A program made the translations under genes and the position numbers. A stretch of DNA of 64,000 nucleotides. Source: Chaetoceros tenuissimus (Eukaryota > Bacillariophyta > Thalassiosirophyceae > Chaetocerotales > Chaetocerotaceae). The stretch covers positions 78,298 through 142,297 of the forward strand of contig BLLK01000028.1 of assembly GCA_021927905.1 (NCBI GenBank), given 5' to 3'. Under the pieces are notes generated by a model. The model was not told the DNA's origin. It did not search any database and saw only the letters and a program-made list of their open reading frames with translations. Shown here one piece after another: positions 1 to 64,000 of the stretch. Position 1 is the first letter of the stretch. The number at the start of each line of letters is the position of its first letter.

Positions 1-1242
1 AAGTTTGTTTCATGGCATCTTTTGAGAAATATGACGTCCAAATTCACTATCTACTCAGTGACTGTACCATATGATTAATTTTCATATGAGATTGATATAT
101 ATAAGTGAGAAGCTGCTGAACGAAGATAAGACTGCACGTTATTCTTTTGACTGAATGTGTTCTTGATATATGTGCGAGGTGGTGTTAGTATTCCAATTTC
201 ATATTGTTTGTTGTGAGGATCCAACAAAAAAAGCACATCCAACATCATCAGACATCAGCACATCAGCACACTAAAATTTCAAAACTTTGAAGCTATCCAG
301 CGAGCCAATTACTTCAAGGACATTGTACGTATTCATTACGTACGTACTTCCAAGGTACTTCCCAATAAGTAAATGACTCGATGATTCCGACCGTTGAGTT
401 GAACGAACTTTGTCGCTAAAAATTAAAGCGCATGCCGCATGCCTAACGGAACATTGAAGATTCGATTCAGACTTTAACGACCACGTCAGTTTTATATAAA
501 GATTCTTATTGAATCTTGCTGTCATCCAGTATTTTTAGCTTGTAGTATATCTAAATTAGTTTCAAATGTGTCTGAGTTGCTCTGCGATGGAAAAGTCTTC
601 CGAAAAAATTCAAGAAGAAAATCCTGTGATCCTGTGCTACTACACGATCCCGACGAAACAACATGAGTTACACATAATAGTGCTAGTAATAGAAGAAGAG
701 AGGTGAGTTATCGCCTAGCTAGAGACCGTATTCCACAACCCCTATCACATAGTACCGCACTTGAAGTGAGTAAAAGAAAGTGCTTTTCAAGCTTATATAT
801 TGGTATGTGTTGTGTAGACAGAAATACGTGATGGCTTGCAGAACATTCACGAAGATTCTTTCTTTCACTTGTGGTGATAACTATTTTGAGCTAATCAGGA
901 CACACTGACATAGAAATCGAAGTCGCTGAATCAGTTTTACATTACCAGTTATTTCATTTGTCTATACTCACTCCTTTTTCTTTATATTATTTGATTACTA
1001 CAGTAACTAATATACTTTTCACACATTAGAGGGAGCAGTTCTTCTTATCTGTACCACATACATAAAGTTGAAGACTCGTCATTGCATATCTTGAACAACC
1101 TATACGTATGCCATCAGTCCCCACAACGACTTTTCAACAAAACATAAATTGAATTAAGAAGGAAACTTTCATTAATTCCTTTGAACCAGTAGGATCACAA
1201 TAACATATCTTTGGTTCCAGAAGAGGCCCTATCAAGATAACC
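1..1242. other. Intergenic, no gene seen
   Basis: AT-rich leader region upstream of the CELF-like gene. It holds only short open frames without recognisable domains. A TGACGT hexamer lies near position 33 and an ACGTACGTAC run near 336-350. Nothing else could be supported. Confidence 0.6.
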
Positions 1243-3134
1243 ATGAGCTCAGTTCCGCAGGACGAAAGTGCTCCATCAGCGATTGCAACTGATAAGAATT
1301 CAGATGAAGTAAGTGCATATTCTGATGCTGAGTCTTTGCATGAGAAGCACAAATCTCATTCAGAGTGGGTAAATGAAGAAGATGAATATCAAGAATACGA
1401 AGATGAGGAAGATGATGATGGGGAGAGGCCTATCAAGCTCTTTGTCGGCCAAGTTCCGAAGTCTATGGAGGAAGCAGACTTATTTCCAATTTTTGCAAAG
1501 TATGGACCTATGGAAGATGTAGCTGTGATTCGTGATAAACATACTGGCCAACATCGTGGGTGTGCTTTTATAACATATCTTAACAAAGAGAGTGCAGATC
1601 TATGTGTGCAGGAGTTGCATGGATCCTTTCCTTTTGAAGGAGGAAAAAGACCGGTACAAGTTCGGGTTGCCGGTAAAAAGGACGGTGAGTTAAATAATTG
1701 ATATCATGCATGACTGTTTCTTTATCCAAGGGGTGCATCGCTAACAATTCATACCTTTTTTGGTTCAAAGGCGAAAATAAAGTATTTGTTGGTATGCTTC
1801 CTCGTGATGTCACAGAAGAAATGGTTTTGGAAGTTTTCTCTCGTTATGGACAGATAACTGGGGTTTTTGTACTAAAGTCAAGTGATGGATTCCGCAAAGG
1901 ATGTGCATTTGTAAAATTTATGGATAAAAATGACGCAATCCGTGCAATAAATGAATTGAACAATCAAATTGTATTTCCAGGGTCTGAACGTTCACTAATT
2001 GTCAAGTTTGCAGATTCTAAACCTGAAAGAAAGAATCATCCTCGCTCAAGACCTCCACAACATCCTGTACCATTGGGACGCGGGCATATTTATGGTTCTG
2101 GAGAATTTACGATGAATGCAATCAGCCCTGCAGCATTTCACCGGCAGACATCTTTAAATGGTACTATATACACACCTACCGCAGATAGTACTCCTACAGA
2201 CTCGCCACAGATGAATGGACTTCAAGGACCACCAATGTACCCAGGACATCTTAATATGCCTCCAGCAACTCCGCCACATTTATATAATGGGCATGTGCCA
2301 CCTCATGGGCCTCCACCAACAGACCATCACAATACTGAATATATGTATCATCATCACCCTCCACCACAGAGCATGCCACAATATAGTATGGAACACCCTT
2401 ATCCAATACCACCACAAATGACTCCACCAAGACATGCATATGATCACCGCCCTCAAGCTTCAAACATGCGTCCTCGAGAAGGTCCAGCTGGAGCAAACCT
2501 TTTTATTTACCATTTACCTCACGACCTTACTGATGCTGACCTTGCCACTGCATTTAACCCATTTGGAAATGTAATCAGTGCAAAGGTTTATGTTGATAAA
2601 TACACCGGAGAATCAAAAGGTTTCGGATTTGTATCTTATGATTCCGTCATTGCTGCAGAGCAAGCAATTGAACTTATGAATGGATTTCAAATAGGCAACA
2701 AAAGGCTAAAGGTTCAACATAAAAGAGTGCATCATAGGCAGCCCCAGGCAAGTGCTATGATGCCGACTGGTGGATTAGTTGGGCAAGGACCACCAATTAT
2801 CGGAGGAATTCCGAACAGCATTCCTCCGCCTTCACCACCAAGTTATCATTACGGTATGCCTCCAGCAATGGGAGCTCAGGGTATGACCCATGAAATGGTC
2901 CAAAACTATGTTAACGGTGGACCAGAAACAAATGCAGCTCGCAATATCAACAGTGATAATGTACCGTCAATTCCAGAGCAGCTAAATTCAGGTGAAGTCC
3001 CTGTGCCTTCTATTGAGATTTCATCAACGAAAGATTCTGTCGACAGCGTCGCAGTAGCAAGATCAATGAGCAATATTGAGGCAATTGCAAAAAGTTTCAG
3101 TGGGTTGAATACAGATGATAGAGATGGGAACTAA
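1243..3134 (+). CDS. CELF/Bruno-like RNA-binding protein, three RRMs
   Basis: Predicted regulator of mRNA splicing, translation or stability. Exons are 1243-1684 and 1771-3134, giving 601 aa. The 86-bp intron (GTGAGT donor, CAAAG acceptor) rejoins the frame at the start of RRM2. An acidic N-terminus (about residues 41-60) precedes RRM1 (about 64-143, RNP1-like HRGCAFITY). RRM2 follows at about 150-228 (KGCAFVKF), and RRM3 at about 388-465 (RNP2-like LFIYHL, RNP1 KGFGFVSY). Two adjacent RRMs, a long Pro/His/Met-rich linker and a C-terminal third RRM are the CELF/Bruno arrangement. The linker (about 240-385) is low complexity and rich in PP and HH. Start chosen: the ATG at 1243 opens the acidic leader directly. 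The family call is strong; the target RNAs are unknown. Confidence 0.9.
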
Positions 3135-3393
3135 ATTACTTTGTAGAATCCAAGGACACAGACTACGTGTTCTTTATTCTTATGGAGTGAGGATTTTAAT
3201 ACTATCAGTGATGCTGCATCCATTTTGATTCCATCATTTTATAATATTCTTTTCCTACCTGAGTCTCTTTGAATCAAGACGCAATAAATGCTTTTTGAGA
3301 GAGAGAGAACAAAAAGCTCCTGGATTAAACTGTAAAACTAACTTTTTAAAAATATGATTTTTAAAGAAAAAAGACTTTTTTCAATGAGCCTTT

Positions 3394-4264
3394 TTAAAAC
3401 AGCATTGCGTCTTTTTTTAATCTGTTTTTCTTCCATGTTGGCAATGAAAGAAATGATTCCTTCGTCATCTTAAATACTTGATCAAATTCTTCATCTGTGA
3501 GAGCCAATTCTTTTTTTGTTGGGTCTATGCCAATTGATGATGTATCTGATAATGTTTTCAGTCTCTCATAGGGAATGAAACCGCTTGAATCCAATGATAC
3601 CATCTCTTTCATCTCCTTTTCCATTGGATCCTGCTGTGTATCTTCTTTTTCTATTTTGGGTGTTTGTGCTTCTTCTATATTGACCGTCCCAATTTTTGTT
3701 GTCAAATGATTCAACGTACAAGTAGCTACGCTTTGATTCGACAGTGCCTCATCTTTCGATAGACCAATGTCCTCCTCTTTCATATTAGGCCAAACTTCTA
3801 TTTCCAAATCGCAACCCTCGAAAACATTTAATACACCATTTTTATGCATAGATGCCCTTCCTTTGGACATTACACCAACCTTGTCTCCACTATAAACGAA
3901 TGAAGCAAATCTGCCACTTGTCAATTTTGTTCCACCAAATATTGGTTGATCATCTGGAAAGTTCTGTGAAGCTGCACATATTCCTCCATTTCCTTTTGAC
4001 AACAAAGTAATATCTGTCTTGGAACCTTCTACATATGTTGCAAGAATATAAGTTATCTCATTATTTGAATCATCACGTACTTGGCTCCAAGCTAAGACAG
4101 GTTAAGGAAAAATGTAAGAGTCAGTTTTACGGCATAATACAAATAGAAAGGAACAAAGATATATCTAGTCATGTCAACTTACTCTCTGCAATAATTGGAA
4201 GCACGTTGACGCCAGACTTTTTCTTTACTCCTCCTGATCTCGGATCTGTCAATAGAGTCGGCAT
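3394..4264 (-). CDS. ADF-H (coactosin-like) plus villin headpiece actin-binding protein
   Basis: Predicted F-actin-binding protein. Exons are 4264-4183 and 4091-3394 on the minus strand (259 aa), with a 91-bp intron (GTAAGT...TTAG). After a short leader, residues of about 20-145 resemble a coactosin/Abp1-type ADF homology domain: WSQVRDDSNNEITYILATYV near the start, then GRFASFVYSGDKVGVMSKGR and MHKNGVLNVFEGCDLEIEV. The last 60 residues form a villin headpiece with the core pattern DEEFDQVFKMTKESFLSLP and the terminal WKKNRLKKDAMLF, the Lys-rich actin-contact face. A Glu/Lys linker joins the two. Both modules bind actin filaments, so the protein could bridge or bundle them (inference). The first exon is short but necessary to complete the ADF-H fold. 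Confidence 0.8.
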
Positions 4265-4605
4265 TCTATCAAGTTAAAGAGACGACGATTCGAAAACATG
4301 TAATTTACAGGAAATAAACAGATGAAATGCTGCTCTTTTTCTTTTGTTTTGGCCGTTTGGCCAAAACACGAGAGCACATAGCAGTGATGAAAAGATGTTT
4401 TTTGCGATTATTACCAATGACGCCAACAAAATTAGTCCCATTATTCCTCTATTCCTTCCCTTGCCCTTTCTTTCTTATTCTGACAGCTGACAGAACCACA
4501 AAAATTTCAATTTCACATTTTTTATTACATGTTTTTTCTGTGAGAGTGAAAGGACTCAACTTGATCTAGTACAAAAGAAAGAAGTCGAATATACCACACA
4601 AAATC

Positions 4606-6771
4606 ATGAAGTTGTCTCATATCTTGTGGCTTGCGGCATTTTGTTCTTTGAATGGACGTCATCTCGTGGCTTCATTCGCGACACCAAGAATATTGGGCAA
4701 TACTCTTAGATCAGGACAAACGCTCTACATGGCAGAAGGTAAAACTGCAGCAGCTAAAAAGAAAAAGAGCCGCACGAACAAAAAGCGTAATTCCAACAGA
4801 GCAAAACCATTGAAGAATCCAAATGAAATACAAACATGTCGTATCTTTGGAGTTGAAGTAGATCCAGATGAATTAGGTTCTTCTGCAATTATACAAGGCG
4901 TAGGCGATGCATCTACGGTACATGAATTGTATCTATCTCAGCCTGTTTTGGATAGTCTGTTGAAGAGATTAAGAACTAAAGAAAAATCTGAGAATCTGTC
5001 GCTGCCATCTCAAATCAAAGCTGTCAAGGTTGTTCGTAGGTCGTTGGATGCAAGAAAGAAAAAGGTGTTGAATGAAGGACCAAGGTATACATATGTCATG
5101 GATGTTGATATCACGAAACAAGGAATAAGAGATTTGAAACTTAAGAATCAGCCAGGTAGAATGGAATTTGTAACCCCAGATATGCTCGGAATAAGTGAGA
5201 CTTTGTCTTCAGACACATCTCCATCTTCTAATGATTTGCCTACTGTGATTGTAGTAGGAGCTGGTCCTTGCGGTTTGTTTTGTGCGCTCGCATTGGCACA
5301 AAGTAAAAAATGTAAACCAATTTTGATTGAACGTGGGCAACCTGTCGAATCTCGGGGCAAAGACATTGGCGCATTGATTCATCGAAAGCAAATCAATGAG
5401 GAGAGTAATTTTGCGTTTGGAGAAGGAGGTGCAGGAACATGGTCTGATGGAAAGCTCACTACAAGAATTGGTCGAAATTCAAAGAATGTTCGAAGTGTTC
5501 TTGAAACTCTGGTTGAACATGGTGCGCCTTCAAAAATACTCATTGATGGAGCACCTCATTTAGGAACAGACAATTTAGTGAAACTATTGCGCTCCATGAG
5601 ATATGAAATTAGAAGATTGGGAGGCGAAGTTCATTTTGGAGCAAAAATGACAAAAGTAATTGTAGATGATGAAAAGGTACTTGGTGTTGATGTCGAATAC
5701 TCGGAATCATTTGAACGTGGCATTGACAAAAATAAACAAAAAGCAGTTGGATTGAAAGAGACACTTCGTGGAGATGCGGTTGTTATGGCGACTGGTCATA
5801 GTGCTAGAGATGTCTTCGAAGAACTTCATAAAGCTGGAGTTGAACTAGAGGCAAAAGGTTTTGCAGCTGGATTCCGAGTAGAGCATCCGCAGAAAGTAAT
5901 AAACAAGATTCAATATGGAGATAATTGGGGCTCATCGGCGTACTCAGGAAAAAAGGTCACTGACGATGTTAACACTGCTTTCTTTCAAGAAAGCGAAGAG
6001 AAACATGATGGAATATTACCCGTATCATCGTATCGACTTGCAACAGACAAAGCATTTGATGGCAAAGATAGTAGAGGCGCATATTCATTTTGTATGTGTC
6101 CAGGTGGACAGATAGTCCCAGCATCTACCACAGCTGATGAATGTTGTGTAAATGGAATGTCCTTTTCTCGAAGAGATAGTGTCTGGGCAAATGCAGCTCT
6201 TGTTTGTACAGTAGCTCCCGATGATCCTATTCTAGATGAATATAGAGAGAAATATGGAGTCCTTGCAGGCATTGAGTTTCAAAGAGAAATGGAACGCCGT
6301 GCAGCAATAATGGGTGGAGGCAACTTTGTGGTACCTGTACAAAGACTTACAGATTTCGTGAATGAAGTACCTTCAACATCTGCTCCATCATCTAGTTACA
6401 AACTCGGTGTAAAACCATCAGCTTGTCATGAAATCTATCCCTACCCCATGACAAAAGCTCTACAATCTGCAGTGGTTGACCATTTTGAGAAACAAATGCC
6501 AGGTTTCCTCTGTGAGTCTGCACTCCTTCATGCTGTAGAAACTAGAACTTCTTCACCAGTTAGAATAAAGAGAGATCCTGAGACCCTCCAAGCAATAGGT
6601 AAATCTGGATTATTTCCTGCTGGTGAAGGAGCTGGATATGCAGGCGGAATTGTTAGCGCCGCAGTTGATGGACTTGTTGTCGCAGATACTATTCTTGATG
6701 ATTTGTTTTTAGAAGAGGGAGTTGAAAAATCTTCAAAAGCTAGAGAAAAGTCTGTTGGATTCGAATATTAG
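4606..6771 (+). CDS. Plastid-targeted FAD-dependent dehydrogenase (COG2509-like)
   Basis: 721 aa, single exon. The N-terminus is a hydrophobic signal peptide ending LVAS followed by FATPR, an ASAFAP-type site, so import into the complex plastid is predicted. A basic linker follows. The FAD-binding Rossmann motif VIVVGAGPCGLFCALALA lies at about 212-230, and a second conserved block, FGEGGAGTWSDGKLTTRIG, at about 270-288. The C-terminal GEGAGYAGGIVSAAVDG is the usual FAD-contact block of this family. The family consists of uncharacterised FAD dehydrogenases related to the aminoacetone-oxidase/HI0933 group; substrate unknown. The roughly 150-residue region before the Rossmann fold also occurs in bacterial family members. 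ATG at 4606 is the only start that retains the signal peptide. Confidence 0.82.
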   Translation: MKLSHILWLAAFCSLNGRHLVASFATPRILGNTLRSGQTLYMAEGKTAAAKKKKSRTNKKRNSNRAKPLKNPNEIQTCRIFGVEVDPDELGSSAIIQGVGDASTVHELYLSQPVLDSLLKRLRTKEKSENLSLPSQIKAVKVVRRSLDARKKKVLNEGPRYTYVMDVDITKQGIRDLKLKNQPGRMEFVTPDMLGISETLSSDTSPSSNDLPTVIVVGAGPCGLFCALALAQSKKCKPILIERGQPVESRGKDIGALIHRKQINEESNFAFGEGGAGTWSDGKLTTRIGRNSKNVRSVLETLVEHGAPSKILIDGAPHLGTDNLVKLLRSMRYEIRRLGGEVHFGAKMTKVIVDDEKVLGVDVEYSESFERGIDKNKQKAVGLKETLRGDAVVMATGHSARDVFEELHKAGVELEAKGFAAGFRVEHPQKVINKIQYGDNWGSSAYSGKKVTDDVNTAFFQESEEKHDGILPVSSYRLATDKAFDGKDSRGAYSFCMCPGGQIVPASTTADECCVNGMSFSRRDSVWANAALVCTVAPDDPILDEYREKYGVLAGIEFQREMERRAAIMGGGNFVVPVQRLTDFVNEVPSTSAPSSSYKLGVKPSACHEIYPYPMTKALQSAVVDHFEKQMPGFLCESALLHAVETRTSSPVRIKRDPETLQAIGKSGLFPAGEGAGYAGGIVSAAVDGLVVADTILDDLFLEEGVEKSSKAREKSVGFEY

Positions 6772-6965
6772 ATAATTGATATTGTAACAACACAAAAGTT
6801 CAGTTAAAAGTGCGATCGATTGTAAGCTAAAGTCCATATTTAATTTACTGCAGTATCCATTTTTTCGAATTTACATTTAAAAGGCAAATAAGCTTGTAAA
6901 GGAATCTCTTCACTTTTTCAGTCTCTTGGTGCATCTTTTCTACCTCTGCATTGTCATATAAAATT

Positions 6966-7493
6966 ATGGATCCTAGAATCAAAATCACCACTATTGGAGA
7001 TAGTGGTGTTGGCAAGACTTCAATATTGAAAAGATACTGTGAAAGAAATGTAGCATCGAATCACATCAATACCACTCCTACAATTGGTGTCGATTACGGC
7101 AGTTTTCGGGAGGAGAGTAAAGCAGGCCGACTCATCTACGTAGATCTGTTTGACTTGTCTGGAAAAGACAAATATCAAAATGTTAGGAAGGAGTTCTACG
7201 AAGGTACTGACATCTTCTTACTTGTCTTTGACCTTGATGATGAAAAAAGCTTCCAAAGCCTGAACAAATGGCTAAAAGAAATTAGTCCTTTTGTCAATCT
7301 GAGAACAAATGTTTGTCTTGTGGGAAACAAATCAGATATTGAGTCATCGCGATGCGTATCTGCTGAAGATTTGGAAAAGTTTGTGCAGGAAAATCCACTC
7401 AGTCAACAGTATAAAGTCACTTGTATGTATGGAACTTCAGTCGAGGATATGTTTGAGGACATCTTCTGTCGATGGTGGAAGTCTAGCGTTTGA
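6966..7493 (+). CDS. Rab-like small GTPase, RBJ/DNAJC27-type without J domain
   Basis: 175 aa Ras-superfamily GTPase. G1 is GDSGVGKTS (11-19), G2 TIGVDYG (39-45), G3 DLSGK (63-67) and G4 NKSD (121-124). The blocks LKRYCER, TIGVDYG and VRKEFYEGTD resemble the RBJ/DNAJC27 GTPase more than ordinary Rabs. The catalytic Gln after G3 is replaced by Lys67, so intrinsic GTP hydrolysis is probably low (inference). The C-terminus (WWKSSV) has no prenylatable Cys, and no DnaJ domain follows, unlike animal DNAJC27. The open frame extends upstream only to a TTG; the first ATG is at 6966. Its stop lies 23 bp from the stop of the convergent LRR-IQ gene, so their 3' UTRs must overlap. Confidence 0.8.
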   Translation: MDPRIKITTIGDSGVGKTSILKRYCERNVASNHINTTPTIGVDYGSFREESKAGRLIYVDLFDLSGKDKYQNVRKEFYEGTDIFLLVFDLDDEKSFQSLNKWLKEISPFVNLRTNVCLVGNKSDIESSRCVSAEDLEKFVQENPLSQQYKVTCMYGTSVEDMFEDIFCRWWKSSV

Positions 7494-7516
7494 AGCCCTA
7501 TAAAAATACATTAGTT

Positions 7517-10500
7517 TTATTGCTTAATTTTAGCAAAGAGAGTTGCTAGCTCATTGTTTTTCCTTCTCCAAAATTTTTTTCCCAAGTGCTTAAAACGTAA
7601 CGCGTCGAGCAAGCGAAGAAATGGCTGTGTCAAAAATGGATATGACTTTACAATGCGTTGAAAGTCATCGAAATGTAACACTAAAACGCCTTCCATATTC
7701 TTGGAGGCGAATTGTCCAAAAGCTTCTACTGCCAGCCTCCTTGCAAAGGAAAGGTTTTCGACAGAAAGCGTCAAGTCTATCAAGGCTTCCCAATTTTCCA
7801 AGTTTATGCCTTCGTCACCTTTGTATGGACCTTGAGAGAATTGATCAAACATGATTCTGACCGCCTCTTGCTTCGAGAGCATAGCTGCGCGGACAATAGC
7901 TTCAGTATATGAAGCAAAGGAAAGTTTGTCATGTGGAAAGATCCAATCGGCAAAATCACTCTGTGGTTCTCTTACAAAGTGAAAGAATTCGAGGTAGTGA
8001 GTAAAACCCGTTTGGTTCAAATCCAAAACTTCATTCCATATACTAAAAAAAGTATGAAAGACGTTAGGCCACAACAAGAACTCAAAGCTTAAGTACTCCA
8101 ACTGTTTACTCCATAGCGGATTCTCCTCAAATTCTTCCAACAATGCCTTGCGAAATGACACTAAGTGTGGATTCTTTGGTAGCGGAATAGTGCTTCTATT
8201 CCTTCTACTTATTTTCATATGATATTGGAGCATAGCCTTTTTTGTTTCCTCAGCATTTCTTTCTTGTTCTCTTTTCTGTGCAATTGAAAGCTGCATTTTT
8301 GGTAAGAAATTTACCACAGTCCTCACATTCTTCATCTTGTTGCGAAAACTTTTCTTTTTTTTCTCCAATCTCATTATTCCATTCAATCTTTCTTCCGCAT
8401 AAAGTTTTGCATTTAGTTTTTCCTCTTCCTCTATTGCTAGTATCTCTTGTTCCCTCTTCATACGTAAAAATTGTCGTAGTGCATTCTGGATTTTAACGGC
8501 ACTTCTTATTCTTGACCTCATGATCAAATTATTAATGTTCTCCTGGATTCTTTTTTCAGCTGCAACTTGCTTAGCTCTCTTCTCCTTTTCACGTTTTACT
8601 AGCTCTTGTTCATGGCAAGCATGCACAAGCATTCTCCATTTGCAACGAGTCCTCCAAATTCTCTGAATTGTTTTGACTGCGTCAATGTACTTCAAATACC
8701 ATATGCGCTGCCTGAAGTCACTCCACATGGATTGTATAACTCTGGCAGCTTGAATTCTTTTGCGGTGGCTTTCTAGTTTGTGTAGTTTATGTTTTCGAAC
8801 TACTGTTTTGAACCAGGACGACAAAAGCAATGCAGCATCATTTCGCTGCTTGAACTTTATAATCTTTTTGCAAATATTCAACGCTGAAAAAATGCTCTTC
8901 TTGAAAAGATGCTTGGACACATCCATCCACTTCTTTTGCACCATTTCTTGCTTCAGCTTATTCTTACGGCGTCTGAACCATGTTTGAAGGAATGAGGCTG
9001 ATTTGTCCTCTCTATATTTGTCATATCTCACTTGATAAATCTTCTTTAGAGCTTTGACAACTTTTTTTCGTCGAAATCTACTAGTGACAAAGTTTGTAAT
9101 TATAGTAGCACTGCGTCTCCTACGAAGGAATCGTGCTCTAATAGCCTTTGAAATGTGAAGACTTCTCTTTTCATGGTTCATTACTCTTACCCACCGTTGA
9201 ATCAGTACTGTCGAACGATGTCTTTTGAAGACAATTGCTTTCCTTTCCTTTACAAATGTTTTGGACCAACTCCTGAAATTGTCCTTAATTCTTTCAAGAG
9301 ATCTTGCACGATTTTGAAGCTGAGCTCTCCAGATTCTCTGGATCTTATTTACATGGATAGATTTCGTTGTTGTATGAAACAAATGCAACCTAATCATCAT
9401 TAGCCGCCAGTTTGAGATACAGTTTGTTGTAATGATTGCTTCGTCTTCATAGAAACAATTGTCGAAAAAGAATTCTCTCGTTGGTACTTCTTCCTTCTCA
9501 AATATCGCCCCATCGACATCCGAGGAATTCTTATCATCTCCGTTCTTACAGCAAGTTCGTTCTCCAATATCACAACTACGAGTAGTAGCATTGAGATCTC
9601 GTTGCATCAACAGATTCATAATCTTCATTTTTTCAAGTGCCTTCCTTATAGCGATAGTTCGATCAATATACTTTCTTGCCAAATTTTGAATTATAGTGGC
9701 AGCCTTGTTCCGAATAGCACTTCTTCTAGCACTACGTTTCGCGTAGAGATACTTTAGGAAACAAGCCACAATTACGTTTGCGCTTTTGTTCATCATCCTA
9801 AGGATGTTCATATACTGCCTTTGCTCTTTTTCGTCATAGAGTGGAATGAATTTTGACTTGTGGAACTTGCATGCTGTACCAATTACATTGCAAAGTTGCT
9901 TCTCATCTACCCCACAGTCTTTAGTATTGAATGATTGCAAAAAGAGAGGCAACTTTGTTGGGAATGTGCTCATTTCTATACCACCTACATCAAATCTTTC
10001 CATTGAAAGGCACCTCGCGAGGACTTGAAAAACGGACCTTTGGGTAACTTTGAAACAGTTGCGAAGTAGTAATGACTTTAAAAGACGACAAAACATGCTG
10101 ATGTTCAGCACTGACTCATCTGTCACCAATGTATTACTCAGGTCAAGTGCAAGTAGTCTATGGCAACCACGAACTAAAGCTATAACTCCGTCATCTGTGA
10201 TTGCTTTACACGACGATAGATCAATTCTTTGCAGGTATTTACAATTGGATAAGGCTCGGATGGCAATATCGCTTACATTCTTCATACACTTTAACGATAC
10301 CTCGGTAATAAGGCTACATCTGTTCGCTAAACTAACAATGGCTTTGTCATTGAGTTTGCAAAAGTCACCTCGAAAAACTTTTAGGGATGAACAATGTCGT
10401 CCAATCCAATAAACTCCAGATCCTATGCGAGAAACCTGGCCTAAACCTCCAGCTGAAATATCTAGTATCTCTAAAAAGGGGCAACTATTTGCTACAGCTT

Positions 10501-11652
10501 TCATTCCTTCATCGCAAATCAGAGGGCATCCAACTAAGTAAAGCTGCTCAAGTTTTCCACAGATTTTTGCTAGGCGTACTAAAGTCAACGAAGTAATTGC
10601 TTTACATTGGGAGAGATTAAGATTGATCAAAGACAATTGTTCTGACAATTCAATGGTCTCGAATGCATCATCCGTTACTTGATTACACTTTGCTAATGAT
10701 AATACTTCAAGACTTGTGTGTGTGCGGGTGAGACCAAAATTAGGCTTGGACTTGAAACAGTTAAGGAAAAAGAACGTACCTCCTACAACGGAACAAGATC
10801 TGAGAAATGCTTGTGTCATGGAAACTAGAGCAGGCACTAAGATCGAGATTGGTCAATTGTCTGCAAGAACTTATATATGCCAGAGCCGAATCTCCTATAC
10901 TCAAGCCCTTCAGGTATAATTGTTTTACTTTTGACCTACCACCAACAAGACTGAAATTTACGTTTGTATGAGATAGATTGAGGCTAACTAAAACACCAGG
11001 GTCGTTTTCGAAGAAATAAATAAATGCATTGCTTGAAAATGATGTACTTCGGAGATCTAAAGATAGTGCATTTTAAGTTTATGTTTCTGAAAATTCAAAA
11101 GACAACCAAGAAACCGAGAGACTTACCTAGCCTCTTGAGTTTCTTATGCATCTTGATATTATCAGAGAGAAGAAGTAAACTTTCGTCATTCAGTCGGTAC
11201 AATCCCCTCATATTAAACTCGACGAGGTACTTCAGCTTCATGATATCCCGAAAACCTCGATCGTCGATTAAAGAGCAAAAACTGAGATTCAGCGTTTCCA
11301 ACCTGGGAAATGATATTGAAATCAATGCACAAGACCTATTTGTAATCAGTTTACATTCTGATAAGTTGAGCTTTTTGAGTTGGTAGTTTAGAAGCCTTGC
11401 TTCGTGTAGGCAAGATTCTTTTGCAGATTGACGCTGTAACCACAAAGTACAAAACGATTCAACAAACACATCTTCTACATGCTTGATTCGAGACAAATCC
11501 ACAGAAATACATTCTCTCCTTGCATGTTTGAAAACTTTTGAGTTATTCAACTGTATGGGAAAATCAGATAAGTCCAAGTGATTCCTTGATGACACGTAAG
11601 CCAAGAGAAAAGTAAGACTCTTCCATTCTAAAATTTTGACTTCACTGGTCAT
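7517..11652 (-). CDS. Leucine-rich repeat, multi-IQ, EF-hand-like protein
   Basis: Large predicted calmodulin-binding scaffold of 1332 aa. Exons on the minus strand are 11652-11127, 11056-10780 and 10712-7517. Introns are 70 bp (GTAAGT...TTTAG) and 67 bp (GTACGT...CAAG); both restore the LRR register (LKRLDLRS; FRCRSLEVLSL). Residues from about 80 to 520 are cysteine-containing LRRs of the F-box-LRR/AMN1 kind, for example LSSCKAITDDGVIALVRGC. From about 590 to 1030 there are many IQ-like helices, such as AATIIQNLARKYI, AVKTIQRIWRTRCK and AVKIQNALRQFLRMKR, with long Arg/Lys-rich coils. The last 170 residues look like degenerate EF-hands (VLDLNQTGFTHYLEF). No F-box was seen. A cytoskeletal or flagellar-type role is possible but unproven. 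Confidence 0.8.
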
Positions 11653-11885
11653 TCCTTAATTTTTTAATATTCTCAAAGGCTTTTTTGTTTTCATTATTTA
11701 TTCATCATTTACAAATAAAATTAGATTGATTTCGTTTCCCCTTCAAAAGTTTGTTGTTGTTCGATTCGATTCCAATTTTGGTTGTCAAATGTTAACAACG
11801 TACGTATAGAATTGAAATCCGTACAGTACATAATATTTTCATCATATTGAAAGATTTTCTTTTCTTTGCCTAGTTTATAAAATAT

Positions 11886-13491
11886 CTATGGAATTGGTAA
11901 GCTCTGTCTTGCCTTCAAGTAAGGTATGATGAAGCTAATCACCAACCACGAGTAAGGAGCTGTAAATACAAAAGAGTCAACGCGGTCCATTATTCCTCCG
12001 TGCTCAGGTAGGAGATCACCAAAGTCCTTGAGTCCACTAGATCTCTTCAACATTGAGGCAGTTAAATCACCCACCAAACCTAGAAAAGCAAGGAACATTC
12101 CATGAATTGGACCAGTGAGAAATGGCCATGGCCACTTCATGACCCAAGCTCCTGCTGTAGAAAATGCAGCTGCAAACAAAGTTCCAGAAAGGAATCCTTC
12201 TACTGTTTTGTTTGGACTAGCTTCTCCAGCAGCCGGAGCGATTACACCGAGCTTTGTTTTACCATACTTTCTACCTCCAAAATATGCTCCTACATCTGAG
12301 AACGCAATACTAATCCATGTCCAAAAAATAAAAATAGCTCCAGCAGTGATTGGAGAATGGACTGCTTTTGGCAAAAAGTCCGGTAAATTGGTGGCCTTTT
12401 CTCCCATTGCTTCTAAAATTGGACCAAGTATAGGTGCAAGTCTCGTAGGTTCACTCGCCCCCAATAATCTTATTCTTACCCAGAAACTTGGAATGTATCC
12501 AAGATAAAACATACCAGTAAATGTAGTGGCAATTTCTGCAATTGTTGCCACCGATCTCCTCATTGTCAAGAACCAAATCATTGCATACGTCGCAAAAGCT
12601 GGAAGGCAAATTTGATGGAGATTCGGAAAGAATAATGCAGTGAGGAACATGGAACATGCACCAAGTACTGAAATTCTTCTGGCCGGATATACACCAGTTC
12701 TCATTACCATTCTATAATATTCAAGCTGCCCCAAAGCTGCAAAGTTTCAAACTTAAGTAATGAATATGAAAGACAATCCAATAGAGATCAATGGTGGTTG
12801 ACGTACCTGTCATGAGTGTAAACAAAGTGGTAAAGATGAAATTTCCTGAGAATACCCATCCAGCAACAACTGCTCCCATTGTTGCGCCAAACAAAACTGA
12901 TCTAGACTTTTTCTTTTCCTTCTTTGTGATTTCTTTCTTTTCCTCCGTTGCTTCAGCCTCGATGATTTCTATAGCAGGTGCCTCCAACTTTGATTTCTCT
13001 AAACATGAAATCATTTTATTACAAGATTCGAGGAGCTCATCTCTAGCAGCGACGCGTTCATCTACATCATCTATAGTCTCGCCATCATTAACATGTGCTA
13101 TATCGACGTATTCTTGGCCTTCCATTATACTCTTTACATTTTTCACTGCAGACAGAGCTTGTAATGCTGCAATCTTTTCTCTCTCGATAGGATCAGTTTG
13201 TCTCCATAGTTTGGTGATGTAATTCACATAGATGTTCATCAGAACTTTCGGCATTTTTCTTTTCTGAATCTTTTCTCCCCCAATCTCATTGGTTTCAGTA
13301 GATGCATATAACTTAGTGTCTGATTGATTTCTATTTGATATTCTATGACTCCTTTTACATGACTCTAAAAGAGGTGCGTTTGAATTGTACACAGATGGTA
13401 CCGCAATAGCCATGGCACGTGGAGAAGGGACTGTGAAGCATTCTACCTTTTTCGTAGCTAAAGCAGCAATGAAAATTGTACTGAGCTGCAT
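11886..13491 (-). CDS. Plastid CDP-diacylglycerol synthase (phosphatidate cytidylyltransferase)
   Basis: Makes CDP-diacylglycerol from phosphatidate and CTP, a precursor of phosphatidylglycerol. Exons on the minus strand are 13491-12807 and 12736-11886 (511 aa), with a 70-bp intron (GTACGT...GCAG). The C-terminal third carries the family signature: SMLKRSSGLKDFGD, then LPEHGGIMDR, with the two Asp residues of the metal site. Upstream, SDVGAYFGGRKYGKTKLG and SPNKTVEGFLSG are also typical. Several membrane segments are visible. The N-terminus MQLSTIFIAALATKKVEC followed by FTVPSPRA is a signal peptide with Phe at the expected cleavage site, which predicts a plastid enzyme. A Lys/Glu-rich stretch separates the presequence from the catalytic part. 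The frame opens further upstream at a TTG, but the ATG at 13491 fits the presequence. Confidence 0.9.
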
Positions 13492-14247
13492 CTTTGGGAA
13501 AATGTAAGCTACTTTCTCTTCTGTCGGCAAACTGAGAATGCTTTTCTACTCAAAACTCAAAATGTCTTGATGTAATATCTGCTATGGTTTTGCACTCCAA
13601 AACTTGACACAATCTGAGAACCCTTATGTGTTGACGACTTCTCAATAAATGATTGCAACTACTCGTATCTTCTCAAGTGCAATATCAGATAACAATGTTG
13701 ACATCAATTGTATCTACTCCAGCCACTGCTTTCAGCGTCAACCGTCAGTCACACTTGAAAACGTATCCGTTTGCTCACTTCGCTTCAACAATTTACGCAC
13801 CTACAAAGTAGCTATGGGTTAGTCTCCATTAGTAGCTAGCTTGGATAAAACGTCATTGGGCAAATAAAGTAGGTAACACTCTCTCTTTTGTCTCGTCTTT
13901 CCCTCGGTTCCATTTGAAAAATGTACTCTTTTAACTCTTTGGTGAGCCACAAGAAAAATACACGGAAAAGATATTACGTATGTTCATATTATATTCTTTA
14001 GCTAGGTTCCATTTCTTTCCCCTTTCTCCAAAAGATAGGAAAAATGGCAACATTACAAATACGCTAGTATCACCACATTTGACATTTAAAACAGGTATTT
14101 GCCGTCAAAATTCTTGTCTCTATTGACTGATTTACTCTGAATAGCCTATTGGCTTAAGGGAAGAATCAATCATTATTCCCAAACGAAAGTACAATGCTTC
14201 GTCAAGTAGAAAGATGTTGAAAACAAGATTAGTGTGAGACCCGAACC
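13492..14247. other. Intergenic, no gene seen
   Basis: Upstream region of the CDP-DAG synthase and downstream of the SDEL protein. No coding potential, RNA gene or repeat was recognised. Confidence 0.6.
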
Positions 14248-14817
14248 TTACAGCTCATCACTTCCTGTCTCCCCACCGTTTTGCTCATGCTCTAATCCCA
14301 ATTGTTTTAACTCCTCAAAAATCAATCGTAATTCTTCTTGCCATGCATCAGGATCGGTTCGAAACATTTTTGCTTCTTCTTCTGACATACCTCCATTCTG
14401 AATTACAGCTTCTAGGATTGCCTGTTGATTTGCCGCAACTTTTTCCCAATCATTTTCATCTGCCTTGGCCAAAAGGTCAAGAGCATCGTTCACGACATCG
14501 GATTGCAAGTCCTGTAGACTCTGATCCATCTCCATTGGATCCATATTGGCAATTTCCTCCATGATTGTATCAAGTTCTTTTAATAATGCAGGATCGTCTC
14601 CCAAAACCACCTTGAGTTCCTCCATCGTTTCCATTCTTTCTTCTGGTGTCATACCTGCAAACATTTGCATAGCTTCATAAAGTTCAGGATCTTCTTGTGA
14701 TAAAGATTGGAGAGAAGGAGGATCAGTGGGCGGTGCCTCCTGTTTTGGGACTCCAAATTGAGCACTAACAGCTGAGAATATTGTAAATATAAGTATTATG
14801 AGTAGAGATTTTGTCAT
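14248..14817 (-). CDS. Secreted-pathway acidic protein with C-terminal SDEL (ER lumen)
   Basis: 189 aa, single exon, function unknown. MTKSLLIILIFTIFSAVSA is a clear signal peptide with cleavage expected before QFGVP; there is no Phe at +1, so the ER rather than the plastid is expected. The mature part is strongly acidic and rich in Glu, Met and Leu, with helical segments such as MTPEERMETMEEL and WEKVAANQQAILEAVI. It ends in SDEL, a KDEL-type retrieval signal variant, which predicts an ER-lumenal protein. No cysteine or catalytic motif is apparent. A calcium-buffering or chaperone-like role can only be guessed from the acidity. Confidence 0.7.
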   Translation of the reverse strand: MTKSLLIILIFTIFSAVSAQFGVPKQEAPPTDPPSLQSLSQEDPELYEAMQMFAGMTPEERMETMEELKVVLGDDPALLKELDTIMEEIANMDPMEMDQSLQDLQSDVVNDALDLLAKADENDWEKVAANQQAILEAVIQNGGMSEEEAKMFRTDPDAWQEELRLIFEELKQLGLEHEQNGGETGSDEL

Positions 14818-15201
14818 CTTTTTATTATTCTAGAATAAGGTAGGTATTTTGTTGTATTCTCTGGTTACTTTTGATGAAATATGATGTTCCTCTTCATCAA
14901 GAAGTTCAATTGGTGCATCGATGCATGTAAATTACTCGTGGATATCTCCAGAACTCATAACCCAATGGAAACAGAAATATGAGCTGTTCGTATTTATGTA
15001 CGACTAAATAGGGGAAATTAGATGCTCCAAAAAGTTGAAATTTTGGTTACGGCACGGTAAAGACATGAGAAAATGAGAAAGTGAAAGAAGGTCGTGGCAC
15101 CTTTCCATTCAAGGATTGATTCACATTTGATGACAACATCAAGTGAAATACACAACAAAGTGTAAAAAGAAAGAATACTTGCACCATTGTAAAACAGGAA
15201 G
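14818..15201. promoter_or_regulatory. Shared 5' region of a divergent gene pair
   Basis: The SDEL protein gene (minus) and the CRAL-TRIO gene (plus) start 384 bp apart and must share upstream DNA. A perfect 12-bp palindrome, TGCATCGATGCA, lies at 14914-14925. No known binding factor is assigned. Confidence 0.4.
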
Positions 15202-16242
15202 ATGAAGTTTGGGAAAAGAGCAAGAAAATCTACTCATGGAGGATCAGTTGTGGTTGATGTAAAAACCACAGAAATTAGGGAATTCCCTGTGATTCTCCCT
15301 TTTGATCCATTGAAACAAGAGAATATTGACTCAGATTCCACAATTACTGACCAGTCATCCTTGACAGATCCATCATGTACTTGTACTGGGATGGGTCACA
15401 AGTCTTTGATGAAGGGTTCATTTGATCCAAAAGAACGTGTCATTCATGTTCATGTGGACAAAGCTGTTGAAGTGACGAAAGCTTCACCAGACGCTTATGC
15501 TTTGTTGCGTGAATTTCCAGAAGCAACCTTGGAGGAATGTATCCGCTTCCTTCATGACCGTAAATATAGCCATGCCAAAGAAAAGATTGGTAAATTCTTG
15601 CAATGGCGGAAAGAATATCTAATGGATCATATTCTAGACGGGATGACTTTTGACAATGATGAACAAGTATTTATGTATGCTATTACACATGGTTTGAAAT
15701 CATTTCCTGATTTGAGTAAAGACATTAAGCTTCCACGCTTTATCAGAATCATTTCTAATCAGGATGGGGATGCGGTGAAATCAAAATCTGGCAAGCGAAT
15801 TGTACAAGTATTTTCCAACATGATTGACCCTGACATTGCACCTCTGGCATTCTATGCATTGGTCTATTCAATCTACTTTTACCTCCATCTACCTCGAAAT
15901 TCATTGGAAGATGTTGTAGTTGTAGCCGATGTACGGAAAGGGGGAGGTTGGGCTAATACAAGCCCCTACAAGATTATGCCTTTTATCAAACAGGCAGCTG
16001 GTCACATGGAATTATTTCCACGTTGCCTTTCCAAATGTCATGTTTATCCAGTACCATCATTTGCCAAAGTCATTTGGCACACCATTAGAAGTTTCTTGAA
16101 AGAGATTGTTGTCAAGAAAGTTGACCTACATTGGGGTAGCTCTAGTATTACTTCAGCTATCCCTCAAAGTCTCGAAGAACATTTTGATCAAAACACGATT
16201 CAAGATTTCGAAAGACATCGAAGGTCAGAATTTGTGGAGTAG
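15202..16242 (+). CDS. CRAL-TRIO (Sec14-like) lipid-binding protein
   Basis: 346 aa, single exon. After a basic and Ser/Thr-rich N-terminus of about 95 residues, a CRAL-TRIO-N-like helical segment follows (LEECIRFLHDRKYSHAKEKI, then FLQWRKEYL). The lipid-binding lobe spans about 170-310 and includes PRFIRIISNQDGDAV, VVVVADVRKGGGW and AAGHMELFPRCLSKCHVYPV, matching the Sec14 pattern in which a conserved Asp-containing strand precedes a helix ending in an LFPxxLxxxxVYNxP-like block. Family members carry phosphoinositides or other small lipids between membranes. There is no signal peptide or membrane segment, so it is probably cytosolic. Ligand unknown. Confidence 0.8.
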   Translation: MKFGKRARKSTHGGSVVVDVKTTEIREFPVILPFDPLKQENIDSDSTITDQSSLTDPSCTCTGMGHKSLMKGSFDPKERVIHVHVDKAVEVTKASPDAYALLREFPEATLEECIRFLHDRKYSHAKEKIGKFLQWRKEYLMDHILDGMTFDNDEQVFMYAITHGLKSFPDLSKDIKLPRFIRIISNQDGDAVKSKSGKRIVQVFSNMIDPDIAPLAFYALVYSIYFYLHLPRNSLEDVVVVADVRKGGGWANTSPYKIMPFIKQAAGHMELFPRCLSKCHVYPVPSFAKVIWHTIRSFLKEIVVKKVDLHWGSSSITSAIPQSLEEHFDQNTIQDFERHRRSEFVE

Positions 16243-16446
16243 AATACTTTTTATTATTACCACAAAGAAAAATACTGATGCTATATATTTAATTCACCAT
16301 CAATGAAAGTGCTTTGGCATATCTCCTAAGCTATCACATGTCATTGAACCAATCGCATCGCTTGATTCAACTCAAGTAATTTACAAATAATATACTAAGA
16401 GAGCTATTATTTTACTCCATACAAGTTTGTAAGGGAAGTTATGTTG

Positions 16447-17154
16447 TTAAGGTACAATTTCAGCGTAGATAATCCCAGGCTCCTGTTCATCATTGTTGTC
16501 GATATTTTCTTCCACAACTTGAATTGGTGTAGCTGTTGGCTCGTTGGGCGGACCAACTATTATTTTTCCACTTTTTACGTTTTCATAGCAGCATTTCTTT
16601 GACACATACCAAATAATTGCAATCAGCATTATTCCAACGGTACCTCCAATGAGAGCATATATTGTTTTATCATCGAGCTGTCGTAAGGAATTATCTGGAA
16701 CAGAGCACATTCCGCATGGTCTAGTGAATTCGTCATTTTCAAAAATACCACATTGCTGCAACTCATGATCATAGAGACAGCAGTTGGAAGTATCTCCACC
16801 ATTGTTAATTGCGCATTGGTGATCCACAAGATCATCTATCCTCGTTGAGTTGTTTACCACGATTGTCTGACCCATTGACGCATCTGGAAACGACACAGTG
16901 CAGTAATTACACAACTGCCGAGTTGGTATTGTTGCTGTTTCAGATGAGCAAACTGCACAGGGTTGATGAAATGTACCACCAAAGTATAAACCACATTGCT
17001 CTGACGAAAGATCATATTCACAACAATCAGATGTGCTATTTGAATCTCTATCCGCACATGAATGCTTCATCAAAGAGTCCAAAGATCCTCTAGTGAAAGG
17101 AGCAGACTCCATCGAAGCCGTAGGATAGAAAGCTTTGCATTGTGTGCAATCCAT
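16447..17154 (-). CDS. Single-pass membrane protein with two Cys-rich repeats
   Basis: 235 aa, unrecognised. It has two tandem modules, each with eight cysteines in the spacing C-x2-C-x26/28-C-x10-CC-x8-C-x11-C-x2-C (about residues 3-71 and 82-152). Each contains a CCxYD-like block and a short terminal CxxC (CAVC, CGMC). A membrane segment (IYALIGGTVGIMLIAIIWYV) follows, then CC, and a cytoplasmic-type tail with a Pro/Glu-rich end. The regular cysteine spacing implies an extracellular disulfide-bonded module. Odd point: the ATG at 17154 leaves no signal peptide, and an in-frame TAA lies just upstream with no acceptor between, so either the protein inserts N-out by its single segment or a 5' exon is arranged in a way not seen here. 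Confidence 0.65.
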   Translation of the reverse strand: MDCTQCKAFYPTASMESAPFTRGSLDSLMKHSCADRDSNSTSDCCEYDLSSEQCGLYFGGTFHQPCAVCSSETATIPTRQLCNYCTVSFPDASMGQTIVVNNSTRIDDLVDHQCAINNGGDTSNCCLYDHELQQCGIFENDEFTRPCGMCSVPDNSLRQLDDKTIYALIGGTVGIMLIAIIWYVSKKCCYENVKSGKIIVGPPNEPTATPIQVVEENIDNNDEQEPGIIYAEIVP

Positions 17155-17554
17155 TTTGTCAAAAATGTGTTAAGTGAAATTAAAACACTAGCTTGAATTG
17201 TGTTAAGGCTCTTAATAATAAAGAGGAACATTCAAATAGTAATGGAGAAAGAAGGAAGGATTTTCAGCGAAGAGGGAAGCTAAAATAGATATGTCCTTTT
17301 TCGGTTAAAAAGACGGTAAACAAAAATGTTGGGATTTTCTTTTCTATTCCGAGTTGTCATTGGTTTCATTGTTGATACGATAGCTTCCTGCATCCTACAT
17401 TAAACAAGTAAAAGAAAGATACAAAGTAAGTAGCGCAAATAAATTAAAAGGCCTTTTACTCTTTCAATGTACTATACACTACTGGAAATGCTAAGGGAAT
17501 CGTTTGAAACTATATTGAAAATCTTTGCCTCACATTTTAAAAACGTCTCAAAGT
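17155..17554. promoter_or_regulatory. Shared 5' region of a divergent gene pair
   Basis: Four hundred bases separate the start of the Cys-rich membrane protein (minus) from the start of the secreted Lys-tail protein (plus). No defined motif was recognised. Confidence 0.4.
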
Positions 17555-18754
17555 ATGAAACTATCTCTCAAGCCTTATCTTCTCTTTCTCGCAGGTATTG
17601 ACTCTGTAATGGGTTCACAGAGATCTTGTGCAATCATTGCTAACAGAGCATCAGGAGAAGTTTCCTTTGTATCTGATACTCAAGATGTATACTCAACTCC
17701 TCTTCCAGGCGCAAATGGTATGAATATCAAATTATGTTCTGTTTTTACACTTCCTAATTCACTCACAGTATACATTACTGTCATAGCTGAGCCAATGTAT
17801 GTGTCTACAAGTGGAGGAAAAATCTTTGTGGGAGACAGAGGAAATGAAAGTGTAGTTGTCTTTGATTCAAACGATGTCGAAGAACCACGTGTGATTGAAG
17901 GAGTAGGATCTGGGATCTTTCATCAATGGAACAATGAAGAATATCTTGTTGTTGCATTGGACGAAATGCAATCAATTGTAATCATATCCATTGACACAGA
18001 AGAGATTCTGAGCACTATTGATCTGACTAACCAAGGATCACTAAGTCTTGCCTCTGATCAGCGACCACATGATATTGTCATTACCAAAGATGATGTTATC
18101 TTTGTTTCTGTGATTGGACCTACTTCTGGAGACGCAATCATTAGAGTTGACATGGATACAATGGCATCATCAGTGAAACTAGATCTACCAATTGGTACTG
18201 ATCCTCATTTGGCGTTAAGTCCAATGACTCCTGAACACTTATACTCTCCTCAACAAGGATTGAATCGCGTAGCTGTTTACAAGTTTGACCTCAGCGAAGC
18301 AGAGGATCCATTGACTATTGATAATGCTCATGGAGTCAGTTCTGACTACAATGGTGATAGATTGTATGTTACCAATATTTCCAATGGTGGTACCGACGCT
18401 CTCTCAACAATTTCTATTGACAAAGATGGACCTTCAGAGTTGATCGGTACCACCGTAGATACACCTGATGCCGTTCCTCACAACATTGCTGTCACAAAGG
18501 ATAACAAGATCTATGTGACTCATTCAGGAGCAACTGCCTCTACTCTATCCCTCTTCGAGCTGGATGAAAACGACCTACCGACTTTTATCAGTACCATTAA
18601 TGTAGGTTTGAATCCTTTTGGCTTAGCTGTTTTGAATTCTAAATGCCCAAACATTATGTCCTCCAAATCTTCCAAGTCATCCAAGTCCGCGAAAGCAAGC
18701 AAAGGTATGAGAGGATCTAAGAGCATGAAGGGATCCAAGTCTCGCCGTATCTAA
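17555..18754 (+). CDS. Secreted beta-propeller-like protein with silaffin-type lysine tail
   Basis: Predicted secreted protein. MKLSLKPYLLFLAGIDSVMGS is a signal peptide; the frame opens earlier at TTG, but the ATG at 17555 fits it. The body has repeated strand patterns such as GGKIFVGDRGNESVVVFD and DNKIYVTHSG, as in YVTN/lactonase-like propellers. An intron is likely at 17718-17786 (69 bp, GTATGA...ATAG), with an alternative acceptor at 17768 (51 bp). Both are multiples of three and contain no stop, so an unspliced message also stays open; spliced length is about 376 aa. The C-terminus has Lys or Arg at every third residue for ten positions (KSSKSSKSAKASK, then a similar run ending SRRI). 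This matches the pentalysine-cluster pattern shown to target silaffins to diatom silica. A cell-wall or silica-vesicle location is inferred. Confidence 0.75.
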   Translation: MKLSLKPYLLFLAGIDSVMGSQRSCAIIANRASGEVSFVSDTQDVYSTPLPGANGMNIKLCSVFTLPNSLTVYITVIAEPMYVSTSGGKIFVGDRGNESVVVFDSNDVEEPRVIEGVGSGIFHQWNNEEYLVVALDEMQSIVIISIDTEEILSTIDLTNQGSLSLASDQRPHDIVITKDDVIFVSVIGPTSGDAIIRVDMDTMASSVKLDLPIGTDPHLALSPMTPEHLYSPQQGLNRVAVYKFDLSEAEDPLTIDNAHGVSSDYNGDRLYVTNISNGGTDALSTISIDKDGPSELIGTTVDTPDAVPHNIAVTKDNKIYVTHSGATASTLSLFELDENDLPTFISTINVGLNPFGLAVLNSKCPNIMSSKSSKSSKSAKASKGMRGSKSMKGSKSRRI

Positions 18755-19187
18755 GATGTTTTGGCCTAGTCGGAAATTGCATAATGAAAAAATATATATA
18801 GAATAAATGATAAAGTGTGAAAGATGACCATATTAATTCTTGTTAAATCTAATAAGTGAAATAGGGAAAAAATGACAAAGGAATGAGAAAAAAAAGATTT
18901 CATTTTTAGAGCTCTCCCTCATCCTTTCTCCTTCTTTTCGATTTGAGATGACCGTTTTACCGTTAAAATTCAAAATGAAATAACTTCTCGATGAGAAGCC
19001 AAAAGCAAGTTGAGAGGATGGTTTTTATTTTATCACTTCTTATACGTAAAGGTACGTTACAGAGAGCTTATGGCTTATGGTCCACCTACATCTCTCCTAT
19101 TTCCCCAATCTACAAAAGGTAACACGCAGAGCATTCACTTGACTCGAGACCTATCCAAAGACTGTAAACGTGCTCCCAATATCTATC
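18755..19187. other. Intergenic, no gene seen
   Basis: AT-rich 3' and 5' flanks between two plus-strand genes. No supported feature. Confidence 0.6.
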
Positions 19188-20903
19188 ATGGTAGCGGAAG
19201 TCAGATCTCGTAAACATATACACGCTGCACCAAAACAGATTGACAATGACACACATGCATTATCTACGCCTAGCAAATATGACGATGGCAAGTCGAAAAG
19301 TAAAAGAATGAATAAGCAAAAGAATTCCTTCAATGTGAAAAAAATTCCATCAACTTTGAGACGAATCTGCTGGAAATTTCATCGTACTGCAAGTGAAAAT
19401 GGCAAAATCAGTAAACGAATGGTTTATCTCCAAGTCACCTTTTTTGTCATGACATTAACGGCACTTTTGTATTCCTTCAAATATATTTCACAACAAAATT
19501 CTAGAAAATTAAGACGGAGAAAAGGGCTCAATCAAATTGTGTTTTTTCCAACAAAATATAGACCACCACAACCTTTGCCAAAACATGTTTTTGATAAAAT
19601 TGCAAGGGTCCTTCCCACAAAGCGATCAGTATATGAACCCGATAAGGTCAATGTTGTCATACCCAGATTTCAAAATATGAAAGATAACTTTTATACTATG
19701 CCAAATATGTTGATTGAGTCTCCAGAACCTGATTATGGCGGGTTGCAAATGACTTTCAAAGACTCCAAGGATCCTCATCCTCACCCTCGAGTTATATTAG
19801 ATGATCCATTTGAGCTTGAAGGACACGTTTACACCAAAGAAGATTGGACAGATGAGAAAGACTCTACATGGGAAGAATACTATGCATTTGATGATGATTA
19901 TGTAAGAGGTACAGCATTTCGTGAAAATGATTTCAATGAATGTCGCAGAAGTGCAATTCATAGAATGTATTTTCCAAGTTGTAACACATTTCATGAAATT
20001 GAGCTGATGAAGGGTGAAAATCGCTTTTTGGGAAGTGGAGCATATCGCGATGCATTTTTGCAACATGAGCGATGGGATCCCGATTTAGTAGTGAAGGTGA
20101 ATAGATATAGAAAGAATCCATTCAAGTATGACAGATTGGAATTTATTCGGATGGATGCAATAGTTATGGAGAGGTTGACCTCAAGTCCTAGAATTGCCGA
20201 TATTTATGGCCACTGCGCATTCTCAGTCTATTCTGAATTCTTACCAAAGGAAGCAGAAGAAAATATTATTCCCGGAGAAGGCGTACTTCCAGAGAAGATT
20301 GAAGAAGATTTGAAATCACACAACGATTACACAATATCAGAAAAATTAGATATGGCATTGCAAATGGCAGAATCTCTTGCTGACTTACATGGTTACAAGG
20401 AAGGAGTGATTGTACATGATGACGTCCAGCTCGCACAATATTTATTTGCTCCAGATGGTAGACTGATTTTGAACGACTTCAACCGTGCTGAATTTATGCT
20501 GTTCGACGAACAAAAAGGCAAGTATTGTAAATACACAAATGGCAAGGGAGCAGGAGACTATCGTGCACCAGAGGAATTCCGAGATGATTGGTTAGATGAA
20601 AAGATTGATGTATGGAGCTACGGAAATAATATCTACGCACTCATCACTGGGCTGTGGCCTCTGTACGAAATGGACGACAAGAAAACAAAGGAAAAACAAA
20701 AGTACTTGATCAACGGAAACCTTGCTTTTCTAGATCCACGCTACAAGGGTCAAAATTATATCCAAGATCAAATGATTGAAATTATGTACGAATGTTGGAA
20801 GTACAAGCCCGAAGAGCGAATGGATATATTTACCGCAGTAAAGAGGTTGCGGGAGACATTGAAAGAGGCGAAAAAGCTAGGAATTTATGATGGCAGATTC
20901 TAG
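19188..20903 (+). CDS. Membrane-anchored protein kinase-like protein
   Basis: 571 aa with type II topology. A basic N-terminal tail is followed by one membrane segment at about 80-103 (YLQVTFFVMTLTALLYSF), then a Pro-rich spacer and a C-terminal kinase-like domain (about 280-560). Visible kinase landmarks are a glycine loop GSGAYRDAF, the VAIK-type Lys in VVKVNRY, a catalytic-loop equivalent VHDDVQLAQYLF, a DFG equivalent NDFNRAE, the APE motif RAPEEF and DVWSYGNNIYALITG. The catalytic Asp and the metal Asp are present. HRD reads HDD, the catalytic-loop Lys and Asn are Gln, and DFG reads DFN, so activity is uncertain. A kinase domain behind a type II anchor would face the ER/Golgi lumen or the outside. 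The frame opens at GTG; the first ATG is at 19188. Confidence 0.75.
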   Translation: MVAEVRSRKHIHAAPKQIDNDTHALSTPSKYDDGKSKSKRMNKQKNSFNVKKIPSTLRRICWKFHRTASENGKISKRMVYLQVTFFVMTLTALLYSFKYISQQNSRKLRRRKGLNQIVFFPTKYRPPQPLPKHVFDKIARVLPTKRSVYEPDKVNVVIPRFQNMKDNFYTMPNMLIESPEPDYGGLQMTFKDSKDPHPHPRVILDDPFELEGHVYTKEDWTDEKDSTWEEYYAFDDDYVRGTAFRENDFNECRRSAIHRMYFPSCNTFHEIELMKGENRFLGSGAYRDAFLQHERWDPDLVVKVNRYRKNPFKYDRLEFIRMDAIVMERLTSSPRIADIYGHCAFSVYSEFLPKEAEENIIPGEGVLPEKIEEDLKSHNDYTISEKLDMALQMAESLADLHGYKEGVIVHDDVQLAQYLFAPDGRLILNDFNRAEFMLFDEQKGKYCKYTNGKGAGDYRAPEEFRDDWLDEKIDVWSYGNNIYALITGLWPLYEMDDKKTKEKQKYLINGNLAFLDPRYKGQNYIQDQMIEIMYECWKYKPEERMDIFTAVKRLRETLKEAKKLGIYDGRF

Positions 20904-21051
20904 AATCAGTTGTAATTTATAAGAATGCATTTTTCAACTAAGAATCTTGCCTTTTCCTTCATCATTGCGTATTTAAATGGACAATTATATTTTATCAACA
21001 ATAGTTTATGATCTATGCAATTCTTTTTAAAAAATTTTACAAGAAGAGAAT

Positions 21052-22054
21052 TTATAGATCATCACGCAAGTCAGTGCATCCATTCTCTTGTAGCTTAACC
21101 CATGCCTTGGTGAAATCTTCAAAGAAAACAGATTGGTCCTTAGCATATGCCTCAACATGCTGCTTGAATGGATCCTCCAACAAAGCCAAATCGGAAATAA
21201 GCATAACAGTTCCACTCTCCTTATTACGGTTCTGTGGACATCCCTGTGCAGTAGTCTCTGCTTCATACTTCTTGCTCAACATTTCAGTGAAGTAAGAGTT
21301 ATCAAACTTGAGGTAATCATCGGTCCACTTTCCTTCGAATCCACTTCTGTCTGCGTGCATTGCTCCAACAGTGTGTGCCCCAGAAAGTGCAACAATATCC
21401 TTATCATCGAATCCCTTTGGATGGAAAATTTCGCGCAAGTGTGGGCATCCCTTGTCTCCATCTGGAAGACGTCCTACTTGACTTTCAACAGATTCATCTG
21501 CAGATGCTGCATCCTTTCTTCCGAAACGAGTTGGGATCTTTGGTCCTCCCTGTTTATTTCCAAAGAGAAAAGAAAGTTAGATCGAAGTAAAAAAAAAAGT
21601 CATTTTGATGTATAACACCAGGTGCTAAATCACATAAGCCATGAACATGAATTCGAGATGCCAAGGATATATCAAATACATTATCAAGAATGTGAGGTTC
21701 AATACGCGCATTTGAAAAGTCAAGACTCACCATAACTTCGATAGCAACGTTAGCAGCAAGAGTCCAAAGATCAGCGTTGGAAATTACATCAGGACAGTAT
21801 TTCTCACTGATTGGCTTTAGCAAATCAAGGGCAACAGTAGGGAGACCGGCGTTTGCACCGAAAGCTCCCTCTCCAGCCTCAGCAAAACGCATAGCAGCAT
21901 TTGGGCATCCTCCGGTCAACTTTCCAGTGGAGAATACACCAGCATCGTGCCATGAAAGACGAATAAGAATTGGTCCGCAGTTCTTCTCCTTGACGAGAGC
22001 AGTAAGATCGTCAATGATTGCCTGAAGCTGTTTGTTGCTGGTAGAGTTTCCCAT
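21052..22054 (-). CDS. Ascorbate peroxidase
   Basis: Haem peroxidase that reduces hydrogen peroxide with ascorbate. Exons on the minus strand are 22054-21731 and 21549-21052 (273 aa), with a 181-bp intron (GTGAGT...ACAG), one of the longer ones here. Distal site LIRLSWHDAG supplies the catalytic Arg32, Trp35 and His36; proximal site LSGAHTVG supplies the haem-ligand His; FEGKW supplies the conserved Trp. The blocks NADLWTLAANVAIE and GRKDA are typical of class I peroxidases. There is no presequence (MGNSTSNKQLQ), so it is probably cytosolic. It converges with the kinase-like gene, with stops about 150 bp apart. The first codons of exon 2 (GGPKIP) complete the MGGPK motif across the splice. 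Confidence 0.93.
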
Positions 22055-22433
22055 TTTGATGATGTTGTAATTTAGTATGTGAAGATGTTGTGTTGTAAAG
22101 TGAGATGACAACTAATGACTGACTTCCTGTTGCGATGATGGAAAAAGAATCTATCAGCATCTCAGTGCATCCATCAAGAGAGCAGAGATCTTTCCCCTTC
22201 TGTTCTGTAAGGATTTGCAAAGGATTCTAACCTATTATTGATATGAACTCTCTATCCATCGGAAACCCAGCAAAATGTAAACCATGTTGAAGACATCGAA
22301 AGGAAGTCGTAAAAAGACACTACAACATGAATCACGCAGGGAATAGGGATAGGGCGGGAAGAGTGAACAGTGAATTCAAAATCAACAAACTCACCTCAAA
22401 TACAACTATTAAATTACTAAATATCTCAACATC
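22055..22433. promoter_or_regulatory. Shared 5' region of a divergent gene pair
   Basis: The ascorbate peroxidase and the multi-pass lipase start 379 bp apart on opposite strands. No motif was assigned. Confidence 0.4.
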
Positions 22434-25410
22434 ATGTCTATGGACTTGCCCTCTCCATCATCGTCACTTCGAGATTATGTTTCTTGTGAAGAAGAGAAAC
22501 AGGAAGAAATATCTTCTGAACGATTGGCCAATACTCCTGATCAGAGTGCAATAGCAAGCGACCAAACCAGAGATGTGGAAATGATTCATCAAGAAATACC
22601 AGCAAAAGAAAATGAAGAACCTCCAAAAGATGTGGTAAACGATGGCCAGATATCTGAACTTCCACGAGTTCAACAGATGAAAGTTTGTGACTCATATACT
22701 CTACCCAATCCAAGCTCGACAGTCAAATTTGAGAACAACAGAGATACATTTGTATTTTGCGATGGCACTAAACAGATTGTCATTCAAAAGAAGGACGCAG
22801 AAGATGATACTTACTACGCAAAACAATATGATGAAGGAACATTCAGTCTTCTATTTGTACGACTGGGATATGCTACGATAGCTACATTCATGGCTGGATT
22901 TTTATTTGCCTTCTGTATTCAAGTTCTTCTCTATTTATTCCTAGGAGTGTTGACGCAATCCGGTCTCATGCAAAAGCAAAAATTTGCAATTGGAGGTTTC
23001 TTTGGAACCATATTGGCTACTCCTCTATTGGTCTTGGGTATGGCTAATGCAATGACGATTGCTATTGCTTTTGTAATGGATACCTTTAATGGTCAAAGAT
23101 TTATGAAAACATTTTACAAATGGAGTTCCGTTCTTGTAGAATGGGTTACATTTGCAGTATTCATCGGTATACCATTGATGGTTGGATGTATTTCTCTTTA
23201 TGCAAGATCGGAGAAATGGTATGAAATCTCACTTTTGACGTCCATCACATGTGTTTTCGTGTATTATCTCGTTTTCTTGTTTCTATCAATTTCATCTGAA
23301 ATCAGGGGTGCTTTTGAGCTACTCCAACACAATACAGAAAGTGATGATGATACCGTTTTGTCTATGGTCAAACGTATCATTCTGATGAAACAAATACAAA
23401 GGCTATCGGGATACAAAATGGCAATTCATACCATTGAATCTAAAGATGGCAATGTAAAAAGTCCAAAAACAGTCCAGGATTTGCCAGAAGGTACCGAAGC
23501 AACAAAAGGGCTGTGGGCTAGCCTAACAAAAGTATTTGTATGGATTGGACTCTACAGCGAACATGATGATGAAAACCAAAAGCGAATTTGGGCATTGGAA
23601 GAGGTGATCGAAAATTCACCGTTTGTTACAAGACAGTCGTGGGGACTTGAAAAAGTCTTCTGTCGTAATCGCAAACTTAGGTCTGCAGCTGTTGTAACCT
23701 CAGCTCAGAACGACAATCGCATTGGTTTGGGAGAAAACCAGATGAATAGTAGCTTTGCGTACTTATTCATTGTTTTGGGCCTTACTCTTCTCGCATTATT
23801 TGCAGCTTTAGCATGGATTCAAGCATCAGTTGCATCATATTTTATTGCTTGTTTTGTCTATCTAGTTCTCATGTCAAAACAGATACTTGGTGCATATAGA
23901 CTTCACAAACATGTACGAAAAACAAAAGAGTATACAGCGGAGACCACAGAAGTTGCAATGTTTCATGTACATGACTACTTTCTATGGACAACACCGAAGG
24001 TGTGGTTTTGTTGGTTAGAGCTTAGTTTAGAGTTTGTTTTCCTGTTCATCTTACCAGTGTCTACGCTTTTCATTACAAAAAATATCGGTGTTGGTATTGT
24101 ATACGTCATAGTTGCTCTCATCACATCTATCAGAACCTACCTCAATGCTCGTACCTGTCTTTTGGAGTTCGGGCCGCTTGATCAACAACATTTTGGACGT
24201 GATAACGAGAAGGATTGGAGAAGAAAGCATACTATTGCCCAAGTAATGAAAGAGGTTGGAACTGGTTTTAAATCTCAATTTTGGACAGCAGTTCTCGGTG
24301 TATTCATAGTAATCTTTTGCATACTCTTTGTTGGCGTGGTAGCTACATCATTTGGTGTTGAACCCGATGAATCTGCTTTAAAAGTAGCGGTAGACGTTGA
24401 TTATCCAGGAGTTGAGGGATTTCGATACGCATCTTGTGAAATACAAAATACCTTCAACATCACAAGTCAAAACGGAATATCTCTAGTCGATGCGGCATTT
24501 TTAAGCTTCGTTGCTTATGAGAAAAAGGAATCAGTTCAATCTTCCATCACGAGGTGGTTTCAAGGGGTCCTTGTCAAAGATCACGAGGACGACCATCTTC
24601 AAAACTTCAAGGAATGGTATGGAGGGGATAGTAATGTTGTATACAAGTTCATTGGTTTCCCAGATCTGGATTTGGGAGTGGTTACTATTAGAGGTACATC
24701 GAGCGCTCTTGATGCGTTAGCTGACGCGCAGTTGTGGTCTGGAGCCATGCTGCTTCAAGCAGTTCGAACAATGTTGCCTTTTGGTCATCGGTTCACCCCT
24801 GCATTAGAATACCTGAATTATGTCATGTCTTTCTTAGAAACTGGGAACATTCGCGACAAGGCTTTTTATCAAGAAACTACTGCTTTTGTCAAGAAAATCA
24901 CCGAGGAAAATATCTACTCGAAACTATTCTTGACAGGTCATTGTAAGTACATGAGCAGTGCAATTGTAGACTAGTTGTGCCATAATATATCATCTCACAC
25001 ATTCCTACGTATTTCTTCAAAATATAGCACTTGGCGGTGGGATTGCTTTGATAACTGGAGCTCAAACAAATGTGACTGCACTAGGTTTGTCGGCTCCAAA
25101 CGCAAGGTTAAGCCGTTTAACCTTTCAACCAAAGATTTCTGTTGAATCACTCAACTTTAACACCTTCAATATTGTTCCTGATAGAGATATGGTTCCTAAA
25201 TTCGACGATCTTGCAATGAATTATCAAAGGATACAATGTCGTGGCAATTCAACGGCACAATGCCATTACAAAGATTTATCCATTTGTGAATTACTATACA
25301 CCTGTGGCTCTCGTGGAAGACCTATTCCTTGTGTATGCATGGACTATGGATTTCCTTCACCAAAACAATCCGGATTAGAGAGCTATGAAAGCCAATGTAG
25401 TAAAGATTGA
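22434..25410 (+). CDS. Multi-pass membrane class 3 lipase
   Basis: Predicted membrane lipase of 963 aa. Exons are 22434-24942 and 25028-25410, with an 85-bp intron (GTAAGT...ATAG). The N-terminal 120 residues are hydrophilic. About ten hydrophobic segments follow, for example VRLGYATIATFMAGFLFAF and SFAYLFIVLGLTLLALFAAL. The C-terminal alpha/beta-hydrolase part begins around NGISLVDAAFLSFVAY and carries the nucleophile motif TGHSLGGG (Ser837), then VPDRDMVPK with the likely catalytic Asp, and a later Cys-rich segment containing a candidate His (QCHYKD). The intron splits the Ser837 codon between its first and second bases, so only spliced mRNA encodes an active site. Eukaryotic relatives with membrane segments before a class 3 lipase fold include DAG lipases; substrate here unproven. 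Confidence 0.8.
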
Positions 25411-25517
25411 TTCACTTTTTGTATGCATTTGTAGGAATGGAACAAACTTTGAATGACAAAAAATAGAAAAGTAATAGGAAAGATAACCGTTATCTTGATG
25501 TTAAACATAATATTTTG

Positions 25518-27768
25518 ATGAACAACATCATTTTTCTCTCTCGATGCTTTCACAGCAATCATAATGTGAAATGGAAGTATACCACATCCAGGAAGTTGCG
25601 GCTGCATGGCTTGACTGAATCGAGATTTTTGTTTACTGTCATGGATGATTTTGTTCGGCCTTCTGAGAGGTCGAACTGGAGGGATGACGAGAAGAAGTCA
25701 GTGAAAAAGCAAAGATCATCAGGTATATCTGCAAAAAGCTTTCATGCTGCAAAAGAAACATATATGGACGGACCAACATCAAAAGCTTTCGAAAAGCAGA
25801 CTGATGATGATGTAAAGAATATAACAGCCGAAAGATCTCTTTCTATGAAACGTACAAAACAAATGATTCAAGAAGCTAGGAAATTGGTCAAATCGCATGA
25901 GAAAAGCATAATGAATTCATCTTTACGAACACAATTTCAATCCTTTTGCTATGTATCCTACTACCAACAATTCCCAATCCAAGAGCCTGCGTTTAAAGCA
26001 TTGGATGAGTTACTCACTTCTTCATTACAGTCAAACTGGCATTCTAAAAATGGTATATCAGAAGACTCTTTGATGTGGAGTATGTCTCCTCGAATATTTG
26101 CAATTGAGACATCAAATACTGGAAAGCGAAAGTATATTGTGTGTCACCTTGGGCAGTAAGTTTCCACAAATCTTTATATCCAAGATTGATGTGCATACTT
26201 CTTACATTTGAACATTTGGCAAGGTTTATGCATAGATATTGGAGGCTTAGACTTCCTCACGCCCGACATCATTATGAATTGATTCGGGAAAGTGAACCTT
26301 GCAGACTATATTTTGGTGAGATATTGCATCTATTTTAAATCATATACTCCATGCGACACTAAACTTACTAATAGTTTTTGCAAGATATCGAATATAACAA
26401 AAAGGCAAACCCTATACTTTCCAATGATCCAAGTCTTGAATATAAACTAATGGAAGAGTTCAAGCAAGAACTTAGAGACGAGATCAAAAAGCAGTTCGAC
26501 TTGAATTTAAGATGCGAGCATATAGTAGATCTAGACTCTTCTACAGACGCAAAGTTCAGTCGACATTTAATAGTTCACATGCCAAATGGTGCCCTATTTA
26601 GAAATGCAATGGAATGCGGCGTTTTTGTCAAAGACTTTGTGGGCAGACTGGTTGAGGATTCTGTCGCAATAAATGACGGGGACAGATATAAAAAGAGCAG
26701 TGCCTTGAAAGAGAATATTTTTGTTTATTCAAAACCTGCTAAAAACGATAACATGTCCGATGATAACAAAGAAAAGGGAGAGGGAAGAGAAGAATCTCCT
26801 TCTAGTAAGAACAAGACATTGTTTGTTGACCTTGGAGTATACACAAGGAATAGACTCTTTCGTTTGCTTGGGTCTTCGAAGTTTGGCAAGCCCCCATATG
26901 CTGCATTGAGAATCTCTACATCCAATTCGTTTCCATTTCCTCAGGAATTTACGAATGACAAATTTTATGCTCCTACCATGAGTCAATCAATACAAGAAAA
27001 GATGGACATAAAATCTAAGTCCAATACAAATTTCGATGACTTTTATCACGATGACATTGATTCCGACGATGATACGAAAACGGTAAGGTCTACAAGATCA
27101 TGGCGTGCACCATATCAAATGATGACATTTCTCAATCAAGTCTATTTTTTTCATAATCATTTTAGCACATTGACTGGGAACCTTTTGCTACAGCCTTAGA
27201 GCAGACACTCATCACTCCCGTCAAACACGGAAAGATATTCTTAGACATTGGCAATATATGCGACTCTCATCCTCACAATATTAGTTTGCTTAAAAATACG
27301 ACAACAAAGTCTTCACTAAACACCACCACTGTAATAAATAGAAAGACCTACAAGAACAATATTGGACAGTCACCTTTTCCGCCTCTCGAACGATTCATCT
27401 CGACATCCCTTGCCAATCGCAAAGGTTACAATGGCGAAATACGTGCATGGACTATTGACGGGACTTGCGAAGAAAGGGAGGTAATTCAGGGAAAAGGAAC
27501 AATCATTTTTCAAATGAAGGGAAATCGATGGTGTGAACATATTCAAAGATCTCACAAAAGTAATAACATTTACTGGAATGTATGTCTGGATGACATGACT
27601 TATTGGCAGAGCTGCCATGATCCTGAGTGTAGATTAGCTGGTTTCCGTGGCGAAGTCAATACCCTTCCGCAAACAGTACAAGACGAGGTTAGAGAAATAG
27701 CTTTTGAGAATTCAATTCAAGTTGACGATGCTTTTGAAGCTGAATTAGCAAGTATGGACTTGCCATGA
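25518..27768 (+). CDS. PRIMPOL: PrimPol (primase-polymerase, CCDC111 family)
   Basis: DNA primase/translesion polymerase that restarts stalled forks. Four exons: 25518-26155, 26224-26315, 26385-27082 and 27166-27768 (676 aa); introns are 68, 69 and 83 bp. The archaeo-eukaryotic primase core shows CRLYFDIEY (metal-binding Asp244 and Glu246), SRHLIVH, LFVDLGVYTRNRLFR and PYAALR, with the third metal Asp expected in HIDWEPF. The C-terminal UL52-type zinc knuckle is Cys599-His606-Cys626-Cys631, with exactly the 7/20/5 spacing of the human enzyme. The N-terminus MNNIIFLSRCFHSNHNVKWK is basic and free of acidic residues, like a mitochondrial presequence. The frame begins at TTG; ATG 25518 is the first Met, but an internal Met near residue 41 (MDDFVRP) could give a nuclear form. 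Confidence 0.88.
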
Positions 27769-27912
27769 GGGTTACAACAAACTCTACTGTATCATTAAAA
27801 TAATATATAATAGACTAGCATTATATGACAATTACTTTGTTAATTTCATTTACTATGTTTCCCAATGTACACCTTGGTCTACTTCAAAACCTATCTGAAT
27901 ATAAACCCGAGC

Positions 27913-28875
27913 TTAGTTCCAATCCATCAAGTTGCTCTCGTTTGCAGGTCTTGCATCAAATGGTAATACAGCAAATTCTGTCTTTCCATCTTCCATAAAC
28001 TTTAAGTTGGTCATTCTCACAGTCCATCCAGCTCCTGGAGTCTGCAAAACAGTGTGGTAAGGCTGGGATCCTCCTCCACACTGAAGAGTGTACTTTTGCA
28101 TAACATTATTTGGTCCCTTGATCATTTCAACCTTTACTCTGAAACTCTTCTTTCCAGTGTTGACACTCCATCCGATCAATTGGACAGCATCTACATTTTC
28201 TGGAATGTTCCAAGTTACCCATTGTCCATGCTTTCCGTTTACATTTCCTCCCTGAATAGTCTTCTTTTGCTCAGAGTTTGCTTGGTAAAACAATTGTTCG
28301 GTAATATTCTCAAGTTCTTGTGCACGTTCTGGGGTAGGAACAGATAGACTGATCTTAAGTGGACAGTTAGGATCATCAGCAGTGGTAATCTTGAAGGTAG
28401 GGTTTGGCTTGAATTTCAAGGTAGATTCAATTGGGAAGTGTACTCCATTCTCGTTAGCGAAGGTGAGGGTATGAGTTTTTCTCTCTGGTCCAAGCCATAG
28501 CTGTACTTCTCCCTTGAGTGGACGTCCAAAGGACTCAATCTTATATTGAACACGAGTTGCCCATTGTGGAATCTTGGTTGATCTAAGAGTTCCTCCTCCC
28601 TCAATACGTGGGATGCAAGTATCGTGCTCTTCTGGGAAAAGTACAACCTGTGTTGGGTCAAGGTCTCCGTTAGGAAGAGTAGCAGATGGCTGTGAAGTAA
28701 CTGGAACTGGAACAGAAGACACTGGCTCTGGCGCTGCTTCTGGGGTTGGCTCAGGAGGAGGCACTGGCATCTCTGGTGTGGAGAAAAGAGCAGATGATCT
28801 TGCTGCTGGAATGCTTGTTGTGAAAGCAGCAGATTGTGCAAAAAGACCGGTCAATGCAAAAAGAGAAAGCTTCAT
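27913..28875 (-). CDS. Plastid-targeted protein with duplicated domain, unknown function
   Basis: 320 aa, single exon. MKLSLFALTGLFAQSAA followed by FTTSIPAAR is a signal peptide with Phe at the cleavage point, predicting plastid import. A Pro/Glu/Val-rich linker (about 40-80) leads to two related all-beta-looking halves. The first includes IPQWATRVQYKIESFGRPL and EVQLWLGPERKTHTLTF. The second includes GQWVTWNIPENVDAVQLIGW and FRVKVEMIKGPNNVMQKYTL. Both halves share a W-x-(V/T)-x-(V/I) strand, a G-x-(V/P)-(L/F)-x-V-x-(L/M) strand and a P-(E/N) turn, which suggests an internal duplication. I do not recognise the family. The codon usage is regular and suggests a well-expressed gene (impression only). 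Nearest neighbour: PrimPol, convergent. Confidence 0.7.
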   Translation of the reverse strand: MKLSLFALTGLFAQSAAFTTSIPAARSSALFSTPEMPVPPPEPTPEAAPEPVSSVPVPVTSQPSATLPNGDLDPTQVVLFPEEHDTCIPRIEGGGTLRSTKIPQWATRVQYKIESFGRPLKGEVQLWLGPERKTHTLTFANENGVHFPIESTLKFKPNPTFKITTADDPNCPLKISLSVPTPERAQELENITEQLFYQANSEQKKTIQGGNVNGKHGQWVTWNIPENVDAVQLIGWSVNTGKKSFRVKVEMIKGPNNVMQKYTLQCGGGSQPYHTVLQTPGAGWTVRMTNLKFMEDGKTEFAVLPFDARPANESNLMDWN

Positions 28876-29304
28876 GGTGTATATTATTGGCAAATGAGAC
28901 AATTGAAGTAAATGTCAAGATGAAACACTTCTCAGGAAAGGTGTGCTATGCTTTGGGATGCCGCCTTTCTAGATTCAAATCAATTAAAGTTGTCTTTTCC
29001 TGGCGTCAATTGACCACAAATCCTATTTCAAACCAATGCAACACGTACTTCTTTGTTGGAGACGTACGATGTGTTATCCTATTTCGACAGGGATGAAGAA
29101 GATGGGACTCACAAATGTCTAAAATAGCCAAGATGATCTTTTTGCAGCCACACATTTCATGCTGCTGGTGCTTCATTTTTTGAACAACATCAACAATCAA
29201 CAACATCACACACACTTTTCAATTTCTTCTCCACTGCAGTCAGACTTCTGAGTAAATTTAATCAGTAAACAAAACAAATACATTGCCGACTAGACTAGAA
29301 GATC
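28876..29304. promoter_or_regulatory. Shared 5' region of a divergent gene pair
   Basis: Separates the plastid duplicated-domain protein (minus) from the TruD-family gene (plus). It contains CAACA/ACAC-rich tracts near 29190-29215 and no gene. Confidence 0.4.
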
Positions 29305-31836
29305 ATGACTGAAAAATACGATGAGACAGAGAGACAGATGGGGATTTTAGCCTACGCTGCTTCCCTGGAACAAAATCCTGGATTTGCAGCTGTTGTCAAG
29401 GCAAGATACTCTGATTTCCTCGTTCACGAAGGTCAGTCGAACGTTTTTGGCAATACCAGAAATTTCAGGTCGATGATGATTCCAAAACATACTCTAATTT
29501 TCTTCCGAGAGACGTAACGAATCTCAAAGGCTGGACAAAATTATAGTTGAGACCTCAAGTGATATGCACACCTTTCATGTGTTGCTCACGATGCAAATGT
29601 CAAGAACTTTTGCTTACTTTCTAATTCTATTCTTACCTTTTAGTCATTTTACAGTCGGAACCGATGGGAAAATTGCAAGGCTTACTTCGCTAGAGAATAA
29701 CTTGCCAACTGCACCGAAAGAGGAAAGCAAGAAACGAGACGGTACAGAAGCTGAGGTTTCTCAAGAACAAGACATCAAAAAGGCAAAGATTGATGTCGAC
29801 AATAATGCTTCTATCGAAAGTAAGGTGGAAGATGTTACATCTGCGTTAAAAGATATCCATCTAAAGCTTGCTCCACTGGTAGGAGATGAGGCAGCTGAGA
29901 AAGCTATTTCGATGTTACAACACTGGGAAAACTTAAAATCAAATGAAGATTCTATCCCAACCAAGGGAACTCAGGACGAGTCAAAATACTATACTTTTCC
30001 GTTTATTGACGACAAGCAGAAAAGAAAGGATATCCATCAGCTCATTAAATCAGATTCGGTGAAACCATTTGCATTGGCAGATACAGAGGAAAAGAAAGTA
30101 AGAATATGGCATCGGATATTTGAATCTCACATGCCTAACTATGGTAAATTTGTCAAGGATCCTGAATTCCAAAAGAGGAAAGAAGCACGTAAGAAGAAAA
30201 TGGAATGGCCTAAGGATACTCCTGACTATCTTCAATTTGTGCTTTACAAAGAAAATATTGATACTGGTACAGCAGCTAAAGATATTTCAAGGATACTTCG
30301 GTTGCCACAAAAAACTAATAAATGGGGTAGGAATAAAGGTCCAAAGCTGCCTGGGACTGGAGGCCTTGGATATGGTGGAATGAAGGACAAACGAGGTTGT
30401 ACAACTCAATTTTGTACTTTGTATAGAAAAACTCCTGAAGACTTGATGATTTTGAACAAAGAGCGAACAAATGATCGTAAGCAAGGCGGGGGAAATTCGA
30501 AATCTGGTGGAAATGCTATCATGCGAGTTGGACACTTTTCATATGTCAACAGGGAGTTACGATTAGGGTTAGTTCCTTGAGTGGCATTTTTTACCTGTTT
30601 GGGTCATACATACATGTACTTACATTCTTTCCTTTTATCTTCAGGCAATTATCAGGAAATAGATTTGATATCGTTCTTCGAAATGTATGCATTGATTCTA
30701 ACACAGATACACCCAAAGAGCAACGTATTACACAAATAGCGTCAACATTGAAAAAGGCTGCGACAAGCATGAAAAACACAGGCTTCATAAACTACTTTGG
30801 AATGCAGCGGTTTGGAAAATTCTATGATACGCATCTCGTAGGTATATCCATTCTCAAGGGTGACTTCGAGGAAGCATGTAATATCATCATGAGGCCAAAA
30901 GAAGGAGAAAATGAAAAATCCATATCCACTCGCAAGAAATGGGAATGTCGTTTTGAAGGAGTAGATATGAATGATGAGAATGCTGTAGAGAATGCGGAAA
31001 TAGAATGTGCAAACACTGTCCGTAAAGAACTTGGACGCTTCATGAACTGCGAAACTTCCATTGTTTCATCCTTATCTCGCAATCCACGTGACTATAAGAA
31101 AGCCTTTGGATCTATTGCAAAACACATGAGAAGCATGTTTCTCCATGCTTATCAGAGCTATCTTTGGAATAAGGCTGCATCTTATAGAACATCTGATGGT
31201 GGAAGTCGATATGTGCGTGTTGGAGATCTTGTTCTTGTAGCAGATGCATCCGAGGAACATGGAGGTAATGGAACGAGTGGTTTGAAGGGCAAAGAAGTGC
31301 ATTCTGTCACACAAGATGACATCGAGGCATGTAAATTTAGCATGACAGATGTTGTTATACCCTTGGTTGGATCAAAAATTGAGTATCCTACGGACTCTAC
31401 TGGTGACATGATTGACGAACTACTCGAGAAGGATGGTCTTACCAAAGAAGATTTCGAAAAAATCGGAGATAGAGAACTTGCTGTAGGAGGTGATTACAGA
31501 AAAGTTATCTGCAAGCCAGCGGATATAGACTTCGAAATAAAAGTTTACACTGATCCCCTGCAACCTCTTGTGAAAACAGATTTGATGAATGTGCATAATG
31601 CAGATCTAGATTGTGTAGATATGACAGATGAATCATCAGCAACTTTTGATGACGATGAAGCGAAAGCAATAGTTGGTATGAAGATTGGCTTTACTCTGCC
31701 TCCATCGTCTTATGCAACCATCGCTTTGAGAGAATTAACTCGCAGACCTACTTCTTCGCAATATCAGAGTGAGTTAAAGTTAGAAGGAGATTGCGAAGAA
31801 AAGATCCATCAGAGTCATGGTGCTAGTAAGGAATAG
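29305..31836 (+). CDS. tRNA/mRNA pseudouridine synthase, TruD/PUS7 family
   Basis: Converts uridine to pseudouridine in tRNA, snRNA and mRNA. Three exons: 29305-29431, 29655-30567 and 30645-31836 (743 aa). Intron 1 is 223 bp (GTCAGT donor) and intron 2 is 77 bp (GTTAGT donor); both donors are weaker than the local norm. The joins restore conserved TruD text: SDFLVHEVGTDGKIARLTSL at the first and LRLGQLSGNRFDIVLRNV at the second. The catalytic block is GYGGMKDKRGCTTQF, with the nucleophilic Asp in KDKRG. MQRFGKFYDTHLVG is the second hallmark motif and QSYLWNKAAS the third. The insert after the first block (EESKKRDGTEAEVS and following) is lineage specific. No targeting peptide is seen, so a nuclear or cytosolic PUS7-like enzyme is likely. 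Confidence 0.9.
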
Positions 31837-32307
31837 TAAAGTACGTAAGTATGAAAGCGTATAATTTTGATAAAAATCTTTCAAGCTCTTATCAATATTA
31901 ATATTCTCTAATATTAAACTTATCGCTGATGTGCCTTTTTCGAATCGCTGAACAAATTGTTTCAAGTTTGCCATAGTCCAGACGTTGGGTAACATGTAAA
32001 ATGCTTCAATTGTCATTGGAATATATGAGATACTTACGGATATGTCTACTCGTATTTTGTCTCTGTGACGTAAGAATCATTACTCGTAAAAACTCATGAC
32101 GTGTTAGTTAGAAAAAAGACTACTACGTACGAGAGTTGATTCCTTCATCAGTACGTTTCACGAGCAACTCCAAGACAACCTCTCTCAGCTCTCTTACCTC
32201 CTCTCATTATCCTGCACGAGTAGTATTTTTATTTCTTCCCATTTTTCTTTCTTCTTCATCTTCAAACAAAAGAACCGTGGAATAATCCCCCACTCTAACC
32301 AATCATA
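31837..32307. promoter_or_regulatory. Upstream region of the 7TM gene with paired TGACGT sites
   Basis: Two TGACGT hexamers in the same orientation at 32066-32071 and 32097-32102, 31 bp apart and about 205-240 bp before the 7TM start. TGACGT is the core of bZIP/aureochrome sites and of the CO2/cAMP-responsive elements described for diatom carbonic anhydrase promoters. Function here is inferred only. Confidence 0.35.
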
Positions 32308-33708
32308 ATGTCGAAAAGTCAGGTCTATATCCAATTGACTACTTCATCGATTTCGTTTCTTTCCTCTTCAACAATAGCAATTATGGTTGGAGCTAGAGGT
32401 TCTAAGCTGTCGTCACCTTACAGGAGGATTATATTCGGATTAGCTGTATCAGACATATTGCAATCAATATCTCTCATCACTGGTCCATTTGCACCGCCAC
32501 CGACAAGTTCTGCAGTTGCTCCTTTCGCGTCTGGGAATAATGCTTTCTGCAGTTTCAATGGGGCAATGTTCACAACAGGAAGTGTAGCCTCCACGATGTA
32601 TATCACGTCTCTTTGCATGTACTATGTCTACAAACTGCGGAACAGAGTGTCAGATGAAAAATTCAAAAGGATAGAAGTATATTTACATTCTGTTCCGATT
32701 TTATACAAACTTTTCATGGTTGTGAGCGCTCTATCTCTCAATGCCTACACTCCAAGTCATTTAGGTGGCTTCTGCTATTACTCTGGACAATGTAAAGATG
32801 ACGAGAACGGGTGCTTCCCAGCAAGAGATGAGATTATAATGGTTCTTTACTTTATAATTGACAGCCTTATAGTTCCCGGAGTCTGCTTATTTGGAGTTAT
32901 TGTATCCATGTTTCTACTTTCAGCTCACGCTCTGGAAAGAATAAAAAAAGGTGGAAACGGTAGAAATACTAGTCAAAGAAATCCACCGGAAGACTTTTCA
33001 GATGATAACAAGGATGAAAACAGCGTCAGTTCTCAGGAAAATCTACTACGTTATCTATCGAAACTTTACAAGAGGGAAATACTTACTCAGGCATTCCTGT
33101 ATATCTTCTTCAATTTAGTTGTGTACATATGGCCTTTGATTGGGATTCTCTTAGCTTTGACGGAAAACATTGATCCGCTACTTGGAGATCATCCATTTGC
33201 AATGCTTTTTGTAACATTCTTCCCACTAGGAGGCTTATTCAATATTTGTATATATTGCAGACCCATGGTCACTGCTTTGGTCCGAAAGTTTCCTGAGATC
33301 TCCTATTTGAAAGCATTCTTTCTTGTCATCAAATCAGGTGGAGAAATTCCAAAAGATGAGAAGACAAATGAGAAACAAAAGGGCAATGATTCAGAACTAC
33401 CAGGAATTGCGGTTAGAAATATGAATGAAGAAGATTTCATTTCTTGTGATGATTCCAATATTGTTATGGCAGGTAATTGGAAGGGTAGTGGCAGAAGTAG
33501 CCTTTCGTTTAGAAAGAGTGAAGAAGAAAATTACTGGAGGGATCTTGTAGCTAGCGCTGGTGCTTCTGGCGAAGAGTCGCATCATTTTTATAGTCCAGAT
33601 AATGATACATTAGCAACATTGATGTATGGTTTGAGTGATGAAATGAGAAATTCAAATAAAAATGCTGCTACCAATGGCGAAATAGCAACGGATAACCAAA
33701 CAATTTAA
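32308..33708 (+). CDS. Seven-transmembrane receptor-like protein
   Basis: 466 aa, single exon. Seven hydrophobic segments can be placed: about 7-30, 43-62, 88-110, 130-150, 175-205, 252-278 and 290-315. Between segments 1 and 2 is a short loop with SPYRRIIFGLAVSDILQS, resembling the TM2 start of class A-like GPCRs (LxxADxL). A Cys at the start of TM3 (NAFCSFNGAMF) and Cys residues in extracellular loop 2 (GGFCYYSGQC, NGCF) could form the usual disulfide. A long third intracellular loop (about 212-250) and a 150-residue Ser/Asp/Asn-rich tail follow. It resembles the lineage-expanded 7TM proteins of diatoms; I cannot name ligand or G-protein coupling. No signal peptide. Confidence 0.7.
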   Translation: MSKSQVYIQLTTSSISFLSSSTIAIMVGARGSKLSSPYRRIIFGLAVSDILQSISLITGPFAPPPTSSAVAPFASGNNAFCSFNGAMFTTGSVASTMYITSLCMYYVYKLRNRVSDEKFKRIEVYLHSVPILYKLFMVVSALSLNAYTPSHLGGFCYYSGQCKDDENGCFPARDEIIMVLYFIIDSLIVPGVCLFGVIVSMFLLSAHALERIKKGGNGRNTSQRNPPEDFSDDNKDENSVSSQENLLRYLSKLYKREILTQAFLYIFFNLVVYIWPLIGILLALTENIDPLLGDHPFAMLFVTFFPLGGLFNICIYCRPMVTALVRKFPEISYLKAFFLVIKSGGEIPKDEKTNEKQKGNDSELPGIAVRNMNEEDFISCDDSNIVMAGNWKGSGRSSLSFRKSEEENYWRDLVASAGASGEESHHFYSPDNDTLATLMYGLSDEMRNSNKNAATNGEIATDNQTI

Positions 33709-33911
33709 TTGTTAAAAATACAATATCCCCTTAGCTTGTGTAGTTTTCAATGATAAAATTATATTGGAGCACCAGTTATTCAAACTTCATCAAATGCAAG
33801 CTACAAAGTGTAAGGTTATGGCTCCTGAATGTATTGCTCAATTTTATGATTATTCCTGATACTAAACTTTTCTTAGAATCCAAAACAAATTCTTTTCGTG
33901 CAGTGATGTTC

Positions 33912-35231
33912 CTATCCAGCAGTGATCATTCTGCGTTGAGCATTATCTTGTGCCATCTGCTCAATCTCGGCCCATCGAGCTGATACTGCCTCTTGTTTTC
34001 TCTTTGCCTCCTCTTCTTGCTTGAAATAGTCAGCTGTGCATTTGTCGTAAAGATCTAAATCGTACTCCATATACATTTTAAGCACATTTTGCGCAAGACC
34101 TTCCACTGTTGCATTCCAATGCCCAGAGCTATTCTTGTAAAGCGGTCCGTAAATAATAGGCAACACTTCATGAGCATTGAGTCTAGACAAGCACCCGCTG
34201 TTCACGAGATGTTCATTATTCCATAAAAATAAAGCACGCTCGACCACTTGAAAATGATCAGAATCAAGACATCTTGCTAAGTTTGAAAAGAGAGTGTTGG
34301 AAACCTTTGCGAGTTGATCAACGCCAAGAAGTTCTAAAATTTCTTCTAGCTCATTCAAAAAAAGGACTTGTTTTCCACTGCAGCTCCAAGGCCAACACTT
34401 GAAGAATCCATTCAGAATAGGTGCTGCAGTATCTGCATCTTTCTCTACATATTGAATGATACAGTATGATAGTTGTTGATGATACATTCCAACACACTTG
34501 GGTTTATGCAGAGGGATTAATGCACGAACCAAAAATTGTAAATGTTCCTTTTTGAGGGGAATGGCAAATCCGTTGATAATACTTCCCAAGATCTCCAAGA
34601 GTTCACCAATACCATTATGTCTCTCAGTTTCATAGACAAATCTGTAGAATACATTGGAAATTGCTCTTCTAATAAATGAACGGTGTGACATGAATTTACC
34701 ATAGATGCGATGAAGGATAGTTTTCAAATAATCTCTCTCACGTGGATCTTCTGAATCAAATAGTTCTACAAGTTGAAGACAGAACCTTTGATCCACATAC
34801 TTCTTCGCTGCCTTTGCATTTACTTCGGAGGATACAATGAATCTTAAAAAGAATTCATATGCAACCTGCAAATGAGGCCAAGCAGGCTCTAGTACCGGTT
34901 CGTCCTCCTCTGGATCAAAATCATCTGTGACTGGAGGAAGTGCACGGCACACATTAGCGGAAACACAGGCCATGAGGTCTGCCATGACAGATTCAGTGAA
35001 AATCTTTTGTCCAGCAGGTGGGTTCACATAATCAACAAGCTCAAGAAGAGTTTGACGTTTCAAGTCCTTGCCTCTTTTTTCAGAAGTTGGGTCGTCAAAA
35101 GAGAAAATCACTGAGCATAGTTGTAATTTGGCTCGAAATAATTCTTCACGTTTAGCAGCCGGTGCATCTCTGAGAGGAGGAAGGTCACGAAGAGCAGAAG
35201 CCGGTGCTCCTAATGCGGTAGTTGATGTCAT
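33912..35231 (-). CDS. PP2A regulatory subunit B56 (B')
   Basis: 439 aa, single exon. Directs protein phosphatase 2A to its substrates. The sequence is continuous HEAT-like alpha helices with B56 hallmarks: LPPLRDAPAAKREELFRAKL at the start of the fold, PAWPHLQVAYEFFLRFI, RERDYLKTILHRIYGKF, the RRAISNVFYRFVYE block, LKKEHLQFLVRALIPLHKP, and FQVVERALFLWNNE near the catalytic-subunit interface. It ends with a charged coil (EEEAKRKQEAV). Start: ATG at 35231. The frame stays open for about 40 more codons upstream, to a good acceptor-like tract (TATCTACAG at 35346-35354), so a 5'-UTR intron or an extra N-terminal exon is possible; I found no donor in the right phase. Confidence 0.92.
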   Translation of the reverse strand: MTSTTALGAPASALRDLPPLRDAPAAKREELFRAKLQLCSVIFSFDDPTSEKRGKDLKRQTLLELVDYVNPPAGQKIFTESVMADLMACVSANVCRALPPVTDDFDPEEDEPVLEPAWPHLQVAYEFFLRFIVSSEVNAKAAKKYVDQRFCLQLVELFDSEDPRERDYLKTILHRIYGKFMSHRSFIRRAISNVFYRFVYETERHNGIGELLEILGSIINGFAIPLKKEHLQFLVRALIPLHKPKCVGMYHQQLSYCIIQYVEKDADTAAPILNGFFKCWPWSCSGKQVLFLNELEEILELLGVDQLAKVSNTLFSNLARCLDSDHFQVVERALFLWNNEHLVNSGCLSRLNAHEVLPIIYGPLYKNSSGHWNATVEGLAQNVLKMYMEYDLDLYDKCTADYFKQEEEAKRKQEAVSARWAEIEQMAQDNAQRRMITAG

Positions 35232-35405
35232 GATGTTACTATTGGATGATGTAGTAGGTGAGGCTACGTTTCTACTGTCGGTATTAGCTCTAGCAGAGTC
35301 GGTATTGGATGATGCTGTCTGATTGTCTTTACTGCTGTCTGCCTGTAGATATGGTTAAAAATAAAAAATATTGAGTGAAAGTATATCAACCTTCTTGAGT
35401 TTTCT

Positions 35406-36098
35406 TCAGTCAACGTAAACGACGGGATCATCAGACAACAATTTACTAGAAACATGACCCTTCGCTTTCAAGGTTCGAAATCTCTTGGACTGACGTCTTT
35501 TCCTAGCAACCTCTGAGGAGTTCATTGGTTCTAGAGGCATATGGCCATTCCATCTCAGCGCATAAAGTTCTTCTCGCCTAGATACAAAAGAAGGAGACTC
35601 TTTGGGGATTCGTGAGGAAGTCTGCTGTGAGGATATCCCAGCATCTTTAGAACATATCCTTTTGTTTCGAGGCTCTAGTTGAAAGATACCCTTGACGTAC
35701 AACAAATGCAGCTGGTCTTTAAAGTCGATAGCTGTTGATGTTGGAGATTTAACGCCATTTGATGAGATATGCTTTTCCGAATGTGAAAAGCTATCAATCT
35801 CAGAGTCAATGATGAGCTGAGAACAGCTGGAACTACAAAGAGAGTCGACACAAAAAAGATCCTTCATCCAAGACCTGTTTTGCTTGCTCGCAAAAGATGT
35901 GTTTTTTCTAGAGATATTCTCATCGTCTCCCTGTTCAAATTTGATTGATGCATTTGCTGAGGATGATGCAGACGAATCCAGCCTAGGGTCATCTTTCTCA
36001 GGAAGAACATGCAGTTCAATACTATCCTCTGACTCGCAGCAGTGGACCTCAAAGCCTCCCGTAGAGCCTAACGAGGCTTCTTGTATATGGGGAGACAT
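35406..36098 (-). CDS. Hypothetical basic protein
   Basis: 230 aa, not recognised. Ser-rich and acidic in the first 110 residues (LDSSASSSANAS), then a middle segment FKDQLHLLYVKGIFQLEP and a basic end with ARKRRQSKRFR, which could serve as a nuclear localisation signal. No enzyme motif, signal peptide or membrane segment. The open frame starts at TTG 36152; ATG 36098 (MSPHIQEAS) is the first Met. It ends 175 bp before the B56 start on the same strand. Even base use and length make it plausible as a gene, but it could be longer or spliced. Confidence 0.5.
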   Translation of the reverse strand: MSPHIQEASLGSTGGFEVHCCESEDSIELHVLPEKDDPRLDSSASSSANASIKFEQGDDENISRKNTSFASKQNRSWMKDLFCVDSLCSSSCSQLIIDSEIDSFSHSEKHISSNGVKSPTSTAIDFKDQLHLLYVKGIFQLEPRNKRICSKDAGISSQQTSSRIPKESPSFVSRREELYALRWNGHMPLEPMNSSEVARKRRQSKRFRTLKAKGHVSSKLLSDDPVVYVD

Positions 36099-36973
36099 GG
36101 TTTGGGGATGATATCTCTTTTGAACCAAATGCCTTGAATAACGAAAGGGCAAAGAACCTTCTTCCCAATAAATAAAAAAGAAGCAGCCACTGCCACTGCC
36201 TCCATTCTCTTGCCTTCAGCAGATTTTCATCGCAATTGACACAAGATCGAGTTTTGCACTTAACAAATGATAGTGAAGTCCCGGTATATTTCTCTTATTG
36301 ACACGTATTCCCAAAATTTCAAAACGTGTTTAGGTATATTTCCCTCCCTTCAAGAGGTTACGAGCCTCACACGACCAGTCGGAACAACCGAAGATCTGCA
36401 CAACCTAGTGAACATGGAAAACTCACCTTCTGTTTACGCTTAGCACGACGAAGCATTGATTCTTCCCGAAAATATTTTTATAATAACGCAGCAATGAGGG
36501 ATAGATGCGTTTATATTTGTTTGAGTGGAATGATTTATCCAAGGTAGCAAGAGGTACAAGGCATGCTGTTGTGTTTCGGTCAATCATCGAGAGAGAGGGT
36601 GACCCATCTGCTCTGCTCATTGACAGAGGAAGGGATTATGAAAAAGAGACAAAGGGAAAAGAGAGAGAAAGTAGAATAATCGTGTCACCTCTTTTGCTCA
36701 TTTTATTTTGATGAGAATGTATGTCATACGTAAAGAAATACATACAAGATGTTGTTTTTTAAAATAAAGTTGTCAATAGATAGGCACAAAAAGGGGAAGC
36801 TATACAAGTGTATTGAGGCAGGTCCATTACATTCGGCTTTCATTTTTTACAAAATACATAATATCTTATAAAATCTCATTTGTCATTAATGATAGTCATT
36901 ACCCACCATATTGCTCTTGGTACACATAATTCACATTTTTATTCCTACCAAATGCATCATTTACTAGATTTAT
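36099..36973. other. Intergenic, no gene seen
   Basis: Short frames only. The 69-aa plus-strand frame at 36505 has a biased Arg/Glu composition and no support. Nothing else was recognised. Confidence 0.55.
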
Positions 36974-37988
36974 TCATCTATTCACTTTTTTGTCTACGAA
37001 TTCAGCATCGATGACATCCCCTTTTCTATTATGATTCTTACCAATACCATCACTTGCCTTCTTTGCCTTCCAGTCAAAGTCGTCAACTATGGTCTGGCCA
37101 CTAGTAGAATCGTAACTCGCAGAAGAACCTGCACTTTTTGTCGTGTCTATCATAATATTTCTTCCATTCACATTTAAGTAAAGTGAATCGATTGAACCAT
37201 TGACAGCACTCATAGTAGCAACACCACCGCCCATTCCTCTTGAACTTGTACTCATCACTTGGAAGCTGGCCTGGATTCTAGATTCTGTTTTACCATTGAT
37301 ACTTACTGTACTACTTGATTGTGAGAATGGTGTGGAAACTTCAATTGTTCCATCGCTACCCAAGCCTAGCGATCGCATCGCGTTACTATCTGCTACAATG
37401 AAATATTTTGCATCATTCATCAAATCTTCCATAGCTCGATTTTGATCTTCCATAGCTTGAGCTAAGTTCCCAACAAGGTTTCCTACAAGTGGTTTCATCA
37501 TTTTACCCATCATTCGGACTCCCAAAGGTGCATCCTAAAGATATAATGTAAGTAAAAGGGGAAGTTTTGAGATATATATGATTCGCAGTCTCGATATGGA
37601 TCCAACTTACCTTAAACATGGTGTCTATAGAAGAAGATACTTCCTCTTTCGCCTGTTCTTTACGAGTAATAGCTTCCTTTTTCTTGAATGGATTGAGATC
37701 TTTGATTTTGTCTATAGCTTTGCTAAGAAAATTGGATTCATTCTTTTTGGATGAAGCATAGCATCGAACTGAATTAGGAACATCGGGTTGAATTCTTTGA
37801 AAACTATTCGAGTTCAATAATGTTTGTTGGTTGTAAGGATTTGCTAGAGAGCGATCAGATAATGATGTGGTGACTATGTTTCTTTGTTGATGATTATGCG
37901 GTGCCACTGTGAATGCAAATGCGTGTTGCGAGAAAAGGGAAGCGCAACTGATGGATGATGCGATAGCTGCAGATTGTTTCAATTTCAT
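36974..37988 (-). CDS. Plastid-targeted protein of unknown function
   Basis: Exons on the minus strand are 37988-37611 and 37534-36974 (312 aa), with a 76-bp intron (GTAAGT...TTTAG). MKLKQSAAIASSISCASLFSQHAFA followed by FTVAPH is a textbook ASAFAP presequence, predicting plastid import. The mature protein begins with a basic stretch (KDLNPFKKKEA), then MMGKMMKPLVGNLVGNLAQAMEDQNRAMEDLMNDA, a helical Met-rich segment. A C-terminal domain (about 185-280) with strands such as TIEVSTPFSQSSSTVSINGK and SIDSLYLNVNGRNIMIDTT resembles a lipocalin- or cystatin-sized beta fold. I do not recognise the family. An upstream in-frame ATG at 38054 would add 22 residues before the signal peptide and is less likely. 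Confidence 0.7.
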
Positions 37989-38264
37989 TATACTTGATTG
38001 ATGAGTGTTTGTTGTTAACTTTTGAATAATTGTAAGGGAATGAATAACTTTCATTATTTATGAGCCAGATACTGCTGGACTGCTGGAATTTTACTTTTGA
38101 AAAGAACCCTTTAGAAAGAAAAAAGAAGATATCAATCAACAACAAAACACATCAGTTTCGTTTTCCATCCATCAACGATCAGGGATCAGGGTGAAGTCTG
38201 CATTACAATAATCACAACCAGGAATTCGGTGTTGTTCCAAAATCATGTGAACAAATTTATAAGA

Positions 38265-38272
38265 TTATATAC
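38265..38272 (+). promoter_or_regulatory. TATA-like element before the permuted tRNA gene
   Basis: TTATATAC lies 30-37 nt before the first tRNA base and is followed by a CAA-rich stretch. Upstream TATA-like boxes support Pol III transcription of tRNA genes in several algae and plants. Positional inference only. Confidence 0.3.
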
Positions 38273-38301
38273 AAAAACAACACAGTCATTTCATATCAAA
38301 T

Positions 38302-38381
38302 TTCGAATGGTCACTGGTTCGATCCCGGTTGTGCGCTCATCGAGTGCGCATATAGCTCAGTGGTAGAGCGTTCGATTGCAG
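38302..38381 (+). tRNA. Circularly permuted tRNA-Cys (GCA)
   Basis: The 3' half (positions 38-73) lies at 38302-38337 and precedes the 5' half (positions 1-37) at 38346-38381. Joined in order 5' half then 3' half, a full cloverleaf forms. The acceptor stem pairs 38346-38352 with 38330-38336 (six Watson-Crick pairs and one G-U). The D stem is GCTC/GAGC with loop AGTGGTA. The anticodon stem pairs TTCGA (38371-38375) with TCGAA (38303-38307). The T stem is ACTGG/CCGGT with loop TTCGATC. Anticodon GCA is at 38378-38380, and U73 (38337) fits tRNA-Cys. The B box (GGTTCGATCCC, 38316-38326) therefore precedes the A box (TAGCTCAGTGG, 38353-38363). Eight further nt (38338-38345) separate U73 from G1. 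CCA is not encoded. T runs follow. The flanks form a relaxed bulge-helix-bulge: TTG 38376-38378 with CAA 38297-38299, each side followed by a 3-nt bulge that places cuts at the canonical 37/38 junction. Confidence 0.87.
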
Positions 38382-38385
38382 ATTG

Positions 38386-38390
38386 TTTTT
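38386..38390 (+). terminator. Pol III terminator T5
   Basis: Five T residues begin four bases after the end of the tRNA 5' half, as expected if transcription runs through 3' half, linker and 5' half in that order. Confidence 0.6.
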
Positions 38391-38394
38391 GGGC

Positions 38395-38400
38395 TTTTTT
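38395..38400 (+). terminator. Backup Pol III terminator T6
   Basis: A second run of six T residues, four bases after the first run. Confidence 0.5.
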
Positions 38401-38957
38401 ACAAGTTTTGTAGTTGCAGACGATGGTACTTAGGTACAAGGTCTGTAAGTTATGGAATCTTGTTCTTTTGTTTAAAATGATGTTACCTTACTCGTGAGGT
38501 TTATAACAATTTCTTATAAAAAGAAAGTTTGTGTCGAAAACTTACATGAAGCACCCAATACGCTTTCAATGATGAATACCTTGATTTGATGTTGTTAAAT
38601 GATGAAAAAAATGACCACAATCAATCACCCTTAGTGTACCGGTACGAGTAATATCCCTCTCCATTCCTAGAAGCACATCATAATATAAGTGCATCCAAAC
38701 ATCGTGACATGTGTTTTATAATTTTGGAAATGAAACGCATTTGTTTCTGGACAATCTTCAAAGCAATAATAGCAATTCTACACATATTACATCATTAATA
38801 TAAACTACTGCATCAATCCTCGAGAAAATGATATCTACTAAGTTAACAAGGAACTAGAGCATTATAGTTCATCTCAATATACTCTATATTCGTAATATAA
38901 TATTCAAGAAACTTCTCAGCTTCTTTCATTTGCAAAAAGCAATTTCTAGCAAATTGT
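38401..38957. other. Intergenic, no gene seen
   Basis: Between the permuted tRNA gene and the 3' end of the FCP gene. A second copy of either tRNA half was looked for here and not found. Confidence 0.6.
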
Positions 38958-39804
38958 TTACATGAATGGTGCCATAGGCTCTCCATCGTAGTGTGGTACT
39001 ACTCCAGTCAAAAGTGGAACGGATCCCTCAACCTTTTGCTCTGCCAAGAATCCGATAATTCCAATTTGTGCCAAGCGTCCGTTATTCAACTCCTTGATGA
39101 GTCCTTCAGCTTTTTGAGCCTCAGACTTATTCTTGGAGAAACCAAATGGGTCGAAAAGATTGAGTGGAACTGGGTGAGGGATAAGCTCAGAGTGATCAGA
39201 GAAGTTAGGGAATGCACCTGGCTTTCCTCCACGCATGTAATGGGTTCCAGCAGCCTCAGAGAACCATTCAAGGAATCCAACGAAAAGAAGAATTTGCCAC
39301 TTTGCTGGGTCAGAAAGAGCATCCCATTGCTCTGGAGGAGAACCAGCGTCGTATGGGTATGGAGTTCCGCTGAAGTCAATCTGAATAAAATAATGATTAG
39401 AAATCTATATTGAAAAAAAAAAGAAACCATATACACAGTCTCTTCTCATATTGACTAATATCATCATTATACAACGTCATCACAGATGAACAAGCACTTA
39501 CTGGGAATGGCCAGTGAATTCCGTTTGACTGAACAATGTATCCAACAAAAGCTGCCATAGCAACACGTCCATGCTTGATCTCGGAATGTCTCAAAAATCC
39601 AATAGTAGCCTCATTGGTCTCTCCCCAGATGGTAGTGGATGCAAGCTGAAGAGGATCGTAGTACTTCAATACTGGGTTGGACTTCTCAGCGATCTCCTGA
39701 AGATCATCCATAGCTGCCTTGGTAGCAACAGACTTTGGAGAGGAAGTTGATGGAGCAAATGCTGCAGCAGATGCGATGAGAGATGCAAGGATTGAGAGCT
39801 TCAT
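38958..39804 (-). CDS. Fucoxanthin-chlorophyll a/c light-harvesting protein
   Basis: Antenna protein of the thylakoid membrane. Exons on the minus strand are 39804-39502 and 39380-38958 (241 aa), with a 121-bp intron (GTAAGT...TTCAG). MKLSILASLIASAAA followed by FAPSTSS is the classic ASAFAP presequence. Helix 1 carries the chlorophyll-binding ExxxxR pattern in FLRHSEIKHGRVAMAAFVGY. Helix 2 is in the WQILLFVGFLEWFSEAAG region. Helix 3 has ELNNGRLAQIGIIGFLAEQ, with the paired motif that salt-bridges to helix 1. Residues between helices 1 and 2 (IHWPFPIDFSGTPYPYDAGS) are intact across the splice. Length is longer than minimal Lhcf proteins, and the subfamily (Lhcr, Lhcq or Lhcz type) cannot be fixed by eye. 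Confidence 0.93.
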
Positions 39805-40195
39805 TTTGACTTAACAGTGTATTTTAATGCAATTGATGGTACTTGAAATTGCATTCAAAGCAGAAAGCAGTGTGGTGAGAAAAGCATGAAAGACGACGCT
39901 GTTGAAGTTCAGGTCAAGGTATCTACCCAAAATTGGCGGTTAAAATGGACGTTAATATGAGAGGAAGAGAAGAGAAAGAGAGGGAGAATAAATACCAAGA
40001 ATGAGCCAAACGGGAAACGAGCTTTTCTCATTTTTCGAAATTGAAAGCAATCAACGTACTGTACAAAGTTTGAATAGTATTATATGTAAACATGTAACAT
40101 ATGTAATGAACTATGATTTATATTGTACTATATCAGCATCACTGTTCTAATTTTCACATCATTGAAAAACTCCTCAGTTGCTGTATTTTTTACAT
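39805..40195. other. Upstream region of the FCP gene
   Basis: Contains the FCP 5' flank and the 3' flank of the next minus-strand gene. A purine-rich GAGAGG/GAAGAG tract lies at about 39960-39990. No defined light-responsive motif was recognised. Confidence 0.4.
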
Positions 40196-41290
40196 CTAAA
40201 AATGACTCATTTTTGGCATATATTCTACACCAAAAAGCTCTGCTAACTTTGCTTTTCTTGCTTCGCACTGCAAGTACAACTTTCTATGACGATTGTACAC
40301 CGCATCAGTTTCTGAAATTGGTAATTTCGGCATTTCGATCCAGTTGGGAATCTCGCGTTTACGTCGAATAGCTTCCTCAATTGCTTCTCTGCGTTCCTTT
40401 CCATCTTCCTGTTTTTCCTTGCATGTGTCGTACAGAAATTGGAAAGCCTTCACTCCGCGGTGTGGCGGCTTTTTAATAAAACTTTCAACTTTTCGCACTT
40501 GAACAGCCTTAGGAACATTCATAGGGGACGTTAGAGTAGCAAACTTGCTGTCCATACGTTCATCTGATTCCTCACATGTTCTTGAGCAAGTGGCCTTTCC
40601 TCTCCTAAGCTGTAATTTTACTCTACTTTGGACATAGTGAAATTTCGGATTTGTTGGTATCTTCATAGCCCTTAGTTTCTTCATTTCTTCGATTTGCTGT
40701 TGAACATGAGCACTAATCATTTCTTCCATTTGCTTCTTTTGTTTTACTGCAGACTCATACAATCTTGCACAGGCTTCACGAGAAACGAGGCTGGTATGCT
40801 GAATTCTTTTTTGTTGTTTGTCGATGGAGACATTCACTTTTGAATCTTTCTGTTTTGAAGCTTGCTGTTTCATTTGATGCCTAGCATAGATTGGGACTGT
40901 AGGTCTCGGCTTCCTTTTCATCATTGTTCTGTTTTGAGTTTGTCTGTTTTTAGATTTTGGCTTTCTTGCCGGTGTTGGTAAATTATGAATGTTTTTCGGT
41001 TTGGATACAATATTTGGTTTCTTAGTTGAATCCATACTTGTCGAAATATTTTGTTTGTACGCCAGATACGAATTGAATCCAGTCACGGTACAGTCATTTT
41101 GTGCGTTCGCTTTTGCTATAAGTTCCAACATGTATTTGAAGCTCTTTGTATTCGTTTCGGTTGTCATGAGATATGAATTTGATGTAGAACCGTTTCTTGA
41201 TTGAGGTTCTACAAGAATTTCTCCAGAACGAGGATGGAGCAACATCTCTATCGATGTTTCCGGTGTTACAGTGACTGATGATGCACTCAT
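40196..41290 (-). CDS. Hypothetical basic coiled-coil protein
   Basis: 364 aa, single exon, not recognised. The N-terminal 85 residues are neutral. Residues from about 90 to 165 are very rich in Lys, Arg, Gln and Pro (KPKSKNRQTQNRTMMKRKPR), and residues 175-215 form a coiled-coil-like helix (SAVKQKKQMEEMISAHVQQQ). The C-terminal 90 residues hold FIKKPPHRGVKAFQFLYDTC, a charged helix ending in RRKREIPNWIEMP and YLQCEARKAKLAELFGVEYM, which look structured. No targeting peptide. Cytoskeletal or nuclear roles are both possible. The ATG at 41290 is the natural start. Confidence 0.6.
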   Translation of the reverse strand: MSASSVTVTPETSIEMLLHPRSGEILVEPQSRNGSTSNSYLMTTETNTKSFKYMLELIAKANAQNDCTVTGFNSYLAYKQNISTSMDSTKKPNIVSKPKNIHNLPTPARKPKSKNRQTQNRTMMKRKPRPTVPIYARHQMKQQASKQKDSKVNVSIDKQQKRIQHTSLVSREACARLYESAVKQKKQMEEMISAHVQQQIEEMKKLRAMKIPTNPKFHYVQSRVKLQLRRGKATCSRTCEESDERMDSKFATLTSPMNVPKAVQVRKVESFIKKPPHRGVKAFQFLYDTCKEKQEDGKERREAIEEAIRRKREIPNWIEMPKLPISETDAVYNRHRKLYLQCEARKAKLAELFGVEYMPKMSHF

Positions 41291-41592
41291 TCTACCTCAA
41301 TCTGCTGTTTATGAATATGAAATAAATGAAATGGGTGTTGACGACCTATTTCTGGAAGTTATGAATTATTGAGATGTAGTCTCAGCTTATGAATTGAATT
41401 GAAAGCAATTCTCTATTTGTACTCGATGATGGTAATTATGAAGAGTACCGTAAGGTATGGGAAAGTGAAGTTTTGAAGTGTAGTTGAAATAAGTGACCAC
41501 CCGATGGAAACGACTGCCAGAATAGTTGAATAATAACTATAACTAGAATGCAACACTTGTGTTACTCATCTGTTATTCTGTTCTTTATGTTT

Positions 41593-41644
41593 GCACATAA
41601 TGTGACTTAAGTTTTTCACGATCGAGCACATAGTGTGACTTGCG
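41593..41644. repeat. Paired palindromic repeat
   Basis: GCACATAATGTGACTT at 41593-41608 recurs as GCACATAGTGTGACTT at 41626-41641, 33 bp apart. Each contains a near-perfect inverted repeat (CACAT/ATGTG). A weaker third copy (GCATCATGATATGACTA) starts at 41682. Possible regulatory half-sites; function unknown. Confidence 0.45.
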
Positions 41645-42248
41645 AGCGTTGGGTGACGACTTTCCAATAGCCCAATCGTTCGCATCATGATATGACTAGA
41701 TGCTGTCATGTAATAAATTATTCGAGATGAGCGTTGGATGAAAATAAAATTCATTTTGAAACTAAATTATTTGCTTTTGCAAGACTCAATGTCATTTCAG
41801 TTACTTTTAGTACCATGCAGGAGTTATTTTCATAAAATGTATGACCCATATATGTCATTACACATGAATTCTTGACATCATTTTTGAATGATTTCGGAAT
41901 TTTTTAATAGTGACAAAAGAAGACTCGATCGCTAACCCGATTTCCATTCAATTGCAAAGAGTAGCATCAGTTGAGAAAGAGAAAAGTAGTATCCTCCAAC
42001 TGAAGCTAGAGTAGGTGTCAAAGCCATTGTAAGCGCTACACTAGTCAAAAGCAATTTGGTTGTGTAGCATTGGAAGAATGCATAACGTATGTTACGTAAG
42101 TGCAACTTGCTATGGATTGGAAACTTAACCAGGCACAGGTATAACTAGATTTATGTTTTTTCCTCAAACACTTATGGCCTACCAATGTTTTTTAAATACT
42201 TCCACGAATTATACTTATACTTAGCAAAAGGTTACTTGTAGTATAGGT

Positions 42249-42276
42249 CTACCATCTACCATCTACCATCTACCAT
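42249..42276. repeat. Heptamer tandem repeat (CTACCAT)x4
   Basis: Four exact head-to-tail copies of CTACCAT, a small minisatellite-like array about 0.5 kb upstream of the next coding start. Confidence 0.9.
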
Positions 42277-42769
42277 ATACGACTTATTCTAAGTATTGGA
42301 ACAATTTTCATCATTTTGAATCTCTGAAACGAAATCGAACAAGAACTTCTACGTACAAATAGCCATGTTTTTTCATCTCCACCTTTACTCATCGCCAGCG
42401 GTGTTGATTTTTCAATGTTGACGAAAATAATTACTGTATAACACATAGTATCTTAACGGTCATCCTGACATAAAAGTTCAAATCTTTGTACAAGACAATG
42501 GACAATCCTCTTAGTTTTCAAAACAACATGTGTATGTTTCAGTGAAAGTATGAAGCACATGAAACCGTTATTGATATAACCCTCATTGCCCGCGCTACTT
42601 TTCTCTCATTTTTTGCATTCGTGGCAAACCAAAAATTTTCCAGTCTTGTAAATACAAGATTTTGTTTTGCCTCCCCACGCACCACTACGTACACTTCTCT
42701 ACTTCGACACCAAACTTTAGATATCTTTTTGAATTTATTTGCTTCGAACTCCAACTGCAGGGTCTCATA

Positions 42770-45700
42770 ATGAAAATGATTGTGAATCCATATCTGAAGA
42801 AAAAGGCGCCAACAGCAGCCTCTTCTTCTCAGAATGGTGTCAACAAAAAAGGGAGTCAAGTTGCGAAAAAGGCAACAATGAGTGTACCAAACACATATGT
42901 AAAGAGTGCTTCCTCGCAAACCAAGAGTGTAACACCGCATAAATCCAATGATTCCACAAGGAGTGGCAAGAGCCCCTCGATTCCAAGAGTCACTCCAGTA
43001 CAAAAGAAAAATGCGTTGGTGAATAACTCGAAACCAAAAGTCACGTCATCAGCTCCCATCATGAAGAAGCAAACGATTTCACATACACATGCTCCGAAAG
43101 CTATGAAACCTGTTATGAAAAAGGCTACAGCAACTCGGATACCTTCCTCAAAAGCTGCCTTGAAGGCAGAAATTGCACGTTTGAAGCAAATGAAAGCTAT
43201 GAAAAAGTTGGAAAAACAGAGACTTAAGAAACAGAAGGAAGAAGAAAAGAGGTTGAAGGAGTTGGGAATTCAGCCTTCTTCGGTGAATAAAGCTCCGCTC
43301 AATGAAAAATCTAAAATCGTTGCAGCAAAGCCAGCAATCACGTCGGTTGGAAACAATAATGTTGTGCAAACACCCTCCAAGGCGACTTCTATAAATCCAG
43401 GAGGACAGGTCCCTAATGTATCTGCTATGGAACCGACACAGAAAGTAGCAACAAACACACCACCTATGAGAACACAACAGCAATATAATTTCAATCCTCA
43501 GTATCATCAACCTATGCAAATGAATGCATCAGCAGCATATTCTGTTCGTCCTCAGCAATACTTTCCACCAACGTCTCAAGGCAATTTTTACCATGCAACC
43601 ATGCCACACCCTTTGCAATCTATCTACGCTCCAGGAAACACACAGAGTAAATATCAGCAAGTGGGTAATCCTGCCATCCCTAATCCTGCTACAAGTGCAC
43701 CTCTTCCGACGCAACAGCTATCTCTACCTCACCAATACACAATGTTGCAGACACCACAATCTACCATCAATTTTCATCATAAAAATGGCGTTCCAGTTCA
43801 TCCACTTGCAATATCGAATTCTATTGGACAACAAATGACGGTACAAAATAGACCTGCGCCGGTATCAGCCGTGCCTAAACCAACCAAGCCTCTCTCTCCA
43901 TCTGAAATGATTTTATCAAAAGGGAACATTATCAATCCTTCACCTTTCGCAAAGACACATGAGCTTATTCAGGAGAAAATCCGTATATGGAAACGGAGAG
44001 ATGGAAGTGTAGATACATCTTTTGGAGTGCATTTGACCTTTGTACAAAAGGGATGTTTGGTGGTAGTTGAGAATACTGAGTCCAAGTCCAATCAAGAACC
44101 CCAAAATGATCAATTGAATACTACACCCAAAAAGGAAAATGATGGCACCGAAGCAAAGGTTGAGGTGAAACAGAAACGTAAACGTGTCAAATATGGAGCT
44201 ATGGTGGTCACCAATGCTGATGCACAGCAGAAAAGAACTCTACCGGGTACAGGACGTGAACAAATGATTCAAAAGGGTGACATTATTTTGCAAGTTAATT
44301 CAATTCAAGTGAGCGAAAAATTGTTTCATGATGCTACCAAGTTGTTTGCGAGTGGCCATCGTGAAGAGACATTGCAAGATGGTCGAACTGTATTTATTTG
44401 TGAACTTGTTGTTGCTAGAGAGAAGAGCGTGATAAGAGCACTAAATATGCAAAAATGGTATCAGCAACAACATTTGTCAATGATGTCTTCTTTGCAAAAT
44501 AAACCAGTCAAAGTTCCTCTGGTAGTCAATGATACAAATGACTTTGTTCTTTCTGGGGAATTTACACCCGAAGAATTGAAAGCTTTCACATCTGCAATCA
44601 AAGAAAAAATTATGAGTAGAACATTCAAAGATTCTTCTTTCACTGGTATCCTGACTACCCCAGAATATCGTAATGCATTACAACAGAGGACTGAAGATGA
44701 TTTGAAGAAAAAATGGATTGTAAATTGCAAATCAGTTGATCGTAGACTTGTCAATTCAGCCTTGACTCAATGGAGAAAAGATTGGGTAGACGAGAAGAAG
44801 GCAGCATTGGCTTTGTATTCTACACCTCCTACAGCAGAAGATATATTTTATACCTCTGATAGTCTAAGGGAATATCAAACCCATCTTGCTCCTTCGAAAA
44901 GAAGTGATTTGAGAAGTTCTGCAAGGCCAGTCAATGGCTGCAAGTGTGGAAGTCTACAGCATAATCACGTAAATGATATTGGATGTTTCCTTTATCGTGA
45001 TTGCAAGAACTTCATGGAAACCGACAAACGGAAGGAACTAGAGGTGGATGGACGCAAAAAAGAGAAAAATGAAACGTTGAAGAAATATGAAGGCAAGTTG
45101 AATAGTATCGGAAATGCACATGTCCAAAGAATTGTGAAACAAAACGACGAATTGAAGGCAGAGGCACTTGAAGCACGTTTTGTTGATGAAATGGAAAGGA
45201 TCCAGATAAGCAGTTTCAAGGTTGCAGTATTTGCACCTTCGCTGATATCTGTGTTGATTCTGTCTACAATCGCTGCGATTGCCGATATAGAAGGCAAAGA
45301 AGTGTACGGACCTACCTTGGATGAACCAAAATCAAAGAAGAAAGGAGTAAACTCCGATGATAGTGACAGTGATAGTGACAGCGACGACGATGATGATATA
45401 CCCCTAATGGCATTAGGAAAGAGGTCATCTCCTTCGAAATCTCCTTCCAACAAAAAGACTAAGCTCTCTGAATCGCAAGTGGACTTAGCGTTCATGACCA
45501 AAGTAGCTAATTACATTAGCAAAGTTTGGGGACATGTTTACAATGACCCTTCAGATGTAGAGCATGCATGGATACAGCATTGTCTCAAGAAAGGATACGA
45601 CAAACAAGTAGAGGATACTTCATCTTTCTCTAAGAAGTGGAGGAAGGGCGACTATGCTTTCGAACATGTTCAATATCTTCTGAATGAAGCAAGTATCAAT

Positions 45701-46123
45701 ATGGTCAGCAAGAGCGAACCCACGCAAGTTGCAACAGCATTACACATTATCGAGAAAACTGCCTTACTTGAAGAAGTAGACTCTTTAGTAGACGCAGACC
45801 TTATCGAAATGGGGAGTGAAGGTACTCTGAAGTTAAAAAGAGGATGGGAACGAAGGGTGCCGCCAACATTCTTGTATGACATGCAAGAACAAGGTTGGAA
45901 CAAGCCTTCTGATGTCTCGAACAAATTCTGTCTTCACGAGGAGATTAGAAATAAGCTTGATAGTCAGTGGAAGAATAATGGATACGGCTGGCTTCATAGG
46001 TCGGATTCAGACTCAAATATTCTCATTTTCCATGAAAAATATGACCAGAAAAAGGATTCATTTACAATTAGATTCACTGATCATTTGAACGAAATGGAAG
46101 GTGTCGCCCAATTCGGGATTTAG
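42770..46123 (+). CDS. Large basic protein with PDZ-like domain, unknown function
   Basis: 1117 aa, single exon. It begins MKMIVNPYLKKK. About 390 residues of Lys/Ser/Gln/Pro-rich low complexity follow, with a charged helix (LKQMKAMKKLEKQRLKKQKE) at about 140-165. Residues of about 395-555 resemble a PDZ fold: FGVHLTFVQKGCLVVVEN, a Lys-rich insert, then MIQKGDIILQVNSIQVSEKL, the usual GDxIxxVNG-like turn. Downstream are a charged helical region, a short Cys/His cluster (NGCKCGSLQHNHVNDIGC), an acidic Ser/Asp run at about 860-880 and a structured C-terminal 200 residues. No membrane segment is certain (VFAPSLISVLILSTIAAIAD is mildly hydrophobic). Probably nuclear, from its charge pattern; identity unknown. 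The frame opens at TTG 42662; the first ATG is 42770. Confidence 0.65.
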   Translation: MKMIVNPYLKKKAPTAASSSQNGVNKKGSQVAKKATMSVPNTYVKSASSQTKSVTPHKSNDSTRSGKSPSIPRVTPVQKKNALVNNSKPKVTSSAPIMKKQTISHTHAPKAMKPVMKKATATRIPSSKAALKAEIARLKQMKAMKKLEKQRLKKQKEEEKRLKELGIQPSSVNKAPLNEKSKIVAAKPAITSVGNNNVVQTPSKATSINPGGQVPNVSAMEPTQKVATNTPPMRTQQQYNFNPQYHQPMQMNASAAYSVRPQQYFPPTSQGNFYHATMPHPLQSIYAPGNTQSKYQQVGNPAIPNPATSAPLPTQQLSLPHQYTMLQTPQSTINFHHKNGVPVHPLAISNSIGQQMTVQNRPAPVSAVPKPTKPLSPSEMILSKGNIINPSPFAKTHELIQEKIRIWKRRDGSVDTSFGVHLTFVQKGCLVVVENTESKSNQEPQNDQLNTTPKKENDGTEAKVEVKQKRKRVKYGAMVVTNADAQQKRTLPGTGREQMIQKGDIILQVNSIQVSEKLFHDATKLFASGHREETLQDGRTVFICELVVAREKSVIRALNMQKWYQQQHLSMMSSLQNKPVKVPLVVNDTNDFVLSGEFTPEELKAFTSAIKEKIMSRTFKDSSFTGILTTPEYRNALQQRTEDDLKKKWIVNCKSVDRRLVNSALTQWRKDWVDEKKAALALYSTPPTAEDIFYTSDSLREYQTHLAPSKRSDLRSSARPVNGCKCGSLQHNHVNDIGCFLYRDCKNFMETDKRKELEVDGRKKEKNETLKKYEGKLNSIGNAHVQRIVKQNDELKAEALEARFVDEMERIQISSFKVAVFAPSLISVLILSTIAAIADIEGKEVYGPTLDEPKSKKKGVNSDDSDSDSDSDDDDDIPLMALGKRSSPSKSPSNKKTKLSESQVDLAFMTKVANYISKVWGHVYNDPSDVEHAWIQHCLKKGYDKQVEDTSSFSKKWRKGDYAFEHVQYLLNEASINMVSKSEPTQVATALHIIEKTALLEEVDSLVDADLIEMGSEGTLKLKRGWERRVPPTFLYDMQEQGWNKPSDVSNKFCLHEEIRNKLDSQWKNNGYGWLHRSDSDSNILIFHEKYDQKKDSFTIRFTDHLNEMEGVAQFGI

Positions 46124-46974
46124 AAAAGTAAAGTAACAATATATTTAGAATGTACGTGGTATGTTGCAACACCGCAAATTGGAACCAAATCACAGTGGAA
46201 GATATATGAATTATTGATGCTTTTGTTTTCATTTGGAGACACTGTACTAAATGCAATATATTGTTGATCAATCCAGTTCCAAACAATACCTTACAGCGTA
46301 GTATCAAATAAAAATGACGAGGAGAATAATAATAACCGTACCAAGTTGGGTATCTTGACACCTTCTTTATTTTAGTAAGTATAATTTCATTGGTAAATTC
46401 AAATACTAACGAGAGACGTGAGCACACCACCAACTCGCTGCTACCTCTCTATGATGACAGCAATTTGAAGGTGAATACAGAAGGAGGTATTAAACCTGTA
46501 AACTAGAGGGTAGACCCAAGTATTTGATATTGCAAGCGGTGCTTCTCTTTTGTGTGCTGCTATTGTTCAACCTTTATACCAGTGCTCCAGGTTTCATTCA
46601 GTAAATGGCATATACATAGTGTTGCGTCTTCATACCTTCGAACTTCACTTGGATCAACAGGTGACACTTTTTAATTAGCTAAAGTCTTGGTGTTGACTTT
46701 TCCTGTTTTTACTCTAATCTAGGTTTGATAGATCATCAGACCTGTATTAGGAAAAGCGCACATTTCATTCTCTACGAAAACAAGAGTTTCATACATTCAG
46801 ATAGCTGGGAATCATCTGACACACGTCTTCAAAAAGAGTCATTTTCCTTCACTATAAAAAATCTTCGCTCACTCAAATCTCTGCGAGCTTGGCTTAACCA
46901 AAAATATTCAATTTTGCACAAATTGACAAACTTGACCATTGAACTTAATCATCGACCATCAACGTAATCACAAA
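46124..46974. other. Intergenic, no gene seen
   Basis: Between two plus-strand genes; contains the PP1-like 5' flank. No supported feature. Confidence 0.6.
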
Positions 46975-48198
46975 ATGCAGAACTCGTCATCAGGAGGAAA
47001 CCTGCAGTCACTTGCTGCAACAAATAGTTCCAATACAAATAATACCGCAGCTACAAATGGAGCGAATGATGCTTCACAGCCAGAAGAACCGGTGAAATCT
47101 ATAATGACTCGGTTGCTAAATCTACGTGGATCACCGCCTGGAACCCAAGCATCAGTATCTGAGACAGAAATTAAGCTGCTCTGTGAACATGTACGTCCAA
47201 TACTCTTGTCACAACCCATGTTACTAGAACTGGAAGCACCATTAAAAATTTGTGGAGATGTACATGGTCAATATTCGGATTTATTAAGATTATTCGAATA
47301 CGGGGGATTTCCACCTCAAGCCAATTACCTCTTCTTGGGAGATTATGTTGATAGAGGGAAGCAATCTCTAGAGGTTATTTGTCTTTTGTTGTGTTATAAA
47401 ATTGAATATCCCAACAACTTTTTCATCCTTAGAGGTAATCATGAAGCTGCTGGCATTAACCGTATCTATGGATTTTATGATGAATGTAAACGGCGTTACA
47501 GTATCAAACTATGGAAAATCTTCTCAGATGTCTTCAATTGTTTGCCCGTGTCAGCTCTAGTAGATGAAAAGATTCTATGCATGCACGGTGGACTCAGCCC
47601 AGAGATGGAGTCCCTGCAACAGATCGCTGACTTGTCTCGGCCCTGTGATGTCCCTGATGTAGGGCTCATGTGTGATATTCTTTGGAGTGATCCTGACACG
47701 TCAGTGAGTGGTTGGGGGGAAAATGATCGTGGTGTGTCATTTGTGTTTGGAGCAGATGTTGTGTGTGACTTCCTAGAAAAGCACAATTTGGAACTTGTAG
47801 TAAGAGCTCATCAGGTAGTAGAAGATGGTTATGAATTCTTTGCGGGGAGAAGGCTTGTGACCTTGTTTTCGGCTCCTAATTACTGCGGTGAATTTGATAA
47901 TGCTGGAGGATTGATCAGTGTTGATGAAAATCTCATGTGTAGCTTCATGATACTGAAACCTAGCACTAGAAGTGAAAGATTTAGCAACCGAGGAAGTGTT
48001 GGTAACAATTTGGCTGGACTTGCTAACATTCCTGGAGGGGCAGCTAACGGCGCAAACGTTGCGAATGGAAAGAGCAATGTACAAAGTAACGATGACGCAG
48101 ACAGCTGTACGGACATGAGCACAGATAGCTCCATTCCTGAGAATGGCAATAATATTGACGACGAAGAAACTGAATCCAAGCTATCAAATAAGTTTTAA
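46975..48198 (+). CDS. PP1-type serine/threonine phosphatase catalytic subunit
   Basis: 407 aa, single exon. Metal-dependent protein phosphatase. All catalytic motifs are present: GDVHGQ, GDYVDRG, GNHE, a MHGG His and RAHQ. PP1-type text is strong ([29 protein letters not shown]). The N-terminus has about 40 extra residues rich in Asn, Ser, Thr and Ala, and the C-terminus has a 60-residue tail rich in Asn and Asp. Odd point: the normally invariant ECASINR after GNH reads EAAGINR, so a Cys and a Ser are replaced beside the active site. The usual RVxF-pocket region appears intact. The frame begins at TTG; ATG 46975 is the first Met. Probably a PP1 paralogue rather than the main enzyme (inference). 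Confidence 0.88.
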
Positions 48199-49629
48199 TC
48201 ATAAGAAAAAGTTCAGTCTAATATCTTACTAGGTATAATCAAGTAATCATGTTGGATCAAGATCTCTTACTATTTAGATGTGAATTGCAGGGAATAAATG
48301 AGAAGAGAATATTTTTGTATGCGAATTTGTACTGGTAAGTCATTGTACTGTCAACATGACGTTGTTGCGAACTCTAAAAATCTTGGCCTTTTTTGCACAG
48401 CCATCGGACCATCGGACCATCTACAGAAAACACGAGAACACACATTCCTACGAATATGACAATCAAAGCACGAACTATTTTTGGCAAGGTGAACACAAAT
48501 CTGCGTACAATATAGCTTACACAAGAGCCTTCATGCGTTTATAGTATATTCCTTAGCTTCGTATGGAAAGAATAGAAGGATCATAGAATGTATGAGCTAT
48601 ATGAGTCCAGAGTAGAGGGAAAGATGTTGGCTTTTTGCCAAGAACAGTGTTGAAACTTCTCCAATTCTGGATGTACCTCTCTGACCAGCACTTCTCGAAA
48701 TACTTTGAAAGATATATGGGTTTACTGTATTAAGTCAAGGTTTTCAAGGGGACAAAAGTCATCCCTTCGTTCCCATTCAAATTTTAATGCAAGAGTGTAT
48801 CCGGTGCTTATGACTTCTGTCAAAAATCTATGAGATACACAGTTTGTCGTATAGATTTTTGTTGCTTTGGTTTGCAATATCCATTACATATCACATTGTA
48901 GAGAGCGAAGGTCATAGAGATTGCGGTATTCGGTTCCTAAAATTCCCCAAACTGAGTTTCTTGGATTGCACGTACATGATTCTTGGGTATGATTACGGCT
49001 TTTACAGGTGTCGAAGTATAGAAACAACTTGGAACTGAAATCCAATGTAACGAATCCCAAAAGCCATGACATAATGAGATCAATTTGTTCCATAGCAGAT
49101 GTAATTGCATGTTCTTTAGTGTATTGTGAGGGCTGAGTATATGAAACCATTTTTGACTGAAACTATCACGAAAAAGTTTGGCTTTGTCTTGTATCATTGC
49201 CAGAGTATTGAGACACGAAAACATTACACTTCCACTTTCGAATGAAATCATTTGAATACAAAGTTACAGAAATGAAGAGCCAATCACTGGATAGCAATAA
49301 GCAATAGAATGACGATGAAAATCGCCACTACTTGAAGGGGTTGACTTGGAGTGCGAGCCATACTTTTCATTACATAACTATCTGTCTGGAATACATAAGA
49401 GTAAGTTGAGACAACCTTCAGCTTGAGATGGTATGGTAAAGATAGTCTGAAATATTCTTTGGAATATATTTTCAGCGTGAAAGGAATTGTGTCAATGCCT
49501 TGCGGGAATGAACTCTCAATTATTGAAAAACAGGAATTGAATGACAACCACAGAATTTTTCTAGGTGATTATCAAGAGTAGAGTAGTGTGAAATTTTACG
49601 CGGACCTTATAATTCAAATCTGTATCAAG
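48199..49629. other. Long intergenic region, no confident gene
   Basis: About 1.4 kb. A minus-strand frame at 49284-49547 ends in a hydrophobic run (VVAIFIVILLLIAIQ) with an acceptor-like site inside, and could be the last exon of a small tail-anchored protein, but no upstream exon was found. A TGACGT hexamer lies at 48357-48362. Nothing else stands out. Confidence 0.4.
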
Positions 49630-51045
49630 ATGAACCCTGATGATCTACGTAAGAGTTATCCTGAAGATGTTTTTTTCGAAGCTGGTAGTGGTCTCAAGAA
49701 CCACAGTGGAACCCAGCGTTTTAGGGCATTCGTGAAGTTATTTTTCTTAGTGAAAGACAAGGATTATTGGGGAAATAAGCAAAAGACTGAAGCTGCAGCT
49801 CTAACACTTCAATATATACAGCTTCGTCAGCCTGAAGTGTCTTTTTGGAAAAAAGAGAATGGTAAATATGTGAAACTTCTTGACGAGGAAGAAAAGATCT
49901 CGTTCGTAAAAGGAACAATCGATGGATATAATAAAAAGAGTACCAAAATAGACGAAAACTCATTCGAAACTGACGAAGACATTCTTTCTTTTTACGAAAA
50001 AGTCAAGGATGAAGGAAATGTGCAAGCTGTAGTCACAAAAGTCAAGGGACTGTTGACGAACCTTTCTGCTTGCGACGAGACGATAACTGGGACATCTACC
50101 CAACACTTTAGAGTTTGCGCTGATAACCAGACGGTATTCATCCAGCATGATGAAAACCATGATATTTATGAGATACTTCATGTCTATCGTTCTGCGTCTC
50201 CACTAGCTCTCATGCCACCATTTTCGACGAAATTCGCAGTAGTTGAGAAAAAGACCTCATGTCAAGAAGGTAGCGTTGAGCAAGAAGACGAATACCGTCT
50301 TGATACATTTTTTCTCTGTGATGAGGATAAAAATATTGTAACGAATATGGACATATCCATGGTCGCGAAGCAAGCTAGACTTCCACTTGGGGTATTTGAT
50401 GATAACTATCCTTTGAACCAACTTTTGGATAAGAGAAGAAATGCTCTGCTTTCCTTAAGTACTCAATTTATGGATGTACTGAAAAGCTTTTGTCAGCACA
50501 GAGACGAAGATACCGCTCTACCAAAGATCCACCTTACCAAACAATACCTTTACATCGTCAGAAATTCTTCTATTAACAATCATCAAATTTGGGTTGAAGA
50601 AAAATTGAATAGAAAGGGGGATTCTTATCTTGCTTTGTTCAAGGCTGATTCTAAAAGTCACCTCGAAGGTGATTTTTGTTCCAATCTCTTAAATTCAAAG
50701 CCAAGTTCAGATCATCTACTTATTTGGATGTCCTCTCTTGAGCAAGATGATAACTACGAAGACTTCAAAGTCTCTCCGAAAGACATTTTGCATGCATTTT
50801 CCTACTTCTCATTTTTAAATGGCCCATGTCTTCTGGCCGAAGTAAAATATGTTTACTTTGCTCAAGAGAAATTATTCAAGCTTACTGATCCTATCGTATA
50901 CAGCGATGGAACTTTTGAACGCTTTGGAACAAAGGATCTTGGAAAAACTGGCATCAATGAATACCAGAGAGAACATTCAAGACATTGTCTCAATCCTATT
51001 TGCAAGAGACTTGAACGCCACTTTCAGAACATATTGACAACTTAA
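49630..51045 (+). CDS. DUF6824-like plus alpha-kinase-like protein
   Basis: 471 aa, single exon. The N-terminal 90 residues resemble the DUF6824 domain common in diatoms (EDVFFEAGSGLKNHSGTQRF, where others read DVLxGRGxxxxxHPGNxxFR), a putative DNA- or protein-binding module. The last 200 residues resemble an atypical alpha-kinase (MHCK/eEF2K type): IWVEEKLNRKGDSYLALF matches the VEE...KYN strand region, ILHAFSYFSFLNG matches AFSHWTY, then KLTDPIVYS matches LTDPQIH, FGTKDLGKTGI matches the FGxxNLGxxG loop and CLNPICKRL matches CNxxCxxL. Between these, the usual DxQG reads EVKY, so key metal or nucleotide ligands are changed and activity is doubtful. The frame begins at GTG; ATG 49630 is the first Met. 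Confidence 0.65.
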   Translation: MNPDDLRKSYPEDVFFEAGSGLKNHSGTQRFRAFVKLFFLVKDKDYWGNKQKTEAAALTLQYIQLRQPEVSFWKKENGKYVKLLDEEEKISFVKGTIDGYNKKSTKIDENSFETDEDILSFYEKVKDEGNVQAVVTKVKGLLTNLSACDETITGTSTQHFRVCADNQTVFIQHDENHDIYEILHVYRSASPLALMPPFSTKFAVVEKKTSCQEGSVEQEDEYRLDTFFLCDEDKNIVTNMDISMVAKQARLPLGVFDDNYPLNQLLDKRRNALLSLSTQFMDVLKSFCQHRDEDTALPKIHLTKQYLYIVRNSSINNHQIWVEEKLNRKGDSYLALFKADSKSHLEGDFCSNLLNSKPSSDHLLIWMSSLEQDDNYEDFKVSPKDILHAFSYFSFLNGPCLLAEVKYVYFAQEKLFKLTDPIVYSDGTFERFGTKDLGKTGINEYQREHSRHCLNPICKRLERHFQNILTT

Positions 51046-51766
51046 CAAAACATTATATCCAGAATGAAGATTGAGAATCTCATCTTCTTGTGTTGGAAAA
51101 ACGCGGAAGCAGAAAAAGATTATTCTGTTTGTAGATCGATTTCTACACACAGAATTTCTTTCTCTGTTTCCATCGTGATTCCAATACAAGAAGATGAGTG
51201 TCTCAATCTTCTTTCTGGGCAACACAGACATCCGAATTGAATTCAAACAACAATCATTATATAATTAACGTGAGCTATATGTATCCCGCCCGTTTCAGAA
51301 TGAATTGATACAGAATGTCATATTTTTAATTAGAACTAAATAATACTAGAGAATAATCGTTTGGATGAAAGCAGTCAGATGTGCTGTTGATTGGATGAAT
51401 ATTTTTTGTATGTATCTAACTGCGATATATTAGATTAATTCACGATATTGATGATGAGTGAGACTTGAGTCAATCACTAAAGTGCGAAATTGAAATAAAA
51501 ATTGGTACTGTATGACTAATTTCATAAAATCGGCGAGTCTATTTTCATCGAAAAGTGTCGTGTTTTACTCGAAAAATTCAAGGTGAAACTGGTAGGTGGT
51601 GGTATCACCCATCTTCATTCATCGTCTCGTTTTCTTTTTTCTATTATAGTATCCAGATAGTTCGTGAATTTATTGTTATAGGTCTACTATCACATACCTT
51701 TCACACAAGTCTTTCAAACACTGATTATACTTGTATCTAGCCAATAGCTCCATTTGAAGTTCTACC
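51046..51766. other. Intergenic, no gene seen
   Basis: AT-rich spacer between two plus-strand genes; no supported feature. Confidence 0.6.
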
Positions 51767-54700
51767 ATGGCAAGTCCAATCCATTTTTATATCATCCCGG
51801 ATTGTGGATTAGAGATCAAGATCAAGCAATCAGAAGCAGATCTTCATCGAACAGATCCATCCAAACCTATGGAATACACACTAGAAGTCAACGAGGACAC
51901 TAGGGAATCTATGAGGGAAGAGATTTCTTCAAGGTTTGTGAAAAAGCTTGATAATATGCATGATCCGACTAAAATTCTCAAGTTTGTAAAAGAAACTGAT
52001 CAACAAACCTTCACTGGAATTTTGTCCCCTTCCAGTAGGGTGACTCTGCCAAAGAAAATCAGGGAGTTGGCTGGATTCACAGAAAAGGCCAAGAGATTTG
52101 CTTACTTGTATCCAGCTCGTGGTATTGGAAAATTGATTGATTGGAAAGAATACTCTTTTGAGACAAGTGATACCTCATCTCGTCGCAATAAGAACAATGA
52201 AGAAATACAAAAGACTAAATGGACCAAGAAGGATAAGAACTTATTACCACAAGATCAACAACATGGTAAAGGTGTCTATGTTGGAGAATATGACGGTGCA
52301 TATGATGGCGCATATGACTCGACCACATATAGTCAAAAGATCAATGGGATGGCACACGCCTGTCTTTTTGGTGCATTTGTTTACTTCGATGACAACATGA
52401 AAGTCATCCAAGTGAATGCTCTCACAGTCCAAGAAACAGATTACAGTATTAATTTTACTGGTCCTTGGGAACTTGCAGACAGTGCAATGGAGAGAATGAC
52501 TGAACTAGGTCGAATGCAAACCTTTCAAATGAAGGCATTTCAAGAAGGAGGGTTTGTAGAATTGGGTTGGGTTAATCCTTTTGAAAAGTTCAAAAGCCAG
52601 CACATCAGTAAAAGCAAATCTTCGACATCTGGAGCTTTAATACTTAAAAGAGAAGACGGATCTGGAATAGCATACCACGTAGCTGGTGCTGGGAAGATTG
52701 TGTTCCATGAGGAGGACGTTGACATTGTTGAAGACTGTATCTTGTCAGTTGAAGAATTGTTGAAGAGTAAGAGACTAGAAGCAAAAGACTTTGTTAATGC
52801 CAAAGACCATCTTGGCAAATTTGAGAAACTCAACAAGGGTATTGAAGAAACACGTATTGACAATCTATACAATGAATTCCTTGAAGAATCCGAAAAAGAT
52901 TCAGATCTTCATATCATTGGGAAATTAGTCAAAGAATTCAAAGAACTATATCAGGACGAGGAAAATGATATTCAAGTGTTCATGTGGGAAAAACTCAAAC
53001 TTACCAACACTGGCACACGGGAAAAAGCGAAAAACCAAGCTATGAATCTGATGAGACGAAAAAAGCAATCTAATAACTTTTTTGATGAGGACGAATTGGC
53101 TGAGATAAAAGACAAGTTTGGATGGTCTCTTCTTCACTACGTTTGTAGGTTTGGCAGCAAGAATCTAGGTCTGGTGGAATTCGTATTGAAGGATTGTGAT
53201 CCTAGTGAGCTACGAGAGAAGGATATTTTTGGTCGGACTCCCTTGTATCTAGCTTGTGATGGAGGAGCTCCTGCTGATGTTGTCAAAATTTTGGTTGAAA
53301 AGGACCATAATTCCATTCTCCTTGAAACAAACTCACTTCAGATGATTCCACTCCATGCGGCATTAAACCGCAGAATGGATTTAGAAGCGATTACAATTTT
53401 ACTTGAAGCCGATGAATACAAAAAATCTTTGCGGAAAAAGTCAAAAGTAGGACGTTTGCCAATTCATATGGCAATCGAAGAAAATGTAGATTCCAACATT
53501 GTCGAAGTAATATTAGGCAATTCCAAAACTAGTGAGGACCAAGATCCTGACATCTTGACACCCTTCAAAGGAAAGCTTCCAATTCACTTCGCCCTTTTGA
53601 ATAAAGAATGTAGCGAAGGCACTATCGAACTATTGTTGCAAACAGATACAGAATCTGAGTCCTTGCGTAGACCAGTAGATAATGAGAAAGATGATCTTCA
53701 TGGTAGCTTCGCTCTTCACCTATCCTTGCAATATTCTACACCAGAAACTACTCGTCTTTTGCTGATCAAAGATAAAAATAGTTCAAACATGAACAGTATC
53801 GTAAATCTCGAAGATAAGAAAGGCTTGCTACCTCTCCATATAGCATGCAAGCAAAATGCCCGAGTGGACATTGTTCGATTGCTACTTGAATTAGACACTC
53901 ATAAAGCCTCTCTTCATGATGTGGATATAGGAAGAAGAATGAAACCGATCCATTATGCATGCAATAATCCTGGTGCAAAGAAAGAGATTATCCAAGCTCT
54001 GCTCGAGTCAGAAAAGTCAGCTGATACCAAAATCATTAAAAAACTCCTTGAAGAAAAACAAGAGGAACGGAGAAAAAGAGCGGGCAAACAGAACAGCAAG
54101 CCCTCTAATAAAGGCCAAGCAGTAAAGAATCTCTGTCGTTCAAACGATACTCGAGAAAGAACTCCATTGATTTGTGCTATACGTGGAAATGCGCCAGATG
54201 ATGTTATTTCTCTTTTGACCGAGCCCGATAATCTTTATCTCAAAGGTTTTGATGATCATCTTGTAAATCTTCTGGGGCAAAAGGTAAAAGAAAACGAAGA
54301 CATGCAGGACCATATTCTAGAAGTTCTATCACTGAGGCCTTACTTCAGTTTGTTATTCTTGGAGCTTTACGCGCACGTTTTTGCAATTGCAGCTTTTATC
54401 ACTGTTTCTAACCGAATGCGCATCTTAGAAGATCAAAAGATTATTGATCCAAATGCTCTCAGCTCAGATGATGAAACTGTTTTTTCTTCCCGTTTCTTAT
54501 TCGCAGTGCTTATAACTTGTTTAGCAGCCTTTGGAGTGCGTGAATTAGTTCAGCTGAAGTCTCAAGGATGGCATTACATAAAAGATATTTGGAACATTCC
54601 AGAATATTTATCTATTGGATTTCTCATCATATCTCTCACGCATGTCGATTATTTTATCGAGAATTTATCCAAACCAGGATACAGCCTTGATCAGATTGAT

Positions 54701-55918
54701 TGGACTTTACCAGGAGATCCGTGGACTAACTTGGCAATTACCGGGATGTTTCTGATTGTCACTTTTATATTTTATCTTCGAAGTGCATTCCTTCCATTTG
54801 CAAATTTTGTTGGTAAGACATTTTCAAGAATGCGTTTTCTCTCTTTGATTGAAACTTTGTCTAACGTGGACTGCAACTTTCCTCAAACCAGGTGGGTTGA
54901 TATCAATTCTATCAACCCTGATTCCATTTTTCATTGTTGGTGCTTTACTGCTTCTTGCTTTTACAATTGCATATAGAATTTCATTGAATGGCAGTTCTGA
55001 CGAAGGTGCAAGACTTTTGGAAGAAGATGATAGTATAGAGGTGGATTGTAGTGGTGGTTTCTATTTTTGCTTTCTTTGGACTCTTCAGTCATTTTTCAAT
55101 GGAAGTGATGAAACCAATAACTTCCAAGATGTAATTTTTGGCATTGTTGCAATTGTCATTTGTAAGTACTTCTTATGCTTTTTGGTATCAAGAATACATT
55201 CACCCTCACCTGACATTCTCTTGCATTCATTGTAGTACTCAATGTTGTAATTGCGATTGTGGGCGATGCGTGGGAAAGCGCTACAGAGAAAGCATCTACC
55301 TTGTACTGGAGTTATCGAGTAGGCTATATTCTACAAACAAGAATTTCTGGTGTGTTCAAGAAGAAATTAGAGAGAACTTTCAAGGGCATTGGATCATTGG
55401 CAAATCTCATTGACAAAATGCCCAATATCAAGATTCAGGATGATATAGTATGGAGCAAGGGTTTTTATACAAGAGTCGCATCCAGCGAGCATTACTTCTG
55501 TCCAGAACTATACTTTATCAACGACGAAATTACTCAGGTGGAAAATGCTCGTTCTCTCCAAGCAGATATTCACTGGGCAGGAAGACAGGCTGCAGAGGAA
55601 TTCAGAAAAGATAAGAAAGGTGCATCTGAAACTGCAATTCAACTCGCGGCATTGAAAAATATTGGAGTCCATATTTTCCTTTTCTTGCTTCGATTTATAT
55701 TATATGCAATCTTGATCGCACTCGGAATTTTTACTTTCGGTTTCTTTTGGCCTCGAAATTTACGAAAGGGTATCCTGACTCTGGGTATAGAACAGACAAA
55801 GACTAGACCAGAGCCAGAGAGTAAGCCAATGGGTGTGGAGGAATTAGCTATCGAAAGTAAAAAGGCTTCAAATGACGATACTAATGGTGAGACCCCAGTG
55901 GTACACGAAGTTGTTTAG
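51767..55918 (+). CDS. Ankyrin-repeat TRP-like cation channel
   Basis: Predicted membrane channel of 1332 aa. Exons are 51767-54812, 54892-55161 and 55236-55918; introns are 79 and 74 bp. The first join gives AFLPFANFVGGLISILSTLI and the second gives VAIVILLNVVIAIVGDAWES, both unbroken membrane helices. Residues 1-440 are hydrophilic and unrecognised. About 450-800 holds ankyrin repeats, such as GWSLLHYVCRFG, RTPLYLACDGGAPADVVKIL and LPLHIACKQNARVDIVRLLL. From about 858 to 1116 there are six membrane spans with a pore-like segment (CFLWTLQSFFNGSDETNNF) before the last, as in TRP/polycystin-type channels. One more hydrophobic stretch lies near the C-terminus (FLFLLRFILYAILIALGIF). Ion selectivity cannot be read. 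Confidence 0.8.
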
Positions 55919-56560
55919 TATATTGATAAATCTAACAATACATGTCCACAACACCATTTATTTAGCTGATCTTCTTTCGAGACGCAATAGCATTGTCAGC
56001 CAGCATGGCCTAGGGAGTGCAAGTATAGGGTCAAATCATCCGATTGAGCCAAAGAATTCATTTGAGAGACTACGACAGAACTTAAAGTGGAGATAGTTTT
56101 ATTTGAAGATATCGAATGATACTTGGTTTGACTTGAAGAGATGGAACATGATTCCTTTTAAGTATTATTAAAATTCTTAGTTGTACAAATTTTCCTTCGA
56201 AACTATAACATGCTTCAGAAAGTCAGAGTAAAATCAGAAAAACATTTTATTATGAACAGTAACATTATGTAACTTTTCACCAAAATCCCCTAACTCAAAG
56301 AAATACCATGGAATGGTCATGGGAATATGGCATAGTAGGACAAAATAACAAAACCCGACCGGAGATGGATATGAATTTACAATTTAATGATGGCTATCCA
56401 CATAGCTACGCGTTCAATTTCAAATTTCAGAGCAACGACATAATTTTTCTTTCATTCAATTCAAATAGTAATAAACACTACATACTACTATTGGAACAAA
56501 GAGCAAGTACAAACCAATCATTGAAACACAAAGTATCAAAGCATCAATAAATAAAAAGTA
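55919..56560. other. Intergenic, no gene seen
   Basis: Flanks between the channel and the dynamin-related gene. An 80-codon ATG frame (56308-56550) ends just before the dynamin ATG; it has no domain and is more likely leader sequence. Confidence 0.5.
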
Positions 56561-58876
56561 ATGGAGCAGCTCATTCCCATAGCCTCAAAGCTTCAGGATG
56601 TCCTTGGAGTCTGTGGCCAAACTACATCTCTCAATCTTCCTCAAATTGTAGTTGTAGGTGGCCAATCATCTGGTAAATCATCAGTACTGGAAGCAATCGT
56701 CGGTCGTTCCTTTCTTCCAAGAGGAACAGGAATCGTCACTCGTCGTCCACTCATCCTACAGCTTTACAATACAAACATACAAGATGATCCATCTGTTCAA
56801 TCTCACGACATGAACGATTTGGAACTGGGAGAGTCCATCGACCAGCAACTCTCCTACGACGTGGACAGAACCCAGACAACCTCCACTGATGACAATGCTA
56901 ATAATTCACTAGAAGAATGGGGAGAATTTTTACACTTGCCAAATCAAAAATTTTACGACTTTACCGAAATTCAACAGGAAATTATTCGTGACACCAATAG
57001 AATCACAGGACACAATAAGGGAATCAATTCTACACCTATTCATTTGAAGATTTATTCACCACATGTACTCAGTTTGACAATGGTGGATCTACCAGGTATT
57101 GCCAAGGTGGCAGTTGGAGATCAGCCTCTTGACATTGAAGAACAGATTCGTGACATGTGTCTGAAATACATTGATAATCCCAATGCCATCATTTTGGCAG
57201 TGACTGCTGCCAACCAGGATATTGCCAATAGTGATGCACTGCAATTGGCAAAAGAAGTAGATCCCCTTGGAGAAAGGACATTGGGAGTATTGACTAAACT
57301 TGATTTGATGGATCCAGGTACAGATGCTTCCGATATTTTGTATAATAAAATTATTCCTTTGAGAAAAGGGTATATTGGTGTCGTGAATCGTGGGCAAAAA
57401 GACATTGATACCGATTTGTCCATTCGCAAAGGGTTGATTAAGGAACAGCACTTTTTTAGAAATCATCCTGCATATGGTCATGACCGATCTCTACAGCCTA
57501 AACTTGGAACTAAAAATCTGGCAAGGAGTCTAAATTCTATTCTGATGCATCATATTCGTGAATGTCTCCCTGAACTCAAGAGTAGAATTACAAACATGAT
57601 GAATGATGTACAAATGGAATTGGAAGAACTTGGAACTGAACATAAAATTACAAAGAGTACCATGGGACAGTCATTGTTGAGTCTCTTGTCCAAATTCACC
57701 ACCAACTTTTCATCTGCGATTGAAGGGAAGGGAAATCTAATGACCTCTTCTTCGCATACCAAACATGCAAATAGTTCAGTCTTGAGTGATATGAATGAAT
57801 TGTTTGGAGGAGCGAGAATTAACTTTATCTTCAATGATATTTTTGCTGCTTCGTTGAATAGTGTAGGACCATTTGATGGTTTGAGTGATGAGGAAATTCG
57901 TACAACTATCACCAATGCAAATGGAACAAGACCATCCTTGTTTGTGCCTGAAATATCATTTGATATTCTGGTAAGAAGGCAAATTAGTCGTCTAGAACAA
58001 CCTGGTATTCAATGTGTTGAACTTGTGTACGAGGAATTACAGAGAATCGCTAATCAATGCGAGCCAGGTGAATTGACAAGATTCCCAAATTTGCGTGATC
58101 GATTGGTGGATGTTGTAAATGATTTACTCAAGAGGGCAGTAATGCCAACACAAATGATGGTGTCAAATCTCATCAAGTTTGAACTGGCATATATCAATTC
58201 TTCTCATCCAGATTTTATCGGAGGACCTAAAGCTGTGAGTCAGTTGATGCGCAAGGCTGAAAGGGAAAAGGAAGCTGCTGCTCGAAAGGCTGCCATGGAG
58301 AACGCAGGTGTTGTCAGTGCTACCCCTTTATCGGGCGCATCCCTTAATTCCTATATGGAAGGAGAGAAAGAGAATCACGAGAACGGAACCGCCCCACTGG
58401 TGGATGAACAGGGAGGCATTCTTAACTTTGTTTTTGGAAGGGGTAAAACTCCTAACCGGCCAACTACCAAAAGTATCTTCCGGACGCCAGGAACCACTGA
58501 TAGACCTCCAAGTATAGTACAGCTTCCACAAGTTGCAGATACTCTCCGTCAAACTGATGCACCAATTACTGATAGAGAAAAGACCGAAATGGAACTCATC
58601 AAAGCCTTGATTGAGTCCTATTTCAATATTGTACGCAAGAACTTCATCGATATGGTTCCAAAGACAATAATGTACTTTCTAGTCAATCACGTTAGAGATG
58701 CGATGCAAAATGAACTAGTTTCAGAACTCTACAGGGATGTAGAGTTGCCTACTTTGATGAAAGAGGCCGATGATGTTGCACAGAGAAGAAAGACTTGCGC
58801 AGAGATGAATGATCTTTTAGCGACAGCTCTGGACATTGTCAATGAAGTCAGGGATTTCAATGCTTACAAGGTGTAA
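56561..58876 (+). CDS. Dynamin-related GTPase (DRP/Dnm1 type)
   Basis: 771 aa, single exon. Large GTPase that constricts membranes. G1 is GGQSSGKSS (33-41), G2 the Thr in PRGTGIVTRRPL, G3 DLPG (in LTMVDLPGIAKV) and G4 TKLD, followed by GVVNRGQKDI, the dynamin hallmark. The middle/stalk domain and a C-terminal GTPase effector domain (LIESYFNIVRKNFIDMVPK to the end) are complete. There is neither PH domain nor proline-rich tail, so it belongs with Dnm1/Drp1/DRP1/DRP3-type fission dynamins acting on mitochondria, peroxisomes, plastid or cell plate; the exact organelle is not readable. A Glu-rich insert (about 80-125) within the GTPase domain and a variable loop (about 575-675) are lineage specific. 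Confidence 0.93.
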   Translation: MEQLIPIASKLQDVLGVCGQTTSLNLPQIVVVGGQSSGKSSVLEAIVGRSFLPRGTGIVTRRPLILQLYNTNIQDDPSVQSHDMNDLELGESIDQQLSYDVDRTQTTSTDDNANNSLEEWGEFLHLPNQKFYDFTEIQQEIIRDTNRITGHNKGINSTPIHLKIYSPHVLSLTMVDLPGIAKVAVGDQPLDIEEQIRDMCLKYIDNPNAIILAVTAANQDIANSDALQLAKEVDPLGERTLGVLTKLDLMDPGTDASDILYNKIIPLRKGYIGVVNRGQKDIDTDLSIRKGLIKEQHFFRNHPAYGHDRSLQPKLGTKNLARSLNSILMHHIRECLPELKSRITNMMNDVQMELEELGTEHKITKSTMGQSLLSLLSKFTTNFSSAIEGKGNLMTSSSHTKHANSSVLSDMNELFGGARINFIFNDIFAASLNSVGPFDGLSDEEIRTTITNANGTRPSLFVPEISFDILVRRQISRLEQPGIQCVELVYEELQRIANQCEPGELTRFPNLRDRLVDVVNDLLKRAVMPTQMMVSNLIKFELAYINSSHPDFIGGPKAVSQLMRKAEREKEAAARKAAMENAGVVSATPLSGASLNSYMEGEKENHENGTAPLVDEQGGILNFVFGRGKTPNRPTTKSIFRTPGTTDRPPSIVQLPQVADTLRQTDAPITDREKTEMELIKALIESYFNIVRKNFIDMVPKTIMYFLVNHVRDAMQNELVSELYRDVELPTLMKEADDVAQRRKTCAEMNDLLATALDIVNEVRDFNAYKV

Positions 58877-59221
58877 ATAAAAATAATATAATATCAAATC
58901 AAGAAAACTTCTATCATATGAAAGAATTGAGGAAAAGACATTGAATACGTTTTCAAATTTCTTAAAAAATGGAGCTTTATGCCCTGTGACGTCATCGTGA
59001 TGCAACAAAAAAATTGCGTTGGTTTGGGAAAAAATTGAAGTAAGTCGGAGCTAAGAAAATCTTCTTTTTGGCTAAATTTATATGAAAAATATTGAAATAA
59101 TGAGGAGCTTTGGGCTTATCATTGAAAAATTCTATGCGTTGCGGAATTCCAGTTCGCACCATATCACTCCAAAGTATCACAAATTTGGAAAAAAGCAAAT
59201 TGCATGCACAAATAATTTAAA
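58877..59221. other. Intergenic region carrying a CRE-type site
   Basis: Flanks between the dynamin-related and EF-hand-MGS genes. A perfect TGACGTCA is described separately; nothing else was found. Confidence 0.5.
58987..58994. promoter_or_regulatory. Perfect CRE-type palindrome TGACGTCA
   Basis: Lies 228 bp before the start of the EF-hand-methylglyoxal-synthase gene. The same core mediates CO2/cAMP response through bZIP factors in a diatom carbonic anhydrase promoter. Binding here is inferred. Confidence 0.35.
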
Positions 59222-60858
59222 ATGTTTAGAAGAGGTCGTAGTAGAAGCAGAACCATAGAGCAAACCACTGAAAAGCAGACGATTCGCAGTCTATCCAAGA
59301 GTCGTCTACCATCTAATGATGTGAAAAGCATGGGACAGTTTGTGAAGGAAAAACGCTCAATCAGCAGAACCCGCAAGTCAGATTCTCGCAATACTGAAAG
59401 TGCAAGAGCTCGTGGCCGCGATTCTAATCGCTTGCCACCTTCAGCAACAAGAGATAGTAGTGTATCTACTTCGCGTGAAGGAACTGAAGACTTTTTGGGT
59501 GGAAACCTTGATATTGTAAGGACCTCCAGTACCTGGACTGAGGTTTATGGAGGAAATGACCCTCGTAATAAAAGATCTAGCATTATTACTGCTCTTAACT
59601 ATAGATCATCTATCATGGTTTATAACAAGGTAAGTTGGAACATAGATACTAGCTATTTTTGTTGGTTGAATCATTTCTCATTCTATTTACGCCGATTATT
59701 GAATTAGACTGAAGAGAGCGATCGTGTTACAAGAAATAATTTCAAAGAATTGCATGCTATGTGGAAAAATACTTTCAAGAAACATGACTCGGATAATTCT
59801 GGTTACTTGGATGTAGAACAACTCAGACTGGCTCTCGAGGATGTATTGAATGAAGATGTCACTTTTGAACAATCACAATCAGTGCTATCGGAATTCGCAA
59901 AGGAAAAACATGGATTCCTAGATATCTCAGAGTTTGTTTTGATGGTAGTAAGTTTGAATTTGTACATATTTCCAAGGGAATCTATCCACATTCTAATGAT
60001 TATTCTCTTTCATAGACTTTTGTGAAGAATGCAGTGGAAGAGTCAAAACTAAGAGCGAGTAGAGCAGCTGTCTCACCAACCGAATATTTGAGTGATCAGC
60101 TGCGCCAAGCTGGGGCGAATATGGAACATAATAGAGAAAATATGCTAAATGAGGTAGCTGCTATGGTTTCTCCATTCAAAGAAATTCTCCATATCCAAGA
60201 TTTTGAAAGTGAAAATAAAGACGTCGATCTTGACATCAGTGGGCTCAAAGACATTGATTTTGCGCCTGCTTTTGCTCCTTCTGAAATGAGATGTCTTGCC
60301 TTAGTTTCGCATAATGGAATGAAAGCGACAATGAAGAGATTTGTTTTGGCAAACAAGAATATTTTGAAGAAGTTTCGTCTCACTGGAACAAACTCTACAA
60401 TGACAATGTTGCGCGAGGTCTTTAAGGATGAAGCTGACGAGATTGTTTTTGGGCCTTCCTGCAAATCTGGACCACTTGGAGGTAAGAAATTCGCAAAAAC
60501 ATAAACATTCAAAATGCTGCAATGCAATAACACTTAACTCTTTTTACCAGGTGATGCGGAGCTTGTTGCGTTAATGTGTTCTGGTGGATTAGGTGGAATG
60601 CTCTTTTTCCAAGATCCTATGGATGCACATCCTCATCAAGCTGATATTGACTGTTTGGTTAGACAGGCTCTTGTTCATAATACCATGATGGCCAATACTC
60701 CAGCAACTGCCTTGATGATGATGACAGTGTTCCGTGAAGCTTTGAAAGGAAGTGGCAAGCCAGAACTCATTCCATCTTTCTTCTTCACATTGGAGAGCCC
60801 TTCAGTCGCAGCATACAAGGTTGGTCAAAAGAAAGTTATTGATAGCCACAAAAAGTAA
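59222..60858 (+). CDS. EF-hand and methylglyoxal synthase-like fusion protein
   Basis: 473 aa in four exons: 59222-59629, 59708-59947, 60016-60481 and 60551-60858; introns are 78, 68 and 69 bp. The first 135 residues are Arg/Ser-rich (RGRSRSRTIEQ). Exon 2 carries an EF-hand with loop DSDNSGYLDVEQ (163-174) and a degenerate second hand (AKEKHGFLDISEF). From about 307 onward the protein matches methylglyoxal synthase: RCLALVSHNGMK (His315), LTGTNSTM (phosphate-binding loop), SGPLGGDAE (Asp373, the catalytic Asp equivalent), FFQDPMDAHPHQADID (His399 and Asp402), and TPATALMMM. Known MGS enzymes turn dihydroxyacetone phosphate into methylglyoxal. The third intron splits the Gly codon directly before Asp373. 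Calcium control of the enzyme is an inference from the fusion. Confidence 0.82.
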
Positions 60859-61273
60859 TTCAATGTAATTATTCCTGTTAGGGGTGAAAGTTAAAGTCCA
60901 CGAAGAAACGCAATATTGTACTGAAAGAAGAGTAAATGTATGAAATAATTCAAATTAAAAGATGCTTTGATGTTTTACTTCTTGCCTCCACCGCGCCCGA
61001 AGTTATCCCGACAAAAAATGAAAAATGCTGCCAATACGTTGCATAAACTACACATTTAGGATATCCTACGTAGACTGATGTCAACGTTTTAGTCGTACAT
61101 AATGTCCTACTTTTTTAGTTTAATGAGAACGACATTGGATGATTTAAAGTTTGATATTCATTGTTGATTGAGAACAAATAGGTAGGAGAATGATGTAATG
61201 ATGCTATACGTGCAACCGCTTTTGGTATAACAGATCAAATACCTTCATTCAGATAGTTTCTGGTTCTTGGATA
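60859..61273. other. Intergenic, no gene seen
   Basis: Between two plus-strand genes; no supported feature. Confidence 0.6.
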
Positions 61274-62752
61274 ATGGCAAAGCGATTGATAAGTCCATTA
61301 ACATCCTTCACTAAAGCAAGGCCATCACATAATGCAGAGAAGAGACTGAAACTTTTCAACGCCACAACTAATCAAATACGAGAGGAAATACTATTCGCAA
61401 CTGACTCTCAAATCCAGCAATCTTTTCAAGATGCCCACAAAGCTCAACAAGAATGGTATCACAACCATACCCCTCAGCAACGTGAACAAATAATACTCAA
61501 GGCTTCCATTCTTTTCAATAAAAGGGCTGAAGAATTTTTACACAATGAAGTGAAAGATACAGCAAGGACGATATCTGAAATCAGAGACTATGATATTCCT
61601 AGTGCTTCACGCGCATTGAGCTACTATGCTCACGTTCCAACTATTTTGTCCAGTGGAACATATCATAAAGTAGATCATTCCTTTGCTCATGTGATTAGAG
61701 AACCGATTGGTTTAAGTGTGGGTATCGGAGCTTTCAATTATCCATTGATGAATGCTGTATTGAAATCAGCGCCAGCACTTAGTTTTGGTAATACAATGAT
61801 TTATAAACCTTCAGAATTGACACCTAGAAATGCTCTTTTACTGGCAGAAATTTATGAAGAAGCAGGGGTGCCAAGTGGTCTCTTTCAGGTTTTATTAGGC
61901 GATGGTTCCATCGGAGAGAAACTTGTGAGTCATGATAAAGTTGGAAAGATTTCCTTTACTGGTAGTTTGGAAGTAGGAAAGAAAATTTATCTGGCAGCCG
62001 CAAGAATGACAAATGAAAAAGAGCAGTTTACGAAAGTGACCTTGGAATTAGGAGGGAAAAGTGCTCTGATTATTCACGAGGATGCCGATTTAGACAATGC
62101 TGTAAATGGTGCTATAATGGCTAACTGGTACTCAAATGGGCAAGTTTGCTCCAATGGAACAAGGGTATTTGTTCATGAAACTATTTACGAGGAGTTTCTA
62201 GAAAGATTGATAAAGGAAACAGATAAACTTAAAATTGGTGATCCCATGAGTGAAGATACAGTCATTGGGCCAATGATTTCCGAGAAGCAAATGAATCGAG
62301 TATTGGAATATGTTCGCATTGGGCAATTTGAAGATAATGCAAATCTGGTATATGGAGGTCAAAAATTGCGGCTAGAGGGACTCCAAGATGGATTCTTCTT
62401 GTCTCCTGCGATTTTCGCAGATTGCCACGATGATATGACAATCACAAGGGAAGAAGTTTTTGGAATGCTCATGAGTGTAATGAAATTCAGCAGTGACGAT
62501 GAGGTTTTGCAAAGGTCAAACAACTCCAGTTTTGGTTTGGGTGCGGGTATCTATACAAATGATTTGCAGAGAGCATATCGGATGGCTTCTAAAATTGAGG
62601 CGGGTAATGTATGGATCAACACCTACAACCTTGCTCCCCAAGAATTGCCATGGGGAGGGAAAAAGCTGTCTGGAATAGGCAAAGAAAGTGGAGCACATGC
62701 AGCCATGGAAGAGTGGACTACAGCAAAGTCTGTATACACTAATATAGACTAA
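61274..62752 (+). CDS. Aldehyde dehydrogenase, ALDH9/betaine-aldehyde type
   Basis: 492 aa, single exon. NAD(P)-dependent oxidation of aldehydes, probably amino or trimethylamino aldehydes. Landmarks are IGAFNYPLMNAVLKSAPAL, KPSELTP (cofactor Lys), FTGSLEVGKKI, the catalytic Glu in VTLELGGKSALI, the catalytic Cys in GQVCSNGTRVFVH (as in ALDH9, where GQVCxNGTRVFV is typical), and EEVFGMLMSV. The N-terminus MAKRLISPLTSFTKARPSHN is basic and hydroxylated, suggesting mitochondrial import. Such enzymes make glycine betaine or carnitine precursors, relevant to osmotic balance in marine algae (inference). It shares no obvious pathway with its neighbours. Confidence 0.9.
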   Translation: MAKRLISPLTSFTKARPSHNAEKRLKLFNATTNQIREEILFATDSQIQQSFQDAHKAQQEWYHNHTPQQREQIILKASILFNKRAEEFLHNEVKDTARTISEIRDYDIPSASRALSYYAHVPTILSSGTYHKVDHSFAHVIREPIGLSVGIGAFNYPLMNAVLKSAPALSFGNTMIYKPSELTPRNALLLAEIYEEAGVPSGLFQVLLGDGSIGEKLVSHDKVGKISFTGSLEVGKKIYLAAARMTNEKEQFTKVTLELGGKSALIIHEDADLDNAVNGAIMANWYSNGQVCSNGTRVFVHETIYEEFLERLIKETDKLKIGDPMSEDTVIGPMISEKQMNRVLEYVRIGQFEDNANLVYGGQKLRLEGLQDGFFLSPAIFADCHDDMTITREEVFGMLMSVMKFSSDDEVLQRSNNSSFGLGAGIYTNDLQRAYRMASKIEAGNVWINTYNLAPQELPWGGKKLSGIGKESGAHAAMEEWTTAKSVYTNID

Positions 62753-62818
62753 GAGACTAAAAATATAAATACAAAACTATTCTACTATTTATTTGACAGT
62801 GTAAGTAAGAAAACCTAC

Positions 62819-63769
62819 TTACCCAGTTCTAAATGTACTAGGAATGGGTCTACATTGTTCTCTAAACATGTCTTGAATCTTCTTTATACCTCTTTCTCGC
62901 GTTCCCTGCTCATTTGGGTTTTCAATTGCAATTGGAAACTTATTTTCTTTGAATAAAAGTTCCATTCCATAATGTGAAAAATGCGTCACCAAAGCAAATT
63001 GCATTAAATCACAATTGACTTCTTCTTTTGAGTTGAGAATGAATGGAGGTTTCACAACATAGTTGGCAGATGCAGGCTTAAAAATTATATCATGAATCCC
63101 TTCATTTTCTTGTAGTAGGTCTTTAATCATATTCATATCTGATGGATGAGGATTAGAAGTCTTGTGGGTTTGTTCTGTAATCAATTGCCCAATACGTGTC
63201 CATTCTTCTTCTGAGGCCGAGATGAGAGCTGGAACTGGCCCATGATATGACACAAACGCACCATGATAAGGCAGTATTTGTGCAAGTTCCAAAGGGAAGT
63301 TTGAAGGCATGGTATCATAGTCGACATGCCATCCTCCTCCAGATGTCGCCATTGCTAAATATCTGTAAAAACAGTAGTGATTATAAGGATCACCAGGTAA
63401 TTTTTCTTCCACGACTTTTTTCATTTCTTCGAAGTAAGGATGTATTCTTGCATTTTCTAGTGTAAGTATTTGAGTTTGGAATCCAGCCATGTTCCATTCT
63501 TCAGCCCATAGGGTAAGCATTTCATTCTGTTTCATGTCAAAATCTCCATCTGTATGTAATGGTTGAAAGAATGTCTTGATTACGGGCGCACCTGCATTTC
63601 CATTAGTGCTATGAATTTCCATTTGCCCATCTATGCTAAGATTTCGAACTCTTCCTTCTGTTTCTTCATTCTTACGAAAGGAACCCATGACTAGAACAAT
63701 AGCAATAAGCAATAGTGACGAAACAACTGTCCGCTGCTTTCGTATCCTTTTCAATTTTAAAAGGGCCAT
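62819..63769 (-). CDS. Type II membrane glycosyltransferase-like protein (DXD type)
   Basis: 316 aa, single exon. A short basic tail and one membrane anchor (VVSSLLLIAIVLVMGSF, about 14-31) give a Golgi-type topology with a lumenal catalytic part. The core pattern, YRYLAMATSGGGWHVDYDTMP, matches the sugar-nucleotide and metal-binding strand of GT32-like transferases, with DYD as the DXD motif. Upstream, TFFQPLHTDG and MLTLWAEEWNMAGFQTQIL resemble the beginning of the nucleotide-binding fold. Donor and acceptor cannot be assigned. ATG 63769 starts the anchor directly. It converges with the ALDH gene (66 bp between stops). Confidence 0.7.
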   Translation of the reverse strand: MALLKLKRIRKQRTVVSSLLLIAIVLVMGSFRKNEETEGRVRNLSIDGQMEIHSTNGNAGAPVIKTFFQPLHTDGDFDMKQNEMLTLWAEEWNMAGFQTQILTLENARIHPYFEEMKKVVEEKLPGDPYNHYCFYRYLAMATSGGGWHVDYDTMPSNFPLELAQILPYHGAFVSYHGPVPALISASEEEWTRIGQLITEQTHKTSNPHPSDMNMIKDLLQENEGIHDIIFKPASANYVVKPPFILNSKEEVNCDLMQFALVTHFSHYGMELLFKENKFPIAIENPNEQGTRERGIKKIQDMFREQCRPIPSTFRTG

Positions 63770-64000
63770 GGTTTAATTGGTTAGGAGCTGTTAATATGAT
63801 TGTTCCAATCTATGTTCCCTAAGGATCCATCAAACAATAAACATATTGTAGCATTCATCTCTCTTTTGAAAGACGTGTGTGTAGGAGAAGAAGCATTAAG
63901 AGTGGTCATCCTGTTCCTGCCTGTGGTCATTTTCTCATAAAACTCCGATTTTTGATCCCATCTTTGAAAGTAGAGTATCCCTATGTTGAAACGAAACAGA
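63770..64000. other. Window end, 5' flank of the glycosyltransferase gene
   Basis: No gene is seen in the last 231 bases. Confidence 0.5.

Follow-up and report, generated by a model that had tools for sequence, protein, structure and literature searches.

A circularly permuted, very probably functional nuclear tRNA-Cys(GCA) gene in the diatom Chaetoceros tenuissimus

Studying a stretch of 64,000 nt of Chaetoceros tenuissimus DNA (the window) reveals on its forward strand, at 38302-38381, what is near certainly a permuted gene for tRNA-Cys(GCA). Nucleotides 38 to 73 of the tRNA come first, followed by 8 nt and then by nucleotides 1 to 37, which places the junction at 37/38. Judged from its sequence and from that of related loci, we hold with strong confidence that this is a functional nuclear gene of type II, which would be driven by an upstream TATA element and matured through a circular intermediate.

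All features of the locus lie on the forward strand. The 3' half (nt 38-73, 38302-38337), delimited by the sequence and by the covariance models R1 and R3 described below, comprises T38 (38302), the 3' strand of the anticodon stem (38303-38307), the variable loop, the T arm (38313-38329), the 3' strand of the acceptor stem (38330-38336) and U73 (38337). It is followed by the linker CATCGAGT (38338-38345), which has 8 nt and not the nine counted in an earlier note on this DNA. The 5' half (nt 1-37, 38346-38381), delimited in the same way, consists of the acceptor 5' strand (38346-38352), the D arm (38355-38369), the 5' strand of the anticodon stem, the anticodon GCA (38378-38380) and G37 (38381). 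The B box (GGTTCGATCCC, 38316-38326) lies upstream of the A box (TAGCTCAGTGG, 38353-38363), as the earlier note had seen; both boxes are assigned by their usual motifs. A TATATA at 38266-38271, which starts 36 nt 5' of the 3' half, is a candidate external Pol III promoter in the light of a five-locus comparison. Downstream of the 5' half the T runs that had already been pointed out are present as two candidate Pol III terminators, a T5 run at 38386-38390 and a T6 run at 38395-38400.

When the halves are rejoined, all 21 stem pairs are standard (7+4+5+5 bp in the R1 alignment), so that the claim of closing stems together with U73 is correct. The residues U8, G18G19 and U33, the pair G15:C48 (R15:Y48) and TTC can be read from the sequence as well. 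The CCA end is not encoded after nt 73; the Cys linkers begin with CATC or TCTT, and the linkers of a second permuted family, tRNA-Arg(ACG), with CCCA. Neither ARAGORN (bacterial code) nor Rfam detected an ordinary tRNA in the window, which is expected of a permuted gene.

The identity of nt 38 depends on the cut: it is U, from the 3' half, with the canonical cut at 37/38, or A, if the cut lies one base later (38382). The letters flanking the junction (38302 and 38382) are identical in all three Cys loci of this genome. A38 is usual in tRNA-Cys, and joining at 37/38 gives U38 here.

In the permuted-order covariance models the circular order is written as a nested structure. R1 consists of two Cys sequences and 13 artificial permutations of ordinary tRNAs from the same genome. 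R3 holds 12 of these artificial permutations with no Cys and no Arg(ACG); its Gln row was omitted because it was misaligned. R3 matches the window with 71.9 bits (E 1.8e-20) at exactly 38302-38381, and because this score is reached without Cys rows the locus is not a chance match; the central claim of the earlier note, a tRNA-Cys(GCA) gene with its 3' half before its 5' half, is thus confirmed. R1, which includes Cys, gives 80 bits at the same place. When the window was searched with a 21-nt piece of the 3' half and a 24-nt piece of the 5' half, allowing up to 3 mismatches, each matched its own place alone, and no match came up in 100 shuffles each, in agreement with the statement that no other copy of either half exists there.

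On eight loci with ordinary tRNAs R3 stayed at 26.0 bits or below, except for 48.7 bits at a tandem pair of intact tRNA-Ala(AGC) genes in L027 (contig C42, starts near 1398 and 1500), where the inner 3' and 5' halves match the model. This pair offers a possible picture of how permuted genes arise, and it is also a warning for permuted-tRNA scans. Similarly, at 10588-10661 of the viral contig L137, where the permuted pattern overlaps an ordinary tRNA gene, R1 scores 54.8 bits. As tandem tRNA genes can reach such values, permuted scans need a check for overlapping intact tRNAs. This mimicry speaks for reading the Cys locus as a relic or pseudogene, that is, as a tandem tRNA-Cys pair which lost its outer halves while the working gene stands intact elsewhere or is absent from the assembly. 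We consider this improbable. Rfam finds no tRNA at six loci which cover all five permuted genes, and tandem ordinary tRNA genes were accordingly rejected as the source of the permuted matches.

Besides the window locus there are two more permuted tRNA-Cys genes, at C48:1104914-1105003 (-) and C32:1986291-1986380 (+), with 92% identity overall in a DNA search and 66.2 bits each with R3. The earlier note had set the condition that its gene be the sole tRNA-Cys(GCA) gene: this has to be modified, as there are three permuted copies, while no intact nuclear one was found in 68 contigs. The halves are identical across the three loci, and the linker is CATCGAGT in the window and TCTTGC (6 nt) in the other two. 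When 3 kb around each Cys locus are compared, local alignments end at about 95 nt, which is the gene itself, and the flanks are unrelated. Constant halves amid unrelated flanks point to selection on the tRNA or else to a recent spread. The differing linker and leader speak against a very recent one, at least of the window copy. A relic fits poorly with three unlinked copies that have kept unchanged halves despite differing linkers and flanks.

A further search used a pattern with a T loop followed by a D arm in permuted spacing. With a short linker it had 13 matches, compared to 32 for a backwards control: five are permuted tRNAs, four are organellar (R1 12.1 to 35.4 bits) and four have no model match. 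The five include the second family, tRNA-Arg(ACG), with loci at C8:78958-79036 and C16:2658578-2658656, which score 56.6 and 55.9 bits with R3 and 56.5 and 56.1 bits with R1. With a long linker there were 12 matches (22 for the backwards control), of which one is organellar and the others are not tRNA by eye, as judged on strings of at most 80 letters.

The rejoined tRNA-Arg(ACG) pairs in all stems save for one D-stem pair. Both copies carry U73 and a G1:U72 pair, which are unusual in eukaryotic tRNA-Arg. About 0.9-1.0 kb of similar sequence is common to both loci, which are therefore segmental duplicates. The permuted tRNA-Arg(ACG) has U20, which is in keeping with the nuclear tRNA-Arg of diatoms, described with C or U at position 20 (PMC8975779). 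An assembly or sequencing artefact would be conceivable insofar as the assembly is a draft with merged haplotypes, according to the available part of its description (PMC8613185). We find this hardly credible, since five loci on five contigs show the same architecture and the three Cys loci have unrelated flanks.

Linkers at the five permuted loci measure 8, 6 and 6 nt (Cys) and 7 and 6 nt (Arg), within the 1-74 bp expected of permuted genes, and contain no run of four T, so that both halves are expected in one transcript. This bears on the possibility of a split tRNA, with one RNA for each half and joining in trans, for which isolated Arg halves could be quoted. Such 5' halves, followed by T runs, are found at C16:2658808-2658844 (L141) and C8:79831-79866 (L142), with a decayed one at C8:80007, and an isolated 3' half at C8:74753-74786 (L142) has its own TATA at -39 to -43. 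However, TATAWW is absent from the 70 nt that precede the isolated 5' halves, and acceptor nt 72 and 73 of the isolated 3' half are both G. Together with the linkers this makes a split tRNA very improbable. Isolated halves close to permuted Arg genes could also be counted in favour of the relic explanation; we read them as probable fragments, less probably as halves of a split tRNA.

Turning to the promoter, each of the five permuted loci has a TATAT(A/T) whose first letter lies 35-39 nt before nt 38, and T runs stand 3' of the 5' half in all five as well. Among 40 ordinary nuclear tRNA genes, taken as the best-scoring RF00005 matches and with isotypes repeated, five have a TATAWW starting in -41 to -32; anywhere in the 70 nt upstream it occurs in 4 out of 22 ordinary genes with long flanks. 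A random stretch of ten start positions in the window has a 1.4% chance of TATAWW, so ordinary tRNA genes are somewhat enriched too. The contrast between permuted and ordinary genes has a hypergeometric probability of 2e-4 if the five loci are treated as independent, which the two Arg loci are not. Their two TATA elements belong to the sequence that both loci have in common and may go back to a single ancestral element. The three Cys elements lie outside the shared stretch of about 95 nt and were therefore not carried along with the unit. A TATA nearly fixed in position at five out of five loci is a further point against relics.

Only one U6 gene was found, and its TATATAT begins 29 nt ahead of the gene start (counted by eye). 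If initiation takes place about 30 nt after the TATA here as well, we infer that transcription would begin about 6 nt ahead of nt 38, which would be just enough for the leader strand of the central helix discussed below. It is reasonably likely that this diatom has no genes other than the permuted ones for its cytosolic Cys(GCA) and Arg(ACG) tRNAs and that their promoter class was switched to a U6-like upstream TATA. The tRNA set behind this comprises the best 63 of 2031 candidates scored with RF00005, and other permuted isotypes, junctions in the D or T loop and initiator Met may escape it. Most ordinary tRNA genes of this genome, having no TATA, presumably use their internal boxes. A review on permuted tRNA genes argues that swapped A and B boxes are unsuited to TFIIIC and that an upstream TATA takes over (PMC3978253).

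For the window locus the following route is proposed. Judging by its position, the TATA about 36 nt upstream of the 3' half would recruit Pol III, because the A and B boxes in swapped order are unfit for normal use; transcription would, again judging by position, end at the T run that follows the 5' half. Sequence and pairing suggest that the resulting RNA adopts the form of a permuted cloverleaf, with its two ends brought together at the anticodon loop as a relaxed bulge-helix-bulge. By analogy with Cyanidioschyzon merolae, a splicing endonuclease would cut after G37 and before nt 38, and a ligase would close the circle. Finally, RNase P and tRNase Z would excise the linker of 6-8 nt and CCA would be added.

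On the leader side, the predicted bulge-helix-bulge (38296-38302) has its central-helix strand at 38296-38299 and a bulge at 38300-38302, AT followed by T38. On the 5' side (38376-38382) it consists of nt 32-35 and a bulge of A36, G37 and A, with the predicted cut after 38381. The register is that of the canonical bulge-helix-bulge at 37/38. The 3' bulge reads ATT at each of the three Cys loci, and the 5' bulge reads AGA. Pairs of the central helix with nt 32-35 number three out of four in the window, four out of four in C48 and three out of four in C32; the Arg loci have three and two out of four, and both have a GCU:AGC outer helix. Free-energy folds with three flank lengths gave the permuted cloverleaf every time at C48, C32 and C8, two times out of three in the window (C20) and never at C16, and the D stem in the Cys folds is a shifted helix of three pairs. 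With two to four of the four central pairs and mixed folds, the predicted bulge-helix-bulge is imperfect and would be a relaxed one.

A tRNA-splicing endonuclease domain (PF01974, 57.3 bits), the only such domain found, is encoded at C48:1112401-1112616 (L152). In an alignment with EndA (5X89), Tyr, His and Lys columns are common to both, and these we take to be the catalytic three. The domain is located about 7.4 kb from the permuted tRNA-Cys gene C48:1104914-1105003, and this nearness is probably a coincidence.

The question whether an intact gene exists was addressed in 41,027,912 bases on 68 contigs, organelles included, in which the open frames of C67 were recognised by us as presumably mitochondrial genes and those of C68 as plastid genes. 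The assembly of C. tenuissimus NIES-3715 is described with 41.0 Mb, a G+C content of 38.9% and 85 nuclear scaffolds, and the available part of this description tabulates tRNAs for the organelles only (PMC8613185). A DNA search with the rejoined Cys sequence, up to E 10 over the 68 contigs, returned the three permuted loci alone, each in two pieces. Three patterns for an intact tRNA-Cys were then applied. One with GAGC had no match and missed the organellar genes too. The pattern GGTA-N11-TGCA-N{15,45}-GTTCRANYC had five matches (control 1), namely the mitochondrial and the plastid tRNA-Cys and three others that ARAGORN does not recognise as tRNA. A looser version that leaves out the D arm had 22 matches (control 8), the two organellar genes and 20 nuclear places, where ARAGORN found no tRNA and the Cys model R2 reached 11.4 bits at best. 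On the organellar tRNA-Cys genes R2 gives 73.1 and 76.5 bits; its five rows include the rejoined sequence itself.

For Arg(ACG), the rejoined sequence retrieved halves only, and an intact pattern from the anticodon to the T loop had five matches (control 10), of which the plastid one alone is a tRNA. The organellar genes were thus recovered as positive controls in three pattern searches, two for Cys and one for Arg. The patterns are exact, with an intron allowed only in the GGTA pattern and only up to about 28 nt, and a divergent intact gene could escape them, as could one on sequence that the 68 contigs lack. An intact tRNA-Cys, which the earlier note had suggested looking for, was in this way found in the mitochondrion and the plastid only. 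One DNA search and three patterns, two of them with organellar controls, therefore yield no intact nuclear Cys gene that the relic explanation could fall back on, and the three permuted copies are very likely the sole cytosolic source of tRNA-Cys.

Both tRNAs are needed often: 16 out of 44 long ORFs of the window (9,859 codons counted from the first ATG) contain 100 TGT, 44 TGC, 98 CGT and 45 CGC. Since no intact nuclear gene was found for Cys or Arg(ACG), the cell probably depends on the permuted route for all cytosolic Cys codons and for much of the decoding of Arg CGN codons.

We also compared viral contigs. A permuted pattern has 44 matches there, of which 34 overlap two ordinary tRNAs, six overlap one and four overlap none (ARAGORN without introns). 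Among these four, L097 and L131 were rejected as permuted tRNAs, as both ARAGORN and Rfam place an intron-containing tRNA-Leu there. For the other two, L106 and L109, which are related phage contigs, R1 gives 39.9 and 38.4 bits; in each, one pair of the anticodon stem is broken and Rfam sees no tRNA at the place. These contigs are phage-like, of about 276 kb, and hold two tandem tRNA-like units (L106 4264-4413, minus strand; L109 3457-3606, plus strand). The acceptor strands seem to have exchanged partners, the 5' strand of each unit pairing with the 3' strand of the other, and the letters of these strands differ between the two contigs. The element resembles a tRNA whose anticodon loop contains a permuted one. 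A fold of L106 shows the structure with swapped partners (z -1.74), and that of L109 its outer part only (z -0.21). A 32-nt piece of the element was found in these two contigs only, and we rejected it as a copy of the diatom gene and regard it as an odd nested element. Other R1 matches in viral contigs number 68, with up to 50.6 bits away from the pattern places, and overlap with intact tRNAs may apply to them. A Cys-specific permuted pattern had no match in the viral contigs or in a collection of genome contigs, and an Arg-specific one had none in the viral contigs; few or no diatoms are expected in these sets.

By the features that could be tested, the locus is a type II circularly permuted tRNA gene, with a bulge-helix-bulge that would be relaxed. 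The table of the review lists 34 permuted genes, from one red alga, four green algae, one chlorarachniophyte nucleomorph and one archaeon (PMC3978253). Later additions are a second chlorarachniophyte nucleomorph (PMC4494063) and the green alga Auxenochlorella (PMC12633428). In the literature searched, which reached few subscription papers, we came across no permuted tRNA gene from a diatom or any other stramenopile, so that within this literature the earlier remark on the lack of an established diatom case stands. The accessible text of an ochrophyte study deals with a permuted 5S rRNA and not a tRNA (PMC11528492), and the available passages of PMC4929541, PMC5664110 and PMC13353863 mention permuted tRNA in text or references with no diatom case.

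A diatom case extends permuted tRNA genes to the stramenopiles, and with the red-derived plastid lineage of this group it raises the question of independent gain or inheritance. It is also a warning that essential tRNAs can be overlooked when the nuclear genomes of diatoms are annotated by standard means. If the two tRNAs are indeed encoded by permuted genes only and the promoter class was switched, all cytosolic cysteine decoding would pass through an RNA circle, and the genome would offer an inbuilt comparison of tRNA genes with internal and with external Pol III promoters. We have not seen the promoter contrast between permuted and ordinary genes described before. This contrast within one genome makes TFIIIC-free transcription of permuted genes directly testable, which is harder in C. 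merolae, whose ordinary genes carry TATA-like sequences like its permuted ones (PMC3978253).

The closest known relatives in design are the type II (37/38) permuted tRNA-Cys(GCA) genes of Ostreococcus lucimarinus, O. tauri and Micromonas pusilla, for which the review gives linkers of 26, 38 and 12 bp (PMC3978253). The diatom gene shares with them the tRNA, the junction and the lack of an intron (PMC3978253), but differs in its stramenopile host, in its linkers of 8, 6 and 6 nt and in its three dispersed copies. While the TATA is nearly fixed in distance here, what the review reports upstream of permuted genes in some green-algal and nucleomorph cases is an AT-rich region of ambiguous nature (PMC3978253). 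In C. merolae an upstream TATA-like sequence, a downstream T stretch and a linker free of signals are found as in the diatom, and in six out of 11 of its permuted genes the junction is at 37/38. Its ordinary tRNA genes also have the TATA-like sequence (PMC3978253), in contrast to the five of five permuted and five of 40 ordinary genes counted here.

The permuted tRNA-Ser of the Bigelowiella nucleomorph likewise has its junction at 37/38 and short linkers, 5 bp in that case (PMC3978253). The Bigelowiella and Amorphochlora nucleomorphs, however, are relict nuclei of green origin with a permuted tRNA-Ser (PMC3978253, PMC4494063), whereas Cys and Arg are concerned here. The green alga Auxenochlorella is reported to have a tRNA set that was incomplete by standard search before permuted genes were detected (PMC12633428). 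The split tRNAs of Nanoarchaeum and Crenarchaeota have their halves joined at a bulge-helix-bulge too (PMC4033280), but these come from separate transcripts, while in C. tenuissimus one transcript is expected to carry both.
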